Part shown: positions 1 through 64,000 of the stretch, one piece after another
Numbering within the stretch: the stretch's first letter is position 1
Layout of the letters: every line of letters starts with the position of its first letter
Origin: Actinomadura sp. DC4
GTDB lineage: Bacteria > Actinomycetota > Actinomycetes > Streptosporangiales > Streptosporangiaceae
Assembly: GCF_030406325.1 (NCBI RefSeq)
Contig: NZ_JAUEQY010000006.1
Location: forward strand, 124,001-188,000
DNA: 64,000 nt
Direction: 5' to 3'
The notes under the pieces: model-generated
The model's input: the letters and a program-made list of their open reading frames with translations, nothing else
What the model was told of the DNA's origin: nothing
Databases searched by the model: none
Translations under genes and position numbers: made by a program

Positions 1-2023
1 CCTGGGACTCCTTGGAGCGCTTGTCGAGTGAGGCGAGGTAGGCGTTGTAGTCCGACAGCTCGTCGTCGGCCTGGGCGGCCTCGGCGCGGTCGGCGTTGCG
101 CTCCAGGCGGCGAGCCAGGCGGCGGTCCTCGGCGAACCACTGGAACACCATCGCGACCAGCACGATGAAGGTCGGGATCTCCCCGAACGCCCAGGCGATC
201 GAGCCGCCGGTGTGCTGGTCCGACAGGATCGAGGCGCCCCACGGGCGGCGCAGGGCGGTGTACCACCCGAGCGCCAGCGGCCTGCCGAGGTTCATCAGCG
301 CCAGGCCGAAGAACGCGTGGAACGGCATCGTCACGAACAGCAGGAGCATCCTGGCGAGGTACGGGAGCTTGCGCGGGGTCGGGTCGACGCCGATCAGCAC
401 CCAGAAGAACAGCGACCCGGCCACCAGGAAGTGCACGAGCATCACCAGATGCCCGACATGGGCGCGCATGAGGTAACCGAACAGCGGCGTGAAGTACACG
501 AGGTACGTGCTGCCGATGAAGATCACCGTGGCCGTGGCGGGGTGCCCGATGATCCGCATGGCCCGGCTGTGCAGAATGATCGTCAGCCATTCGCGCGGCC
601 CTCGGTCGCCGCGGATCGCGGCCGGTTTCAAGGCGCGCAGCGCGAGGGTCACCGGGGCGCCCAGCACGAGCAGGATCGGGCTCAGCATCGACAGCACCAT
701 GTGCTGGATCATGTGCGTGCTGAACAGCACCGGAGAGTAGGTCGCGACGCCGGTCATGGTGACGGCGACGATCGTGACCAGGCCGAGGGCCCAGGCGATC
801 GTACGGCCGACCGGCCAGGCGTCGCCCCGGCGGAGCAGGCGCGTGACCCCGGCGGCGTACAGGCCACCGAGCACGACGACCAGCACCGCGAAGAACAGGT
901 CGGGCCTCCACATCGTGGCCAGCCGGGCGAACGTGATCGGCGGCGGCATCGGGAAGCCGATCACCGAGGTGACCGGGTCCTCGTCGACGGTCGAGGCGGG
1001 CGGCGCGGTACGGGCCAGCGCGACGGCGACGCCGAGGGTGGCGGTCATCACGATGACCTCGACCCCGGCGAGCCGGACGAACGCCCACGGCGGCCGGATC
1101 ACCGCCCGCCGGGCGTACCCCTTGGGGCTGTGCGCCATGAGGGCCGGCAGCGTGCGCCCGCGGTGGAGGTAGCCGAAGATCCCCAAGATCGTGAACAGGG
1201 CCACCTTGACCAGGACCAGCCGGCCGTAGTCGGTGGTGTAGAGCAGGGACGGGTCGGGCAGGCGGGACACGACGTTCGCGGCGCCGCTGCCCCCGACCGC
1301 GATGTAGCACCAGAGCGCCATCCGGCTGAACCGCGCCGCCGCCACGCCGAGGTGGTCGCCGCCGTGCGCGGCGTGCCAGACGAGCAGCAGCAGGCCGCCG
1401 ACCCACGGGGCGAGCGCGGTGATGTGCATCGCGAGGGCGCTGATGGCCAGCTCGTGGTTGGGCGAGGCCGAGGAGTGCCCGGTGAGCGGGGGCGGCAGGA
1501 GGGCGATGATCGAGACGACGAGCAGCCCCGCCGCCGCGCCCGGTGTGGCCTCCGTACGGGCCAGCAACGCGATCATCGCCGCGATCAGCACGACGAACAT
1601 CAGCGCGGTGCCCTGCGGGAGCTGGCCGACGTAGCTCGACAGCTCGCCGCCGCTCACCACCCGGTCGGCCGGCACGCCGAGGATGTCGGAGACGGTGAAG
1701 ATCAGCGTGGCTCCGGCGCCGGCCGCCCAGACGGCGGCGATCCAGGAGGCGCCCCGGAGGTAGCGGACGGCCTGGGGGTCGAGCGTCCCGCGCGTGGTCG
1801 GCAGCAGCACCGCGGCGCCGAGGAGGACGCCGACGGTCAGCGTGCCGCCGGCCTCCATCGTGAAGCGCGCGACGGGCAGGCCCCAGCGGGTCAGGGTGCC
1901 GGCGTCGCCGAGACCGGGGATGACCTGCTCGCGCAGCGCGCCGCCGGCGAGGCCGGCGACGACCATGGCGGCGATGCCCGCGAGCGCGGCCGCCGCCGCG
2001 ATGTACAAGCCCTGCCTACGCAC
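1..2023 (-). CDS. CopD / CtaG bifunctional membrane protein (partial, 3' end outside window)
   Basis: Polytopic membrane protein; about 674 residues are visible and the reading frame stays open through the left edge, so the C-terminus is missing. The N-terminal half (roughly residues 1-300) is a run of hydrophobic helices of the copper-resistance CopD type. The C-terminal half has the caa3-type CtaG layout, with His- and Met-bearing helices such as FSTHMIQHMVLSM and HVGHLVMLVHFL that suit copper binding for cytochrome oxidase assembly. The fusion of both modules is common in actinobacteria. The start is the GTG giving VRRQGLYIAAAAA; the upstream ATG at 2051 meets a stop after 11 codons. Family assignment is firm; copper as substrate is from family knowledge. 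Confidence 0.85.
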   Translation of the reverse strand, partial: MRRQGLYIAAAAALAGIAAMVVAGLAGGALREQVIPGLGDAGTLTRWGLPVARFTMEAGGTLTVGVLLGAAVLLPTTRGTLDPQAVRYLRGASWIAAVWAAGAGATLIFTVSDILGVPADRVVSGGELSSYVGQLPQGTALMFVVLIAAMIALLARTEATPGAAAGLLVVSIIALLPPPLTGHSSASPNHELAISALAMHITALAPWVGGLLLLVWHAAHGGDHLGVAAARFSRMALWCYIAVGGSGAANVVSRLPDPSLLYTTDYGRLVLVKVALFTILGIFGYLHRGRTLPALMAHSPKGYARRAVIRPPWAFVRLAGVEVIVMTATLGVAVALARTAPPASTVDEDPVTSVIGFPMPPPITFARLATMWRPDLFFAVLVVVLGGLYAAGVTRLLRRGDAWPVGRTIAWALGLVTIVAVTMTGVATYSPVLFSTHMIQHMVLSMLSPILLVLGAPVTLALRALKPAAIRGDRGPREWLTIILHSRAMRIIGHPATATVIFIGSTYLVYFTPLFGYLMRAHVGHLVMLVHFLVAGSLFFWVLIGVDPTPRKLPYLARMLLLFVTMPFHAFFGLALMNLGRPLALGWYTALRRPWGASILSDQHTGGSIAWAFGEIPTFIVLVAMVFQWFAEDRRLARRLERNADRAEAAQADDELSDYNAYLASLDKRSKESQ

Positions 2024-2167
2024 GGGACACCGGCCGAGGAATGTTCGTCATGGAGGCGAGGATCGATCTCTCAGGAATGGGTGGGCACCACGGACGCTCC
2101 CACCTTATTAGCGACCTGGCAACGGCCTGTCAGGACCCGGCCGGGCGAGGAGTCGTGCGGGCGCGAC

Positions 2168-2187
2168 GGGCCCGTGAGCACGGGCCT
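2168..2187. terminator. Short GC-rich hairpin after the XRE-TPR gene
   Basis: GGGCCCGT and ACGGGCCT can pair around a GAGC loop immediately after the stop of the minus-strand XRE-TPR regulator. There is no T-run. It is a plausible simple terminator between two same-strand genes. Confidence 0.35.
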
Positions 2188-3485
2188 CACAGCCCGGCAC
2201 AGCTCAGGGCGTGGCGATAGGCCTCCGCCCGGTGCTCGTCGTCACCGGTCTCGGACAGGAGCTCGGCCAGGTTGAACCAGCCCTCCGCTACCTCGCGCGA
2301 CGGCTCCATCTGCTGCAGGCACGTCATCGCCTGGCCCAGCACGTCGGCGGCGTCCTCCTCCCGGCCGAGCCGGATGCGGGCCTCCCCCAGCACGATGAGG
2401 GCGCCGGCCGTCGCCGGGCGCGGCTCGGGGCCGAGCATCTTCAGGGCCTCGTCGGCGCGGTCGGCGGCCTTGCGCGGCTGGCCCATCGCCAGCTCGGCCC
2501 GCGCGAGCTCGGTCAGGCAGCGGGCGATGTCGATGCCGCCGGCCGCCGTCGCCGTCATCTCACGCGTGGCGCGCTGCAGCTCGTCGCGGGCGCGTTCGGC
2601 CTCGTCCGGGCGGGCCAGCAGCATCAGCGTGCCGTACTCCCCGCGCAGGCGGCTGAGGTTGCGCAGGTCGGCGGCCTCGCCCAGCAGGGCCAGGGCGCGC
2701 TCCCCGTACGCCACCGCCTTCTCGAAGTCGGCCTGGTAGCGCGCGACGATCGCGGCCTCCCAGTAGGCGGCCATGCGCGCGACCGAGCTGCCCATCGCGT
2801 CCGCGTGCTCGATCAGGCGGTCGGCGAGCTGGCCGCCGCTGACGAGGTCGCCGCGCTCGAGGTAGGCCCCGACCAGCGTCGCGCCGAGCTTGACGGTCTC
2901 GTCGCTCCACGGGCCCGCCTTGGCGGTCACCCGGGCGAAGGCACCCTCGGCCACCGCCACGCTGCGGGCGGCGTCGCCCTTCTCCCGGTGGCAGCGGGAC
3001 ATGGCGATGTTGAGCCGGATCCACTCCTCGGTGTCGTAGTCGGGCGAGAGCACGGCGGTCAGCGCGGCGAACTCGTGCAGCGCCTCCTCCAGCTCGCCCG
3101 TCGCCTCCAGCGCGAGCGCGTGGCCCCAGCGTGCCCGGCGCGCGTACTCCGGCAGGGAGGCCAGGTCCGGGTCGGCCAGCAGCTCGGTGAGCCGGTCGCG
3201 CGCCTCGGCGGCCTCGCCGTTCTGCAGCGCGATCTCGGCGTACTCCAGGGTCACCCGCATCCGGTCCTGGGCGTCCTCGTCGATGCCGCTTGACAGATAT
3301 GAGGCCGAACAGCCGAGTTTACGGGCGAGTAGGCGAACGACATCGGGCGTGGGGATGCGCTTACCGCTCTCGATGAGGGAAACGTAGCTATCGGACAGCT
3401 CGGGGAGGGCCAACTGCGCCTGTGAGAGGCCTCGGCGAATCCGCGTCGACCGGATTCGATGACCTAGTGATCCTTGACTGTCCAC
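2187..3485 (-). CDS. XRE-family regulator with TPR sensor domain
   Basis: Protein of 432 residues. Residues 8-63 form an XRE helix-turn-helix (LSQAQLA, SYVSLIESGKR). The remainder is Ala/Leu/Arg-rich helical repeats typical of TPR modules. HTH plus C-terminal TPR is the layout of peptide-responsive regulators (RRNPP group) and of several actinobacterial XRE regulators. The GTG start lacks a good Shine-Dalgarno, and a TATAAATT-like box lies just upstream, so the mRNA may be nearly leaderless. It is divergent from a 45-residue secreted peptide with only 44 bp between the starts, which suggests a regulator-peptide pair. The DNA target and ligand are inference. Confidence 0.85.
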   Translation of the reverse strand: MDSQGSLGHRIRSTRIRRGLSQAQLALPELSDSYVSLIESGKRIPTPDVVRLLARKLGCSASYLSSGIDEDAQDRMRVTLEYAEIALQNGEAAEARDRLTELLADPDLASLPEYARRARWGHALALEATGELEEALHEFAALTAVLSPDYDTEEWIRLNIAMSRCHREKGDAARSVAVAEGAFARVTAKAGPWSDETVKLGATLVGAYLERGDLVSGGQLADRLIEHADAMGSSVARMAAYWEAAIVARYQADFEKAVAYGERALALLGEAADLRNLSRLRGEYGTLMLLARPDEAERARDELQRATREMTATAAGGIDIARCLTELARAELAMGQPRKAADRADEALKMLGPEPRPATAGALIVLGEARIRLGREEDAADVLGQAMTCLQQMEPSREVAEGWFNLAELLSETGDDEHRAEAYRHALSCAGL

Positions 3486-3529
3486 ATTGACCCGCTTTTA
3501 CTCGAATTTATAGACGGAGAGGTACGCGC
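3486..3529. promoter_or_regulatory. 44-bp divergent intergenic region between regulator and peptide gene
   Basis: A short AT-rich stretch separates the two divergent start codons. It contains TATAAATT-like and TATAGA-like hexamers and, next to the peptide ATG, GGAGAGG. There is too little space for two independent full promoters, so transcription of one gene must start inside or very close to the other, which favours autoregulation by the XRE protein. Confidence 0.45.
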
Positions 3530-3667
3530 ATGAACGGACTCAAGCGAGTCGCGAGCACGCTCGTGGTGGTGACCGGTATTTCGATCGGTGCCTGGACCGC
3601 CCCCGCGATCGCCGCCGTCACCAGCGACGGACACCCCCGCTCACCCGAAGTGTTCCACTGCTGCTGA
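3530..3667 (+). CDS. 45-residue secreted peptide with C-terminal Cys-Cys
   Basis: A 45-codon gene with a strong ribosome-binding site (GGAGAGG, 7 nt from ATG). The product begins MNGLKRVAST, continues as a hydrophobic segment (LVVVTGISIGAW) and ends the signal sequence with an Ala-rich stretch (TAPAIAA), a good signal peptidase I site near residue 29. The predicted exported part is about 16 residues and ends in HCC. It is not in any family I recognise. Its position, divergent from an HTH-TPR regulator, suggests a signalling peptide precursor; that role is inferred from layout only. It could also be an unrelated small secreted protein. Confidence 0.6.
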   Translation: MNGLKRVASTLVVVTGISIGAWTAPAIAAVTSDGHPRSPEVFHCC

Positions 3668-3908
3668 CGTCCTTCTCGTCAAAAGGATAGTTTTCTCCGG
3701 CTTCTTCCAGAAGCACCTTCGGAAAGATGACGGAGACGCGCGCCTGTGCGGCCGGACGCCGGGCCCCGTAGCGGAACCACCAAACCGACCATATCGGGAG
3801 ATCTCACCAAAGAGCGCCGGGTGATTCGTGAGATCGTCCCTGTTCCTTTCTCCGCGGCGCCTGCTCTACTGCCCTGGAGACCGGGTAGGGGATGAGGAGG
3901 TGGATGTC

Positions 3909-6212
3909 GTGACGAAACAGCACGATCCGCGCGCCAGGGAGGGCGCGCCGGTCACCGGGCGCTCATTCACGGGCGGCGTCGGTGAGAGTGCCGCGCGCCC
4001 GGACGGGGTGCTCAAGGTACGGGGGGCGTTCGCCTATTCGTCGGACCTGTGGATGGACGGCATGCTGTGGGGCGCCACGCTCCGCAGCCCGCACCCCAGC
4101 GCCGACATCCGCGGCATCGACATCACCGAGGCGGTCAAACTGCCCGGCGTGTTCGCCGTCCTCACCCATGAGGACGTCCCGGGCGCCCGTCACTACGGCC
4201 TGGACCTGAAGGACCAGCCCGTGCTCGCCATCGACCGGGTCCGCTACCAGGGCGAGGCGGTGGCCATCGTCGCCGCCGACCACCCGGAGACCGCACGCCG
4301 GGCCTGCGACCTCATCACGGTCGACTACGCCGTACGCGAGCCGGTGACCGACGCGCGGGCCGCCGCCCTGGACCCCGCCTGCCCGAAGGTCCAAGAGCGC
4401 GGCAACGTCGTACGCCACCAGCCGGTCCGTACGGGTGAGGTCTTCACCGCCGACGTGGTCGTCACGGGCGACTACGAGGTCGGCATGCAGGACCAGGCCT
4501 TCCTCGGCCCCGAGTCCGGCCTCGCCGTGCCGGCCGAGGACGGCGGCGTCGACCTGTTCGTCGCCACCCAGTGGCTGCACGTCGACCAGGAGCAGATCGC
4601 CCCCGTCCTGGGGCTCCCCCAGGACAAGGTGCGGCTGACCCTGTCCGGCGTGGGCGGCGCGTTCGGCGCCCGTGAGGACCTGTCCATGCAGATCCACGCC
4701 TGCCTGCTCGCGCTGCGCACCGCCCGGCCGGTCAAGATCGTCTATGGCCGGGAGGAGTCGTTCTCCGGTCACGTGCACCGGCACCCGGCCACCCTCCGCT
4801 ACGAGCACGGTGCCGACCGGGACGGGCGCCTCGTCTACGTCAAGGCCGAGATCATCCTGGACGGCGGCGCGTACTGCTCCTCGACGCCCGCGGTGGTCGG
4901 CAACGCCGCCTCCCTCGGCGCCGGCCCGTACGACGTGCCGAACGTCGCGGTCGACGCCTACGGCGTCTACACCAACAACCCGCCCTGCGGCGCGATGCGC
5001 GGTTTCGGCGCCGTGCAGGCGTGCTTCGCCTACGAGTCTCAGATGGACCGGCTCGCCGAGGCGTGCGGGCTGGACCCGATCGAGATCCGCGTGCGCAACG
5101 CGCTGTCGGAGGGGTCGCTGCTGCCCACCGGGCAGGTCGTCGACATGCCCGCGCCCCTCACCGACATGCTGCGCCGCGCCGAGGCGTTCCCGATGCCCGG
5201 CCCCGCCGACACCCGCGACGTGCGCAACCTGCCCGGCGGCGTGGCCAACACCACGCACGGCGAGGGCGTCAGGCGCGGCGTGGGGTACGGCATCGGCATC
5301 AAGAACATCTGCTACTCCGAGGGCTTCGACGACCTGTCCACCGCCCGGGTACGCCTGGAGGTGTCGGGTGGCGAGGTCACCGCGCTGGTGCACACCGCCG
5401 CCGCCGAGGTCGGGCAGGGCCTGGTCACGCTGCAGGCGCAGATCGCCCGCACCGAGCTCGGCGTCGAGCTGGTCACGGTCGCGCCGGCCGACACGACGGT
5501 GGGCTCGGCGGGCTCCTCCAGCGCCTCCCGGCAGTCGTACATGACCGGCGGCGCGGTCCGCACCGCGTGCGAGGCCGTACGGGAGCGGGTGCTCCGCCTC
5601 GCCGGGATGCCCGGCGGGGCCCTCGTCGGCGGCCACGTCGTCTCCGGCGGCGTCTCGATCCCGCTCGCCGAGGTGCTCGGCGACCGGGCGGTCGAGGAGA
5701 CGCGGGAGTTCCACCACCGGCCGACGAGCCCCCTGGACCCGGTGACCGGCCAGGGCGACTCGCACACGCAGTTCGCCTTCTGCGTGCACCGGGCCGTCGT
5801 CGACGTGGACGTCGAACTCGGGCTCGTGAAGGTGGTCGAGCTGGCCGCCGTGCAGGACGTCGGCCGGATCCTCAACCCGATCGCGCTGGAGGGCCAGATC
5901 CACGGCGGGACCGCGCAGGGCCTCGGCCTGGCGCTGATGGAGGAGATCCAGGTACGGGACGGGCTGATCCGCAACCCGTCGTTCACCGACTACCTCATCC
6001 CCACGATCCTCGACATGCCGCCGATGAACCTGGAGATCCTGGAGAACCCGGACCCGTTCGCCCCGTACGGGCTGCGCGGCGCGGGCGAGCCGCCCACGCT
6101 GTCCTCCACCCCGGCGATCGTGGCCGCGGTCCGCGACGCCTGCGGGGCCGAGCTGATGCGGGTGCCCGTGCGCCCGGAGGACATCCTCGCCAGGGCCGGG
6201 GTTCCGGCCTGA
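3909..6212 (+). CDS. Xanthine dehydrogenase-family molybdopterin-binding subunit
   Basis: Large catalytic subunit (767 residues) of a molybdenum hydroxylase of the xanthine dehydrogenase/PucD type. It oxidises purines or other N-heterocycles or aldehydes. Diagnostic segments are GVGGAFGARE, CGAMRGFGAV and the C-terminal GAGEPPTLSS, which carries the catalytic Glu. The chosen GTG has GAGGAGG eight bases upstream; an earlier in-frame GTG at 3828 would add 27 unconserved residues. No FAD subunit or 2Fe-2S subunit lies beside it, so its electron-transfer partners must be encoded elsewhere. The substrate cannot be told from sequence. Confidence 0.85.
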   Translation: MTKQHDPRAREGAPVTGRSFTGGVGESAARPDGVLKVRGAFAYSSDLWMDGMLWGATLRSPHPSADIRGIDITEAVKLPGVFAVLTHEDVPGARHYGLDLKDQPVLAIDRVRYQGEAVAIVAADHPETARRACDLITVDYAVREPVTDARAAALDPACPKVQERGNVVRHQPVRTGEVFTADVVVTGDYEVGMQDQAFLGPESGLAVPAEDGGVDLFVATQWLHVDQEQIAPVLGLPQDKVRLTLSGVGGAFGAREDLSMQIHACLLALRTARPVKIVYGREESFSGHVHRHPATLRYEHGADRDGRLVYVKAEIILDGGAYCSSTPAVVGNAASLGAGPYDVPNVAVDAYGVYTNNPPCGAMRGFGAVQACFAYESQMDRLAEACGLDPIEIRVRNALSEGSLLPTGQVVDMPAPLTDMLRRAEAFPMPGPADTRDVRNLPGGVANTTHGEGVRRGVGYGIGIKNICYSEGFDDLSTARVRLEVSGGEVTALVHTAAAEVGQGLVTLQAQIARTELGVELVTVAPADTTVGSAGSSSASRQSYMTGGAVRTACEAVRERVLRLAGMPGGALVGGHVVSGGVSIPLAEVLGDRAVEETREFHHRPTSPLDPVTGQGDSHTQFAFCVHRAVVDVDVELGLVKVVELAAVQDVGRILNPIALEGQIHGGTAQGLGLALMEEIQVRDGLIRNPSFTDYLIPTILDMPPMNLEILENPDPFAPYGLRGAGEPPTLSSTPAIVAAVRDACGAELMRVPVRPEDILARAGVPA

Positions 6213-6290
6213 CGCGTCTCCCCGTCGCGGGACGACGGGGGACTCGCCTACTCTGCTCCGCATCGAGGCATGATCGATCGGAGGCCCGCA

Positions 6291-6911
6291 GTGCTCGTAC
6301 ACCCCTGGGATTCGGCCGAGGACACGGAGTGGCGGACCTGGCTCGCCGAACGCGACTTCGGCCAGCTCATCGCCGGCGGGAGCGGACGCGACGTGCCCGT
6401 CGTCGTGCCCACCCACTTCGTCTTCGACGGAGAGCGGACGGTCTGGCTGCACCTGGCCCGGCCCAACCCGGTCTGGGAGCCCCTGAAGGAGCATCCGCGC
6501 GCGCTGCTGACCGTGATCGACGACTACACCTACATCCGCGCGGAGTGGAACGCGAACCCCGGCACCCCGGTAGATCGCGGTACGCCGACGTCGTACTACG
6601 CGACCGTGCAGCTCGTCTGCGACGTCCGCGTGGTCGACGACGCGGCGGAGAAGGCCGCGATCCTCGACCGGCAGCTCGGCCACTTCGAGCCGGGCTCCGG
6701 GCGGCTTCCGGTCTCGCCGGACGAGGACCCGGACCGGCGGCAGCTGCCCGGCATCCGCGGAATCGAGCTCACCGTGACCGAGGTACGGGCCAAGTTCAAG
6801 TACGGCGGCAACAAGGACGCCGCCCACGTACGGGAGATCGCCGACCGGCTGGAGGAGCGCGGCAGCAGGGCCGACATCGCCGCCCGCGACCACGCGCTCC
6901 GCCGCCTGTAG
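6291..6911 (+). CDS. FMN-binding PaiB-type protein
   Basis: About 206 residues of the PaiB (FMN-binding negative transcriptional regulator) family, split-barrel flavin fold. Family-like segments are VPTHFVFDGERTVWLHLAR and the following PRALLTVIDDYTYI. The GTG at 6291 is chosen because GGAGG sits six bases upstream; an ATG at 6270 would add seven residues. It follows the molybdenum hydroxylase on the same strand with an 80-bp gap. The family was named for repression in Bacillus, but many members probably act as flavoproteins; a regulatory role here is not shown. Confidence 0.75.
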   Translation: MLVHPWDSAEDTEWRTWLAERDFGQLIAGGSGRDVPVVVPTHFVFDGERTVWLHLARPNPVWEPLKEHPRALLTVIDDYTYIRAEWNANPGTPVDRGTPTSYYATVQLVCDVRVVDDAAEKAAILDRQLGHFEPGSGRLPVSPDEDPDRRQLPGIRGIELTVTEVRAKFKYGGNKDAAHVREIADRLEERGSRADIAARDHALRRL

Positions 6912-6991
6912 ATACTGTTGGGACCGGTGAGCCGGGAAGTCTGGTCGGCACTGTCCTTCGTGACCCTTCAGATGAGGGAAGAGGCCGTGCC

Positions 6992-8461
6992 GTGACCGAC
7001 GTGGAGCCCTTCGGCCGCGCACTCCTGCTGATCGCACTGATCGGCACACTCGCCGTGCTCTCCAACCGGTTCGGCGAGCGCCTGCGCGTCCCGGCTCCCG
7101 CGATCTTCCTGGTCGGCGCCGCGGCCGCCTCCGACATCTGGCCCGGGCTGGGCGCCCTGCAGATCCCGCTGGTGGAGAAGGTCGTCACCGTGGCGCTCGT
7201 GGTGATCCTCTTCGACGGCGGCATGCACATCGGGCGGCGCCGGTTCCGGGAGGCGGCCGCCGCCACGGTCTGGGTGGGCGTGGCGGGCACGCTCGTCACC
7301 GCCGTGGCCCTGGCGCTCCTGGCGCACTACGCGTTCGGCCTCGAGTGGCGCATGGCGATGCTGCTCGGAACCGCGCTCGCCCCCACCGACCCGGCCGTGG
7401 TCTTCTCCGTGCTCGGCCGGCGCGAGATCACCGGGCGCACCGGCACGCTGCTGGAGGGCGAGTCGGGCGCCAATGACCCGGTCGGCATCGCGCTGATGGT
7501 GGCTCTGCTGAGCGCGGGCGGTGCGGGTCTCTCCGCCGTCGGGCAGGTCACGCTGGAGTTCCTCCAGCAGATGGCCATCGGGGCGGCGGTCGGCGTCGCG
7601 GGCGGCCTGGCGCTGCTGGCGTTCATGCGGCGGGTCCCGCTGCCCAGCGCGGGCCTGTACGCCCTGCGGGTCCTGTTCGGCGCCCTGGTGATCTACGGGC
7701 TGGGGACCGCCGCGCACGGTTCGGGCTTCCTCGCGGTCTTCACGGCCGGCATCGTGCTCGGCGACGAGCGCGCGCCGTACAAGCGGGAGATCGAGCGGTT
7801 CCACTCGGCGCTGGCCAGCCTCGGGGAGATCGTGGCGTTCACCCTGCTCGGCCTGACGATCAGCCTCCACGACCTGGCGAAGGGCGGAGCGTGGTGGATC
7901 GGGCTGGTGCTGGCGGTCGCGCTGGCCTTCGTGATCCGGCCGGTGTTCGCCGGGCTCGTGCTGTGGCCGGTACGGCTGCGGCGCGGCGAGCGGGTCTTCG
8001 TGCTCTGGACCGGGCTGAAGGGCGCGGTGCCGATCCTGCTCGGGACCTTCATCCTGCAGGATGGCCTGAAGGACGCCCACCGGGCGTACGAGATCATCTT
8101 CGTGGTCGTGGCGTTCTCGGTGATCGTGCAGGGCGGCTTGGTGCCGACGCTGGCCCATCGGCTGGGCGTCCCGCTGCGCACCGTCGATCCCGAGCCGTGG
8201 AGCCTGGGCGTGCGGTTCCAGGAGGAGCCGGAGGGCCTGCACCGCTACCAGGTCGTGGCCGGCTCCCCCGCCGACGGCGCCACGGTGGACGACCTGCCCT
8301 GCGGCGAGGACGCCTGGGTCAGCTTCGTCATCCGCGAGGGACGGCTGGTCACGGTGCGCGGCGGCACCGAGCTGCGGGCGGGCGACGAGGTCCTCGTCCT
8401 GGCCGACGACGCGTCACGGCTGGCGGACCTGTTCAAGTCCGGCGAATCCCCCGAAGACTGA
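6992..8461 (+). CDS. Potassium/proton antiporter (CPA1, TrkA-C domain)
   Basis: A 489-residue protein with about 12 hydrophobic helices of the CPA1 Na+(K+)/H+ exchanger family, including the conserved region APTDPAVVF and EGESGANDPVGIALM, where the Asp residues bind cations. After the membrane part (about residue 385) comes a cytosolic TrkA-C module (GATVDDLP, LRAGDEVLVLAD) as in CvrA/YcgO-type K+/H+ antiporters. GTG start with a purine-rich GAGGGAAGAGG upstream. Likely role is K+ or Na+ extrusion and pH balance, regulated by a ligand of the TrkA-C domain. Confidence 0.88.
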   Translation: MTDVEPFGRALLLIALIGTLAVLSNRFGERLRVPAPAIFLVGAAAASDIWPGLGALQIPLVEKVVTVALVVILFDGGMHIGRRRFREAAAATVWVGVAGTLVTAVALALLAHYAFGLEWRMAMLLGTALAPTDPAVVFSVLGRREITGRTGTLLEGESGANDPVGIALMVALLSAGGAGLSAVGQVTLEFLQQMAIGAAVGVAGGLALLAFMRRVPLPSAGLYALRVLFGALVIYGLGTAAHGSGFLAVFTAGIVLGDERAPYKREIERFHSALASLGEIVAFTLLGLTISLHDLAKGGAWWIGLVLAVALAFVIRPVFAGLVLWPVRLRRGERVFVLWTGLKGAVPILLGTFILQDGLKDAHRAYEIIFVVVAFSVIVQGGLVPTLAHRLGVPLRTVDPEPWSLGVRFQEEPEGLHRYQVVAGSPADGATVDDLPCGEDAWVSFVIREGRLVTVRGGTELRAGDEVLVLADDASRLADLFKSGESPED

Positions 8462-8561
8462 CACTGTGTCAGCATCCTTTGAGGTAGCAATACATACTGA
8501 CCATCGCGGCCCTGGGCCTCCACGCCTCACCCTGAGAGAGGAGCACAAACATGGAGGCATT

Positions 8562-9677
8562 GTGAAGATCGGCGTACCTCGCGAGATAAAGAACAACGAA
8601 TACCGGGTCGCGATGACGCCCGCCGGTGCGCACGAGCTGGTGCGGCACGGCCACGAGGTGTTCGTCGAGCGGCAGGCGGGCGCGGGCTCGTCCATCCCTG
8701 ACGAGGACTACATCGGCGCCGGCGCCAAGATCCTTGAGACCGCCGACGACGTGTGGGCCACGGGTGAGCTGATCCTGAAGGTCAAGGAGCCGATCGAGCC
8801 CGAGTACACGCGGATGCGCAAGGGCCAGACGCTCTTCACCTACCTCCACCTCGCCGCCTCGCGCGCCTGCACCCAGGCGCTGCTCGACTCCGGCGTGACC
8901 TCGATCGCGTACGAGACCGTGCAGCTGCCGAACCGGTCGCTGCCGCTGCTGGCCCCCATGTCCGAGGTGGCCGGGCGCCTCGCTCCGCAGGTCGGCGCGT
9001 ACAACATGATGCGGTCCAACGGCGGGCGCGGCGTGCTGCCCGGCGGCGTGCCGGGAGTGGCGCCGGCCAAGGTCGTCGTCATCGGCGGCGGGGTGTCCGG
9101 TCTCAACGCCGCGCAGATCGCCGTCGGCATGGGCGCCGACGTCTCGATCATGGACGTCAGCATCGACCGGCTCCGCCACATCGACTCGATCTACCAGGGC
9201 CGGCTGAAGACCCTGATGTCCAGCACGTACGCCATCGAGCAGGCCGTGCTGGAGGCCGACCTCGTCATCGGCGCGGTGCTGATCCCCGGCGCCAAGGCGC
9301 CCAAGCTCGTCTCGAACGACCTGGTGGCGCGGATGAAGCCGGGCTCCGTGCTCGTCGACATCGCCATCGACCAGGGCGGCTGCTTCGAGGACTCCCGCCC
9401 GACCACGCACGACGAACCCACCTACAGGGTCCACGACTCGGTGTTCTACTGCGTCGCGAACATGCCGGGCTCGGTGCCGAACACCTCGACGTACGCGCTG
9501 ACCAACGTCACGCTGCCGTACGCCATCGCGCTCGCCGGCAAGGGCTGGCGATCCGCCGTCACCGACGACCACGCCCTGGCGCTCGGCCTCAGCACGCACG
9601 AGGGCCGGCTCACGAGCTTCCCCGTCGCCGAGGCGCACGGGCTCGACCACGTGGAGCTCGACGAGCTTCTCGTCTGA
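8562..9677 (+). CDS. ald: Alanine dehydrogenase
   Basis: A 371-residue NAD-dependent L-alanine dehydrogenase, the usual length. The N-terminus [19 protein letters not shown] and the Rossmann motif [18 protein letters not shown] are typical. EXP-like loops such as SMMSEVAGR-type region (here [16 protein letters not shown]) support the assignment. The GTG has GGAGG four bases upstream; the ATG at 8551 leads to a stop after four codons. It catalyses reversible deamination of alanine to pyruvate and ammonium. Confidence 0.95.
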
Positions 9678-9778
9678 GCCTCACCCGGGGTTCACGCGCG
9701 GCTCACCAGGCACTGATCGATGATCTCTGATATCAAGGCTGGAAGGTGACACCCCCACACCGACCAGCGAGGATGCCG

Positions 9779-12046
9779 ATGAGCCGCGACGCCCCGTCCG
9801 ATGACTCCGACGAGGCCCATCTGAAGGTGTCACCGCCGAAGACCTCCGCGGCCGGCGTCACGGGCGTCGCCGTCGCGCTCGCGAAGTCCTTGGGGCAGAT
9901 GGGCGCCGGGCGTACGGTGCGGACGCTCCTGCGGGTCAACCAGAAGAACGGTTTCGACTGCCCCGGCTGCGCGTGGCCCGAGGGCGATCGCCGTCACGTC
10001 GCCGAGTTCTGCGAGAACGGCGCCAAGGCGGTCGCCGAGGAGGCCACCTCCCTGCGGGTCACGCGGGAGTTCTTCGCCGCCCACCCGGTCTCCGAGCTGG
10101 CCGGACGCACCGACCACTGGCTGGGGCGGCAGGGCCGGCTGACCGAGCCGATGCTCCTCGACGCCGGCGCGGACCACTACGAGCCGGTCTCGTGGGAGGA
10201 CGCGCTCGCGCTGGTCGCCGGCGAGCTGCGCGGCCTGACCTCCCCCGACGAGGCCGTCTTCTACACCTCCGGCCGTACGAGCAACGAGGCCGCGTTCGCG
10301 TACCAGCTGTTCGTCCGCGCCTTCGGCACCAACAATCTGCCGGACTGCTCCAACATGTGCCACGAGTCCTCGGGCTCGGCGCTGACCGAGACGCTCGGCG
10401 TCGGCAAGGGCTCCGTGCGGCTGGAGGACCTGGCCAAGGCCGACCTGATCTTCGTGGTCGGGCAGAACCCCGGCACCAACCATCCGCGGATGCTGTCCGC
10501 GCTCGAAGCGGCCAAGCGTGCGGGCGCGCGCATCGTGGCGGTCAACCCGCTGCCCGAGGCCGGGCTGATGAGGTTCAAGAACCCGCAGCGGCCCTCCGGG
10601 CTCGCCGGCCGGGGCACCGCCCTGGCCGACCGCTACCTCCAGATCCGGCTGAACGGCGACCTCGCGTTCTTCCAGGCCCTCAACTGGGCGCTGCTGGAGA
10701 CGGGCACGGTGGACCGGGAGTTCCTGCACGACCACACCGACGGGTACGCGGAGTTCGAGAGGCACCTCCACGACCTCGACCACGACGACGTGGCCGAGGC
10801 GACCGGGCTCACCGGGGAGGAGCTCGACGCGGCGCTCGGTGACGTCCTCGGCGCCGAGCGGATCATCGTCTGCTGGGCGATGGGCCTGACCCAGCACCGC
10901 AACTCCGTGGCGACCATCCGGGAGGTCGTCAACTTCCTGCTGCTGCGCGGCAACATCGGCCGCCCCGGCGCGGGCGTCTGCCCCGTACGCGGGCACTCCA
11001 ACGTCCAGGGCGACCGGACCATGGGGATCTACGAGAAGCCGGCCGCGGCGTTCCTGGACGCGCTGGAGAAGGAGTTCGGCTTCGAGCCGCCGCGCGAGCC
11101 CGGCCTGGACACCGTCGAGACGATCCGCGCGATGCGCTTCGGGCTGGTGAAGGTCTTCTTCGGCATGGGCGGCAACTTCGTGCGCGCCTCACCGGACTCG
11201 GCGGTGACCGAGGAGGCGATGCGCTCCTGCCGGCTGACCGTGCACGTGTCCACCAAGCTCAACCGCTCCCACACGGTCACGGGCGAGCGCGCCTTGATCC
11301 TGCCGACGCTGGGCCGTACGGACCGCGACGTCCAGGAGGGCGGGCCGCAGTTCGTCTCGGTCGAGGACTCCATGGGCGAGGTGCACGCCTCCCGCGGCCG
11401 GCTGGCGGCGGCCTCGCCGGACCTGCTGTCGGAGGTCGCGATCGTGTGCCGGCTGGCCCGCGCGACGCTCGGCGACGACCTCGGCTGGACGGCGATGGAA
11501 CGCGACTACGACGTGATCCGCGACCACGTCTCCCGCGTCGTCCCCGGCTTCGACGGCTACAACGAGCGGATACGGGAGCCCGGCGGGTTCACGCTGCCGC
11601 ACGCGCCGCGCGACAGCCGGACGTTCCCCACCGCCTCCGGCAAGGCGCGGCTGACCGTCAACCCGCTGGAGGTGCTGCGGGTCCCCGAGGGGCGGCTGCT
11701 GCTGCAGACCGTGCGCAGCCACGACCAGTACAACACCACGATCTACGGGCTGGACGACCGCTACCGCGGCATCAAGGACGGCCGCCGCGTGGTGTTCGTC
11801 AACCCCGATGACCTGGCCGAACTCGACATCGCCGACGGCTCGATGGTCGACCTCGTGAGCGAGTGGCCAGGCCAGGACGACCGCCGCGCGCCGGGCTTCC
11901 GCGTCGTCGGCTACCCGACCGCGAAGGGCTGCGCCGCGGCCTACTTCCCCGAGACCAACGTGCTCGTCCCGCTCGACAGCACCGCCGAGATCAGCAACAC
12001 CCCGACCTCGAAGTCCATCGTCGTACGCCTGGAACCCCTGCCGTAG
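9779..12046 (+). CDS. FdhF/YdeP-family molybdopterin oxidoreductase
   Basis: A 755-residue molybdopterin-guanine-dinucleotide oxidoreductase of the YdeP (FdhF-like) subgroup. The N-terminal NGFDCPGCAWP is the family signature. MGD-binding segments include DCSNMCHESSG and VGQNPGTNHPRM, and the C-terminal molydop-binding domain contains TVRSHDQYNTTIYG. The subgroup lacks the selenocysteine of true formate dehydrogenases, so the substrate is unknown. The ATG has an AGCGAGG six bases upstream. It is followed after nine bases by the histidine phosphatase gene, probably co-transcribed. Confidence 0.9.
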   Translation: MSRDAPSDDSDEAHLKVSPPKTSAAGVTGVAVALAKSLGQMGAGRTVRTLLRVNQKNGFDCPGCAWPEGDRRHVAEFCENGAKAVAEEATSLRVTREFFAAHPVSELAGRTDHWLGRQGRLTEPMLLDAGADHYEPVSWEDALALVAGELRGLTSPDEAVFYTSGRTSNEAAFAYQLFVRAFGTNNLPDCSNMCHESSGSALTETLGVGKGSVRLEDLAKADLIFVVGQNPGTNHPRMLSALEAAKRAGARIVAVNPLPEAGLMRFKNPQRPSGLAGRGTALADRYLQIRLNGDLAFFQALNWALLETGTVDREFLHDHTDGYAEFERHLHDLDHDDVAEATGLTGEELDAALGDVLGAERIIVCWAMGLTQHRNSVATIREVVNFLLLRGNIGRPGAGVCPVRGHSNVQGDRTMGIYEKPAAAFLDALEKEFGFEPPREPGLDTVETIRAMRFGLVKVFFGMGGNFVRASPDSAVTEEAMRSCRLTVHVSTKLNRSHTVTGERALILPTLGRTDRDVQEGGPQFVSVEDSMGEVHASRGRLAAASPDLLSEVAIVCRLARATLGDDLGWTAMERDYDVIRDHVSRVVPGFDGYNERIREPGGFTLPHAPRDSRTFPTASGKARLTVNPLEVLRVPEGRLLLQTVRSHDQYNTTIYGLDDRYRGIKDGRRVVFVNPDDLAELDIADGSMVDLVSEWPGQDDRRAPGFRVVGYPTAKGCAAAYFPETNVLVPLDSTAEISNTPTSKSIVVRLEPLP

Positions 12047-12055
12047 TGTGCCCTC

Positions 12056-12658
12056 ATGGGGGAATTGATCCTGGTGCGGCACGGCGAGACCGAATGGGCG
12101 CGTGATGGCCGCCACACGGGCCGTACGGACGTGCCGCTGACGCCACGCGGCGAGGAACAGGCCCGTGCGCTCGCTCTCACCGGCCGCCGGCCCGCGCTGG
12201 TCCTGGTCAGCCCGGCCTCGCGGGCCCGGCGTACCGCGGAGCTGGCCGGGCTGACGGGCTTCGAGACCGACGAGCGCCTCTGGGAGTGGGACTACGGCGC
12301 GTACGAGGGACGCACGACCGCGGAGATCCGCGAGGATCGCCCCGGCTGGTACCTCTGGCGCGACGGCGTGGTCGACGGCGAGTCGGCAGAGCGGGTCGGG
12401 GCACGCGTGGACGGCGTACTGGACCGCGTACGCCCGAGTCTGGACGCGGGCGACGTGATCCTCGTGGCCCACGGCCACGTCCTGCGCGTGCTGACCGCCC
12501 GCTGGCTGGGCCTGCCGCCGGAGAACGGCCGCCTGTTCAAACTGGGCACCGGCACGCTGTCGACCCTGGGCACCGAACACGACGAGCCCGTCATCGACAC
12601 CTGGAACCTCAGCTGTGCCGGCCCGGCGGGACGAGCCCCCCGGAACCCCCCGGTGTGA
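12056..12658 (+). CDS. Histidine phosphatase (phosphoglycerate mutase-like) family protein
   Basis: 200 residues. The catalytic signature LILVRHGETEW is at the N-terminus, with a second catalytic His in DVILVAHGHVLRVL. The chain is too short for and unlike glycolytic PGM; this subgroup usually acts as a broad phosphatase on sugar phosphates. The last 15 or so residues are unconserved. The gene starts nine bases after the molybdopterin oxidoreductase. Confidence 0.85.
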   Translation: MGELILVRHGETEWARDGRHTGRTDVPLTPRGEEQARALALTGRRPALVLVSPASRARRTAELAGLTGFETDERLWEWDYGAYEGRTTAEIREDRPGWYLWRDGVVDGESAERVGARVDGVLDRVRPSLDAGDVILVAHGHVLRVLTARWLGLPPENGRLFKLGTGTLSTLGTEHDEPVIDTWNLSCAGPAGRAPRNPPV

Positions 12659-12785
12659 GGGGCTCCGCCTCCCACGCCCCCACGGGCCGGGGTCGGCGGG
12701 CGGCATTCAGGTTCGTGTCAGCCTCAACGTGACGACCGGACGGCACGCCTGGACCCATCACGCCGGGCCCGTGGTGGCCTGAGGG

Positions 12786-13628
12786 TCAGGACACGGCGGC
12801 CAGGTCCGGGCCGCCGGTGCCGCGGCTGAGTTCGCGCGCGCGGCGGGCGTCCGGGGAGTAGCGCCAGGACTCCGGGACCACCTGGGTGCCCCGGTGCAGG
12901 GTCTTGAGCCAGGCCGTGGCCCAGAGGTCCTCCAGCGGCGTCGCCGGCAGGCCGTACATCCGCCGGGCCCAGCGCGGCAGCGTCGCCACCACGAGCGTCG
13001 CGATGCCCGGGGCCGCCAGCTTGAGCGGCAGCCACTGACGCGGCACCGCCGGGTTGAACAGCCGCCGCATGCCCTCCTTGGCCTCCTTGCAGGCGTAGAT
13101 CCGCGTCCGCATGTCCGCGTAGTAGTCGCGCATCTCCCCCACCGAGGCGGGAATGTCCGCCGGGTCCAGGCCCACGACCGCGCCGGCCCGGCGCTGTTCG
13201 TCCACGAACGCGTCGGCGTCGGTGCGCGAGAGCGGGACGCCGGCCCGCAGCGCGACGTCGAGGTAGGAATCGACCTCGCCCATGTGCACCCACAGGAGGT
13301 TCTCAGGCGCGTCGACCGGGAAGACCTCGCCGGTGTCGAGGTTGAGGCCGGTGAGGCGGGAGTGCAGGTTGCGGACGCGGCGGCCGACGCGTTCGACCTC
13401 GTCGTGCGTGCCGTAGGTGCGGACGCGGACGAACTCCACCGTGCGGCCGAGCCGGGCCCAGGCCGTACGCGGGTCCATCAGCTCGGAGTTCTGCGCGGTC
13501 CCCCACATGGACGGCGGGTGGAGCGCCTGCAGGAGGAGGGCGCGGAAGCCGCCGACCATCTGCACGGGCTCGGCCATCACGCGCCACGTCACCGAGCCGG
13601 GGCCGAACAGCCCGAAATCCTCGCTCAC
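12786..13628 (-). CDS. MpaB-type oxygenase (DUF2236)
   Basis: 280 residues of the DUF2236/MpaB family of haem-type or iron-dependent oxygenases. The N-terminal VTWRVMAEPVQMVGGFRALL and ALHPPSMWG, and the central LLWVHMGEVDSYLDV, are characteristic; the conserved His residues there are presumed metal or haem ligands. GTG start with GGAGG upstream. In fungi MpaB cleaves a terpenoid chain; the bacterial substrate is unknown. Confidence 0.8.
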   Translation of the reverse strand: MSEDFGLFGPGSVTWRVMAEPVQMVGGFRALLLQALHPPSMWGTAQNSELMDPRTAWARLGRTVEFVRVRTYGTHDEVERVGRRVRNLHSRLTGLNLDTGEVFPVDAPENLLWVHMGEVDSYLDVALRAGVPLSRTDADAFVDEQRRAGAVVGLDPADIPASVGEMRDYYADMRTRIYACKEAKEGMRRLFNPAVPRQWLPLKLAAPGIATLVVATLPRWARRMYGLPATPLEDLWATAWLKTLHRGTQVVPESWRYSPDARRARELSRGTGGPDLAAVS

Positions 13629-13722
13629 CGTCCACCTCCGGATAAGTGATGACTTATTACCCGAAAATGCTAACTTTCACACCCGAATTGATCGGCCCAC
13701 GACAATCCATAGCAATAAGGAT

Positions 13723-14046
13723 CTACTCGGCGGTCTGCTCGCGTACCCATGACAGGTATTCGGCGCTGCCCGCCACGACCGGAGTGGCGATGATCTCCGG
13801 CGTGTCATAAGAGTGCTGCTCGGTGATCTGGGCGGCGAGGTCCTCGAAGCAGTCGGTGGTGGTCTTGAAGAGCACCATCCATTCCTCCGCCGATTCGATC
13901 TCCCCCTCCCACCAGTAGGTGCTGGCGATCGGGCCGACCAGCTGGGCGCAGGCCGCGAGACGCTCGGTGACCGCCGATCTCGCGAGCTCGGCGGCCTCTT
14001 TGCGCGAATCGGTGGTCGTCGTCACCTGGACGTACCCCTCGGCCAT
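13723..14046 (-). CDS. cutA: CutA divalent-cation tolerance protein
   Basis: 107 residues with the CutA1 trimeric ferredoxin-like fold: YVQVTTTTDSRKEAAELAR, LAACAQLVGPIASTYWWEG and the C-terminal SYDTPEIIATPV are family hallmarks. The internal ATG (MAEGYVQV) is chosen because AAGGAG lies upstream at correct spacing and the protein then has the family length; an upstream in-frame ATG at 14130 would add 28 residues with no homology. Confidence 0.93.
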   Translation of the reverse strand: MAEGYVQVTTTTDSRKEAAELARSAVTERLAACAQLVGPIASTYWWEGEIESAEEWMVLFKTTTDCFEDLAAQITEQHSYDTPEIIATPVVAGSAEYLSWVREQTAE

Positions 14047-14145
14047 CAGCGACTCCTTCCCCGCCCGATCGTAGCCCGCCGACCTGCCCGGATCGCGGAG
14101 TGATCGCACAGTCGGTTTCGATACGATCACCTCACCTCCGCGCGG

Positions 14146-15957
14146 TCAGCGGGCGGGAACCGCCACCAGCGCGCTGCCGCCGTGGCGGCGGACCCTCTCG
14201 GCGACCGCCTCGATCTTTCCGCCGCCGAGGAACTCCAGGCCGGTGGCCGAGCCGATCACACCGGCGGGCGGGCCGGGGAACACGATGAAGTCCTGTCCCC
14301 TGGCCTTGAGCGCCGCGCCGTATCTGTCGATGAAGGCCTGCTCGGCAGCGGTCTGCGCGGTGTTGCGCTGGGTGGCGCGGGGCGCCTCGACCGCCTCGGG
14401 CAGGGTCATGCCGAGGTCGATGCGGTTCATCAGGATCTGCAGCACCGTCGTGATGATCGTCGATCCGCCGGGAGAGCCGACGGCGAGCAGCGGACGGCCG
14501 TTCTTCACCACGATCGTCGGCGCCATGCTGCTGCGCGGGCGCTTGCCGGCCGCGGGGAGGTTCGGGTCGGCGAAGCCGGCCGGCGTCGAGGAGGTGAAGT
14601 TGAAGTCGGTCATCTCGTTGTTCAGCAGGAACCCGCGGTGCGGCACGGTCAGCGCGCTGCCGCCGAACTGCTCGATCGTCAGCGTGTAGGAGACGACGTT
14701 GCCCCACTTGTCGGTGGCGACGAGGTGCGTGGTCTGCGGCCCCTCGTACGGCAGCTGCTGACCGGCGCCCGAGGGCGCCTGGCATCCGCCGCCGCTCAGC
14801 GCACCGGGCGCCACGGGGGCGGTGAGCGCCTTGTCCGGCCGGATCAGGCAGGCCCGCGACCGGGCGAAGCCGTCCGAGAGCAGCGTCTTCAGCGGCACGT
14901 CCGAGTAGGCGGGGTCACCGACGTACGCGCCGCGGTCGGCGTAGGCGAGCTTGGACGCCTCCAGGTAGACGTGCAGCGCCTCGACCGGGTCCTTGAGCTC
15001 GAACCGCTTCATGATGTCCAGCGCCTCGCCCACGGTCGAGCCGCCGGAGCTGGAGGGCGCCATGCCGTAGACGTCCAGTCCCCGGTAGCCGACGTGCGTG
15101 GGCTCGCGCGGGATGACCTTGTAGCGCGCCAGGTCGGAGGCCTGCACCACGCCGGGCCGCACGTTGCGGGTGGCCGCCGGGTCGACCGGCGGGTGCTGGG
15201 AGGTGTCGGCGATCTCCTTGCCGAGCTCGCCGCCGTAGAACCAGCCGAGGCCCTTCTTCGCGATCTGCCGGTAGGTGTCGGCGAGGTCGGGGTTGCGGAA
15301 CGTCGAGCCGACCGCGGGCGGCCTGCCGCCCGGCAGGAACAGCTCACGCGTCGGCACGATGTCCTTGAACCGGGCCTCGTTGACCGTGGTCTGGTCGACG
15401 AACTCCTGGTCGACGGTGAAGCCGTGCCGCGCGACCTCGATCGCGGGCTGCAGGAGCGTGGAGAGGCGGCGGGAGCCGAAGCGGCGCAGGGCGGAGTCCC
15501 AGGTGGCGAGCGTGCCGGGCACTCCGACGGAGAGCCCGCTGGTCACGGCCTCGTCGAACGACAGCGGCTTGCCCGTCTTCGGGTCGATGAAGAAGTCCTT
15601 GGTCATCTTCGCCGGGCCGGTCTCGCGGCCGTCGAAAGTGGAGACCTTGCGCGTGCGGGCGTCGTAGTAGGTGAAGTAGCCGCCTCCGCCGATCGCCGAG
15701 ACGTACGGCTCGGTCACGCCGAGGGTGGCGGCGGTGGCCACGGCCGCGTCGACGGCGTTCCCGCCGCTCCGCAGTACCTCGATGCCGGCCCGGCTCGCAT
15801 CGAGGTCGACGCTGGAGACCGCTCCGCCGTATCCCACCGCGACCGCCTGCTTCCGGTCCGGTGGCGCGTGGCCGGCCGCCTGACGCGCCTGGGCGGGAAC
15901 GACCACCGTCGCCAGCGCGGCGGCGGTGAGTCCGATGACCGCGGTGCTCCGTCGCAT
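14146..15957 (-). CDS. ggt: Gamma-glutamyltransferase
   Basis: 603 residues with an N-terminal export signal (MRRSTAVIGLTAAALATVVV, then PAQARQA). GGT hallmarks: GGNAVDAAVATAATLGVTEP, SAIGGGGYF, and the autoprocessing nucleophile Thr near residue 409 in QTTHLVATDKWGN, where the precursor is cleaved into large and small chains. The C-terminal LLAVGSPGGSTII completes the active site. It cleaves extracellular glutathione and other gamma-glutamyl compounds. CAGGAG precedes the ATG. Confidence 0.95.
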   Translation of the reverse strand: MRRSTAVIGLTAAALATVVVPAQARQAAGHAPPDRKQAVAVGYGGAVSSVDLDASRAGIEVLRSGGNAVDAAVATAATLGVTEPYVSAIGGGGYFTYYDARTRKVSTFDGRETGPAKMTKDFFIDPKTGKPLSFDEAVTSGLSVGVPGTLATWDSALRRFGSRRLSTLLQPAIEVARHGFTVDQEFVDQTTVNEARFKDIVPTRELFLPGGRPPAVGSTFRNPDLADTYRQIAKKGLGWFYGGELGKEIADTSQHPPVDPAATRNVRPGVVQASDLARYKVIPREPTHVGYRGLDVYGMAPSSSGGSTVGEALDIMKRFELKDPVEALHVYLEASKLAYADRGAYVGDPAYSDVPLKTLLSDGFARSRACLIRPDKALTAPVAPGALSGGGCQAPSGAGQQLPYEGPQTTHLVATDKWGNVVSYTLTIEQFGGSALTVPHRGFLLNNEMTDFNFTSSTPAGFADPNLPAAGKRPRSSMAPTIVVKNGRPLLAVGSPGGSTIITTVLQILMNRIDLGMTLPEAVEAPRATQRNTAQTAAEQAFIDRYGAALKARGQDFIVFPGPPAGVIGSATGLEFLGGGKIEAVAERVRRHGGSALVAVPAR

Positions 15958-16172
15958 TGCATCTCCTGAGTCAGGGGATCGCGTCCTCCAACCTTGCCAC
16001 TCGGCGCCATGAAGATCTACAAGATCGCGTGCATACCGCCGTCCTTATCCGGCAAACCGAATTAACGTCGACAACCTTGTGACAAAGGGGAAATTCGGAA
16101 ATTCTGGATGGCCACTCGCGACACGGGGGTCGCGCGGTAGCCGGCCGGCCGAGCACATGGGGTCAAACAGCG

Positions 16173-17738
16173 TTGAGCACAGAAGCGCCTTACCGCAACA
16201 ACCTCCCGCGCCGGCTGCCGGTCGAGGAGACCATCGGCCCGCGCCAGGGTGGCCGTCACCGCCTGTCGCTCGTCTACGGAACCCGTGACCTCGTCGTCCT
16301 CGGCTTAGGCGTCATGATCGGTTCTGGCATCTTCAACATCGCCGGGCAGCAGGCGGCGACGACCGCCGGCCCGGCCGTGATCCTGTCCTTCGTCATCGCG
16401 GGCCTGGCCTGCCTGCTGTCGGCCCTGTCCTACGCCGAGCTGTCCTCGACGATGCCGGTGGCGGGCAGCGCGTACTCCTTCACGTACGTGGCGTTCGGCG
16501 AGATCTGGGCCTGGGTGATCGGCTGGGCGCTCATCCTGGAGCTGCAGCTCGCGGCGGCCGTCGTGAGCCGGGCCTGGTCCCTGTACGCCACGCGGCTCGT
16601 CGACGACGTCGGGAACGTGGCCGGGATCTCCTGGGTCCGCATCCCCTCCGCGCTGTCCGGCGTCGCCGGGCGGCCGACCGGCCTGGACCTGTTCGCGCCG
16701 GCGCTGCTGCTGGTCCTGGCGGTGATCGTGGCCATCGGCGCGCGGCTCAGCCTGTACACGCTGTGGTTCATGGTGCTGACCAAGGTCATCGTCGTCGGCT
16801 TCGTGATCGGCGGCGGCCTGCTCTTCTTCCACGCCTCGAACCTCAGGCCGTTCGTGCCCCCACCGGGCCACGCGTCGGCGGGCGACGGCCGTACGGTGCT
16901 GGACGCGTTGATGGGCGGCAGCCCGCACGCGTTCGGCCTGGTCGGCATCTTCACCGCGACCTCGGCGATCGCGTTCGCCTACATCGGCTTCGACCTGATC
17001 GCCACCGCCGCCGAGGAGACGAAGGACGCGCAGCGCCGCGTCCCTCGGGGGATGATCGTCAGCCTGCTCATCGCGATCACGCTCTACGTCGGCGTCGCGG
17101 TCGCGATGGTCGGCATGGTCCCGTACCGGACGCTGAACCCCGAGACGCCGCTGACCGCCGCCTTCCACGCGGTCGGCTCGACGGGCATGGGCGTCGTCAT
17201 CGACGTCGGCGCGGTCATCGGGCTGGCCACCGTGGTCCTCGTGGTGATGATCGCCCAGACCCGGGTGCTGTTCGCGATGGCGCGCGACGGCCTGATGCCC
17301 GCGCCGCTGGCCGTGATCAACCCACAGTACAAGGTGCCGACCCGCGCGGCGGTGCTCGTCGGTGCCACCGGCATCGCGCTGTCGCAGGTCGACGTGTGGA
17401 CGTTCGGCAAGGTCGGCGTCCTGGCGCTGCAGCAGATGATCGTGATCGGCACGCTGTTCGCGTTCATGTTCGTCTCGGCCGGCGTGATCACGTTGCGGCG
17501 GACCCGCCCGGACCTCCCCCGCGGCTTCCGCGTCCCCGGCGTGCCGCTGACGCCCCTGCTGGCGATCGGCGCGACCGGCTGGCTCATGCTCAACCTCCAC
17601 CTGCGCACCTGGGCCTACTTCGGCGTCTGGATGGCCTTCGGGCTGGCCGTCTACCTGGCGTACGGGCGGCGGCACAGCCGCCTCCGGCAGGCGCTGGGCG
17701 GCCGTCCGGTGCATCCGCAGGGTCGCCACCGGCGCTGA
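16173..17738 (+). CDS. APC-family amino-acid permease
   Basis: 521 residues, about 12 to 14 membrane helices. The first helix carries GLGVMIGSGIFNIAG, the substrate-binding signature of the APC superfamily, and FAYIGFDLIATAAEETK matches the cationic amino-acid transporter subgroup. The TTG start is weakly supported by its ribosome-binding site but gives the expected cytoplasmic N-terminus before the first helix. It follows the exported gamma-glutamyltransferase divergently, so uptake of released amino acids is a reasonable guess. Confidence 0.88.
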   Translation: MSTEAPYRNNLPRRLPVEETIGPRQGGRHRLSLVYGTRDLVVLGLGVMIGSGIFNIAGQQAATTAGPAVILSFVIAGLACLLSALSYAELSSTMPVAGSAYSFTYVAFGEIWAWVIGWALILELQLAAAVVSRAWSLYATRLVDDVGNVAGISWVRIPSALSGVAGRPTGLDLFAPALLLVLAVIVAIGARLSLYTLWFMVLTKVIVVGFVIGGGLLFFHASNLRPFVPPPGHASAGDGRTVLDALMGGSPHAFGLVGIFTATSAIAFAYIGFDLIATAAEETKDAQRRVPRGMIVSLLIAITLYVGVAVAMVGMVPYRTLNPETPLTAAFHAVGSTGMGVVIDVGAVIGLATVVLVVMIAQTRVLFAMARDGLMPAPLAVINPQYKVPTRAAVLVGATGIALSQVDVWTFGKVGVLALQQMIVIGTLFAFMFVSAGVITLRRTRPDLPRGFRVPGVPLTPLLAIGATGWLMLNLHLRTWAYFGVWMAFGLAVYLAYGRRHSRLRQALGGRPVHPQGRHRR

Positions 17739-17785
17739 TCTCCGCGTGAAAGGACTCGACATCCGCCACTTCATGACGTACGTTC

Positions 17786-17816
17786 TTCTCAAGTAGAGAT
17801 TATCTCGATATGAGAA
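17786..17816. promoter_or_regulatory. Nested palindrome over the NrtR-like gene's leader
   Basis: A 31-bp nested inverted repeat: outer arms TTCTCA and TGAGAA, inner arms GAGA and TCTC around TTA, with symmetric 4-nt spacers. It ends seven bases before the ATG of the Nudix regulator and overlaps its AAGGA. This is a good candidate operator for autorepression by that regulator; no experimental match is claimed. Confidence 0.55.
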
Positions 17817-17822
17817 GGACTC

Positions 17823-18641
17823 ATGAGCGAGCGCAGACCCCACTCCGAAAAGGAGTTCCTGGCGACGTACGACCCGCGGGCGTACGACCCCGTGGCCGTC
17901 GCCATCGACGTGGTCGCGCTGACCATCCGCGACGGCACGCTGCACGTGCTGCTCGTCCGCCGCGGCGCGCCCCCGCAGGAGGGGATGTGGGCGCTGCCCG
18001 GCGGTTTCGTCAAGAACGCCGGCAGCGCGGGGGCCGAGGGTCTCGACGAGGCCGCCGCGCGTGAGCTCGCCGAGGAGACCGGCGTACGCACGGACTCCCT
18101 CGGCCGGGTCCACCTGGAGCAGCTCGCGGCGTACGGCGCGCCCGGCCGCGACCCGCGCATGCGCGTCGTCTCGGTCGCCTACCTCGCCTTCGCCCCCGAG
18201 ATGCCCGAGCCGCGGGCCGGCAGCGACGCAGCCGACGCGGCGTGGACGCCGGTCGACGCCCTCGGCCTGACCGGCACCGGCGCGCAGCGGCCCGGCACGA
18301 CCCGGCGGCTGGCCTTCGACCACTCGGTGATCCTCACCGACGGGCTCGAACGGGCCCGCTCGAAGCTGGAGTACACCGCGCTGGCCACGACGTTCTGCGC
18401 GCCCGAGTTCACGGTCCCGGAGCTGCGCGCCGTCTACGAGACGGTCTGGGGCGAGGAGCTGCACGCCGGCAACTTCCACCGGAAGGTGCTGTCGGTGCCG
18501 GGGTTCGTGGAGAGCACCGGCACGACCTCTGAGCGGGGCGGGCGGCGCGGGGGCCCGCGCGCCCGGCTCTACCGGGCCGGCGACGCGCGGCTGCTCCACC
18601 CGGCCCTGCTGCGGCCCTCACGAGAGGAGGAGATCCGATGA
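17823..18641 (+). CDS. NrtR-like Nudix-wHTH transcriptional regulator
   Basis: 272 residues. Residues about 20-160 form a Nudix fold with a recognisable box (GGFVKNAG then AARELAEETGV) containing a few extra residues between the Gly pair and the REL core. Residues about 180-250 form the NrtR winged helix (YTALATTFCAPEFTVPELRAVYE, GNFHRKVLSV). NrtR proteins sense ADP-ribose and repress NAD genes, but no NAD gene is adjacent; instead this is the first of four translationally coupled genes. The stop overlaps the next start (ATGA). A nested palindrome precedes it. Confidence 0.88.
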   Translation: MSERRPHSEKEFLATYDPRAYDPVAVAIDVVALTIRDGTLHVLLVRRGAPPQEGMWALPGGFVKNAGSAGAEGLDEAAARELAEETGVRTDSLGRVHLEQLAAYGAPGRDPRMRVVSVAYLAFAPEMPEPRAGSDAADAAWTPVDALGLTGTGAQRPGTTRRLAFDHSVILTDGLERARSKLEYTALATTFCAPEFTVPELRAVYETVWGEELHAGNFHRKVLSVPGFVESTGTTSERGGRRGGPRARLYRAGDARLLHPALLRPSREEEIR

Positions 18642-19606
18642 CGCGTTCCGAGGCCGTACGGCTCATCGAGGCCGCGCGGACCCCGGTCGACCTGTTCGGC
18701 GACGACGGGACCCGCGCGTACCGGCGGCTGGCCCGGCTCGTCCACCCGGACGCCGGCGGACCGCGCGAGGCGTTCGACCGGCTGACCTCGCTGTGGCGCG
18801 CGTACGGGCCGGTGACGATCACGACCCGCCGCGGGACGTACCCGCTGGGCGCGACCCCGGTCCGCGGCGACCTGGCCAACCTCTACGACGCCGGCGAGGC
18901 CGTGGTCAAGATCGCTCGCGACCCGGCAGTGAACGACCTGCTCGAACGCGAGGCGATCGCGCTGCGGCAGCTCCCCAAGGACGGCGACGGGCGGTTCCTG
19001 CCGTACGTGCCGCGCCTGGTGGAGAGCTTCCGGCACCGCGACGAGACGACCGGCCTCGAACGCCGGGTCAACGCGATCGGCCGGCTCGAGGGATTCCGCC
19101 CGCTCACCGAGGTGCGCGCCGCGTACCCGGACGGGGTCGACCCGCGCGACGTCGCGTGGATGTGGCGGCGGCTCCTGGTCGGGCTGGGCTTCGCGCACGG
19201 CGCGGGCGTCCTGCACGGCGCGGTGCTGCCCGAGCACGTGCTCATCCACCCGCGCGAGCACGGCCTCGTCCTGGTCGACTGGTGCTACTCGGTGCCCGGC
19301 TGCCACCCCGACCGCGGCGACCGGGTGCCGGCGATGGTCACCCGCCGCGCCGACTGGTATCCGCCGGAGGTCGCCGCGCGGCGGCCCGCCGGGGCCGGCA
19401 CCGACATCTACCTCGCCACCCGGTGCATGACCTACCTCATGGGCGACCGGGCGCCCAGGCCGCTGCGGGCGTTCGCCCGCGGCTGTCTCCTCACGGCGGA
19501 GAACCGCCGTCCCCAGGACGCCTGGCGGCTGCTCGGCGAACTGGACGACCTGCTCGAACGGCTGTACGGCCCGCGCCGGTTCCGGCCGTTCCACCTGCCC
19601 GGCTGA
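18638..19606 (+). CDS. J-domain protein fused to degenerate kinase domain
   Basis: 322 residues. Residues about 5-55 match a J domain, with the diagnostic HPD at 36-38 inside RRLARLVHPDAGGPREAF. From about residue 75 a protein-kinase-like fold follows: AVVKIA (VAIK-like Lys), LLEREAIAL (alpha-C Glu), HGAVLPEHVLIH in place of HRDxKxxN, and LVLVDWCYS in place of DFG. The catalytic-loop Asp and Asn are both missing, so it is probably a pseudokinase or an atypical enzyme. It overlaps the Nudix gene by 4 bp and is followed after 13 bp by the VWA gene. The partner is likely an Hsp70 or the VWA protein; this is inference. Confidence 0.8.
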   Translation: MTRSEAVRLIEAARTPVDLFGDDGTRAYRRLARLVHPDAGGPREAFDRLTSLWRAYGPVTITTRRGTYPLGATPVRGDLANLYDAGEAVVKIARDPAVNDLLEREAIALRQLPKDGDGRFLPYVPRLVESFRHRDETTGLERRVNAIGRLEGFRPLTEVRAAYPDGVDPRDVAWMWRRLLVGLGFAHGAGVLHGAVLPEHVLIHPREHGLVLVDWCYSVPGCHPDRGDRVPAMVTRRADWYPPEVAARRPAGAGTDIYLATRCMTYLMGDRAPRPLRAFARGCLLTAENRRPQDAWRLLGELDDLLERLYGPRRFRPFHLPG

Positions 19607-19619
19607 AAGGACACATCTC

Positions 19620-20588
19620 ATGGGAAGCGGATCCTGGTCCACCAACGTCTACGACGCCGCCGCGAGCTACCGCGCGGCGACCGGCGCGAGCGCCTTCGCC
19701 TACAGCGACGGCGGCGCGACCGCCGTACACGACGACCTCAACCCGTTCGGCGTCACCGTACGGGAGAGCCGCGACGGCGACGAGCACCCCGACTCGGTCG
19801 CGATCGCCGTCCTGTTCGACGTGACCGGCTCGATGGGGAACGTGCCGCGCACGCTCCAGTCGAAGCTGCCCGGGCTGCTCGGCCTGCTGATGCGCAAGGG
19901 CTACGTCGAGCACCCGCAGATCCTGTTCGGCGCGGTCGGCGACGCCACCTGCGACCGCGCGCCGCTGCAGATCGGGCAGTTCGAGTCCGACAACCGGATG
20001 GACGACGACCTCGGCAAGATCCTCCTGGAGGGCGGGGGCGGCGGTCAGATGACCGAGTCGTACGAGCTGGCGATGTACTTCATGGCACGGCACACCGCCA
20101 TGGACTGCCTCGACAAGCGCGGACGGCGCGGCTACCTGTTCCTGATCGGCGACGAGCTCGCCTACCCGAAGGTGAAGAAGCGCGAGGTCGGCAAGGTCAT
20201 CGGCGACGAGCTCACCGAGGACATCGGGGTCGCGGAGATCGTCGCCGAGCTCAAGCTCAAGTACGACGTCTACTTCATCATCCCCGAGGGCTCGTACAAC
20301 TCCGGCGACGACCGGCTGGCCGACTTCTGGCGCACCCACCTCGGCCAGAACGTCATCCGCCTGGACGACCTGGACGCGGTCTGCGAGACGATCGCGCTGA
20401 CCGTGGGCCTGGCCGAGGACGCCGTCGACCTGGAGGAGGGCCTGGACCATCTGCGGGAGTTCGGCTCGGACGCCGGCGGCTCGGTCTCCCGCGCGCTCGC
20501 GCCGCTGAACTCCCGGCGCGGCGCGGTCTCGGTCTCCCCGACGCCGACCGGCCTCGACCTGTCCGACACCGAGGTCACCCGGCTGTGA
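19620..20588 (+). CDS. VWA-domain protein
   Basis: 322 residues. A von Willebrand factor A domain begins near residue 60 (VAIAVLFDVTGSMGN), with DxTxS as the metal-ion-dependent adhesion site in place of the usual DxSxS, and GYLFLIGDELAYPKV as a later strand with an acidic cluster. There is no signal peptide or membrane helix, so it is cytosolic. AAGGA lies eight bases before the ATG. Its stop overlaps the GTG of the PurA-like gene (GTGA). Cytosolic VWA proteins usually act as adaptors for ATPases or kinases; here the candidates are the neighbouring J-kinase protein and PurA-like enzyme. Confidence 0.8.
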   Translation: MGSGSWSTNVYDAAASYRAATGASAFAYSDGGATAVHDDLNPFGVTVRESRDGDEHPDSVAIAVLFDVTGSMGNVPRTLQSKLPGLLGLLMRKGYVEHPQILFGAVGDATCDRAPLQIGQFESDNRMDDDLGKILLEGGGGGQMTESYELAMYFMARHTAMDCLDKRGRRGYLFLIGDELAYPKVKKREVGKVIGDELTEDIGVAEIVAELKLKYDVYFIIPEGSYNSGDDRLADFWRTHLGQNVIRLDDLDAVCETIALTVGLAEDAVDLEEGLDHLREFGSDAGGSVSRALAPLNSRRGAVSVSPTPTGLDLSDTEVTRL

Positions 20589-21835
20589 ACGTCATCGTGG
20601 CCGACCTGGGGTACGGGGACGCGGGCAAGGGCACGGTCGTCGACTGGCTCTGCGCTCGCGGCCCGTACTCCACGGTCGTCCGCTTCAACGGCGGCGCGCA
20701 GGCGGCGCACAACGTCGTGACCGCCGGCGGGCGCCATCACACGTTCGCCCAGTTCGGGTCGGGCATGTTCACGCCGGGCGTGGTGACGCACCTGTCCCGG
20801 TACATGATGGTCGACCCGCTGGCGCTGGCCGCCGAGGCGGACCATCTGGTCGCCGTGGGCGTCGCCGGCGCGTTCGAGCGGCTGACGGTCGACCGCGACG
20901 CGCTGCTGACCACGCCGTACCACCGGGCCGCGAACCGCGCCCGCTCGACGGCGGTACGGCACGGGTCGTGCGGGGTGGGCATCGGCGAGACGGCGTCGTA
21001 CGCCCTGGAGTGCGACGACGCCCCCCGTGCCGACGACTGCCGCTCCCCCGTGGTGCTGCGGCGGCGGCTGACGCGGCTGCGGGATCACGTCCTCGACTCG
21101 CTGGGGCCCCTTGACGTCCCGGAGGTGGCGGACTGCGTGGACGCCTTCCGCGCGTTCGGGGGGCGGGTGCGTCTCACCGGAGAGGGTTTCCTCGCGTCGC
21201 TGCTGCGGCGTGGGCCGGCGGTGTTCGAGGGCGCGCAGGGGGTGCTGCTGGACGAACGCTACGGCTTCCACCCGTACACGACGTGGTCGACGACGACGTT
21301 CGCCAACGCCGTGACGCTGCTGGCGGAGGCGGGCATGCCCGGATTCCGGCTGGGCGTGACCCGGGCGTACCTGACCCGGCACGGCCCGGGCCCGTTCGTG
21401 ACCGAGGACGCCGCGCTGCACCGCCCGGAACCGCACAACGCGTACGGCCGCTGGCAGGGCGCCTTCCGCGTCGGCCACCTGGACGCGGTGGCACTGCGTT
21501 ACGCCCTGGAGGCGTGCGGAGGAGCGGACGCGCTGGCGGTCACGCACCTCGACGCACCGGCCCCGCTCATCGCGACGGCGTACGACGCCGGGACCCGGCT
21601 GACGCCCGCCGCCGACCTGGACGGCCAGGCGCGCCTCACCGCTCGTCTCATGACCGCCCGCCCGCTGTACGCGCAGGTCGGCCCGGACCCGGCCGCGACG
21701 ATCGAAGAGACGCTGGGCGTGCCGGTCGCGCTCCGCTCGTACGGGCCGACGGCCTTGGACAAGACGGCGACCGGCCTGCTTCCCGGGCCGGCGGTGAGTC
21801 GAGCCAGGGTGTTGACATCCCTCCGCGGTGACTGA
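20585..21835 (+). CDS. Adenylosuccinate synthetase-like enzyme (divergent PurA paralogue)
   Basis: 416 residues with the PurA fold. The P-loop is GYGDAGKGT (normally GDEGKGK), keeping the catalytic Asp and Lys; GGAQAAHNVV replaces GGHNAGHT but keeps the catalytic His; GVTRAYLTRHGPGPF is conserved. The IMP-binding TTGRGIGPAY is changed to SCGVGIGETASY, and the aspartate-binding loop (TGRPRR) is replaced by YGRWQGAFR. The reaction type (GTP-dependent activation of a 6-oxo group) may be kept while IMP or aspartate is exchanged for another substrate. It is the last member of the coupled operon. A housekeeping purA role is unlikely because of these changes and the context. Confidence 0.82.
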   Translation: MNVIVADLGYGDAGKGTVVDWLCARGPYSTVVRFNGGAQAAHNVVTAGGRHHTFAQFGSGMFTPGVVTHLSRYMMVDPLALAAEADHLVAVGVAGAFERLTVDRDALLTTPYHRAANRARSTAVRHGSCGVGIGETASYALECDDAPRADDCRSPVVLRRRLTRLRDHVLDSLGPLDVPEVADCVDAFRAFGGRVRLTGEGFLASLLRRGPAVFEGAQGVLLDERYGFHPYTTWSTTTFANAVTLLAEAGMPGFRLGVTRAYLTRHGPGPFVTEDAALHRPEPHNAYGRWQGAFRVGHLDAVALRYALEACGGADALAVTHLDAPAPLIATAYDAGTRLTPAADLDGQARLTARLMTARPLYAQVGPDPAATIEETLGVPVALRSYGPTALDKTATGLLPGPAVSRARVLTSLRGD

Positions 21836-21878
21836 TCATCTGACGGCTTGTCCAGGCTCACCGAGGAGGGCGAACCAG

Positions 21879-23144
21879 ATGCGCCGAAGCGGAACTCCAC
21901 GTCCCTTACCCCACCGCCCGGAAGGGGGCCGGCTCCTGAGCCATCCGTTCCCGACGGACCAGGACCCGCTGAGGGTGAGCCCTCTCTTCGCCTCCCTGCC
22001 GGGCGTCGTGAAGGTCCGGCTGCACCCGAGCGGCGAGGAGGCATGGCTCGTCCAGGACTACGACCTGGTCCAGTACGTCCTCAGGTCGAGCGTCTTCAGC
22101 CGGGAACTGGCCAACCTGCGGCGGCTCGACGGCTTTCCGCCCCTCGCGGAGAAGGGCTCCCTGCTCGGCAGCGACGGAAGCGCCCACACACGCTTGCGCG
22201 ACGCGCCGAGGGCCGCCTTCAGCCCCGCGCGTGTCACGGCGCTGCGTCCCCGGATCGTGGAGGACGTCAACGCCCTCCTGGACGCGATGACCAGCGGCGG
22301 GGGGCCGGCCGATCTGGTCGAGCGGTTCGCGCTGCCGCTCGCCCTCCACGTCGTCGGCGAGCTCCTGGGCGTACCCGCCGGCGCACGGGAGCGTTTCCGC
22401 CGCTGGGGCGACGCGTTCCTCTCCACCTCCACGGCCAGTCTCGACGAGGCCGGGAAGGCCCAGCTGGAGATGGGCGGATACCTCGCGGGCCTCCTCGCCG
22501 AGCGCCGGGCGGCGCCACGGGCCGACCTGCTGTCCGACATGATCGCTCCGGACAACGAGGTCAGGCTCGATGACCAGGAGGTCATCACGGTCGCGATCGA
22601 GATCATGCTCGCCGGCTGGGAGACGACCGCCGCCGCGATCGCCGGCTTCACGTACTGGCTCCTCACCAGCTCCACCGACGCCGGCGTCAGCCACTACCGG
22701 CACCTGGCCGACCACCCCGACCAGGTCGAACGCGCCGTCGAGGAACTCTTCCGGGCGATCCCGATCGGGGCGGGCGACGGCCTTCCCCGGGTCGCGCGCG
22801 AGGACGTCTCACTCGGCGACGTCACCGTACGCGCGGGAGACCTCGTCCTGGCCAGCCACGACGGCGCCCACCTGGACGAGGAGCGCTTTCCCGGCGCTTC
22901 GGCGATCGACCTGACGCGGCACCCGAACAAGCACATGGCGTTCGGCTACGGGAAGCACTACTGCCTGGGCGCCGCCCTCGGCCGGCTGGAGACACAGATC
23001 GCGCTCGCCGAGCTCCTCCGGCGGTTCCCGGGCCTCGGTCTCGCGACGCCCTCCTCCGAGGTCGCGTTCAAGACCGGAACCTCGATTCGAGGGCCGGTCG
23101 CGCTTCTCGTCCGCTGGGACGGCGCGCGTGTCACCCGGCGATGA
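21879..23144 (+). CDS. Cytochrome P450
   Basis: 421 residues. The haem-binding loop is FGYGKHYCLGAALGRLE, the I-helix oxygen-activation motif is LAGWETTAAAI (AGxET), and the K-helix ExxR is in VEELFRAI. Soluble actinobacterial class I type; redox partners are not nearby. The ATG has GAGGAGGG upstream; a GTG at 21828 overlapping the PurA-like stop is an alternative. It may be transcribed with the upstream operon, 43 bp away. The substrate is unknown. Confidence 0.92.
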   Translation: MRRSGTPRPLPHRPEGGRLLSHPFPTDQDPLRVSPLFASLPGVVKVRLHPSGEEAWLVQDYDLVQYVLRSSVFSRELANLRRLDGFPPLAEKGSLLGSDGSAHTRLRDAPRAAFSPARVTALRPRIVEDVNALLDAMTSGGGPADLVERFALPLALHVVGELLGVPAGARERFRRWGDAFLSTSTASLDEAGKAQLEMGGYLAGLLAERRAAPRADLLSDMIAPDNEVRLDDQEVITVAIEIMLAGWETTAAAIAGFTYWLLTSSTDAGVSHYRHLADHPDQVERAVEELFRAIPIGAGDGLPRVAREDVSLGDVTVRAGDLVLASHDGAHLDEERFPGASAIDLTRHPNKHMAFGYGKHYCLGAALGRLETQIALAELLRRFPGLGLATPSSEVAFKTGTSIRGPVALLVRWDGARVTRR

Positions 23145-24069
23145 GCCGGCGGGCACCCTTGCGGGCGAGGGTGGCGGCCACGTACGCGCCGAGTTCGTGC
23201 GCGTGGTCGGGGGTGTCCCATTCCTGGGCGTAGGCGAACTCGGCGCCGTCCTGGCTGAAGACCATGCCGAGCAGTGAGAGCCGGCCGTCGGCCGTGGTCG
23301 TGCAGTGGCCGGCGATCGGGCTGTTGCAGTGGCCTCGCAGGCCGTGCAGCATCGTGCGTTCGGCGGTGACGTGGGTGCGGGTCCGCCGGTCGTCGAGCCG
23401 GCGCAGAAGCTCGACGATGCCCTCGTCGGCCGTACGGCACTCGATCCCGATCACGCCGGCGCCGACCGGCGGGCACATCACGTCGAGGGGCAGGACCTCG
23501 GCCGCCCGGTGCTCCATCCCGATCCGGCGCAGGCCCGCGTAGGCGAGGACCAGTGCGTCGAAGCGGTGTTCGGCGTCGAAGCGGGCGATGCGGGAGTTGA
23601 CGTTGCCGCGGATCCGGTCGACGGTCAGGTCGGGACGTTTGCGCAGGATCTGGGCCTTGCGGCGTACGGCCGAGGTGCCGATGCGCGCGCCGGGCGGCAG
23701 GCCGTCGAGCCCGCGGTACGGGGAGCCGGCGGGGAACAGCACGGCGTCGCGCACGTCCTCGCGCGGCAGGTAGGCGGCGAACGTGGTGCCCTCCGGCATC
23801 GGGACGTCGCCCGGTACGTCCTTGACGCAGTGCACCGCGACGTCGATGGCGTCCGTCACCAGTTGCCGGTCGATCTCCTTGAGGAACGCGCCCTTGCCGC
23901 CCAGCTCGGCGAGATCGCCCTGCCACCGGTCTCCCGAGGTCTCGATGCCGACCAGCTCGACGTCGACGTCCTCGGCGAGCTTGAGCAGGAGGTCCCGCAC
24001 GTGTTCGGCCTGGGCGACGGCCATCGGCGAGGTACGGGAACCGATGCGGATGCGGGGACCTGGAAGCAC
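23131..24069 (-). CDS. hemC: Hydroxymethylbilane synthase (porphobilinogen deaminase)
   Basis: 312 residues from the GTG beginning VLPGPRIRIGSRTSP, the family length. Hallmarks: IRIGSRTSPMAVAQA, CVKDVPGDVP, and the dipyrromethane cofactor Cys in LRGHCNSPIAG. The latter differs from the commoner GGC(S/Q)xPxG, so this may be a second, divergent hemC rather than the copy in the main haem cluster; no other haem genes are adjacent. A start at 24177 would add 36 unconserved residues. Its end overlaps the convergent P450 gene by 14 bp. Confidence 0.88.
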   Translation of the reverse strand: MLPGPRIRIGSRTSPMAVAQAEHVRDLLLKLAEDVDVELVGIETSGDRWQGDLAELGGKGAFLKEIDRQLVTDAIDVAVHCVKDVPGDVPMPEGTTFAAYLPREDVRDAVLFPAGSPYRGLDGLPPGARIGTSAVRRKAQILRKRPDLTVDRIRGNVNSRIARFDAEHRFDALVLAYAGLRRIGMEHRAAEVLPLDVMCPPVGAGVIGIECRTADEGIVELLRRLDDRRTRTHVTAERTMLHGLRGHCNSPIAGHCTTTADGRLSLLGMVFSQDGAEFAYAQEWDTPDHAHELGAYVAATLARKGARRLIAG

Positions 24070-24201
24070 CCGCTCAACATAGGCCGTCAAGGGAGCATCC
24101 CCCTGCGGTACCCCTCTCCAGGGGCCCGCCCGCCGGGTAACGACCTGCTGACCGTGGGCGATTAACGTCTCGACCATCGGCCGAAATCAGGGGGCTCCGC
24201 G

Positions 24202-25224
24202 GTGGCGACCGGGGAACGGCCCGCACCGAACCCACGGAACGGCCGCGGCGAGGGCCTGCGGGAGTGGCACGCGCACCAGGCCTTCGCGCAGATGGTCGAC
24301 CAGGCCCGGTATCGCGGGTTCCGGCGGAAGGCGGGCCGGCCACGGCGCAGGCGGACGATCACCAGCAACGAGGAGTACTGGGATCAGGTCCGCCGCGATC
24401 GCCTCGACGAGAGCGCGCCCGTCCGCCTCAGCGACTTCTACCTCACCGAGTGGGTTCCCCTCACACCCGGCCGGTTCCACACCTCCGAGGCCGCCGCCGC
24501 GCGTACGGTGGCCCGCTACCACGTCGACTCCGAAGATCCGGCGCACGGAGTCGACTACCGGCCTGCGGGCAAGCGATCGATGATCCAGGGCGGCATAGGC
24601 ACGGTCCGGCTGCCCCCTCTGGACGTCGGCGGCGGGCCCGTCCGCGTCCTGTCCGCCACCTCCGACGGCGTCTGCCATTCGGGCGTTCCCCTCCTGCTCG
24701 GCGACGAGGGGTACGGATCGGTGATCCCCGAGATCCGGGAGCGCGGCGGTCTCATGGCCGACGTCTCCGGCGTCATGCGCCTGGTCCCCGAGGTCGTGCG
24801 GCACCACACCGAACGCCTGGTGCTCGACGTCACCGACATCCGGCCCCGCCGGACGCCGGTCTCCGTCGAGGCGACCGCCTGCGTCGCCTTCTACACGTCG
24901 GCCGAACGCCGGGATCCCGACGCCTACTCCTACATCACCTTCCGCCCGGGGCTGGACGGCGCGCTCGAGACCGCGGTGGAATGGCTCGACCGCTACGCCC
25001 GGCGGTTCTCCGAGGACGACACGGCGCGGATCGTGGGCGACTTCGACGCCTTCCACGATCACTTCCCCGACGTCGAGATCCCGCTCGACGACGTCGCGCG
25101 CGGGGTGTTCGACCCGGGGAGGCTGCGAAGAGATCATCCGCGGCTGGTCCAGGTCTTCGGCGACCTGTTCTCCGGCGTGAACGACGCCACCATCATCAAC
25201 CGCTCGGTCACCGGGGAGCCGTGA
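24202..25224 (+). CDS. Hypothetical protein, 340 residues
   Basis: I do not recognise a family. The N-terminal 55 residues are basic and low-complexity (RRKAGRPRRRRT). The rest looks globular, with SDFYLTEWVPLTPGRFHTS, a central Gly-rich strand-turn region, an Arg/Val-rich segment about residues 190-220 and an acidic helical C-terminus. No signal peptide or membrane helix. GTG start with AGGGGG upstream; normal codon bias for this genome supports it as coding. It is divergent from hemC with 132 bp between. Confidence 0.6.
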   Translation: MATGERPAPNPRNGRGEGLREWHAHQAFAQMVDQARYRGFRRKAGRPRRRRTITSNEEYWDQVRRDRLDESAPVRLSDFYLTEWVPLTPGRFHTSEAAAARTVARYHVDSEDPAHGVDYRPAGKRSMIQGGIGTVRLPPLDVGGGPVRVLSATSDGVCHSGVPLLLGDEGYGSVIPEIRERGGLMADVSGVMRLVPEVVRHHTERLVLDVTDIRPRRTPVSVEATACVAFYTSAERRDPDAYSYITFRPGLDGALETAVEWLDRYARRFSEDDTARIVGDFDAFHDHFPDVEIPLDDVARGVFDPGRLRRDHPRLVQVFGDLFSGVNDATIINRSVTGEP

Positions 25225-25829
25225 CCCCCAGCGGCTCCGCGGTACGGAGGAACGGCCGGTCGAGGTCCTCGGCGTCCAGGCTCAGCAGGTACAGGCCGGT
25301 GGAGACCCGTTCGAGGTGGCCCCACTCCCAAATCGTGTCCTCGTCCAGCCCGGTCTCGGCCGCCATGAGCCGGCAGTAGCGGCGGGCGAGCACGGCCGGA
25401 TCCGCCGCCGCGAGGAGTCGCGGGCACCAGTCGCGCAGCACGACGCCGAGGTCGTAGGCCGGATCGGCGGGAACCCGTCGGGATCCACGAACACGAACCC
25501 CGATTCCGCTCCCGGACCCGCAGCGCGTTGCCGGGGTGCGGGTCGCCGTGGACGACGACGAGCCGATCGGGGTCGAACGCGTCGGCGCGGCGCCGCGCGA
25601 AGTCGAGCGCCCGATCGATCACCGCGCCGGGGCAGGGCCGGTCGAGGTCCCGCCCGAGCCGGCCGACGAGGGCGGCGAGCTGGACGGCCTTCCCCTCTTC
25701 CGTGCGCACACGGTCCGCCATGCGCCCGAGATCACCGACGGGCCATCGTCGCCGCAGAACCGTTTTCCCGGCTCGCGGTCGCCTGACCTTCGCGTACGGG
25801 ATCGGTGCCCGTGCGGCTGGATCACGCAC
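25208..25829 (-). pseudogene. APH-type phosphotransferase remnant, two frameshifts, N-lobe missing
   Basis: Three reading frames must be joined to read one protein: the first frame gives VVVHGDPHPGNALRVRER, a second gives FVFVDPDGF, a third gives LRDWCPRLLAAADP through WEWGHLERVSTGLYLLSLD. Together these are the catalytic loop and C-lobe of an aminoglycoside/hydroxyurea (APH(6)-like) phosphotransferase. Each junction is repaired by adding one G in a short G/C run (near 25510 and near 25478). About 90 N-terminal residues normally present in the family are absent, where the divergent MFS gene begins. Two sequencing errors or real decay are both possible; the missing N-lobe favours decay. Confidence 0.75.
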
Positions 25830-25855
25830 CCGTACAGGTCCGCGAAGATTGACGC

Positions 25856-27019
25856 ATGACGATGACCCCGGTCGCCACCGTCCCCACCCGTCGTGACCGC
25901 CGGGCCCGGCTCGCGGTCGCCATCACCTTCGGCGTTCACGGCGTGGCCGCGGGAAGCTGGGCCGGCCGCATCCCCTGGGTCAAGGAGGTGCGTCACCTGT
26001 CCTCCGGCGGCCTGGGGCTGGCGCTGATGGGGGCGGCGATCGGCGGCCTGCTGTCCGCGCCGCTCGCGGCCTGGGTGATGTCGCACTTCGGCAGCCGCGC
26101 CGTGACCAGGGTCGCCGGGCTCGCGATGGCGCTGAGCGTGCCGTTCGTGCCGCTCGCGCGGACGGTGCCCACGATCTTCGCCGCGCTCGTGGTGTTCGGG
26201 ATCGCCGCCGGGGTGCTCGACGTCGCGATGAACGCCAACGGCGTGGTCGTGCAGGAACGCTACGGGCGTTCGATCATGTCCGGCCTGCACGGCATGTGGA
26301 GCATCGGCGGCCTGATCGGGTCCGCGACGGCCGGCCTGGCCGCGCGCCTGGACGTCGGCGCGCCGGCCCATCTGCTGATCGTGGGCATCGTGTTGCTCGT
26401 GGCCAACGCGGTGAGCGGGTTCTGGCTCATTCCCGCGCCCCGCTCGTCGGTCGGCGCGGTCTTCGCCCGGCCGGACCGTACACTCATCCTGCTCGGCGCG
26501 GTCGTCTTCTGCGGGCTGTTCGCCGAGGCCGCCGCCGCCGACTGGAGCGCGGTCTACCTGCACACCGCCGCGCACGCCGGCGAGGACGTCGCCGCGTGGG
26601 GGTACGCCGCGTTCTCCCTGGCCATGGCCATCGCGCGGCTCTTCGGCGACCGTCTCGTCGAGCGCTTCGGCGCCGCCCGGCTCGTACGCGCGGCGGCGCT
26701 CACCGGGGCGGCCGGCCTGGCCCTCGGCCTCCTGGTCCCCGTCACGCCGGTGGTGATCGTCGCGTTCGCGATCCTGGGGCTCGGCATGGCCACCGTGGTG
26801 CCACTGACGTTCAGCGCCGCGGGCAGCACGCCCGGCCACGACCCGGGCACGTCGGTGGCGGCGGTCGCCACGGTCGGGTACGGCGGCTGGATGATCGCGC
26901 CGCCCGTGATCGGTTTCGTCGCGCAGGGCACCTCCCTGACGGTCGCCCTCGCCCTGGTGGCCGTGATCACCGCGCTCATCGCGGTGCCGGCCGGCGCCCT
27001 GCGGGCCTCGCGCACCTGA
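25856..27019 (+). CDS. MFS transporter
   Basis: 387 residues with 12 predicted helices. Typical MFS features: a short basic N-terminus, GLHGMWSIGGLIGSATAGL in the first half and a second-half RLFGDRLVERFGAARLVRAA that fits the conserved loop motif. Resembles the FucP/YfkF-like sugar or drug group but no substrate can be named. Starts 26 bp from the divergent phosphotransferase remnant. Confidence 0.85.
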   Translation: MTMTPVATVPTRRDRRARLAVAITFGVHGVAAGSWAGRIPWVKEVRHLSSGGLGLALMGAAIGGLLSAPLAAWVMSHFGSRAVTRVAGLAMALSVPFVPLARTVPTIFAALVVFGIAAGVLDVAMNANGVVVQERYGRSIMSGLHGMWSIGGLIGSATAGLAARLDVGAPAHLLIVGIVLLVANAVSGFWLIPAPRSSVGAVFARPDRTLILLGAVVFCGLFAEAAAADWSAVYLHTAAHAGEDVAAWGYAAFSLAMAIARLFGDRLVERFGAARLVRAAALTGAAGLALGLLVPVTPVVIVAFAILGLGMATVVPLTFSAAGSTPGHDPGTSVAAVATVGYGGWMIAPPVIGFVAQGTSLTVALALVAVITALIAVPAGALRASRT

Positions 27020-27178
27020 CCCTTGGGGTCAGGCGGGCGGGGGCGGGTATCTGACCAGGGAGAACACCTCTGGCCGCCAGCGCAGATTCCGAGAGCGCGC
27101 TGGACCCTCGGCGTCGGTAGGGACAGGGCGCCGGCGGGCACTCACGGCCAGGCACCCGACAACAAGGAGTGGGCAGAT

Positions 27179-27634
27179 ATGACTGTCACGACCGCGCGGC
27201 CGACCCGCCATGACGACCCGGAGACCCAGGTCCCGGCTGCCCTGTTCGCCAAGCTCGTCGCGCGCGTCGAGCGCGACGCGAAGGTCGACCGGGCGCACGC
27301 CGAGCGCATCATGCGGCAGGCACTGGTGTTCCTCCTCGCCTGCGCCCGCAACCCCGGGACGCCGCTCGCGCCGTCGCGCGAGGTCGACCACGGGTGGCAC
27401 GCCTTCATCCTGCACACCCGGGAGTACGCCGACTTCTGCCACCGGATCGCGGGGCAGTTCATCCACCACGCGCCCGAGGACCCGGGCGCGGACCGTGACC
27501 GCGCCGCCGCGCGTACCGAGTTGACCGCCGAGGTCATCCGGCGGACCGGGCTGCCGGTCGATGAGGAGCTGTGGGCCTCCGGCCAGGGCAAGTGCTCGGC
27601 CAACTGCGAGCGCTGCTGCTCCGGCGGTCACTGA
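27179..27634 (+). CDS. Small GRDP-like protein with Cys-rich tail
   Basis: 151 residues. The core VDHGWHAFILHTREYADFCHR resembles the glycine-rich-domain-containing (GRDP/DUF1399-like) motif, in which the W-H...H...Y..FC residues are conserved. The last 15 residues hold four Cys (GKCSANCERCCSGGH), compatible with metal binding or disulfides. AAGGAG lies nine bases upstream of the ATG. Cytosolic; function unknown. Its end is seven bases from the end of the convergent PH-domain gene. Confidence 0.7.
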   Translation: MTVTTARPTRHDDPETQVPAALFAKLVARVERDAKVDRAHAERIMRQALVFLLACARNPGTPLAPSREVDHGWHAFILHTREYADFCHRIAGQFIHHAPEDPGADRDRAAARTELTAEVIRRTGLPVDEELWASGQGKCSANCERCCSGGH

Positions 27635-27641
27635 CCAGAGA

Positions 27642-29120
27642 TCAGCCTTCGAGGAAAGGGGTGAGGAGCCCCGGCAGCGCCGCGTCCGCGACGCGGAGCG
27701 CCTCATCCAGCGGCACGTCCTGTACGTCGATCCGCTGGCGGCCGGCGGCGGTCGTCGCGACGAGCGTCGCCAGGCCCGCCCGGCGCTGGAAGAACGACCG
27801 CCGCAGGTTCCAGCCGATGATGCCGTCGCAGGAGAGCACGGCGCGGCGGCGTACGAGCGAGCCGCGGCGGCTCACGAGGGTCCGCTCGACCAGGGCGTGG
27901 CCCAGCGAGCGCGTGCGGTCGTACGCGAGCAGCGCCGCGATCACGAGCAGGACCGGCGCGACGTGCCAGGTCCAGGCGGGCAGCACGTCCAGCCCGGAGA
28001 GGACGAGGCAGGCCGCCGCGATCAGCGCGGCAAGGCCGACGGCGCGGGTGTAACGGCGCCCGGTGGCGCGCGGCCCGTGCGGGGTCAGCGGGCAGGTCAG
28101 GGGCGTCGTACGCCCCAGGACCAGCGCCGCGACGCGCTCGGCCTCGGCGCGCGGCGCCGGGGGCAGCAGCAGCGACCCGCCGCGTTCGGCGCCGCGGCCG
28201 ACGCGCAGGCCGGTGGTGATGGCGAGGCAGCGGGCGCCGCGTACGGCGCGCAGGAGCAGCGGCTCGCTGATCTCCACGCCGCGCAGCCGCCGCTCCTCGA
28301 TCGTGATCGACCGCGTGGTGATGAGCCCGCGCGTGACGTGCAGCGTGCCGGCGGTGTTGCGGGTGAGCCGGAACCCATAGAACGCCAGGACGTACCCGAG
28401 CGTGGAGGCGAGGGCGACCGCGACCAGGAGCGCCGCCGCGAACACCCCGATCTCCACGGGCAGGGCGGCGTGCTCCCAGCGGTCCAGCAGCGTGCTGACC
28501 GGCCCGAGCCGCCCCGGGTCGATGTGCGCCTCGTTCACCGCCCGGCCGGCGACGCCCGCGACCACGCCGACGGTGACCAGGCCGGTCAGCGTGAACGGGC
28601 CGTACCGCACCCACGCGGGCGGCACGCTGACGATGAGCGACTCGCGCGGGAGCCTCGGCTCGGCGGCCCGCTCCGGCGACCGGTGCAGGAGCTCCTCCCG
28701 CAGCCGCGTGGCCTCGCCGGCGTGCAGGGCGTCCAGCTTGACCGCGTCGTCCTTGCGGTCGGTACGGCCGGTGCCGACCTCGACCTTGGCCAGCCCGAGC
28801 GAGCGGTGCAGCGCGTTGGCCGTCACGTCGACCGTACGGATCCGGTCGCGCGGGACGGTCAGGAGCTGACGCCGTACCAGGCCCTTGCGGACCTGGATCT
28901 GCTCGGCCGACACGCGGTACGTCGTCGTGAACCAGCGCAGCATGCCCGCCACCACGACGAACCCCGCGCCCGCGAGGCTCCACCAGGAGCCGTGGCCGCC
29001 GGCCGTGCCCGCGAAGACCAGGCCGATGAGCACCGGCCAGGCGCGCAGCAGCTCCTGGATGGGATGGATCACGAGCATGCGGGTGGACAGCCGCCGCCAG
29101 CCGTCCGCCCCGGTGGTCAC
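27642..29120 (-). CDS. Membrane protein with bacterial PH domains (YdbT-like)
   Basis: 492 residues. Paired hydrophobic helices alternate with bPH2-type domains: YRVSAEQIQVRKGLVRRQLLTVPRDRIRTVDV, then GTLHVTRGLITTRSITIEERRLRGVEI, and a third near the C-terminus (VSRRGSLVRRRAVLSCDGIIGW). The layout equals Bacillus YdbT. The GTG start overlaps the stop of the upstream gene by 4 bp, so the pair is translationally coupled, as ydbS-ydbT. The role is probably in membrane or bacteriocin tolerance by family knowledge; not shown here. Confidence 0.85.
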   Translation of the reverse strand: MTTGADGWRRLSTRMLVIHPIQELLRAWPVLIGLVFAGTAGGHGSWWSLAGAGFVVVAGMLRWFTTTYRVSAEQIQVRKGLVRRQLLTVPRDRIRTVDVTANALHRSLGLAKVEVGTGRTDRKDDAVKLDALHAGEATRLREELLHRSPERAAEPRLPRESLIVSVPPAWVRYGPFTLTGLVTVGVVAGVAGRAVNEAHIDPGRLGPVSTLLDRWEHAALPVEIGVFAAALLVAVALASTLGYVLAFYGFRLTRNTAGTLHVTRGLITTRSITIEERRLRGVEISEPLLLRAVRGARCLAITTGLRVGRGAERGGSLLLPPAPRAEAERVAALVLGRTTPLTCPLTPHGPRATGRRYTRAVGLAALIAAACLVLSGLDVLPAWTWHVAPVLLVIAALLAYDRTRSLGHALVERTLVSRRGSLVRRRAVLSCDGIIGWNLRRSFFQRRAGLATLVATTAAGRQRIDVQDVPLDEALRVADAALPGLLTPFLEG

Positions 29121-29614
29121 GTCGCGTCTCCGGAGCCGGCCTGGGTGCCCTCGGTCAGCTCGTCCACCAGGCGCTGCGCGGTGTCGCGGTCGAGCCCGTG
29201 GATCTTGATCGGCCCGGCCGCGGAGGCCGTGGTCACGGTGACGTTCGCCAGCCCGAAGATCTGCTCGAACGGCCCGCGTTCGCTGTCGACGGTCTGGATG
29301 CGCGAGACCGGCGCGATGCGGCGCTCCTGGTTGATCCAGCCCGCCTGGGTGTAGACGGCCTCCGGCGTCGACTCCCACCGGTGTACGCGGAACCGCCACT
29401 GCGGCATGACGGTCACATGGGCGGCGGCCAGGACCGCCGTGACCACCAGGGCCACGACGTGCAGGCCCAGGTCCGCGTCGTCGGCGATCATCCAGATGAC
29501 CTGCGCGGCGGTCGGCACCAGCCAGCCGGCCAGGGCGCGGACGGCCCAGTAGGCCCGCGCCCGGGGGCTGACCCGATGGCGCGGTGGCCGCAGGCCCGCC
29601 TCCGTTGACTCCAT
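29117..29614 (-). CDS. PH-domain membrane protein (YdbS-like)
   Basis: 165 residues. Two N-terminal hydrophobic helices are followed by one bPH2 domain (AVYTQAGWINQERRIAPVSRIQTVDSERGP, FGLANVTVTTASAAGPIKI). The ATG at 29614 has AGGA eight bases upstream; a GTG at 29659 would add 15 residues but has a poorer site. Coupled to the YdbT-like gene downstream. Confidence 0.82.
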   Translation of the reverse strand: MESTEAGLRPPRHRVSPRARAYWAVRALAGWLVPTAAQVIWMIADDADLGLHVVALVVTAVLAAAHVTVMPQWRFRVHRWESTPEAVYTQAGWINQERRIAPVSRIQTVDSERGPFEQIFGLANVTVTTASAAGPIKIHGLDRDTAQRLVDELTEGTQAGSGDAT

Positions 29615-29675
29615 GGTCTTGATCCTGGCAGAGGCCGGGGCGCCGGCGAACAGCGGCACGTCCTGGATTAGACCG

Positions 29676-29687
29676 GGACAATTGTCC
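29676..29687. promoter_or_regulatory. Perfect 12-bp palindrome GGACAATTGTCC
   Basis: The perfect palindrome lies 62 bp upstream of the PH-domain operon start and 16 bp past the stop of the LuxR regulator, both read on the minus strand. It is AT-rich at its centre, unlike the surroundings, and could be an operator for the PH-domain operon. No regulator is assigned. Confidence 0.35.
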
Positions 29688-29702
29688 TGGTACGGCGCCG
29701 GG

Positions 29703-30446
29703 TCACTCGGCGCGTTCGGCGACGTGCGACAGGCCCGGTCCGACGGCCGCGCGTACGCCCTGCCAGCCCGATTCGCCCGTCGGCCCGCCGTGGCGCCGGC
29801 CCGCCAGGCCGAGCCGGTAGGCGAGGATCACCAGTTGCACGCGATTGCGCAGCCCGAGCTTGGCCAGCGTGCTCCGTACATGGGACTTGACCGTGCTCTC
29901 GCTCACCGAAAGTTCGACCGAGATCTCGGAGTTGGACAGGCCGCGGGCGACCAGCCCCAGAACGTCGAACTCCCGCCCCGTCAGCCCCTCCAGCCCGCCA
30001 TTGGCAGCCCAGTCGTCGGGGTCCGCCAAGGCACTTCGCAGGCCAATTGAAGGAACCTGCGAGGGCGCCATCAGGACATATCCAGCGGCGACCATCTGAA
30101 CAGCGGCAATAAGCTCGTCGGAGCTCGACTGCCTGAACAGCAACGCCCGCACGCCGTTTCTGAACGTTTCCAGAAGACGATCCTCAGGCACATTTGCCAG
30201 CAACATTATGGCCGGGAGCTCGACACCAAATTTACGGGCCATGCGGCCGGCGAGCTCGACGGCGTCGATGCGGTACGCCAGCGCGTCGATGACCACGACG
30301 TCGGGGCGCAGCTCCTCGACCAGAGTGAGCGCCTGCTCCCCTTCCCGCGCCTCGCCGACGACGGTGACGTTGGCCTCGCTGTCCAGGATGGAGCGCAGTC
30401 CGGCCAGCGAAAGTGATCGATCATCCACCAGCAGGACCCGCGGCAT
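29703..30446 (-). CDS. Orphan LuxR/NarL-type response regulator (left cluster flank)
   Basis: 247 residues. The receiver (1-125) keeps the acidic pair D8-D9 and D54, but the conserved Thr/Ser is Ala (MLLAN) and the switch Lys is Arg (ALLFRQSS), so phosphorylation-dependent switching is doubtful. The C-terminal LuxR HTH (LTGREFDVLGLVARGLSNSEISVELSVSESTVKSHV) is complete. No histidine kinase is adjacent. It shares layout and sequence with the regulator at 57950, at the other side of the polyketide cluster, so both probably serve the cluster. Confidence 0.88.
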   Translation of the reverse strand: MPRVLLVDDRSLSLAGLRSILDSEANVTVVGEAREGEQALTLVEELRPDVVVIDALAYRIDAVELAGRMARKFGVELPAIMLLANVPEDRLLETFRNGVRALLFRQSSSDELIAAVQMVAAGYVLMAPSQVPSIGLRSALADPDDWAANGGLEGLTGREFDVLGLVARGLSNSEISVELSVSESTVKSHVRSTLAKLGLRNRVQLVILAYRLGLAGRRHGGPTGESGWQGVRAAVGPGLSHVAERAE

Positions 30447-30885
30447 GACCTCCCCTTTCGCCGCTCGTCGCGCCCCCGTCGCCCGCCGGGCGAGTTGCGC
30501 TTCTTGTCAGGAAACATACTTGCGCGTGCAGTGTCAATGGACAAGTTAAAGGAGCCAACGCCAATTCAACTGTCACGGCACCGAACACGTACGGTGACGA
30601 TTTGGTGCTTATACAGCGCCTTTGCCGACGGAGACGTCAAGAGATATGACACCCACTGTACGGTTACGTAACATCATCGTCACAAAGTTAAGTGATGGGC
30701 ACCGTAAGTCACCTACTCCTAAAGTACGACGCTCCCCCGAAAGACGGCGCCGAGATTCCGTACTTCGGCAGAAGAGGCCCACTCGCAATATACGTAGGCT
30801 TATCGCGATTCGCGACCACCGCGCACACGTTCCGTCATGACGGGCGATCGGTGCGTTGCCCGTCTCACCAGAAGGGGATACGAAG
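30447..30885. promoter_or_regulatory. 439-bp AT-richer divergent control region
   Basis: No convincing gene. Lower GC than the surroundings. It holds the promoters of the LuxR gene (minus) and the hydrolase gene (plus), with a perfect palindrome GTTACGTAAC at 30663-30672. Short open frames here lack codon bias and ribosome-binding sites. Confidence 0.5.
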
Positions 30886-32656
30886 GTGGACGTCCGAAGT
30901 GCGACTCGGAGAGAACCGACCGAGGCCGAATCCGTCCGTTTCAAGTTCGGCCTGCGGATCCCGACAGAGGATGGCCAGTTCCTCAGCGCGACCGCGTATC
31001 TGCCCAAGAGCGACGGGCCCGTTCCGGCGATCGTGGAACTGAACCCCTACACCAGCGATTCGAGGCACGACGACGGCGTCTTCTACGCCGCGCGCGGTTT
31101 CGCGTTCGTGATCGTGGACGCGATCGGCCGCGGTGACTCCGAGGGTGAGTACTTCGGGTTCATCCGCGACGGTCAGGACGGCTTCGACACGATCGAGTGG
31201 GTCGCCGAGCAGCCGTGGTGCGACGGCCAGGTCGGCATGCACGGCTCGTCGTACACCGGCTGGAACCAGTGGCGCGTGCTCGGCGAGCTGCCGCCGTCGC
31301 TGAAGACGATCGTGCCGGCCGGCGCCCCGATGGGCGCACTGGACCAGCCGCGCGGCGGGATCCCTTCGCTGTACGGCCTGGTGTACGCGACGGCGACGCT
31401 GGGCCGGGCCCCGCACTGGGAGGCGTTCCGCGAGACGGGCGCGTGGCACGACCTGCTGCACGAGGCCTGGCTCGCGAACCGTTCCGAGGCGGCCGTACGG
31501 GAGCAGATCGGCTTTCCCTCCGACCCGTACGAGGGCATGGAGGACCAGATCTACCCGGGCAACCCGTGGATGGAGTTCCTCATCCCGTCCGACGAGGCGC
31601 TGCGGGACACCGACGTGTCGGTCCTGTCGATCACCGGGATGTACGACGACTCCCAGCTCGGCGCGCTGTACCACCACCAGAGGTTCGCCGCGAACGCCGG
31701 CGAGGCGACGAGGGCGCGCTCGCACCTGCTCATCGGCCCGTGGGACCACTACGGCACCGAGACCGGCGAGCCGCGGGTGGGCGAGCTGAGGTTCGGCCCG
31801 GCCGCGGAGGTCGACCTGCGCGAGCTGCGCGCGGAGTGGTACCGCTACACGATGAAGGGCGGCGAGAAGCCGGCGCTGCTGACCGACCCGGTCGTGTACT
31901 ACCAGACCGGCGACGAGGAGTGGCGCGGCGGCGCGTCCCTGGAGGAGATCAGCGGAAAGGTCCAGCCGTACTTCCTCGGGTCGGGTTCGGGCAGCGGCGA
32001 CGGACCACTCGGGGAGCCTGCTGGAGAAGCCGGAGAGCGGCCCGGACTATGAGTTCACCGCCGACCCGTCCGACGATCACACGCTGCGGCTGGAGATGGT
32101 CCGGCGGCCGGACGAGCACCCGGACGTACCGGCCGTGCCGCGGACGTTCAACAGCCTGTTCCTCACGTCCTCCGGCCACGACCCGACGAACGGCATCTTC
32201 ACCATCGACCTGGGCGGCGAGGGCGTGGTCTACCACACCGACCCGTTGACCGAACGCCTCCCGCTGGTCGGCCGCCCCCGCCTGCGGATGCGGATGACAC
32301 TGGACGTACCGGACGCCGACCTGATGGTCCTCCTCCACGAGGCCCGCCCCGACGGAACGGTCGTGTTCCTGTCGTCGGAGCTCCTGCGGCTGCGCTTCCG
32401 CGCCTTGCCCGAACAGCCGTGCTTCGCCTCTCCAGGAGAGGCGTTCGACCTGGACCTGACGGGATTCCGCTTCGTCACCCGCACACTGGCGGAGGGCTCG
32501 AGGCTGCGGCTGACGGTACGGAACGCGTCATCGCTGCTGCTGGGCAAGAACCCGCATACGGGCAAGCCGGCCGACATCGAGGAGGCCCGCGTGGCCCACT
32601 ACCGCATCCACCACGACGCCGACCAGGCCCCCTACCTGGAGATCCCCATCGCCTGA
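30886..32656 (+). pseudogene. CocE/NonD-type hydrolase, frameshifted near 32015
   Basis: The first frame (30886 to about 32010) encodes the alpha/beta-hydrolase core of an S15/CocE family enzyme: the nucleophile Ser in MHGSSYTGWNQW, an acid in ITGMYDD and the catalytic His in GPWDHYG. The reading then shifts, and the C-terminal jelly-roll domain (YEFTADPSDD through RVAHYRIHHDADQ) continues in another frame to 32656. Combined length of about 590 residues is normal for the family, so a single indel around CCACTCGGGGAGCC explains it. It may be a sequencing error or a recent inactivation. GTG start with GAAGGGG upstream. Family members hydrolyse esters or X-Pro amides; the substrate is unknown. 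Confidence 0.72.
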
Positions 32657-32673
32657 CGGTCGCGCCGCGGGCC

Positions 32674-32704
32674 AGGGCCCTTCTCCCGCCGGGGGAAGGG
32701 CCCT
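32674..32704. terminator. Strong hairpin terminator after the hydrolase gene
   Basis: AGGGCCCTTC pairs perfectly with GAAGGGCCCT, and further inner pairing extends the stem to about 14 bp. It starts 17 bases after the hydrolase stop, so it ends that plus-strand transcript. Confidence 0.7.
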
Positions 32705-32818
32705 GCTCGCCGTGGTGGCGCGGCGGCGCAGCACGGAGAGTCTTCTCGCGATCTGCCGACGCTCGAAGGAGCCGAATGCCGCCGACCGGACTCCGCCGGC
32801 GAAGCCTCGGCGCCACCG

Positions 32819-32853
32819 GCGAAGGCCCGTTCCGGTGCGGAACGGGCCTTCGC
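32819..32853. terminator. 15-bp perfect hairpin ending the tailoring operon
   Basis: GCGAAGGCCCGTTCC pairs with GGAACGGGCCTTCGC around a five-base loop, 27 bases past the stop of the minus-strand FAD hydroxylase. Together with the hairpin at 32674 it separates the convergent transcripts. Confidence 0.75.
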
Positions 32854-32880
32854 CGCCGGCTCGCCGGTGCGGCGAGTGGG

Positions 32881-34467
32881 TCAGCGCTGCAGGACCTGGG
32901 CCAGGACCTTCTCCAAGACCGCGCCCGGCTCCACGGCGCCCTCCGTCGAGCGCCACGCGACGTAGCCGTCCGGGCGGAGCAGGACCGCGCCGGCCGGGCC
33001 GACGCCGTACCGCTCGGCCCAGTTCCCGTCCACGTCGACCAGGTCGCCGCCCACCCGGTAGACCGTGATCGGCAGCGCGCCCGCCGCCTCCGTCCACGCC
33101 CCGCCTTCCGGACCGGCCAGCAGCACGAACGACGACCCGATCAGATCCAGGGTCGAGATCGGGATGCCGTCGCGCTCCAGCCGGACATGAGCCCCGCGGG
33201 TCCCCGGGCGACCCGACGGCGTGCGCGGGTTCTCCGCCGGCATACCGTCGTCCGGCTCCTCGGTGAGCACGGCGCGCGACCGGTAGCGGTAGCCGATCGT
33301 CACCCCGATGTTGTCCGCCTTCACGTCGCGCGGCACGTCCGTACGGTGCGGGGCGAGGCGTTCGATGTAGTTCAGCACCGTGCGGGCGACCGTCACCTCG
33401 GCGACCGGTTTGCGCTCGTCCTCGTAGGTGTCCAGCAGGCCGGGGCCCGCCTCGCCCGCGAGGACCGCGGCCAGTTTCCACGCGATGTCGTACCCGTCCT
33501 GCATCGCCGTCTGGCCGCCGAGACCGCCGGCCGGGGTCATCTGGTGCGCCGCGTCGCCGATCAGGAACACCCGTCCCTCGCGGAACCGGTCGGCCACCCG
33601 GGAGGCCATCTCCCACGGCAGGATCTCCACGACCTTCGCCTCCAGGTTCCACACGCCGAAGGCGGCGCGGACCCGCTGGATGCACTTCTTGTCGTCGAAG
33701 GAGGACAGTTCTTCCTTCGACGGGTCGTAGTCGAACGACACGCTCCCCCGCTCGGGGATGTGCGTGCCGATGTAGGAGCCGGTGAACTTCGGGTTCCGCA
33801 GGTAGTAGAGCGTCGCCTCCTTGCCCTTCATGAAGCGTGGCAGCGCCGGGGACTCGAAGGTCACGTTCACGTTGTGCGACAGCGTCCCGACACCGTGGGT
33901 GCCGATGCCGAGCGCCGAGCGTACGGCGCTGCGGTGGCCGTCGGCGCCGATGAGGTAACGCGCGTGGACGGTCTGGGTGGATCCGCTCGTACGGTCGCGG
34001 ATGACCGCCGAGACGCCGGAGTCGTCCTCGGTGAAGGACACGAGTTCGGTCCCGAACCGGATGTCGGCGCCGTGGTCCTTGGCGAACTGCAGCAGCACCG
34101 GCTCGATCTGGTCCTGCCCGGCGCTGCTCACGGGCACCGGTGTGATGGACGCGTCGATCACCGCCTCGGCCTCTTCGGCGAGGTTCAGCCGGTGCATCTC
34201 CGGCCCGGTGACGGTCATGCCGATCACCATGGCGAAGTCCTCGAGCGCCCACGGGCCGGCCTCGACCAGGGCCTCCTCCAGACCGGGGACGGTCCGCATC
34301 AGCTCCATGGTCCGCTCGTTGACCCGGTGGGCGCGCGGGTGGAACGAGGGCCCGGAGTGCCGTTCGACCAGGAGGGCGGGCACGCCCCTCCAGGCCAGGA
34401 ACAGCGCCGTGGTCAGCCCGGACAGACCGCCGCCCACGATCAGGACCGGCGCCTCTTCGTCACTCAT
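32881..34467 (-). CDS. FAD-dependent aromatic hydroxylase (RdmE/MhpA-like)
   Basis: 528 residues of the class A flavoprotein monooxygenases. FAD-binding motifs: VLIVGGGLSGLTTALFLA (GxGxxG), YLIGADGHRSAVRSALG (DG motif) and RVFLIGDAAHQMTP (GD motif). The C-terminal third is the thioredoxin-like domain found in polyketide hydroxylases such as PgaE/RdmE. It is the last gene of the tailoring operon and overlaps the preceding SRPBCC gene by 8 bp. Likely hydroxylates, or oxidatively rearranges, the aromatic polyketide; position unknown. Confidence 0.9.
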   Translation of the reverse strand: MSDEEAPVLIVGGGLSGLTTALFLAWRGVPALLVERHSGPSFHPRAHRVNERTMELMRTVPGLEEALVEAGPWALEDFAMVIGMTVTGPEMHRLNLAEEAEAVIDASITPVPVSSAGQDQIEPVLLQFAKDHGADIRFGTELVSFTEDDSGVSAVIRDRTSGSTQTVHARYLIGADGHRSAVRSALGIGTHGVGTLSHNVNVTFESPALPRFMKGKEATLYYLRNPKFTGSYIGTHIPERGSVSFDYDPSKEELSSFDDKKCIQRVRAAFGVWNLEAKVVEILPWEMASRVADRFREGRVFLIGDAAHQMTPAGGLGGQTAMQDGYDIAWKLAAVLAGEAGPGLLDTYEDERKPVAEVTVARTVLNYIERLAPHRTDVPRDVKADNIGVTIGYRYRSRAVLTEEPDDGMPAENPRTPSGRPGTRGAHVRLERDGIPISTLDLIGSSFVLLAGPEGGAWTEAAGALPITVYRVGGDLVDVDGNWAERYGVGPAGAVLLRPDGYVAWRSTEGAVEPGAVLEKVLAQVLQR

Positions 34468-34918
34468 GAGATCCTCCGTTAAGCTCCGCCGTGCTCTTGA
34501 CCTTCTCCAGGGTCTGGCGCATGTCCTCGACCAGCAGCCGCTCGCGGTCGCGGCCCAGCAGCCCGGTCGCCGCGATGACGCGGAACGGCAGGGGCAGCGG
34601 GGCCACGTGCGACCGCCACTCGGTGACGCGGGTGCCGCCGGCCTCCGGTTCCAGCCGGTAGCCCCAGCGCATCCTCGACTCGGCCACCTCGAACCCGAAC
34701 CGGCTCGGCCACTCGTACTCGATGACCTCGCACTGCGTGGACCACCGCATCACGCCGCGGCGGTTGGAGCCGGTGAACCGCGCGCCCAGGGCCGGCCCGC
34801 CGTTCGCCCAGGCGCCGCCGCGGTTCTCCGGGCTCCACTCGCCGTAGCGGCCGACGTCCGTGACGAGCTCCCACACCGCGGCCGGGGCCGCGTCGATCCA
34901 CACCGATACCTCGTCCAT
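34460..34918 (-). CDS. SRPBCC-family protein
   Basis: 152 residues of the START/SRPBCC helix-grip fold (VSVWIDAAPAAVWELVTDVGRYGEWSPENRG, then TRVTEWRSHVAP). This differs from the ACP-fused aromatase and resembles the ligand-binding Polyketide_cyc2 group. It begins three bases after the halogenase stop and overlaps the hydroxylase start, so it is translationally coupled to both. It may bind or shape a late intermediate for these enzymes. Confidence 0.82.
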   Translation of the reverse strand: MDEVSVWIDAAPAAVWELVTDVGRYGEWSPENRGGAWANGGPALGARFTGSNRRGVMRWSTQCEVIEYEWPSRFGFEVAESRMRWGYRLEPEAGGTRVTEWRSHVAPLPLPFRVIAATGLLGRDRERLLVEDMRQTLEKVKSTAELNGGSHE

Positions 34919-34920
34919 GA

Positions 34921-36603
34921 TCAGCCCGGGATCGCGAGCTCTTCGCGAGCCAGCGCCTCGGTCACCGGGCGGCCCAGGTCGTCCACGCCGCGCGTCAGGT
35001 AGCGCATCTCGGCCGGCGCGTCCGTCGCGAGCCACCGGGCCATGTCCTTCAGCTCGGGGCCGCCCGGGTACAGGAAGCGCCGCTCCGGGTCGTGCAGGCC
35101 GATGCCGCGCAGGACCGAGTCGGAGCCGGAGATGCGGGCGAGCAGGTGGCGGCCCGCCTCGGCGGCGTCCCGCTCGCCGCGGTCGACGGCGTCGCAGACG
35201 CGCACCATCTCGCCCCACAGCTCGGCATATCCGTTCAGGTCGGGCATCAGCAGCCCGGGGTAGGGCACATCCTCCATCGCCTTGAGCACGTCGTCGTCAC
35301 GCGTCTCGGCGAACCGCTCCAGGTAGCGGTCGAACCGCAGGTTGATGGGCACCTCGGCGGCGCACCACACGCGGTACACCGCGTTCCACAGCTCGTACGC
35401 CGTCATGCCGATGAACGAGCAGTTGACCAGTTCGTCGTTGTAGCGGATCAGCCCCTGCTGCAGCCGCTCGACGTAGGAGAACCGCGTGACGGAGAAGTCG
35501 TCGTCCTTCAGCGCCGCCAGCAGCCGCCACGACAGCGAGTTGATCACTTCCATCGTGTTGGTCAGGCCGCGCGAGAACAGCGGGTCGATGAAGCCGGCCG
35601 CGTGCGACATCAGGCACCAGCGGTGCCCGACCGTCTGCGTGGAGGTGTACTGCAGGCGCGGCGTGGACACCCACGGGCGTACGGTCTTGGCCTCGGCGAA
35701 GATCCGCTCGACCGCCGGGAACCGCGCGGCGTGGTGGTAGAAGTCCTCCTCGGGCGTCATGCCCTCGGGCTTGGGGTACATCCGCTCGTCCAGCGTCAGC
35801 CCGACGCTGACCAGCGGGTTCTTCGACCGCGGGTCGTTGTTGAACGGGATGACCCAGAACCATCCGCGGTCGAACATGTGGTGCATCGTGCCCTGCACCC
35901 ACGGGATCGGCGGCATGTCGCCCGGGTCCATCCACAGGCACTCGTCGGTCGGCCGTACGTCGAGCATGTGCGTGAACAGGGACCGTGAGTGGTGCTTGAG
36001 CGCCGACGGGCCGGCGCGCAGGCCGAGCTTGTCCGCGATCGGCGAGCGGAACCCGCTCGCGTCCACGAGGTAGCGCCCGGTGTACCGCTCGCCGCCCGGC
36101 CCGGTGATGACGACCTCGTCGTCGCCCAGGTCGATGTCGCTCACGCGGAAGCCCTGCTTGGCGACGCAGCCGTACTTGATCGCGGTGTGGAACAGGTACG
36201 AGTCGCTGTCCTGGCGGTGCAGGTGGCTGGTCTGCAGCGCCTTGGACGGCGGGCTGAACTGGTTGACCTCGGCCGGGTCCGGCTCCTCGCCCTCGTGGTG
36301 GAGCATGAAGCCGAAGTGCCGCTTGGTGCCCGAGGTCGGGCCCACCGTCTCCAGGCAGTCCTCGTAGGAGGTGATCGGCTCCAGCTCGGGCACGCCGTAG
36401 CGCGCGGCGAGCAGCCGCATGGCCTTCAGGGTGTAGAGCGTGGTCGACTCGCCGACCGAGAACCGGGGATGGACCCCGGCGTCCACCAGGAGCACACTCG
36501 CCCCGTTGCGGGCGAGTACGGCCCCGAGCACGGAGCCGGCCATGCCGGACCCCAGGATGATGACGTCGTACGGGCCGCTCTTCGGGCTCCGCGCGTAGGA
36601 CAT
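34921..36603 (-). CDS. Flavin-dependent halogenase 1
   Basis: 560 residues of the tryptophan-halogenase superfamily, the subgroup acting on phenolic polyketides (CtcP-like). N-terminal FAD motif ILGSGMAGSVLGAVLA, GES at 51-53, the catalytic Lys expected at K94 in SGTKRHFGF, and the halogenase signature WxWxIP as GWFWVIPF. It uses reduced FAD, oxygen and chloride; the free flavin reductase at 62007 is a likely partner. It is a paralogue of the second halogenase in the same operon, sharing KHHSRSLFTHM and TMHHMF segments. Chloride is assumed over bromide. Confidence 0.93.
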   Translation of the reverse strand: MSYARSPKSGPYDVIILGSGMAGSVLGAVLARNGASVLLVDAGVHPRFSVGESTTLYTLKAMRLLAARYGVPELEPITSYEDCLETVGPTSGTKRHFGFMLHHEGEEPDPAEVNQFSPPSKALQTSHLHRQDSDSYLFHTAIKYGCVAKQGFRVSDIDLGDDEVVITGPGGERYTGRYLVDASGFRSPIADKLGLRAGPSALKHHSRSLFTHMLDVRPTDECLWMDPGDMPPIPWVQGTMHHMFDRGWFWVIPFNNDPRSKNPLVSVGLTLDERMYPKPEGMTPEEDFYHHAARFPAVERIFAEAKTVRPWVSTPRLQYTSTQTVGHRWCLMSHAAGFIDPLFSRGLTNTMEVINSLSWRLLAALKDDDFSVTRFSYVERLQQGLIRYNDELVNCSFIGMTAYELWNAVYRVWCAAEVPINLRFDRYLERFAETRDDDVLKAMEDVPYPGLLMPDLNGYAELWGEMVRVCDAVDRGERDAAEAGRHLLARISGSDSVLRGIGLHDPERRFLYPGGPELKDMARWLATDAPAEMRYLTRGVDDLGRPVTEALAREELAIPG

Positions 36604-36625
36604 GGTCTCCTCCGGATGATTCGGC

Positions 36626-37933
36626 TTACGCCCGCGAGCCGGTGTCGGCCATCTGCGTCTCCGGCGTCGCGAGCGGGATGAGTTCGTCCACCCGGGCCGG
36701 TGCGTTCGGCAGGAGGGGACCGGTCATCATCGTGGTGACCAGCGCCATCAGCACCATCATGGTGAACATCTGGCCGTCCAGGACGCCGAGGCCGACCCCG
36801 ACGTTGAGAATGACGAACCCGGTGAGTCCCCGGGTGTTCATCAGCAGACCGAGGGTGCCCGCCTCGTTCCAGGGCATCCCGAAGAGGCGGCCGGGCACCG
36901 CCGCGCCGACGAGCTTGCCCGCGCAGGCGACGAGGATGATGCCGCCCAGTTCGAGGTATCCGCGCCCGGACAGCGCGCTGACGTCCACGTTGAGGCCGGT
37001 GACGATGAAGAACACCGGCAGCAGAACGAGGCTGATGTGGTCCAGCGGCCGTTTCACGCCCTCGTACAGCACCTCGAACGGCTCGCGCGGCATCACGAAC
37101 CCGAACGCGAACGCGCCGAAGATGGCGTGCACGCCGATCCACGTCGTGGCGTAGGACGAGAGGAAGAGCCCGGAGACGATCACGACGATCAGCAGCGGCT
37201 GGACCCGGTCCCGCGCCCACCGGCGTACGAGGTGGGCCATCAGCGGGCGGACGATGAGGACGAGGGCGGCGACGTAGAGCACGCCCATGACGGCGATCTG
37301 CAGCAGGTCACCCGGACCGCTCGCCGTGACGATCGCGGCGACCACGGCCAGCAGGCACCAGGCCAGCACGTCGTCGACGGCCGCGCTCGCCAGCGCCAGG
37401 GCGCCGACGGTCGTCGTCATCATCCGGTGCTCGGTCAGCATCCGGGCCAGCACCGGGAACGCCGTCACCGACATCGCGGCCCCGATGAACAGCGCGAACG
37501 CGGTGAACGAGATGGGGTGACCGTTGATCGTGGAGTGCCGCCGGTACAGCATCGTCGCCAGGCCGACGCCCAGGGCGAACGCCAGCGCGATGGAGCTCAG
37601 CGAAACCGCGCCGGCGGCGCTGCGCCGCCCGTGCAGGAGCCGCTTGTCGAACTCCCAGCCGATGCCGAACATGAAGACGAGCAGCCCGACCTGGGCGACC
37701 GCCGACAGGTACGGGCGGGCCTCGGGCGGGAAGAGCCGGTGGGTGAGGTCGCCGGGCAGCAGCCCCAGCAGGCTCGGGCCCAGGGCGATGCCCGCGATGA
37801 TCTCTCCTACGACCGGCGGCTGGCGGAAGTGCCGGGCCCACCGGCCGAGCACCGCCCCGGCGAGCAGGACGATGGCGATGTCGGCCATGACGGCCGCGAT
37901 GATCAGGTCGGAGTGCTGGGCAAGGCTTCTCAT
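36626..37933 (-). CDS. Cation/proton antiporter (CPA2 type)
   Basis: 435 residues with about 12 hydrophobic helices. Conserved parts: PPVVGEIIAGIALGPSLLG and ALASAAVDDVLAWCLLAV, where the Asp pair is the presumed ion site. It has no C-terminal TrkA domain. It lies between a halogenase and a SnoaL-like gene in the same operon, as antiporters do in some other polyketide clusters, where they may support export, resistance or pH balance. AGGGGG precedes the ATG by six bases. Confidence 0.88.
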   Translation of the reverse strand: MRSLAQHSDLIIAAVMADIAIVLLAGAVLGRWARHFRQPPVVGEIIAGIALGPSLLGLLPGDLTHRLFPPEARPYLSAVAQVGLLVFMFGIGWEFDKRLLHGRRSAAGAVSLSSIALAFALGVGLATMLYRRHSTINGHPISFTAFALFIGAAMSVTAFPVLARMLTEHRMMTTTVGALALASAAVDDVLAWCLLAVVAAIVTASGPGDLLQIAVMGVLYVAALVLIVRPLMAHLVRRWARDRVQPLLIVVIVSGLFLSSYATTWIGVHAIFGAFAFGFVMPREPFEVLYEGVKRPLDHISLVLLPVFFIVTGLNVDVSALSGRGYLELGGIILVACAGKLVGAAVPGRLFGMPWNEAGTLGLLMNTRGLTGFVILNVGVGLGVLDGQMFTMMVLMALVTTMMTGPLLPNAPARVDELIPLATPETQMADTGSRA

Positions 37934-37952
37934 CAAGACCCCCTCTCTACGT

Positions 37953-38393
37953 TCAGCCGGCGCGAACGTGGGTCATCACCGGGTCGATCTGGGAGATGAC
38001 CGCCCACCGGTCGAAGGTGTTGCGGTCCTCCACGACCCGGCCGTTCTCGATCCGCCAGATCACGATCCCGGTCGCCGTCACGACGCGGCCGGTGGGAGGC
38101 ACGCCGCAGAACTCGCCGACGTGCCGCGCGTGGGTGGTGAAGTGGGTCACGACCGTGTCGCCCTCGGCGACCTGCAGGTCGATGTCGACCGTCATGTCGG
38201 CGAACGCGGTCCGCCGGTGCACGACACTGCGCTTGGGCCCCTCCGGCCCGACGCGCCGGCCGCGGAGCATGAGGTCGGCGGCGAAGATCTCATCGGCGAT
38301 GCCGGTGTCGCCCCGCTCCCAGCCCTCGCGGAACCAGCGGCGGGCGAGCGCCTTGTTCGCCTCCTGAACGCCGACGCCCGTCTGCGTGCTCAT
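37953..38393 (-). CDS. SnoaL-like polyketide cyclase/ester cyclase family protein (second copy)
   Basis: 146 residues of the NTF2-like SnoaL family: NKALARRWFREGWERGDTGIADEIFAADL at the N-terminus and VTHFTTHARHVGEFCGVPPTGRVV in the middle are typical. SnoaL relatives close the last ring of anthracyclines by aldol reaction or act as hydroxylases. The ATG overlaps the cupin stop (ATGA). Ring closure versus accessory binding cannot be told from sequence. Confidence 0.82.
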   Translation of the reverse strand: MSTQTGVGVQEANKALARRWFREGWERGDTGIADEIFAADLMLRGRRVGPEGPKRSVVHRRTAFADMTVDIDLQVAEGDTVVTHFTTHARHVGEFCGVPPTGRVVTATGIVIWRIENGRVVEDRNTFDRWAVISQIDPVMTHVRAG

Positions 38394-38914
38394 CGGCCCA
38401 CGGGCCGGCCGGCCGGCTGCCCAGGCCCACCGGGCCCACCGGGCCCGCCCGGTCCGCCCATCGGCCGGAACCCGCGCACCTGGTGCTTGGTGGCGTGCTC
38501 GACCATCTCCTCCCACTCGGGGCGGCGCCCGCCGGCGAGCAGCTTGCTCAGCCCGACGAAGAAGTCCTCCACCCCGCCGGGCGTCACGATGACGAGCATC
38601 TTCGACGGCGTCTCGGCGATGTTGCGGAACTGGTGGGAGACGCCCCGCGGCCCGTACGCGAGGGTGCCCGGCTTGGCGATGTGCAGCTCGCCGTCCACCC
38701 GGATCTCGTACTCGCCCTCGGTCACGAAGAACGCCTCGTCCTCCGCGTCGTGAATGTGCAGCGGCGGGCCGCCGCCGGGAGGTGTCGTGACCTCCATGAA
38801 CGTGTACAGGCCGCCGGTGTCCTCCTTGCGGAGCAGGAACCGGCCCTGCTCGCCCATCCACAGGACCGGGTCCACCTCGTCCCTGACCACGAGCTTCGGG
38901 GGCGCCAAGGTCAT
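38390..38914 (-). CDS. Cupin protein with Gly-Pro repeat tail
   Basis: 174 residues. A single cupin barrel with GGGPPLHIHDAEDEAFFVTEGE (His-x-His, Glu metal ligands) and a second motif GPRGVSHQFRN. The last 25 residues are an unusual GGP repeat tail. Related to quercetin-dioxygenase-like cupins found in polyketide clusters; it could be an oxygenase or an accessory cyclase. Overlaps the following SnoaL-like gene by 4 bp. Confidence 0.8.
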   Translation of the reverse strand: MTLAPPKLVVRDEVDPVLWMGEQGRFLLRKEDTGGLYTFMEVTTPPGGGPPLHIHDAEDEAFFVTEGEYEIRVDGELHIAKPGTLAYGPRGVSHQFRNIAETPSKMLVIVTPGGVEDFFVGLSKLLAGGRRPEWEEMVEHATKHQVRGFRPMGGPGGPGGPGGPGQPAGRPVGR

Positions 38915-38943
38915 GTCAGAACTCCTTCTGTACGTGGAGCCGA

Positions 38944-38976
38944 GCCGGGCGGCGGAGACGGGCCCCGCCGCCCGGC
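38944..38976. other. Perfect 12-bp GC hairpin inside the tailoring operon
   Basis: GCCGGGCGGCGG pairs exactly with CCGCCGCCCGGC around a nine-base loop, between the SnoaL-like gene and the cupin gene. No T-run follows. It could slow transcription, stabilise the upstream mRNA or mark an mRNA processing point. Confidence 0.5.
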
Positions 38977-38983
38977 GGTGCGC

Positions 38984-39421
38984 TCATGCCGGGTCGGGGA
39001 TCACGCCGAGCTGGCGCATCATGGTCAGGTCGTCTCGTACGGCCCAGTGGTCGCTGATCTTGCCGTCGACCACGCGGATCATGTGGAGGTGCTTGACCGC
39101 GACCTCCTTGCCGGTGGCGGGCAGGCCCATACCCATCAGCGGGCCCTTGTGGGTGCCGCGCATGAGCAGCCGCAGCGACACGAGCTCGTCCTCGGCGATG
39201 GCCGCCTCGACCTCGTACCGCAGGTCGGGGAAGGTCTTCATCACCTGCTCGGCCACCTCCAGGACGCGCTTGTTGCCCTGGGTCGCCCCCGCCGGGGCGT
39301 TGTGGTCCCGGTAGTCGGCGTGGAACAGCTCGTCGAGCCTCTCGGTGTTATCACCGGTCAGCAGCGTCATCGCGGTCAGCACGATCTGCTTGTTCTTCTC
39401 ACTGAGGGCGACATCGACCAC
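38984..39421 (-). CDS. SnoaL-like polyketide cyclase family protein (first copy)
   Basis: 145 residues, SnoaL family: LDELFHADYRDHNAPAG and VSLRLLMRGTHKGPLMGMGLPATGKEV match the core, and HMIRVVDGKISDHWAVRDDL is the typical last strand. GTG start with GGAG six bases upstream. Placed between the two halogenases' operon neighbours; probably a ring-closing or hydroxylating enzyme of the polyketide. It differs clearly from the copy at 37953, so the two are not a recent duplication. Confidence 0.85.
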   Translation of the reverse strand: MVDVALSEKNKQIVLTAMTLLTGDNTERLDELFHADYRDHNAPAGATQGNKRVLEVAEQVMKTFPDLRYEVEAAIAEDELVSLRLLMRGTHKGPLMGMGLPATGKEVAVKHLHMIRVVDGKISDHWAVRDDLTMMRQLGVIPDPA

Positions 39422-39456
39422 GGTTACTCCTTCGAGGGGTTGTGAGGGCCTGCCGG

Positions 39457-41124
39457 CTAGAGGAGCTTCTTGCGGCGTACGGCCGAGGTGGCGAGGCCGC
39501 GCAGGGTGTCGCGGCCGAGTTCCTTGATCTCCGGCGGCGCCTTCGTCGTCGCCCAGCCCATGAAGTGGGCCATCTGACGGGACGAGGGGAAGATGTAGCG
39601 CTGCTCGGGGTCCTTCCACCCGAACGGGTGGGGCACGATGTCGGAGTCCTGGATCATGCTCATGAGGCGGTCGGCCGCAGCGTCGCCGTCCATCTCGCCG
39701 ACCTCGTACTTCTCGCAGGTCTCGACCATCGTGTCGACGATGCGGTTGAGCTTCTCGCTGTCCGGCCACGGCAGACCGGTGTACGGCGCGTTCTCCAACT
39801 CCTTGAAGTGCTCGTCGTTGTCGTCGTCGAGGCGGTAGCGCATCAGCGCCCGCGTCAGCCGCATGGTCGCCGGCGTGGTCGCGAACCCCCAGATGCGGAA
39901 CACCGCGTTCCAGAGCCTGAAGTGGGAGAAGGCGATGAAGGAGCAGTTGACGATGTCGTCGTGGTAGTCGAGCAGGCCCTGCTCGAGCTTCTCGACGTAG
40001 GCGAACCGCTCGGCGGAGAAGTCGTCGTCCCGGATCGCGTCGATCAGCCGCCACGCGAGCGCGTTGATGACCTCCGCGGTGTTGGACAGCCCGCGGGAGT
40101 AGAGCGGGTCGATGAAGCCGGCCGCGTGCGCCATGAGGCACCAGCGCTCGCCGATGGACTGCTTGGAGGAGTACTGCAGCCGGGGCGTGGAGACCCACTC
40201 GCGGACGCGCCGGGCGTTCGTGAACTGGCGCTTGACCGCGGGGAACTTGTCCAGCCAGTGGTTCCAGTCCTCTTCCGGCGTCAGGTCGTCGGGCTTGGGG
40301 TAGAGCCGTTCGTCGAAGGTCAGCCCGACGCTGCACAGCGGGTTGCGCGAGAGCTTGTAGTTGTCGAACGGGATGATCCAGAACCAGCCGCGCTCGAACA
40401 TGTGGTGCATCGTGCCCTCGTGCCAGGGCACCGGGGGCCGCTCCGCGCGCGGGTGGTTGCTGACGTCGTCGAACGGCGTGACGCCGATCATGTGGGTGAA
40501 CAGCGAGCGGGAGTGGTGCTTGAGCCGGGACGGCTTCTCCCGCAGGTCGAACTTGTCCGCCAGCGGCGAGCGGAACCCGCTCGCGTCCACGATGTACTTC
40601 GCGCGGAAGCTTTCCCCGTTCTGGCCGACCACGGTGACGCCGTCGTCGTCGAAGTCGACGTCCATCGCGCGCCACTGCTGCCGCGTCTCGCAGCCGTACT
40701 TGGCCGCCACCCGGAACATGTAGGCGTCGCTGTCCTGGCGGAACAGGTGGCTCGCCATGGTCAGCGTCTTGGGGATGACGAACTGGTTGGACTCGCGCGG
40801 GTCCGGCTCCTCACCGGGCCGGTGCACCATGAAGCCGAAGTGGCGCTTCACGCCGAAGGTGTTGCTGATCTCCTCGTTGATGGTCTTCACGTCGCACAGC
40901 GCGGCGATCTCCGGCACGTTGTACCGGACGGCCAGGATCTGCAGGTACGCCGCGAACTGCGGGATCATCGACTCGCCGACGGCGAACCTCGGGTGGGTCG
41001 CGGCGTCGACGAGGGCGACCTTTGCGCCCGCCTTGGCCAGGATCGCGCCGAGCATCGAGCCGGCGATGCCCGAGCCGAGGATGACGACATCGCACTGATG
41101 GGTCTTTTCCGGCACCAGACTCAT
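39457..41124 (-). CDS. Flavin-dependent halogenase 2
   Basis: 555 residues, same family as halogenase 1. FAD motif VILGSGIAGSMLGAILA, GES at 50-52, catalytic Lys expected at K93 in FGVKRHFGF, and GWFWIIPF as the WxWxIP signature. The two halogenases share layout and many blocks but differ throughout, including around residues 53-90 near the substrate entrance, so they probably chlorinate different positions or act in sequence. It follows the methyltransferase gene by 25 bp. Confidence 0.93.
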   Translation of the reverse strand: MSLVPEKTHQCDVVILGSGIAGSMLGAILAKAGAKVALVDAATHPRFAVGESMIPQFAAYLQILAVRYNVPEIAALCDVKTINEEISNTFGVKRHFGFMVHRPGEEPDPRESNQFVIPKTLTMASHLFRQDSDAYMFRVAAKYGCETRQQWRAMDVDFDDDGVTVVGQNGESFRAKYIVDASGFRSPLADKFDLREKPSRLKHHSRSLFTHMIGVTPFDDVSNHPRAERPPVPWHEGTMHHMFERGWFWIIPFDNYKLSRNPLCSVGLTFDERLYPKPDDLTPEEDWNHWLDKFPAVKRQFTNARRVREWVSTPRLQYSSKQSIGERWCLMAHAAGFIDPLYSRGLSNTAEVINALAWRLIDAIRDDDFSAERFAYVEKLEQGLLDYHDDIVNCSFIAFSHFRLWNAVFRIWGFATTPATMRLTRALMRYRLDDDNDEHFKELENAPYTGLPWPDSEKLNRIVDTMVETCEKYEVGEMDGDAAADRLMSMIQDSDIVPHPFGWKDPEQRYIFPSSRQMAHFMGWATTKAPPEIKELGRDTLRGLATSAVRRKKLL

Positions 41125-41149
41125 CTCCCTTCCGGGTTTCTCTCGGACA

Positions 41150-41980
41150 TCAGGCGGGGACCCGCCCGTGCGTGACGAGCATCGCGCCGCACATGAAGAA
41201 GGAACCGTCCGCCTGCCGGCTGCGCAGGTCGTCGTCCCAGGCCTGTGCCTGCTCGGCGGTGATGCTTCCCTCGGCCGCGATCAGCTTGGCCGCGCGGCCG
41301 AGGCCGGTCATCGCGTCGGCGGCCTCGAGGTCGGTCATGATCACGGGCAGGACCGTGACCTGGATGTCCTCGACGCCGGCGGACCGGAACAGCCCGGGCA
41401 CCTGCCGGGCGATCCACGGGTTGGCGATGTAGTCGAACCAGCGGGCCAGGACGGTGCGCGTGGTCTCACGGTCGGTGGCGTCCGGCGCCCACATCCCGTG
41501 GTCGAGGTCGGCCGCCAGGACGCGCCCGCCGGGCTTGGTGACCCGGAGCAGCTCGGCGACGACGCGGGAGGGGTCGGCGACGTGCTGCAGGACCCGCTCG
41601 GTCCGCGCGGTGTCGAAGGTGGCGTCGGGGAAGGCCAGCTCGTGCGCGTCGCCCACGGTGAACTCCGCGGGCAGGCCGCGCTCGGCCGCCTGTCCGCGGG
41701 CCGCGTCGACCATGACCTGGCTGTTGTCCATCCCGACCGCCCAGCCGTCGGGGCTCACCAGCTCCGCGATGGCCAGGACGTCGACGCCGGTGCCACAGCC
41801 CACATCGAGAATGCGCTGCCCGGGCCGCGCCTGCAGGAGCCCGTGCATGGATCGCTTCACGGCCGCGAGATCGGTCGCCATGCGCTCCAGGTATTCGGGG
41901 AACGCCCCGCTGATGGAGGTCTTGTCGACGTCGTCGAACCCGGTTTCACGCTGCTCGAACTGATCAAAGATGGAGGTCAT
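41150..41980 (-). CDS. Class I SAM-dependent methyltransferase
   Basis: 276 residues. SAM motif I is ILDVGCGTGVDVLAI, followed by GMDNSQVMVDAA and VGDAHELAFPDATFDTARTERVLQHV, as in UbiE/Coq5-type C- or O-methyltransferases. First gene of the tailoring operon; AGGAG precedes the ATG (MTSIFDQF) by six bases. SARP-like repeats lie 42-70 bp upstream. Whether carbon or oxygen is methylated is unknown. Confidence 0.88.
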   Translation of the reverse strand: MTSIFDQFEQRETGFDDVDKTSISGAFPEYLERMATDLAAVKRSMHGLLQARPGQRILDVGCGTGVDVLAIAELVSPDGWAVGMDNSQVMVDAARGQAAERGLPAEFTVGDAHELAFPDATFDTARTERVLQHVADPSRVVAELLRVTKPGGRVLAADLDHGMWAPDATDRETTRTVLARWFDYIANPWIARQVPGLFRSAGVEDIQVTVLPVIMTDLEAADAMTGLGRAAKLIAAEGSITAEQAQAWDDDLRSRQADGSFFMCGAMLVTHGRVPA

Positions 41981-42021
41981 GGGCAGCTCCTGTTTTGGCA
42001 TTGCCAACAGGATGCCGGGCA

Positions 42022-42050
42022 CCGATTAATTCTCGATTAGGACTCGAATA
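42022..42050 (-). promoter_or_regulatory. SARP-like heptamer repeats before the tailoring operon
   Basis: Read on the minus strand, TATTCGA, TAATCGA and TAATCGG occur at exact 11-bp spacing, the arrangement recognised by SARP activators. They sit 42 to 70 bp upstream of the methyltransferase start. The box at 56051 has the same spacing and geometry. Confidence 0.6.
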
Positions 42051-42072
42051 GGCGTCCGCATAACGACAAAGG

Positions 42073-42100
42073 AAAAGGCCGGGAATCATCCCGGCCTTTT
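42073..42100. terminator. Bidirectional rho-independent terminator
   Basis: AAAAGGCCGGG pairs perfectly with CCCGGCCTTTT around AATCAT, with T-runs on both strands. It ends the MFS-SDR transcript and insulates the tailoring operon promoter just downstream. Confidence 0.9.
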
Positions 42101-42115
42101 CTGCGAGACGAGAAC

Positions 42116-42889
42116 TCAGATCATCGCCGTGCCGCCGTCAACGAGCATGTACTCACCGGTGAGGTAGGACGCCCGGTCCGAGGCGAGGAAGGCGATCACC
42201 TCCGCGACGTCCTCGGGCCGCCCGTTCCGCCGCACCGCGGCACGCTCCGCCGCCGCGCGCCGCGCGCCCTCCGGCATCCGCTCGCCGATCGGGCTCAAGA
42301 TGAGGTTCGGCCCGACGCCGTTCACGCGGACGCCCTGCGGGCCCACCTCGCGGGCGATCGTCTTGACGGCCGCCTCGACCGCGGCCTTGGCGAGCGCGAC
42401 GGCGAGGAAGCCGGGGGCCTGCCGGCGCGCGAGCGCCGCCCCGACCATGACGACCGAGCCGCTCCCCCGCCCCGTCATGCCGGGCAGGGCGGCCTTGACC
42501 GGATGGAAGATCGCCTTGAGCTGGCGCTCGGAGACGAAGGCGACGTCGGCCCAGTCGAGCTCGACCGCGGGCGCGATCCGCGCCTCGTGCCCGCCCACGC
42601 CGGCCGCGTTGAGCACCAGGACGTCGAGGGGCCCGAGGCGCGTCTCGGCCTCCGCGACCATGGCGCGTACCTGCTCCTCGTCGGTCACGTCGGCGTGGAC
42701 CGCGATGGCCCGGCCGCCGCCGGACAGGATCTCCTCGACGAGTTCCTTGGCCCGGTCCTCCGACCGGTGGTAGTTGACCGCGACCGCCGCGCCGCGCACC
42801 GCGAGCAGCCGCGCCGTCGCGGCGCCGATGCCGCTGCTCGCGCCGGTGACGAGCGCGACCTTCCCGGCGAAGGGTGGTGGTTCGTTCAT
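42116..42889 (-). CDS. SDR-family protein lacking the catalytic Ser-Tyr
   Basis: 257 residues with a clear Rossmann fold: VALVTGASSGIGAATARLL (TGxxxGxG), DVLVLNAAGVGG and a normal C-terminus (YLTGEYMLVDGG). At the active site the Tyr-x-x-x-Lys is GFLAVALAKAAVE, with Val in the Tyr position, and the Ser strand reads VVMVGAALARR with no Ser. Lys is kept. So it is either a non-canonical reductase/enoyl reductase-like enzyme or a binding protein. It follows the MFS pump gene by 12 bp; GAGGAGG precedes the start. Confidence 0.85.
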   Translation of the reverse strand: MNEPPPFAGKVALVTGASSGIGAATARLLAVRGAAVAVNYHRSEDRAKELVEEILSGGGRAIAVHADVTDEEQVRAMVAEAETRLGPLDVLVLNAAGVGGHEARIAPAVELDWADVAFVSERQLKAIFHPVKAALPGMTGRGSGSVVMVGAALARRQAPGFLAVALAKAAVEAAVKTIAREVGPQGVRVNGVGPNLILSPIGERMPEGARRAAAERAAVRRNGRPEDVAEVIAFLASDRASYLTGEYMLVDGGTAMI

Positions 42890-42901
42890 GGGACCGCCTC
42901 C

Positions 42902-44605
42902 TCAGTGACCGTGCATCTCGCCGCTCGTCCGGCGCGGCAGGAAGAACACCAGCAGGAACGTGCCGGCGAAGACCGCGATCTGGAAGTACATGCTCGGCAC
43001 GAACGAGTCGGAGAAGTCCTGCCGCTGCACCTCGGGCCGGATCTTGTTCACCGCCGCGGTGACGACCGGCGCGGACTGCGGGTCGGCCGATATGCGGCCG
43101 CAGCTCGCGGGCGTCTGCGTCGGGTCCTTGGCGTGCGCGATGTCGTGGTAACAGGTGCGGAAGCCGGTCACCACCCCGTCGATCGCCGGCGCCGGAAGCC
43201 CGGCGGCCTGCAACTCGTGCCGCAGCTTCGGCACGCTCGCCGCGGTCGCCTCGTCGGAGCGGTTCGCGAGCTGGCCGAAGAAGATCAGGCCGATGACCGC
43301 GACGCCGACGGCGCCCGCGACCTGGCCGGCCGTGTTGAGCACGCCGGTCGCCGAGCCCGCGTCGTCGTTGCGGACGCCGGTGAGGATCAGGTCGTTCAGC
43401 GTGGCGATGAGCATGCCGAGGCCGATGCCGAAGACCACGAACGACGGCGTCAGGTCCCACGTCGTCAGCGACGTGGTCCGGCCGTGCACCGTGACCATCA
43501 GCCAGACGATGCCGGCGATGCAGATCAGGCAGCCGAGCTGGACGACCGTACGGCCGATCTTGGGCGCCAGGGGTACGGCGACGCCGGAGCCGATGACGGA
43601 CGCCGCGGCGAGCGGCAGGAAGGTCAGGCCGGCGTGCAGCGGGGTGTAGTCCCACCCGGCCTGCAGGAAGATCGTCAGGACCAGGAAGACGGACGCGATC
43701 GCGGTCCAGAACAGCAGGCTGACGACGAGCCCGACGCTGAAGGCCCGCTGCAGGAACAGCCGCAGCTCGACCAGCGGCGACCCGCCCCTGCGCTTGCGTG
43801 CGTGCTGCCACCAGGCGAACAGCGCGAACACCGGCACCGAGACGGCCATCGAGATCCAGGTCCAGGCGGGCCAGCCGGCGTCGCGGCCCTGGATCACCGG
43901 GTAGACGAGCAGCACCACCGCGGCGGTCACGAGCAGCGCGCCGGTCAGGTCGAGCTTGACGCGCTCGCTCGACCGCGACTCCTTGACCAGGCTCGGCGCC
44001 AGGGCGAGCGCGACCACGCCGACCGGCAGGTTGATGAGGAAGATGGTCCGCCAGCCCCAGCCGAAGACGTTCGCGTCGACGAGCACGCCGCCGAGCAGCG
44101 GCCCGGCGATGCCGGAGAGGCTGGCCATGGCGCCGAACGCTCCGAAGACGGCCGCACGCTTCTCTTCGGGAAACGAAACGTGCATGATGGCGAGTACCTG
44201 CGGGAACATCGCGGCGGCGGCCAGACCCTGGATCACACGGAACAGGATGAGCAGGCCCGCGCTGGGCGCCAGCCCGCAGAGCAGCGAGGCGACCACGAAG
44301 GCGAAGACCCCCGTGATGAACATGCGCTTACGCCCGAAGATGTCACCGAGACGGCCACCAGTGATCATCCCGGCGGCGAAGGCGAGCTGGTATCCCGCGA
44401 GGGTCCACTGGATCTGGGCGTAGGTCGCGTCGATATCTCGCTGGATCGCGGGAATGGCGACGCTGACGACACTGACGTCCAGGAGTTCCATGAAGGCGGC
44501 GAGAAGGATGATGATCAGGCCGATCCAGGCCCTCGCGTCCATGGGACTGGGACGAGAGACGGTTTGCGCCGAGTCGGTGCTCAGCGCCGGTTCGCCGGCT
44601 GTCAC
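42902..44605 (-). CDS. MFS drug exporter, DHA2 (EmrB/QacA) family
   Basis: 567 residues, 14 predicted helices. Motif A is GGRLGDIFGRKRMF and the antiporter motif C region is GIAGPLLGGVLVDA. A large loop of about 120 residues near the C-terminus (TAASVPKLRHELQAAGL) precedes the last helix, as in other DHA2 pumps. Divergent from a MarR gene with a palindrome over its promoter, the usual arrangement of a self-resistance pump. It probably exports the polyketide. GTG start. Confidence 0.92.
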   Translation of the reverse strand: MTAGEPALSTDSAQTVSRPSPMDARAWIGLIIILLAAFMELLDVSVVSVAIPAIQRDIDATYAQIQWTLAGYQLAFAAGMITGGRLGDIFGRKRMFITGVFAFVVASLLCGLAPSAGLLILFRVIQGLAAAAMFPQVLAIMHVSFPEEKRAAVFGAFGAMASLSGIAGPLLGGVLVDANVFGWGWRTIFLINLPVGVVALALAPSLVKESRSSERVKLDLTGALLVTAAVVLLVYPVIQGRDAGWPAWTWISMAVSVPVFALFAWWQHARKRRGGSPLVELRLFLQRAFSVGLVVSLLFWTAIASVFLVLTIFLQAGWDYTPLHAGLTFLPLAAASVIGSGVAVPLAPKIGRTVVQLGCLICIAGIVWLMVTVHGRTTSLTTWDLTPSFVVFGIGLGMLIATLNDLILTGVRNDDAGSATGVLNTAGQVAGAVGVAVIGLIFFGQLANRSDEATAASVPKLRHELQAAGLPAPAIDGVVTGFRTCYHDIAHAKDPTQTPASCGRISADPQSAPVVTAAVNKIRPEVQRQDFSDSFVPSMYFQIAVFAGTFLLVFFLPRRTSGEMHGH

Positions 44606-44643
44606 AGCCGTTCTCCAATTCAGCAGAGTGCTATGATGAAAGT

Positions 44644-44664
44644 ACTTAGTAAGCTAACTAGTTG
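44644..44664. promoter_or_regulatory. MarR-like operator A over the MFS promoter
   Basis: The sequence ACTTAGTAAGCTAACTAGTT contains imperfect arms TTAG and CTAA around the centre. On the minus strand, TTGACG and TAGCTT at 17-bp spacing form the MFS promoter, and the palindrome covers this -10 hexamer. It also lies 67 bp upstream of the MarR start. Confidence 0.65.
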
Positions 44665-44730
44665 TTTGTGGACCGTCAAGCCATACCGGGCGACCGGCCG
44701 CCGGCAGGACGAGCACACAGGGAGTTGAAG

Positions 44731-45216
44731 ATGCGGGACGAGGGCGCCCCCGGCTCGGGTGCGAAGCACAATCTGGGACGTCAGCTGAACTTCGCGGCCA
44801 AGTCGGCGCGAAGCTATCTTGAGCAGCATCTGTCCGGCGCCGGGTCGAGCTTCGCGGTGTGGACCGCGCTGTTCGCGCTGAAGGCCGAGGGCCCGCTGAT
44901 CCAGCGGGAGCTCGCCGAGATCCTGGGCGTCGAGGGTCCTACGCTGACCCGTCACCTCGCCCGGATGGAGGCCGAGGGCCTGATCGAGCGCCGCCGTACG
45001 AGCGCGGACCGCCGCGCCGCCATCGTGCACGTGACCGACGCGGGCGAGGCGATGCACGAGCGGCTGTCCGCCATCGTCAGCGCGAGCGGCGACATCGTCC
45101 TCAAGGGCTTCTCGCCCCAGGAGATCGCGGAGTTCGTGAGCTACCTGAACCGCATCGTCGAGAACGTCGAGGCGGCCACCCCGTCGCGCCGTACCGCACC
45201 GGCGGCCCATCACTGA
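44731..45216 (+). CDS. MarR-family regulator
   Basis: 161 residues. Winged helix region: LIQRELAEILGVEGPTLTRHLARMEAEGLIERR, followed by the wing TSADRRAAIVHVTDAG. GGGAG seven bases upstream of the ATG. Divergent from the MFS exporter. Related palindromes also occur at two other cluster promoters (56161, 59037), so it probably represses more than the pump and responds to a pathway phenol; this is inferred. Confidence 0.92.
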   Translation: MRDEGAPGSGAKHNLGRQLNFAAKSARSYLEQHLSGAGSSFAVWTALFALKAEGPLIQRELAEILGVEGPTLTRHLARMEAEGLIERRRTSADRRAAIVHVTDAGEAMHERLSAIVSASGDIVLKGFSPQEIAEFVSYLNRIVENVEAATPSRRTAPAAHH

Positions 45217-45251
45217 CCTCGGCTCTTCGTGACCCGGCGCCACATCGCGTG

Positions 45252-47003
45252 TCAGTCGAGGATGCGGCAGATGAGGGCGCCGGCGGAGAGGGTGTCACCG
45301 ACCGTCGGCGCCAGATCCGCGACCACGCCGCCGCGGTGGGCCGGCACCTGCTGTTCCATCTTCATCGCCTCGATCACCATGACCAGGTCGCCCTCCTCCA
45401 CGCGTCCGCCCTCGGCCACCGCGACCTTGACCACCGAGCCCTGCATCGGGCTGACCAGGGCCTCCCCGGCCGGTGCCGTCAGGGTGGCCGTACGCGACGA
45501 CGCGCGCCGCAGCGTCCGGCGGGCGGCCGGCGCCCGTGCCCCCGCGAGCACCAGCTCCGGCACCACGACCTCGACCCGGCGGCCGTCCACCTCGACGGTG
45601 AGGCTCTCGCGCGCCGGGGGTTCGGGCGTCTCGGCCGGTGGCGGGACGATCCGCGCCGGGATCCGCCCGGCGAACTCCTCCTCGATCCAGCGCGTGTACA
45701 CGCCGAACGGCTCGCCGGTGAACGCCGGGTCGCGGACGACCGCGCGGTGGAACGGCAGCACCGTCGCCAGGCCGCCCACCTCGAACTCCTCCAGCGCCCG
45801 CCGCGCCCGCTCCAGCGCCTGCGCCCGGTCGCGGCCGCTGACGACCAGCTTGGCCAGCATCGAGTCGAACTCCCGCGCGATCGCGGTGCCCGCCACCGCG
45901 CCGGAGTCCACCCGTACGCCGGGGCCCGACGGCGGCTCCCAGTGCGTCACGACGCCGGGCTGGGGCAGGAACCCGCGTCCCGGGTCCTCGGCGTTGATCC
46001 GGAACTCGATCGCGTGGCCGCGCACCGGCGGATCGTCGTAGCCGAGCTCCTCCCCGGCCGCGATCCGCAGCTGCTCGCGGACCAGGTCCAGGCCGGTGAC
46101 CTCCTCGCTCACCGGGTGCTCGACCTGGAGCCGCGCGTTCACCTCCAGGAAGCTGATGTCCCCGGCGGTCCCCACGAGGAACTCGCACGTGCCCGCACCC
46201 ACGTAGCCCGCCTCCCGCAGGATCGCCTTGGAGGCGTCGTAGAGGCGGCCGGTCTGGTCGTCGGTCAGGTACGGCGCGGGCGCCTCCTCGACCAGCTTCT
46301 GGTGCCGGCGCTGCAGCGTGCAGTCGCGGGTGGACACGACGACGACGGCCCCGTGGGCGTCGGCCAGGCACTGCGTCTCGACGTGGCGGGGCCGGTCGAG
46401 GTAACGCTCGACGAAGCACTCGCCGCGGCCGAACGCGGTCACGGCCTCGCGGGTCGCGGAGGCGAACAGCTCGGGGATCTCCTCGAAGGTCCGGGCCACC
46501 TTCAGCCCGCGCCCCCCGCCGCCGTACGCGGCCTTGATCGCGATCGGCAGGCCGACCGTGCGCGCGAAGGCGACGACCGCGTCCGGGTCGGCCAGCGCCG
46601 AGGGCGAGCCCGCGACCATCGGGGCGCCCACCCGCGCGGCGATCTCCCGCGCGGCCAGCTTGTCCCCCAGCGCGCGCATCGCGGCGGGCGGCGGGCCGAT
46701 CCAGGTCAGTCCGGCGGCCAGCACCGCCTCGGCGAAGTCGGCGTTCTCGGACAGGAAGCCGTACCCGGGGTGCACGGCGTCCGCGCCGGAGCGCTCCGCG
46801 ACCTCCAGCATCTTCCCGATGTCCAGGTAGGTCTCGGCGACGGACGAGCCGCCCAGCGCGTACGCCTCGTCGGCGCGGCGGACGTGCGGCGCGTCGCGGT
46901 CCTGGTCCGCGTACACCGCCACGCTGCCGATTCCGGCGTCGCGGCAGGCGCGGGCCACCCGTACCGCGATCTCCCCACGGTTGGCGATCAGCACGTTGCG
47001 CAT
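45252..47003 (-). CDS. Acyl-CoA carboxylase alpha subunit (biotin carboxylase + BCCP)
   Basis: 583 residues. Biotin carboxylase domain (1-440): [20 protein letters not shown], the ATP-binding [10 protein letters not shown] and the active-site [15 protein letters not shown]-terminal biotinyl domain has [11 protein letters not shown] with the biotinylated Lys. Fits actinobacterial AccA/PccA. Starts at the ATG with GGAGGAG upstream. Last gene of the core PKS operon; with beta and epsilon it makes a complete carboxylase supplying malonyl-CoA. Confidence 0.93.
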
Positions 47004-47023
47004 GGCTCCTCCAAGACGACCGG

Positions 47024-47485
47024 TCATGACAGGGCGAACGTCGCGCCGAAGATGGCGGCGGCGAATCCCGCGGCGGCGAACAGCGTCCGGAGCCGGTTCG
47101 CGCGCGCCCATCGCGCGCGCAGGCGGGCCCAGTCGTCCGGGAGGCCGGCGGCCGCCCAGCCGTCGATGCGGCGGTTCATCGGCACGTTGCGCAGCTCCGA
47201 GACGAGGGCGACGCCGATGATCCCGGCCGCCGCGAGGCCGAAGGACACGCGGGCGGGCGTCGAGGGGACCACCACGATGAGCACGAGGCCCACGGCGAGC
47301 ACGATCTTGTTCACCCGGGGCATCAGCGGGTCGAACCCCGGGTCCAGCAGCCGGTGCACCTCGATCCAGCGCTCGCCGCCCAGCGCGCGGAGCATCGGCA
47401 CCATCGCCATCTCCACCGCCATGAGCACACCGGCCAGCGCCCCGGTGCCCAGCAGGAACAGGCCGATCAACGGCACGCGCAGCAT
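47024..47485 (-). CDS. DUF1772 membrane protein (anthrone-oxygenase-like)
   Basis: 153 residues with four hydrophobic helices, for instance [21 protein letters not shown] and [13 protein letters not shown], and family-typical [18 protein letters not shown] near the third helix. DUF1772 includes fungal anthrone oxygenases (HypC, AptC/GedH type), which convert anthrones to anthraquinones without a cofactor. Between an FAD monooxygenase and the carboxylase gene in the core operon, a quinone-forming role is plausible. GGAGGG lies six bases before the ATG. Confidence 0.78.
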
Positions 47486-47501
47486 CACGGACCCTCCATG
47501 G

Positions 47502-48683
47502 TCAGAACTCGAAACCGGTGTCGAGCATCAGTGAGTAGCTCTGGCGGTAGGCGAACGTGCCGAACGTCGCGCGCATGAACGCGTTGCGCAGCCCGCACGC
47601 GAGGGCGCCGCGCGGCCGGCCCATCGAGCCGATCCACCAGGAGGTGTCGACCATGTCGGCCGTACGGTCGCGTCGCCGCTCCTCGTAGTCGCGCAGCGCG
47701 GCCTGCGGCGACGGCGCGGACGCCAGCAGCCCGCCCAGCGTGATCGCGCTCTCGATGGCCTGCCCCGCGCCCTGGCTCAGGTTGAGCGTCATCGGGTGCG
47801 CCGCGTCGCCGACGAGCGTCACGCGGCCGTCGCCCCACCGCTCGCCCGGCGGCCGGTCGAAGATCTCGATCGGCAGGATGGCGTCCTCGGCGGTCGACGC
47901 GACGATCCGCGGGATCGGCCCCGGCCAGTCCCGGTACGCCTCGGTGAGCGCGTGGCCCTTGCCGTACCGGATCGTGTCGAAGCGGTCGCGGACGCGATCG
48001 CTGGTGATCGCGTCCCAGTAGACCTCGTGCTCGTTGAGCCGGCAGTACAGGAAGCGCAGCCCCCGGCCCCACAGGTTGAAGAAGGTGCCGGTCGGCACCA
48101 GGTCCTCGCCGGGCAGCCGGGTGATGGCCTGCCAGGCGGTGTAGCCGGCGTGGCGCGGCGGCGCCTCGTGCCAGCGCCGCATCGCGCCGCGCACGCTGGA
48201 GCGCAGCCCGTCGGCGCCGATCAGGACGTCGCCGCGGACGCTGGAGCCGTCCTCGAAGTGGGCCGTGACACCGTCGGCGTCCTGGTCGAAGGAGGTGAAC
48301 CGCGCGCCCAGATGGACCGCCTCCCCCGCTTCTTGCATCAGGATGCCGTTGAGGTCCGAGCGGCGCAGCGCGATCGCCGGCGCGCCGCACTCCTCCGCCT
48401 TCGGGTCGATCCGCCAGCGGGCGAGGCGGCGGCCGGAGGACGAGCGGAACTCATGGAAACTGATCCGCTCGCCCGCGGCCGCCACCCGGGTGTCCAGGCC
48501 GACCCTTCGCAGCGCGAGGATCGCGTTGTGCCAGAGCATGAAGCCACCGCCGGTGAGGAGCCGGCTCGGCTCCTCACGCCGCTCGAAGACCTCGGCCTTC
48601 ACGCCCTCGCGGCGCAACGCGATGGCCGTCGTCAGGCCCCCGATCCCGGCGCCGATGACGATGACTCTGTCTGCTCCAGGCAT
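47502..48683 (-). CDS. FAD-dependent monooxygenase
   Basis: 393 residues, class A flavin monooxygenase without the thioredoxin-like C-terminus. Motifs: VIVIGAGIGGLTTAIALR, DVLIGADGLRSSVRGAM and VTLVGDAAHPMTLNLSQGAG. Resembles salicylate- or TetX-like hydroxylases. In the core operon after the ABM gene, GGAGGAAG precedes the ATG. Probably hydroxylates the nascent polycycle. Confidence 0.9.
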   Translation of the reverse strand: MPGADRVIVIGAGIGGLTTAIALRREGVKAEVFERREEPSRLLTGGGFMLWHNAILALRRVGLDTRVAAAGERISFHEFRSSSGRRLARWRIDPKAEECGAPAIALRRSDLNGILMQEAGEAVHLGARFTSFDQDADGVTAHFEDGSSVRGDVLIGADGLRSSVRGAMRRWHEAPPRHAGYTAWQAITRLPGEDLVPTGTFFNLWGRGLRFLYCRLNEHEVYWDAITSDRVRDRFDTIRYGKGHALTEAYRDWPGPIPRIVASTAEDAILPIEIFDRPPGERWGDGRVTLVGDAAHPMTLNLSQGAGQAIESAITLGGLLASAPSPQAALRDYEERRRDRTADMVDTSWWIGSMGRPRGALACGLRNAFMRATFGTFAYRQSYSLMLDTGFEF

Positions 48684-48709
48684 GTGACTTCCTCCGCGCC
48701 GCGTGGTGG

Positions 48710-49024
48710 TCAGGCCGGCTGGCTGTCGAGCGTCGCCCGCACGTCGAAGATCTTGCGGACGATGCCGCCGTCCGCCCAGTACGGGTACATCGGGGCGGCC
48801 ATCTGGCGGTGCACCGGGTCGTCCTCCCAGGCGCGGAAGGCCTCCTCGCTCTCCCACTCGGCGAGCAGGATGTAGGTGTTCGGGCTCTCGGTGTCGCGGA
48901 TGAGCTGGTCGCGCAGGTGCCCGGGGGTGCCGCGTACGGTCTCGGTGACCTGGCGGTACGCCTCCTCGAAGGGCTCGCGGTGCTCTTCCTTGATCGTGGC
49001 GTGCACCATGATGCGGACGGTCAT
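48710..49024 (-). CDS. ABM-family monooxygenase 1
   Basis: 104 residues, antibiotic biosynthesis monooxygenase (dimeric alpha-beta barrel): VRIMVHATIKEEHREPFEEAYRQV and TYILLAEWESEEAFRAWED. Such cofactor-free enzymes (e.g. ActVA-Orf6, TcmH-like) oxidise aromatic rings to quinones. Start ATG overlaps the second ABM stop by 4 bp, so the pair is coupled. Confidence 0.88.
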   Translation of the reverse strand: MTVRIMVHATIKEEHREPFEEAYRQVTETVRGTPGHLRDQLIRDTESPNTYILLAEWESEEAFRAWEDDPVHRQMAAPMYPYWADGGIVRKIFDVRATLDSQPA

Positions 49025-49347
49025 GACTGGGAGTTCCTTCCTTGGGGGGCGGCCGGCTCGCGCGCGCCGACGTCGTCCAGGATCGTTTTCTGCGCGGCTT
49101 CGCGGAGCGGGGTCAGGGCGGCGCTGAGCGCCTGGCGTACGGGACTGTTCTCGAACGCCTCGAGGTGGGCGGCGGTCTCCCAGTCGGCCATGATCATGTA
49201 CGTCCTGGGCTGGTCCTTCTCCCGCAGGAGCGACTGTCCCAGCAGGCCGGCGTACTCCTTGATCTTCGGAGCCGCCTCCGCCCACACGTCCTCGAAGGAG
49301 CCTTCGCATCCCTCACGGACGCGCATCTTGAGCACCGTACGGACCAT
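49021..49347 (-). CDS. ABM-family monooxygenase 2
   Basis: 108 residues, same fold as its neighbour: VRTVLKMRVREGCEGSFEDVW and TYMIMADWETAAHLEAFENS. AAGGAG six bases before the ATG. Two ABM genes next to a ketoreductase is a pattern of pentangular polyphenol clusters (e.g. pradimicin PdmH/PdmI), which supports ring oxidation of a large polycycle. Confidence 0.88.
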   Translation of the reverse strand: MVRTVLKMRVREGCEGSFEDVWAEAAPKIKEYAGLLGQSLLREKDQPRTYMIMADWETAAHLEAFENSPVRQALSAALTPLREAAQKTILDDVGAREPAAPQGRNSQS

Positions 49348-49366
49348 GATGATCTCCTTCGGGGGG

Positions 49367-50104
49367 CTAGATGCCACCGTCGACGTTGAGGGTGGCGCCG
49401 GTGATGTAGGAGGCCGCTCCGCTCGCCAGGAACAGGACCGCCTGCGCGACCTCCTCGGGCCGGCCGATCCGGCCGACGGAGATCATCTGGTTGTAGCGGG
49501 CACGGCCCTCGGCGTTGACCGCGTTCATCTGGTCGGTGTCGATCAGGCCGGACGCGATCGCGTTGACGCGGATCCCGCGCGGTCCCAGCTCCTTGCAGAG
49601 CGCACGGGTCAGCCCCATGACGGCCGCCTTGGAGGCCACGTAGTGCGAGGCCGCGGGCATGCCGTGGTTGGCCACCGCGGAGGTGATGTTGACCACCGAG
49701 GCGGTCGGCGCGAACACCGACAGGGACTTGCGGATGGTGTTGTACATCCCGGTCAGGTTGGTGTCCAGGACGCGCTGCCACTCCTCGGGCCCGAGCTTCT
49801 CCAGCGGCAGGTGGCTGATCACGCCGGCGTTGTTGACCAGCAGGTCGACCGGGCCGAAGCGCCGGTGCGCCTGCTCGACCAGCCGGTCCACCTCGCCCGT
49901 TTTCGTGACGTCGCAGCGCGCGATGAGCTTGTCCGAGCCCATCTGCTCCAGTTCCTCGGCGAGGGTCCCGACGTCGTCGCTGTCCCGTACGTAGCAGGTG
50001 CTGATCATCGCGCCCTGCTGGGCCAGCGCGAGCACCGTCGCCCGCCCGATGCCGCGGCTGCCGCCGGTGACGATGGCGTGCTTGCCCTTCAGCTCGTAGT
50101 CCAT
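49367..50104 (-). CDS. Polyketide ketoreductase (SDR, FabG-like)
   Basis: 245 residues: AIVTGGSRGIGRATVLALA, LLVNNAGVISH, NITSAVANHG with the Ser, and HYVASKAAV with Tyr and Lys all present. In pentangular clusters a similar SDR reduces C-19 or another carbonyl of the chain or ring. Its presence separates this cluster from fasamycin/formicamycin pathways, which lack a KR. The reduced position is not predictable. Confidence 0.88.
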   Translation of the reverse strand: MDYELKGKHAIVTGGSRGIGRATVLALAQQGAMISTCYVRDSDDVGTLAEELEQMGSDKLIARCDVTKTGEVDRLVEQAHRRFGPVDLLVNNAGVISHLPLEKLGPEEWQRVLDTNLTGMYNTIRKSLSVFAPTASVVNITSAVANHGMPAASHYVASKAAVMGLTRALCKELGPRGIRVNAIASGLIDTDQMNAVNAEGRARYNQMISVGRIGRPEEVAQAVLFLASGAASYITGATLNVDGGI

Positions 50105-50136
50105 GGCCTTCTCCCTACTCGCGGTGTGGTCGGTTA

Positions 50137-51110
<974 letters not shown>

Positions 51111-52334
51111 TCAGACCGCCCGCACCACCAGTGCGGCGTTGAATCCGTCGAATCCCCGTGCCACCAGCAGCGCCGTACGGACCCGGCCGTACCGGGCCTC
51201 CCGCACCAGGTCGATCTCGCAGCCGGGGGCCAGGTGCGTCCCGCCGTACGTCGGCGGGATGACGCCGCTCCTGATGGCGAGCAGCGCGGTGACCGCGTCG
51301 AGCGGCGGGCCGCCGGCGTACAGCCGTCCGTAGAGCGACTTCGGCACGGTCACCGGCACGCCGCGCGGGCCGAACACGGCCGCGAGCGCCCGTGCCTCCC
51401 GGCGGTCGAGCTCGGGCACCCCGGCGCCGTCGGCGAAGACCACGTCGACGTCGGCGGGACCGATCCCCGCGTCGGCGAGCGCACCCTCGATCGCGCGCCG
51501 CAGCGTGGGCGGACGGCCCGAGCCCGGCCGCGGGTCGAATGACGCGGCGTACCCCGCGACCTCCCCGTACGGCCGGTCCACCCCGCGTGCGAGGGCGTCC
51601 TCCTCGTTCTCCAGGATCAGGATGGCGCCGCCCTCGCCCGGCACGTAGCCGCACGCGTCCACGTCGAAGGGCAGGTAGGCGCGCCGCGGGTCCGGCTCAC
51701 GGCTCAGCAGGCCGGAGGCCAGCTGGCAGGTCAGCGCGTACGGGCCCACGGGCGCCTCGGTGCCGCCGGTGACGACGACCTTGGCGTCCCGGCGCAGCGC
51801 GCGCTTGGCCTGCCCGAGCGAGTCCAGCCCGCCGGCCTGCTCGGAGACCAGGACCCCGCAGGGCCCCTTCATGCCGTTCTTGATGGACAGCTGGCCCGTC
51901 GTGGCGGCGTAGAACCAGGCGATCGACTGGAACGGGCCGACCGACCTGGGGCCCTGGCTCCACAGCGCCTCGATCTCGCGCTGCCCGAACTCGTTCCCGC
52001 CCGAGGAGCTGGCCGTGATGACCGCCATGTCGTACGCGGGCGTCTCGGCCGGCACCAGGCCGGCGTCGGCGATCGCGCGGTCCCCGGCGACGAGCGCGAG
52101 CTGGGTCCACCGGTCGGTCTGCACGTTGAGGCGCGGCTCGCAGTGCTCGCCGTCCTCCAGGCCGACCAGCCCGGCGATCTTCACCGGATAGTCCTCGGCG
52201 TTGAAGCGGCTGATGGTCCGCAGCCCGCTCACCCCGGTGAGCGTCGACTCCCAGAACGTCGTCGTGTCCGCGCCGTTGGGGGCGATCGCCGCGATCCCGG
52301 TGACCAGGGCGCGCCCGCGCGAGGCCTCAGCCAC
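51111..52334 (-). CDS. Ketosynthase beta / chain length factor
   Basis: 407 residues. The usual Cys is Gln at Q166 in [13 protein letters not shown], the CLF decarboxylase signature. Other segments: [20 protein letters not shown] and [14 protein letters not shown]. Overlaps KS-alpha by 8 bp, giving coupled translation of the heterodimer. It fixes the chain length, probably 24 to 26 carbons if the pentangular reading is right; this cannot be settled by inspection. Confidence 0.95.
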
Positions 52335-53604
52335 CTGCGGCCACCGCCCCGGGCCGGGCCAGCAGCATGGCGGTCTGGAACCCGCCGAAGCCGCTGCCCA
52401 CGCTCAGCACCACGTCGCTGCGCTGGTGGCGCGCGGTGAGCGGCACGTAGTCCAGGTCGAGCGCCGGGTCCCGCTCGCGCAGGTTGGCGGTCGGCGGCAC
52501 CACGTCGTGCTCGATGGCGAGGGCGGAGGCCGCGATCTCGATCGCGCCGATGGCGCCGAGCGAGTGCCCGACCATCGACTTGATCGAGCTCATCGGGATC
52601 TCGTTCGCCCGCGCGCCGAGGCTGGCCTTGACCGCGGCGGTCTCGTGCCGGTCGTTCTGCTTGGTGCCCGACCCGTGCGCGTTGACGTAGTCGATGTCGC
52701 CTGGCACCACGCCGGCCCGGCCCATCGCCACGCGGATCGCCTCGGCCATCTCGAGCCCGTCCGGTTTGAGGCCGGTCATGTGGAAGGCGTTGCTGCGCTG
52801 CGCGTACCCGGCGATCTCGCAGTACACGTGCGCGCCGCGCCGCCGGGCGCGTTCGGCGTCCTCCAGGACGAACACCGCGGCGCCCTCGCCGAGGACGAAA
52901 CCGTCGCGGTTGGCGTCGAAGGGCCGGGAGGCGTGCGCGGCGTCGTCGTTGTTGGGCGACGTCGCCTTGATCGCGTCGAAGCAGGCGACCGTGATCGGGG
53001 AGATCGGGGCGTCGGTGGCGCCGGCGATGACGACGTCCGCGCTGCCCTCTTCGATGAACTCGGCGCCGTGCGCGACCGCGTCCAGGCCGGACGTGCAGCC
53101 GGTGGAGATCACGCTGACCGGCCCCTCCGCGCCGCAGTCCCAGGCGACCTCGGCCGCGATCGTGCTGGGGACCAGGGCGCGGTACAGGTGCGGCGAGGCC
53201 TTCGTGTGGTCGACCACCCACCGGCTGCCCGAGTCGCTGACCACCACGTACTCCTGTTCGAGCGTGATGGTGTTGCCGACCGCGCTGCCGATGCTGACGC
53301 CGATCCGCCCCGCGTCCAGCGCTCCCAGGTCGATGGCGCTGTCCTGGACCGCCTCGCGGGCGCAGACCAGCGCGAACTGCGAGCACCGGTCCGTACGCTC
53401 GATCTCCTCCTCGGTCAGCCCCTCGGCGACCGGCTCGAAGTCGACCTCGGCGGCGATGCGGGAGCGGAACCCCTCGGGGTCGAACAGGGAGATGCGCCGG
53501 GTGGCCGTGCCGCCCGCCGTGAGCATCGCCCAGAACGCCTTGGCACCGATGCCGCCGGGCGCGACCACGCCGATGCCGGTGATGACGGCGCGCCGTCCCG
53601 TCAT
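52327..53604 (-). CDS. Ketosynthase alpha
   Basis: 425 residues. Active-site Cys C170 in [16 protein letters not shown]; the two His are in [12 protein letters not shown] and [10 protein letters not shown]. Typical N-terminus [20 protein letters not shown]. Forms the minimal PKS with the CLF and the fused ACP. Overlaps the cupin gene stop by 4 bp, in the order cupin-KS-CLF-ACP-cyclase seen in whiE-type clusters. Confidence 0.97.
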
Positions 53605-54017
53605 CGGACCTCTCCCGCGGGCTCGGGGTACGGCTCGGTGTCCACGTGCCCGAGCTCGGGCCGCGGGGCGAGCGGCCCCAGGTGGAAGACGACGAACGCC
53701 GGCTCCTCCCCCTTGTTCTCCAGCCGGTGCCGGACGTTCTTGGGGATGAACAGGCCCTCGCCCGGCGCGACCGGCACCGGCTCGCCGTCGAGCCGTACGG
53801 TCAGCCGCCCGCTCACCAGGAAGAGGAACTCCTCGGAGTACGGGTGGTAGTGCTCGCTGACGCTCTCCCCCTCCTCCAGGGTGAGCACGCCCATGAAGCC
53901 CGAGGTCGACTTGACCGTGGCGGGGCTCAGCAGCGTCCGCAGGTCACCGCCGCGGCGGCGGTTCGATGGCACGTCGGACGCCGCGATCTTCGTCCAGCCT
54001 GCAGTGGTCACTGGCAT
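53601..54017 (-). CDS. TcmJ/WhiE-II-type cupin cyclase
   Basis: 138 residues, single cupin: [21 protein letters not shown] (His, His, Glu ligands) and [14 protein letters not shown]. This family is linked to regiospecific cyclisation in tetracenomycin, spore-pigment and pentangular pathways. It directly precedes KS-alpha in the operon. Confidence 0.9.
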
Positions 54018-54036
54018 TCCCTTCGGTGTTCCGCCC

Positions 54037-55650
<1,614 letters not shown>

Positions 55651-55674
55651 GGGAACTCCCGCCTTATGGATGTC

Positions 55675-56001
55675 TCACCGGGATGGGCGCCAGAGGTAGA
55701 ACTCCTCGGCCATCGCGTCCCTCGGGCTCCGCCACGTCGGCGGGTCGTACGCCGAGATGAGTCCGGACAGCTTCTGGTTGACGTCGATCCACAGCGGGTT
55801 CTCGCGGACCTCGGCCAGCGGAGCGGCGAGCGAATCGTCGCTTTCGATCGAGTGGAAATAAAGATCGTGGAAGCGGTAGAGCCGGCGTTCCCGTACCCCC
55901 AGGAGATGCGGAAGCTCGCTATTGTCGGATTCGGCGAAGATGCGCTTCACCGCCTCCGCGTTCTCGCGGTCCATCTTGGCGACTATGAGCGTTCGCGACA
56001 T
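55675..56001 (-). CDS. TcmI-type polyketide cyclase
   Basis: 108 residues of the TcmI/WhiE-VII ferredoxin-like cyclase family: TLIVAKMDRENAEAVKRIFAESD, ERRLYRFHDLYFHSIE and LIDVNQK-like DVNQKLSGLISAYDPPTWRSP, with FYLWRP at the end. It closes a later ring in tetracenomycin-like and pentangular pathways. First gene of the core operon; ATG chosen with GGAGG five bases upstream. Confidence 0.93.
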   Translation of the reverse strand: MSRTLIVAKMDRENAEAVKRIFAESDNSELPHLLGVRERRLYRFHDLYFHSIESDDSLAAPLAEVRENPLWIDVNQKLSGLISAYDPPTWRSPRDAMAEEFYLWRPSR

Positions 56002-56050
56002 CACAGCCTCCTTCCGTTTTCAACCTGCCGGGCTTCATCGTGGGGGAAAG

Positions 56051-56079
56051 CAATAAAGCCCTCGTTAAGGTCCCGTTAG
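56051..56079 (-). promoter_or_regulatory. SARP-like heptamer repeats before the core PKS operon
   Basis: On the minus strand, CTAACGG and TTAACGA lie 11 bp apart, and a weaker TTTATTG follows at 11 bp. The box is 50 to 78 bp upstream of the first gene's ATG. It shares the consensus T(A/T)A(A/T)CG(A/G) with the box at 42022. Confidence 0.55.
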
Positions 56080-56127
56080 CGATGAACGGGAAACGTCCTG
56101 AGGCGTACGCGAGGCCGGGAACACGGC

Positions 56128-56155
56128 TTGACATCCGGGCGCAGACGACTAGCTT
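56128..56155 (+). promoter_or_regulatory. Sigma-70-type promoter of the hemerythrin gene
   Basis: TTGACA (56128-56133) and TAGCTT (56150-56155) are separated by 16 bp. The predicted transcription start falls in MarR-like operator B. Confidence 0.55.
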
Positions 56156-56160
56156 TGATT

Positions 56161-56181
56161 ACGTAGCTTGCTATCTAGTTG
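56161..56181. promoter_or_regulatory. MarR-like operator B
   Basis: ACGTAGCTTGCTATCTAGTT aligns column by column with operator A (TAG, GCTA and TAGTTG kept). It covers the predicted start of the hemerythrin transcript, so it is suited to repression. Confidence 0.6.
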
Positions 56182-56224
56182 CCGGCGGCTACCCCGCCGC
56201 CCTCCGGCCGAGCGAGGAAGATCG

Positions 56225-56860
56225 ATGAGCTCAGACGCCATTGACATGACGATGATGATCGTTAGCCACGACGCGTTCCGCCGTGACCTCGGGCATCTGG
56301 GGCGTGCGGTCGAACACCGCAGCGCCGAGGACCCCGACCGCCGCCAAGCGGTGCGTACCGGCTGGGAGATGTTCAAGCTCCAGCTCGAGAACCACCACAC
56401 CAACGAGGACAAGAGCATCTGGCCGCGGATGCGCAACGGCCTGCGCGACCGCCCCGACGACCTGCTCGTCCTGGACGCCATGGAGGCCGAGCACGACCAG
56501 ATCGACCCGCTGCTCGCGGCGGTCGACGGCGCCCTGGCCGACCCTGAGGCCAGCCAGGACAGGTTCGCCCAGGCGATCGCCGCGCTCGACGCGTCGCTCA
56601 CCGGCCACCTGACCCATGAGGAACGCGACGCGCTCCCGCTCGTCGACGTGGCGCTGACCCCGGCCGAGTGGCAGGAGACCGCCAAGGACATGCGGGACCT
56701 GATCGGCCTGAAGGGCGCCGCGGACTTCTTCCCGTGGCTCCTCGACGGCGCGCCCGACAAGGACGCCGACACGATCCTGAAGCTGATGCCCGCGCCCGCC
56801 CGCATGATGTACCGCCGCATGTGGGTCCCCAAGTACGCCAAGGAACAACGCTGGGGGTGA
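56225..56860 (+). CDS. Hemerythrin HHE-domain protein
   Basis: 211 residues. The first 150 residues form the four-helix di-iron domain with SHDAFRRDLGHL, ENHHTNEDKSIWPRM, EAEHDQIDPLL and TGHLTHEERDALP as iron-ligand helices. The last 60 residues are a helical extension. It could sense or supply oxygen or protect against NO or oxidants during the oxygenase-heavy pathway. Purine-rich GAGGAAG precedes the ATG; promoter with MarR-like operator upstream. Confidence 0.88.
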   Translation: MSSDAIDMTMMIVSHDAFRRDLGHLGRAVEHRSAEDPDRRQAVRTGWEMFKLQLENHHTNEDKSIWPRMRNGLRDRPDDLLVLDAMEAEHDQIDPLLAAVDGALADPEASQDRFAQAIAALDASLTGHLTHEERDALPLVDVALTPAEWQETAKDMRDLIGLKGAADFFPWLLDGAPDKDADTILKLMPAPARMMYRRMWVPKYAKEQRWG

Positions 56861-56874
56861 CCCCGCCGAGATGC

Positions 56875-56909
56875 CGGGCCCGCCGCACGCCACAGGGGTG
56901 GCGGGCCCG
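56875..56909. other. Intercistronic hairpin between hemerythrin and hydrolase genes
   Basis: CGGGCCCGCC pairs perfectly with GGCGGGCCCG over a 15-base loop. It lies just after the hemerythrin stop and before the hydrolase GTG, which argues for the downstream start of that gene. Partial termination would lower hydrolase expression. Confidence 0.5.
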
Positions 56910-56924
56910 CGAGATGGAGTCACT

Positions 56925-57812
56925 GTGCGATCCTGGCTGGTCGACATCGATGGCCCGGTCCACGTCGCCGACTTCGGCGGCACGGGGCCGACCGTGATCC
57001 TGCTGCACGGGCTGGGCGGCTCACACGCCAACTGGCTCGCGGTGGGCGCGCGGCTGACCCGGATGGGACGGGTCCTCTGCCCCGACCTGCCCGGCTTCGG
57101 ACGCACCCGGCTCGCCGGCCGCAAGTCGTCGCTGGAGGCGAACGAGCGCCTGGTGAACCGGCTCCTGGACCTGATGGGCCGGCCGCCGGCCATATTGGTC
57201 GGCAACTCGATGGGCGCCACCATCGCGCTCCGCCTCGCCGCGGCGCATCCGCTGCGGATCGCCGCGCTCGCGCTGATGGCCCCCTGGGTGCCGTTGCCGC
57301 GCGCCGCGCACGCGGCGGCCGCCGACCCGGCCCTTCGCACCATTCTGGAGAGCCCGTCCGCGGTGCGCGCGCTCCTGCGCGCCCAGGGCACCCGGACCCC
57401 CGACGCGACGCTGCGCCAGATCATCAAGATCGGCTGCGTCCGGCCCGACCGGATCCCGCCGGAGGTCCTCGCGGCCGCCCATCAGATCGCCCGCGAACGC
57501 GCCCTGCTGTCGCGCACCGAGGACGGATTCGCCCCGGCGGTCTCCTCGCTCATCGAGTTCACCCGGCACTCGGACGCGCTGCCCACGTCCATCGGCGCGA
57601 TAAAGGCCTCGACCCTTGTCATGCAGGGCACCGAGGACCGGGTGGTGCCACCCTCGGTCATCCAACGATTGCGGCAGAGCCGGCCGGACTGGACTTACCA
57701 TATGCTCGAAGGCGTCGGCCACGTTCCGCAGTTCGAGGTGCCGATACAGGTGGCCGACACCATCGTCGACTGGGCGCACAACGGCTATGTTCCGCAAGCC
57801 CCGGCCACATAA
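56925..57812 (+). CDS. Alpha/beta hydrolase
   Basis: 295 residues. Oxyanion region VILLHGLGGSHANW, nucleophile Ser in ILVGNSMGATIALR, acid in GTEDRVVPPSVI and catalytic His in LEGVGHVPQFE. No signal peptide. The GTG has GGAG six bases upstream; a start at 56871 would lie in the hairpin stem. Could act as a thioesterase or lactonase for chain release or late hydrolysis, but this is not shown. Confidence 0.88.
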   Translation: MRSWLVDIDGPVHVADFGGTGPTVILLHGLGGSHANWLAVGARLTRMGRVLCPDLPGFGRTRLAGRKSSLEANERLVNRLLDLMGRPPAILVGNSMGATIALRLAAAHPLRIAALALMAPWVPLPRAAHAAAADPALRTILESPSAVRALLRAQGTRTPDATLRQIIKIGCVRPDRIPPEVLAAAHQIARERALLSRTEDGFAPAVSSLIEFTRHSDALPTSIGAIKASTLVMQGTEDRVVPPSVIQRLRQSRPDWTYHMLEGVGHVPQFEVPIQVADTIVDWAHNGYVPQAPAT

Positions 57813-57949
57813 GGCCAAATCCTGAAGAATAGTTGATGTTAGTCTTCTATTCCACCCGAGTACGAGATTCCTAATACCGGCTCACGGTTCGTATTTTCAG
57901 ATTTCCAGATGGGTCCAGCAGGCTCTATGTGTTATATCTGAGGGCGGCA

Positions 57950-58873
57950 ATGTCGGAGATTCGTATCCTCCTCGTGGACGATCGTGCCATTACGCGTCAT
58001 GGACTGACCGCGACACTCCGGAACATCCCGGACCTGGCCGTCGTGGGAGAGGCCGCCGACATCGCGGGCGCGGTCCGCCAGACCGGAATCCTGGGCCCGG
58101 ACGTCATCCTCGTGGACGGCATGGCCGAGCGAGCCGAGCCCATCGAGCTGATGAAGGCCCTGACCCGCAGCCTCGGCTCGTCGGTCCCTGCGGTGCTGAT
58201 CCTGGCCGACGCCCCGGAGGAGCGCTTCTACCAGGCGCAGAACGAAGGCGCCCGCGGCCTGCTGCTCAAGCAGTCCAGCACCGACCACCTCTGCACCGCG
58301 ATCCGCATGGTCGCCGCCGGGTACTCCCTCTTCCTGGCCTCGGCCTTTCCTCCTTCGGCACCGGAACGGAACGCTCCAATGTCGCCGGCGAAGGCTCCGG
58401 CCGACCGGCTCTCCGAACTGACTCCCCGCGAGTTCGACGTGCTCCAGAAGGTCGTCCAGGGCTACACCAACGCCGAGATCTCGCGGAAACTCTCGCTCAG
58501 CGAGGGCACCGTGAAATCCCACATCCAGCACATGCTGACCAAGCTCAACCTGAGAAACCGCGTTCATGCGGTCATCTATGCCTTCGAAATCGGCTTAGCC
58601 CCCGCGGCGGCGCCGAGGCCGTTCCCGGAAGCCGGACCCTCCCCTCGAGCTGACGCCAGACGGTCAGCTCGGCCGGGCTTGGAGGTACGTCCGGAATCAG
58701 CCGCTCAGGGTGAGCCGGCGGAGGTTCCCCGAGCCGAGCCCCGTCCGCTTCTACCTCCGGCTCGTCCTGCTCGTCCGAGTGTCCGTGCTGCGCAACGATC
58801 AGGCCCGCAGCTGCCCCGAGAATCGCGGCACCCTCAAGGAGATAACGCCCGATACTGCGCCATAGACGCGTAG
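57950..58873 (+). CDS. Orphan LuxR/NarL-type response regulator (right side of cluster)
   Basis: 307 residues. Receiver has D10-D11, D49 and the Lys (GLLLKQSS), but Ala replaces Thr/Ser (LILADAP). LuxR HTH: LTPREFDVLQKVVQGYTNAEISRKLSLSEGTVKSHI. The last 95 residues are an unusual Pro/Arg-rich tail with poor codon bias, overlapping an antisense open frame. GAGGG lies five bases before the ATG. Paralogue of the regulator at 29703. No kinase nearby. Confidence 0.86.
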   Translation: MSEIRILLVDDRAITRHGLTATLRNIPDLAVVGEAADIAGAVRQTGILGPDVILVDGMAERAEPIELMKALTRSLGSSVPAVLILADAPEERFYQAQNEGARGLLLKQSSTDHLCTAIRMVAAGYSLFLASAFPPSAPERNAPMSPAKAPADRLSELTPREFDVLQKVVQGYTNAEISRKLSLSEGTVKSHIQHMLTKLNLRNRVHAVIYAFEIGLAPAAAPRPFPEAGPSPRADARRSARPGLEVRPESAAQGEPAEVPRAEPRPLLPPARPARPSVRAAQRSGPQLPRESRHPQGDNARYCAIDA

Positions 58874-58883
58874 GCACCCGCAT
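58572..58883 (-). CDS. Possible small membrane protein, antisense to the LuxR tail
   Basis: 103 residues. MRVPTRLWRSIGRYLL is followed by one hydrophobic helix (GAAILGAAAGLIVA), then an acidic Pro-rich segment (DEQDEPEVEAD). AGGA lies five bases before the ATG, and third-position GC looks somewhat higher than in the overlapping sense frame. Either this gene or the LuxR C-terminal extension may be the genuine use of this DNA. No family recognised. Confidence 0.35.
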   Translation of the reverse strand: MRVPTRLWRSIGRYLLEGAAILGAAAGLIVAQHGHSDEQDEPEVEADGARLGEPPPAHPERLIPDVPPSPAELTVWRQLEGRVRLPGTASAPPRGLSRFRRHR

Positions 58884-59036
58884 TTTTCCTCGCCTCCGCA
58901 CAACCCGGCGTTATCCGTCCCCATCAGTGTGCCAATCGCCTGTTAAGAGTCGATGAAGTCTTTACTTTTACAAGACGAGTCATGTATCTCTTACAAATAT
59001 GAGAACAGATGGGAAACGGCGACTTCCGTGAAAGAT

Positions 59037-59057
59037 ACTTAGCATGCTAAGTTGTTG
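59037..59057. promoter_or_regulatory. MarR-like operator C
   Basis: Contains the perfect palindrome CTTAGCATGCTAAG and aligns with operators A and B (ACTTAGC, GCTAA, TTGTTG). It lies 26 bp upstream of the questin-oxidase-like start, over its probable promoter. Confidence 0.6.
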
Positions 59058-59082
59058 CGTAAGGACGTATCGGAGGTCAGGG

Positions 59083-60042
59083 ATGAGCAAGCTCTCGTAC
59101 GGCGATGCCGTGAACGACGCACTCGACCGCCTGCAGGGAGTGGGGTTCGAATTCGGGCCCGGCTTCGTCAACCACGCGCCGATGGTGGCCGAGACGCTCG
59201 CGACGATCGGCTGCCGCGACCAGGTCGCCGCCTGGGTGGAGGACAACAAGCAGCTCCGCACGTACCTCGACCCGCCCGAGGGCGGCACGCCGCTCGACGG
59301 CGACGACCCCGCCGAGTGGAAGGCCGCCCTCGGCGACTTCCGGCGCGTCGTGGACTGGGTCGAGATGTTCGACGCCCGGTTGCGCCGCCGGCCCTGGACC
59401 GAGGTCCTGGTCGAATGGTGGCCGCGCCTGCTGCCCGGCATGTTCGGCATGCTCACCCACGGCTTCATCCGCACGGCGCACGCCGTTCGCAGCCTCGACG
59501 CCACGTCCGAGCCGGGCGCGCTGCAGCTGCGCGAGCTCGCGCAGGGGCTCGGCTACTGGGCGGCGCGCTACACGCCGGTCCCCGCGGCCTCGGAGCGGAG
59601 CCTGCTGCTCCTGCCGGCCGCGCGCGAGCACGTCGGCTCGTCCCTGAGCGCGTTGACGGTCACCGCCGCGGGGCTCTACGCGGAGCGGGCGCCGCGCCCG
59701 TCCATCCCGCTCGTGCACTCGGTGACCGCGCCCGCCGCGCTCCGGTTGTTCCTCCCCCGGCTGCCGGCCGACCTTCACCGGCCCGCGTACGACACGCTCC
59801 GCCAGGCGGCCGCCGCCATGTGGGACATCTTTCCCGGCGGCGGCACCGGCGCGCCGGCCGCCGCGCCGGACTACGTGGCGCCCTCGACCGAGCGCCTGCT
59901 CGTCGACGCCGTCGACTTCGGCGACGAGCACACGATCAAGCTGGCCGAGGCGTGCAAGCGGGAGAACGCCCTGCTGCCCGACGAGCGCTACCCCGCCGCG
60001 GCCGACACGCTCCTGACGAAGATGAAGGCGGACGGCTTCTGA
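59083..60042 (+). CDS. Questin-oxidase-like (DUF4243) protein
   Basis: 319 residues. Start region DALDRLQGVGFEFGPGFVNHAPMVAETLATIG and VAAWVEDNKQLRTYL match the questin oxidase-like family, with further His residues (TVTAAG..LVHSVTAPAALRLFLP). In fungi GedK/AflY-type members perform Baeyer-Villiger-type ring opening of anthraquinones or related steps. Here it may cleave or expand a ring of the polycycle. GGAGG seven bases before the ATG; own promoter under operator C. Family call is moderately sure. Confidence 0.75.
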   Translation: MSKLSYGDAVNDALDRLQGVGFEFGPGFVNHAPMVAETLATIGCRDQVAAWVEDNKQLRTYLDPPEGGTPLDGDDPAEWKAALGDFRRVVDWVEMFDARLRRRPWTEVLVEWWPRLLPGMFGMLTHGFIRTAHAVRSLDATSEPGALQLRELAQGLGYWAARYTPVPAASERSLLLLPAAREHVGSSLSALTVTAAGLYAERAPRPSIPLVHSVTAPAALRLFLPRLPADLHRPAYDTLRQAAAAMWDIFPGGGTGAPAAAPDYVAPSTERLLVDAVDFGDEHTIKLAEACKRENALLPDERYPAAADTLLTKMKADGF

Positions 60043-60058
60043 GCCACCTGCCACGAAG

Positions 60059-60087
60059 AAGGCCTCCCGGAGGACCGGGAGGCCTTT
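60059..60087. terminator. Rho-independent terminator between convergent genes
   Basis: AAGGCCTCCCGG pairs exactly with CCGGGAGGCCTT around AGGA, followed by T. It serves the plus-strand questin-oxidase-like gene and the convergent methyltransferase transcript. Confidence 0.85.
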
Positions 60088-60104
60088 CGCGTCGCCCATT
60101 CCCT

Positions 60105-61133
60105 CTACTCGGCCTTGTAGCCGATCACCACGGTCTCCTTCGCGGGGAGCGGAAGCGCGGTGATCCCGGTGAAGCCGGCCTCCTCGAGCCAGCCCTCGCA
60201 GGCGTCGGAGGTGTACTCACAACCGCCCGGCGACGACGTGAGCATGTACATGCTGAGCAGCAGGTTGTCGAGCCGGCGCCGCTCGGGGTCGAGCATGGGG
60301 TCATAGACCAGCAGGGCGCCGCCGGGCTTGATCGCGTTGAAGGCCTTCTTGATGAGCTCCTTGCGCTGCTCCTCCGACCAGTCGTGCAGCGCGTTGCCGA
60401 AGATCAGCACGTCCGCCTCGGGCAGCGGGTCCACGAAGAAGTCGCCCGGGTGGAACGTCAGCCGGTCGGCCACGCCGCGGTCGGTGACGAGCTGCTTGAA
60501 GAACGCCGCCACCGGCGGCAGGTCGAACACACCGCCGCGCAGGTGCGGGTGCGCCTGCGCGATCGCCGAGGCCAGGTTGCCGCGCGCGCCACCGCAGTCG
60601 ACGAAGCTCTCATAGCGGCTCCAGTCGAACACCCTGGCCAGTTCCGGGCCGATGGTGCCGTTCATGGTGTCCATGCCGGTGAAGAAGAACTGCAGCGCCA
60701 TCGGGTTCTGCCAGATCTGCGCGAACGGGACCTCGCCGTTCTCGTCCTCGCCGTGCGCCCGGCCCGTCTTCAGCGTGTCCACCAGGCCGTCGAACGCGGG
60801 TGAGAGGAAGTTGACCGTCATGTCGAGGAAGCTGCCGAGGTAGGTCCTCTGGTCCTGGGCGAGGTAACGCGCGGCGTCCGGGGTCGTCGAGTAGCGCTCG
60901 CTCTCGTCGCGCTCCAGAACCTCCATCGCCACCAGGGTGTCGAGGAAGTCGCGGAAGGCGCGCGGGTGCACGCCGAGCCGGTCCCGCAGCTCCGGCTCGG
61001 TCAGCGGCCCCTGGGACAGCGGCGTGAACACGTCGAGCTGGATCGCCGCCTGCAGGATCTTGGTCTTCATGAAGGACCAGCCGGACAGCATGATGTTCAG
61101 CGGGTCCACCTGGTCAGTGGTGATCGCGGTCAT
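60105..61133 (-). CDS. O-methyltransferase (TcmN/DnrK-like)
   Basis: 342 residues. N-terminal winged-helix dimerisation domain (LDVFTPLSQGPLTEPELRDRLGVHPRAFRD), then a class I SAM domain with SFVDCGGARGNLASAIAQAHP and the catalytic His region FGNALHDWSEEQR. This family methylates phenols of aromatic polyketides. Third gene of a flavin reductase-SARP-methyltransferase transcript. Confidence 0.92.
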   Translation of the reverse strand: MTAITTDQVDPLNIMLSGWSFMKTKILQAAIQLDVFTPLSQGPLTEPELRDRLGVHPRAFRDFLDTLVAMEVLERDESERYSTTPDAARYLAQDQRTYLGSFLDMTVNFLSPAFDGLVDTLKTGRAHGEDENGEVPFAQIWQNPMALQFFFTGMDTMNGTIGPELARVFDWSRYESFVDCGGARGNLASAIAQAHPHLRGGVFDLPPVAAFFKQLVTDRGVADRLTFHPGDFFVDPLPEADVLIFGNALHDWSEEQRKELIKKAFNAIKPGGALLVYDPMLDPERRRLDNLLLSMYMLTSSPGGCEYTSDACEGWLEEAGFTGITALPLPAKETVVIGYKAE

Positions 61134-61187
61134 TGCGTCATCCTCCTGTTCGGTGCCGGCCTTCTCACCGGCCGTTTTCGTGGTCCG

Positions 61188-61976
61188 TCACAGAGTCCAC
61201 AGGTCCGCCCGCGCCAGCGCCTCGTTGTCGGCGGCGAGGATGGCCTGCTGTACGAGCTGCACCTCGTGGCCGGGCTCGATGCCGAGCTCCTCCACGAGAG
61301 AGGCGCGTACGGTCCGGTACACGCGGAGGGCGTCGCCGGTACGCCCGGTCCGGTACAGCGCGACCATGAGCCGGGCGCCGAGCCCCTCGTGCAGGGGGTT
61401 CTCGGTGACGAGCTCGCGCAGCTCTCCGACGAGGTCGCGGTGGCGCCCGAGGTGGAGGTCGACATCGATCCGCCGTTCCAGGGCCGCGAGCCACATCTCC
61501 TCCAGGCGCAGCCCCGCGCCCTCCAGTACCGGCCCCATGCGCAGGTCGCCGAGGATCGGCCCGCGCCGCAGGGACAGGGCCTCCTCGTAGTACTTGGCGG
61601 CGAGCTCCAGCGAGCCCTCGGCCCAGGACTTGCGACCGGCCGCGCAGAACTGTTCGAAGTCGACGACGTCGAGCCCGCCCTCGTCCACGTCCAGCCGGTA
61701 ACCGGGCGGTTGGGTGACGAGCCGGCATCCCGGCGGGGTGCCGTCGTGGGCGGCGAGGAACTTCCGCAGCTGGGAGACGTACACCCGCAGCGCACAGAGC
61801 GCCGTCGCCGGCGGCACGTCGCCCCACAGCTCCTCGATGAGCGTGTCGACGGAGACGATCGTGTTCGCCCGGACGAGCAGGGTGGCCAGGATCGTGCGCA
61901 CCTTGTTGGCGCCCGGCCCCTCCACGACCCCTGTGCCGTCATGGACCTCTAGGTTTCCGAGAAGTGCGAACCTCAT
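61188..61976 (-). CDS. SARP-family pathway activator
   Basis: 262 residues. N-terminal OmpR-like DNA-binding domain (MRFALLGNLEVHDGTG, LWGDVPPATALCALRVYVSQLRKFL, GYRLDVDEGGLDVVDFEQF), then a bacterial transcriptional activator domain of helical repeats (LHEGLGARLMVALYRTGRTGDALRVYRTV). No ATPase domain, so a small SARP such as ActII-4. Matching 11-bp repeats precede both biosynthetic operons. AAAAGGAG precedes the ATG. Confidence 0.95.
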   Translation of the reverse strand: MRFALLGNLEVHDGTGVVEGPGANKVRTILATLLVRANTIVSVDTLIEELWGDVPPATALCALRVYVSQLRKFLAAHDGTPPGCRLVTQPPGYRLDVDEGGLDVVDFEQFCAAGRKSWAEGSLELAAKYYEEALSLRRGPILGDLRMGPVLEGAGLRLEEMWLAALERRIDVDLHLGRHRDLVGELRELVTENPLHEGLGARLMVALYRTGRTGDALRVYRTVRASLVEELGIEPGHEVQLVQQAILAADNEALARADLWTL

Positions 61977-62006
61977 CGTGGCTCTCCTTTTCGCCAGGCG
62001 GCGGAT

Positions 62007-62525
62007 TCAGATCTCGAGGCGAAGGTGTCCGCTCCGGAAGAACGTCAGCGGCCCGTCTTCGCGCTGGGCGCCGAAATCGACGACCCGTCCGATGACGATG
62101 AGATGGTCACCACCGTCGATCACCCGGTGGAGAGTGCACTCGAGATAGCCGAGCGCATCGTCGAGAATGGGGACTCCGGTGGCCCCGTATCGCGACTTCA
62201 CGGTGGAGAAATGAGGATGTGCCTTGGTGGCGAAGGCCCGGCAGACCTCGGCCTGGTCCTCGGCGAGGATGTTGACCGCGAAGGACTCGGTCTGTTCGAT
62301 CACCGGCCATACGCGGGACAAGTGGTGGATACAGAAGAGTACGAGCGGCGGATCGAGGGATACGGAAGTGAAGGAGTTGACGGTCACCCCTACCGGCTCG
62401 CCTCCCGCCTGGCTCGTGATGACCGTCACTCCGGTGACGAACAATCCGCACACTCCGCGGAATGCCCGCGTGTCGAGAACACTCGAATGTTTCGCTGAAT
62501 CGTTACGGGAAGCAATCATGTCCAT
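62007..62525 (-). CDS. Flavin reductase
   Basis: 172 residues of the flavin-reductase-like split-barrel family: GVCGLFVTGVTVITSQAGGEPVGVTVNSFTSVSLDPPL and FAVNILAEDQAEVCRAFA. NAD(P)H-dependent FMN/FAD reductases of this kind feed reduced flavin to halogenases and two-component monooxygenases; two halogenases are in the cluster. Start may be the ATG at 62525 or the one two codons later. It begins the transcript that continues to the SARP. Confidence 0.9.
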   Translation of the reverse strand: MDMIASRNDSAKHSSVLDTRAFRGVCGLFVTGVTVITSQAGGEPVGVTVNSFTSVSLDPPLVLFCIHHLSRVWPVIEQTESFAVNILAEDQAEVCRAFATKAHPHFSTVKSRYGATGVPILDDALGYLECTLHRVIDGGDHLIVIGRVVDFGAQREDGPLTFFRSGHLRLEI

Positions 62526-63025
62526 CTTCAGACGACTCCGTCACACAGCGATGTTTCCGGAACGACGTAAAGTCCCGGCTAACAATTGATAAGACTAACC
62601 AGCGACCGGTCGGCTGGCTTCAGCAGTTGTGATGAAGTTCGCCCGGCACCTGAAGGCACTCGACCCGTACTTTCTCCTTGCCGTCCTAAGCCATTCGGCG
62701 GAATCTCCGCCTTTCGGAGGAGGGCCGCGGGGCGGAGCCCCGGTGGTGCGGCGGCGCTCAGAGCGTCCTCACGGCCGGAGAGGGCGTCACGGACATCTCG
62801 GCATGCGTGATCTTCTCCGAGGCGCTCCGGCAGGCTCTGATGGCCTTCTTCGCGTGATCGCACCGACCGAGGCGCGGCGGGCCTTGGTCGTGGCCCCTGA
62901 AAACGGACGAACGCACACACCCGGGTCGATGAGTACCGCCCGCGATGGTTTTATCGCCGGGACTGTTCACGGATGGTCATCAATGGCAGACTCTGCCCGC
63001 GTTATGGTGATCGGAGGTGGAGTCC
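62526..63025. other. 500-bp region without a supported gene
   Basis: Contains the divergent promoters of the flavin reductase transcript and the XRE gene, including a GTTAG direct repeat spaced 16 bp (minus strand, near 62590-62615). Several short open frames exist on both strands, but none has a ribosome-binding site with matching codon bias. A decayed small gene cannot be excluded. Confidence 0.45.
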
Positions 63026-63895
63026 GTGGCGCTTGGCGCCCACTCGGCGAGCCGGCCCACCGTCCGCCGCCGGATCGTGGGAGCTCAGCTACGCCGGCTG
63101 CGTGAGGCCTCCGGCGTCTCACGCCGGACGGCGGCGGGTTCCATCGGGGTCGGCGAGTCCAAGCTCGGCCGGATCGAGGTCGGCCGTACGGGCCTCGAAG
63201 AGCACGACGTGAAGCAGCTGCTCGAGCTGTACGGCATCCACGACGCCCAGGAACGCGACGCGCTGCTGGCGCTCGCCCGCGAGGCGAACCGGCCAGGCTG
63301 GCTCCAGGAGTTCAGCGGCGCGATGCCGGCGTGGTTCCGCCCGTACGTGGACCTCGAAGAGGCCGCCCAGGTCATCCGGACGTACGAGGTGCAGTTCATC
63401 CCCGGGCTCCTCCAGACCGAGGACTACACCCGCGCGGTCGTCAGGCACGGCCTGGCGGACCCGTCCGAGGACGAGGTCACCCGGCGGGTGGAGCTGCGGC
63501 TGCGGCGGCAGCGCATCCTGACCGCGCCGAACCCGACGCGCCTGTGGGCCGTCATCGACGAGGCGGCGCTGTGGCGCCCGATCGGCGGCTCGGACGTGGC
63601 ACGGGCCCAGCTACGGGCGCTGCTGGACTCCGCGCGGCTCCAGAACATCACGGTGCAGGTGATGCCGTTCCGCGTCGGCGGTCACGCGGGTGAGGCCGGC
63701 GCGTTCACGATCCTGAGGTTCCCCGAGCCGGAGCTGCACGACATCGCGTACGTGGAGCAGCTCACCGGCGCGATGTATCTGGAGCGCGACGACGACATGG
63801 ACCACTACGGCGCCGCGATGGAGCGGCTGTGCGTGCAGAGCGCGTCGCCGGAGGAGTCGATGGACCTGATCAGCAAGATCATCCGGGAACTCTGA
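63026..63895 (+). CDS. Scr1-type XRE-family regulator
   Basis: 289 residues. XRE HTH (QLRRLREASGVSRRTAAGSIGVGESKLGRIEVGR) followed by the Scr1 domain (WFRPYVDLEEAAQVIRTYEVQFIPGLLQTEDYTRAV, and the C-terminal half with DIAYVEQLTGAMYLE). Common in actinomycetes, often with a DUF397 partner, absent here. The GTG at 63026 has GGAGG eight bases upstream. Converges with the end of a similar gene. Confidence 0.9.
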   Translation: MALGAHSASRPTVRRRIVGAQLRRLREASGVSRRTAAGSIGVGESKLGRIEVGRTGLEEHDVKQLLELYGIHDAQERDALLALAREANRPGWLQEFSGAMPAWFRPYVDLEEAAQVIRTYEVQFIPGLLQTEDYTRAVVRHGLADPSEDEVTRRVELRLRRQRILTAPNPTRLWAVIDEAALWRPIGGSDVARAQLRALLDSARLQNITVQVMPFRVGGHAGEAGAFTILRFPEPELHDIAYVEQLTGAMYLERDDDMDHYGAAMERLCVQSASPEESMDLISKIIREL

Positions 63896-63897
63896 GC

Positions 63898-64000
63898 TCA
63901 GAGCTCCCGCATGATGCGGCTCACGGTGTCACGGATGGCCGTCGCCGGTTCGGCGTCGATGCAGAGCCGCTCCATGACCGCCAGGTAGTGGTCGATGTCC
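63898..64000 (-). CDS. C-terminal end of a second Scr1-type XRE regulator (partial)
   Basis: The minus strand reads DIDHYLAVMERLCIDAEP and then ends IMREL before a stop. This closely resembles the end of the convergent gene (DMDHYGAAMERLCVQ...IIREL). Only about 33 residues are visible. The two stops are two bases apart inside a near-perfect palindrome. Confidence 0.75.
   Translation of the reverse strand, partial: DIDHYLAVMERLCIDAEPATAIRDTVSRIMREL

Follow-up and report, generated by a model that had tools for sequence, protein, structure and literature searches.

A four-gene cassette that joins an altered PurA to a VWA protein and shares its core with large phages

What could hold a Nudix-type regulator, a kinase-like protein, a VWA protein and a purine enzyme together in one locus, and what might they do there? 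We asked this of the soil actinobacterium Actinomadura sp. DC4, in a stretch of 64,000 nucleotides (hereafter the window), where four ORFs (17823-21835) lie in the order N-K-V-P, all on the plus strand. The features discussed below are:

17786..17816, no strand assigned: operator TTCTC-N5-GAG-N5-CTC-N5-GAGAA, 31 bp, two tandem dyads, six bases 5' of the N start codon
17823..18641, plus strand: N, NrtR-type Nudix and winged-helix regulator, 272 aa
18638..19606, plus strand: K, J domain and pseudokinase, 322 aa
18743..18751, plus strand: HPD motif in the J domain of K, residues 36-38
19214..19222, plus strand: HGA replacing the kinase HRD motif in K, residues 193-195
19620..20588, plus strand: V, cytosolic VWA / integrin beta-I-like protein, 322 aa (PHROG 2971, function unknown)
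19818..19832, plus strand: MIDAS motif DVTGS of V, residues 67-71
20585..21835, plus strand: P, PurA-like, probably GTP-dependent enzyme of a distinct subfamily, 416 aa
21437..21469, plus strand: remodelled aspartate loop of P (N...WQG..R, against TTGRRRR in PurA), residues 285-295

A discrete cassette in bacteria

The first-pass annotation had picked out these four genes as a set and had proposed a search for their synteny across actinobacteria. The set is confirmed: among the best 80 of 442 relatives, a sample biased towards the window, 72 of 80 actinobacterial loci carry all four genes and 80 of 80 keep the order. Start codons overlap the preceding stop at the N-K junction in 60/74 loci of cell relatives and at the V-P junction in 53/80 (best 80 of 442). 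Cassette loci were found in many genera, on plasmids and in phages, for which reason synteny of close kin only was rejected, and the PurA subfamily with its VWA partner is present in 129 of 297 genomes in a sample of one actinobacterial family. Within the genus it is patchy (4/8 same-genus genomes listed, the window's included), its place between the GGT/permease and MFS genes is stable, and three congeners have nothing at the permease-MFS site. Clustering of the best 80 of 442 actinobacterial loci revealed no recurrent neighbour conserved beyond the genus, the additional recurrent neighbours in bacteria being genus-level synteny and shadow ORFs. A P450, a HemC-like gene and ORF 24202 were rejected as operon members, because three congeners lack them in the interval from P to the MFS gene.

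The operator at 17786..17816 matches all 16 of the specified positions. Of the 77 loci scored, the window's among them, 76 match at least 14/16 upstream of N, a count that is descriptive because the pattern was fixed after a palindrome scan of the same regions later counted; 1.2% of 3,850 random stretches, which may overlap true sites, reach the same level. Four of 81 loci were unscored, three lacking the YDP anchor (L061, L066, L078) and one lacking N (L065). Across the 10.67 Mb host genome the only match within one mismatch is the site upstream of N, and two mismatches add one other place, equal to the reversed-pattern control. Operator-N-K-V-P forms a single, discrete cassette that looks self-regulated.

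N itself scores above the Pfam cut-offs for both its Nudix domain and its NrtR winged helix, and its relatives retain the Nudix box (R80 79/79, E81 75/79, E84 79/79, E85 75/79). It resembles the NrtR Nudix-wHTH repressors in these two domains and in an operator adjoining its own gene; it differs from them in falling below the NCBIfam NtrR equivalog cut-off (116 bits vs 400), in having a single local operator in the genome, and in the recurrent neighbours of the cassette, which include no NAD genes in the best 80 of 442 actinobacterial loci. By eye, the two other NrtR-type genes of the host genome also have no obvious NAD genes adjoining them. The Nudix-wHTH regulators beside the core belong to separate lineages, and N appears to have been acquired independently in several lineages.

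Could the cassette be a bacterial anti-phage defence, in which ADP-ribose released by infection induces the operon and V, P and K then damage or starve the phage? Its patchiness in the genus would fit, as would the divergence of P, which is 76-79% identical among congeners vs 88-90% for the adjoining GGT and permease, and PMC9503650 (section 3.8) places Nudix-wHTH and vWA proteins together in proposed counter-ADP-ribosylation operons. We nevertheless consider it unlikely, given the want of recurrent neighbours beyond genus level among the best 80 of 442 loci, the wide carriage of the core by phages themselves, and a scan of the four proteins with PADLOC models that gave no match for V or P and, for the other two, matches through their kinase and Nudix parts only (K to the kinase part of MkoA, 8.3e-9; N to PDC-S07, 1.7e-4). 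The conflict role suggested by the first-pass annotation, or one in defence, is unsupported in bacteria, with no neighbour kept beyond the genus in these loci and a stable GGT/permease-MFS place, whilst phage carriage and the lower conservation of P than of its flanks in the genus would be compatible with a conflict role.

An altered PurA and its partners

P belongs to the PurA family, matching Pfam Adenylsucc_synt (PF00709) over residues 6-324 at 187.8 bits (cut-off 27), yet lies well below the NCBIfam equivalog cut-offs for PurA (EC 6.3.4.4; 136 bits vs 402 and 113.2 vs 395.55). In PurA, D13 and H41 are catalytic, and N38 and T129 are IMP-side residues. D13, K16, H41 and Q224 are kept in 211/211 P sequences, T239 in 207 and D333 in 208. 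In contrast to PurA, V273 is His in 211/211, N38 is Gln in 209, T129 is replaced in 206 (by Cys in 191), T301 is Gln in 205, and K331 is His or Cys in 205. The aspartate loop is one residue shorter in 211/211, and R305 is hydrophobic in 210/211. The gap falls at R303 in 211/211, a position that depends on the alignment, and as column 304 holds Arg in 24/211 (and Lys in 26 viral sequences), a few sequences could be realigned at R303. Across columns 303-306, P has at most two Arg/Lys, against four in E. coli PurA and three in the host's own PurA. R303 of PurA interacts with aspartate according to PMC8342488; PMC6136348 gave no residue roles. The adenylosuccinate synthetase had been described from the first as altered, and this is confirmed. 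Judged by its residues, P is a coherent PurA subfamily whose acceptor site appears rebuilt; it probably retains GTP-dependent activation of a 6-oxopurine and would use an acceptor other than free aspartate, the acceptor being inferred solely from the lost residues.

Actinobacteria make aspartate analogues, and P, as a PurA family match, might be a surplus PurA or one that withstands drugs such as these analogues, with V and K as unrelated hitch-hikers. We regard this as very unlikely: the aspartate loop is shortened throughout, N38 and T129 on the IMP side are almost always replaced, the host genome holds a second, ordinary-scoring PurA gene, and V accompanies P in 123/128 distinct viral loci.

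Another phage relative of PurA is PurZ, the 2-amino-adenylosuccinate synthetase of Z-DNA phages. It has a PurZ-specific serine (S23) near the purine 2-amino group (PMC8342488). This Ser probably occupies the Asp13 position, and P differs in keeping Asp13 in 211/211. Since P also scores only 37.2 bits against the PurZ model of NCBIfam (cut-off 300), a PurZ-like Z-DNA enzyme was rejected. The PHROG name of the P family, '2-aminooxy adenylosuccinate synthetase', is an annotation only.

V has a Rossmann-type fold that matches known VWA domains, with a MIDAS of the DxTxS type. D67, T69 and S71 are present in 80/80 cell rows (best 80 of 442 relatives) and, in a further alignment (A4, window excluded), in 52/52, 51/52 and 52/52 rows, the exception being one T-to-S change. 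The V profile matched the host's own VWA proteins at 60%, over 18 residues only, with ten column shuffles at 0.3% or below. PDB sequence searches with the V profile returned only mS35 (E 0.11) in one run and nothing in another, and Pfam gave weak VWA_CoxE matches in 2 of 53 V proteins (best E 0.064).

K pairs a J domain with a dead kinase fold. The HPD motif is intact in 72/72 cell rows with letters there, and in alignment A5 in 21/21 cell and 25/28 viral rows; the J-domain profile matched a DnaJ-type structure at 6.9e-5, and the single-sequence Pfam score is below cut-off. As the first reading of the locus had it, the kinase lacks its catalytic Asp: residue 195 is Ala in 74/74 cell rows and Asp in only 3/28 viral rows, which led us to reject an active Ser/Thr kinase. 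A cluster C mycobacteriophage protein, presumably K, is nonetheless put forward in PMC12363180 as a kinase that might dampen the immunity of the host.

The uniform remodelling of the acceptor site and the standing MIDAS partner would also suit modification of a nucleic acid base or a protein, in which V would hold the peptide or amine to which the activated purine, or inosine in RNA or DNA, becomes joined. This strikes us as quite improbable, since K, V and P contain no nucleic-acid-binding Pfam domain.

The core in phages and its NAD context

Viral loci were drawn from the best 80 of 134 and the best 80 of 347, hence biased towards the window, and were collapsed to 128 distinct loci by shared sequence rather than contig name. 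V and P occur together in 123 of these, on the same strand in 123/123 and with V first in 121, and many large phages, Bixzunavirus mycobacteriophages among them, carry this core. N was found in 10/128; the search for N and K used actinobacterial or cassette profiles at E 1e-4 and covered stretches of limited length, which makes their absences upper limits. V and P, common to large phages and bacteria, make up the irreducible core; K often accompanies them, and N is a partner that can be exchanged. The rarity of N in viral loci leads us to see a machine in V-P(-K) and its switch in N, which looks like a local, exchangeable regulator outside the core chemistry.

In the P tree, bacterial sequences are scattered over three or more positions among the viral ones; one of these is Variovorax, whose near-identical contig could also be of bacterial origin. 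One reading is that actinobacteria and some proteobacteria captured the core from phages, where it would help to take over the host or counter its defences by replenishing adenine nucleotides or NAD after host depletion of these pools; besides the tree, the NadV and NADAR-like genes beside the core in some phages and the HPD retained by most phage K proteins speak for it. We see this as possible but doubtful, because the cell sample (best 80 of 442 relatives) is too limited to fix the direction of transfer, and the tree has its PurA outgroup on a long branch, with 40/94 inner branches drawn open.

NAMPT (NadV) genes stand beside the cassette in 12/128 distinct viral loci and NADAR-like genes in 8/128, the latter assigned, other than in L177, by blastp links and not Pfam; in 111/128 neither lies within 4.5 kb. 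Once a single phage lineage is reduced by four of its five relatives, the NAMPT link weakens to 3/13 within 5 kb (P value 0.04) and 2/13 within 3 kb (P value 0.11). As NadM-like candidates near phage cassettes, an ORF in L109 has a Nudix match only and L114 has a cytidylyltransferase-like match below cut-off. Phage NAD salvage by NadV and NadM (PMC7824862, PMC9503650) shares these phage neighbourhoods with a minority of cassettes, and neither 'adenylosuccinate' nor 'PurA' appears in the main text of either paper. An NAD link of the cassette is moderately supported by these genes beside some phage cassettes. The NAD connection drawn in the first-pass annotation thus survives in part, through the separate Nudix-wHTH lineages beside the core and the NAMPT or NADAR-like genes of some phages; N, on which it leaned, falls outside the core chemistry.

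A possible mechanism and its meaning

Our best explanation, an N-switched K-V-P acting in non-aspartate purine ligation with a role in NAD/purine stress, is tentative, and as a whole we hold it at somewhat short of even confidence. N would sit on the operator and silence the operon until it binds an ADP-ribose- or NAD-type nucleotide; its release would allow joint production of K, V and P, and translational coupling would often link N to K and V to P. Like PurA, P would spend GTP on phosphorylating a hypoxanthine-type purine at its 6-oxo group, and it would join the activated purine to an amine other than free L-aspartate. V, as standing partner of P, may hold an acidic partner or target by its MIDAS, and K may bring Hsp70 through its J domain, its dead kinase fold serving as adaptor. 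Under stress, the output would most likely serve NAD/purine nucleotide metabolism, whether by replenishment, by repair or as a modified nucleotide; phages would keep the core for that chemistry too, in some cases together with genes of NAD salvage. A bolder version, which we think improbable, sees in V-P a GTP-driven machine of a new kind that conjugates purines and has diversified among large phages, P activating a hypoxanthine nucleotide at its 6-oxo group, the MIDAS of V presenting a non-aspartate amine acceptor (a peptide, protein or NAD-type molecule) and K recruiting Hsp70; bacteria would have acquired the core on some three occasions and placed it under their own Nudix-wHTH regulators.

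Two further groups of described systems come close. The ARG-centred operons with a Nudix/WYL regulator and a vWA chaperone (PMC9503650, section 3.8) share the Nudix-wHTH and vWA proteins and a proposed ADP-ribose signal; the four proteins here differ in having no Pfam match to an ADP-ribosylglycohydrolase or phosphatase, with P and K instead. The vWA-kinase-PP2C linkage and MoxR-vWA systems (PMC7159879) similarly combine a stand-alone vWA with a kinase-fold protein, or a vWA with an NTP-using enzyme, but the cassette kinase is dead and fused to a J domain, and neither PP2C nor MoxR is among the four proteins. In the literature searched, which left most subscription papers outside its scope, we found no description of the N-K-V-P set, as first supposed, and no paper joining NrtR with adenylosuccinate.

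The cassette defines a coherent PurA subfamily with a seemingly rebuilt acceptor site and a standing VWA partner, and it offers testable partners, a precise candidate operator and a short list of residues. If the chemistry suggested by these residues is true, it would be a so far unknown nucleotide ligation reaction, used by phages and their hosts.

The four-gene unit and its operator

The first-pass annotation had proposed a coupled operon of four genes, which the layout and conservation of the locus bear out. The regulator N and the pseudokinase K overlap by four bases, as do the VWA protein V, which carries a MIDAS motif, and the PurA-like protein P, in the following cassette:

17786-17816, operator, TTCTC-N5-GAG-N5-CTC-N5-GAGAA, 31 bases, six bases 5' of the N start codon
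17823-18641, + strand, N, Nudix-wHTH regulator of the NrtR type
18638-19606, + strand, K, J domain (weak score) and kinase fold
19620-20588, + strand, V, VWA fold, no match in searches of Pfam, NCBIfam and PADLOC
20585-21835, + strand, P, divergent PurA

Searched with the V family, the GTDB genomes yielded at least 442 relatives; we retained the best 80, whose titles all point to Actinomycetota. Among these, V was present in 80/80, P in 79/80 (missing at a contig end, L055), N in 79/80 (missing at a contig start, L065) and K in 74/80; the full set occurred at 72 of the 80 loci and the order N-K-V-P on one strand, by stop position, at all 80. The start codon lay at the stop overlap in 60/74 N-K pairs, 53/80 V-P pairs and just 5/75 K-V pairs. 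No other gene cluster around these loci was common to more than 16 of them, and the top recurrent neighbour clusters were genus-level synteny or shadow ORFs. The cassette is one unit. Six loci lack K with N, V and P still together (L056, L060, L067, L085, L087 and L088), and all six carry the operator at 16/16 positions before N.

Of the 77 upstream regions scored across the same best 80 loci and the window, 76 match the operator at ≥14 of its 16 specified positions, versus 1.2% of 3,850 random stretches from the same loci. The host genome has a single full operator. With two mismatches allowed, one more site appears, the number also given by the reversed-pattern control, and the shorter core alone occurs at one place, equal to its control; the full operator is therefore what carries the argument. 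Given this single full copy, N seems to act locally as an autoregulator and not as a global regulator of NAD. Its Nudix residues are well kept in the actinobacterial proteins (R80 79/79, E81 75/79, E84 79/79, E85 75/79). Read by eye, other inverted repeats occupy equivalent places in Rhodococcus, Tsukamurella and Allorhizobium plasmids.

In three same-genus genomes with the cassette, the window's MFS gene comes next after N-K-V-P, whilst in three without it the permease adjoins the MFS gene, with fewer than 100 bases between aligned ends; in a fourth cassette-less congener the short contig stretch matched the GGT gene alone. In the window, a P450, a HemC-like gene and ORF 24202 (no Pfam match) separate P from the MFS gene (21828-25224); all are absent from this interval in the three congeners, which rules them out as operon members, and the operon is therefore taken to end at P. 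Within-genus identity is 90-92% for N, 84-88% for K, 84-90% for V and 76-79% for P; the flanking GGT, permease and MFS genes show ~89%, 88-90% and 79-83%, so P is evolving faster than most of its neighbours.

Phage loci and the V-P core

All four proteins were matched by phage families in PHROGs, the first hint that the set extends beyond bacteria. Using tblastn, V recovered 207 phage records (188 Mycobacterium, 10 Rhizobium and 6 Vibrio phages among them), K 191 phage records and P 225 records, with ordinary PurA perhaps among them; phage Mangeria, for example, carries K-V-small ORF-P near its right end. From IMG/VR the best 80 of 134 V relatives and the best 80 of 347 P relatives were kept. 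A V match was present at 78 of the 80 loci found through P alone, one being a 30-bit fragment; at the other two P lies <1 kb from a contig end, and one of these (L195) has a K fragment directly before P. Collapsed by shared sequence, the viral loci came to 128 distinct ones; by gene content, order aside, these comprised K-V-P (66), V-P (47), all four genes (8), N-V-P (2), K-V (2), and one each of K-P, V alone and P alone. V and P shared a strand in 123/123 loci, with V first in 121 and the two ≤100 bases apart in 77. This content and arrangement identify V-P as the core, with K common and N rare.

Several variants were seen. In some cluster C mycobacteriophages, CharlieB (L262:1345-3126) among them, the V gene carries an HNH-type, intein-like insert, in frame and directly ahead of the IFIGDE stretch; in several more of these phages tblastn gave V in two pieces. 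K-V-P is preceded on one viral contig by a TROVE protein that includes a VWA-like part (L097:343-1980), and a DUF2828/DUF7788 protein lies near the cassette on another locus (L105).

In a midpoint-rooted protein tree, actinobacterial N grouped with one host-genome paralogue (support 0.93), seven phage N together (0.99), two further viral N separately (1.0) and Rhodococcus/Tsukamurella plasmid N on their own (1.0). Judging by these separate groups, N probably joined the V-P core on more than one occasion.

V was found in 129 of 297 genomes of a family-level sample (including two weak matches, one short fragment and several with internal stops) versus just 2 of 396 in a phylum-level sample, the window's own genome among them; the cassette is thus concentrated in some families. 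V genes with one or two in-frame stops (G504, G544, G568, G478, G428 and others of the family sample) are perhaps decaying copies. On Allorhizobium plasmid pAtS4e (L005:10315-16711), AAA ATPase, DUF5682 and DUF4132 genes follow the cassette, with VgrG and phospholipase genes upstream.

With a pair of PurA sequences serving as outgroup, the P tree put cell sequences among the viral sequences at three or more places, and quick trees gave at least six virus-cell changes for V and at least three for P. One of those places is Variovorax (L009), whose plasmid P is near-identical to that of the 'viral' contig L210, which may be a bacterial replicon or provirus. The strongest rival to our reading, which overlaps with it, is that bacteria captured the cassette from phages, as a module for replenishment or counter-defence. 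A bacterial defence role finds little support in the data analysed here.

Residue changes in the PurA-like protein

P is unlikely to be a spare PurA. In the P tree its family stands apart from PurA (support 100). The host genome has a second PurA elsewhere, scoring higher than P. We aligned 211 members of the P family, 85 from cells and 126 from viruses, to the PurA of E. coli and of the host, using the E. coli literature numbering. D13, K16, H41, Q224 and R272 are kept in 211/211 and D333 in 208/211. N38 is replaced by Gln in 209/211 and V273 by His in 211/211; at T129 the family has Cys (191 members), Val (15) or Thr (5). T301 gives way to Gln in 205/211, and position 305 (Arg in PurA) is hydrophobic in 210/211. 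The aspartate loop is one residue shorter, with a gap at R303 in 211/211, a residue that contacts aspartate in PurA (PMC8342488). Columns 303-306 hold one Arg/Lys in 160 members, two in 50 and none in one, versus four Arg in E. coli PurA and three Arg/Lys in host PurA; column 304 carries Arg in 24 members and Lys in another 26, for which the position of the gap is uncertain.

With the roles that N38, T129, R143, H41 and R305 have in PurA as background, we read P as probably keeping the GTP-driven activation of a hypoxanthine-type base, with an acceptor that may no longer be free aspartate and a nucleotide phosphate end that would be bound differently than in PurA. The retained Asp13 would make a guanine-type substrate, like that of PurZ, less likely.

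NAD neighbourhoods and a possible mechanism

NAMPT genes lie in 12 and NADAR-like genes in 8 distinct viral loci, ≤4.5 kb from a cassette gene and on the same strand, in several gene orders and with both in three loci. NAMPT was present in 17 of 50 whole viral records tested; in 7 of the 17 it lay ≤5 kb from the cassette versus 0.99 expected (P 2e-5), and with four of five one-lineage relatives dropped this was 3/13 (P 0.04), or 2/13 at ≤3 kb (P 0.11). In Rhizobium phage RHph_Y65, genes annotated as phosphoribosyltransferase-like and NMN-adenylyltransferase/Nudix lie upstream of V-P. The link to NAD suggested at first pass is thus moderately supported by phage neighbourhoods. Against it stand the 80 actinobacterial loci, among whose recurrent neighbours there were no NAD genes, and the host's other two NrtR-type genes, which by eye reading of ORFs adjoin no evident NAD gene.

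The literature searched, which left out most subscription papers, gave no description of the four-gene set; the papers drawn on are PMC7159879, PMC7824862, PMC8342488, PMC6136348, PMC9503650 and PMC12363180. The nearest published idea is an operon type with a Nudix-wHTH regulator, a vWA chaperone and an ADP-ribosylglycohydrolase (PMC9503650, section 3.8), from which the cassette differs in its enzyme.

The analysis shows the gene unit, its operator, the V-P core, the residue changes and the fold of V, whereas the signal, acceptor, complex and output are inferred. On the best reading, V and P would form a ligase complex tied to NAD/purine metabolism, which the regulator would control and for which K may serve as an Hsp70-recruiting adaptor.
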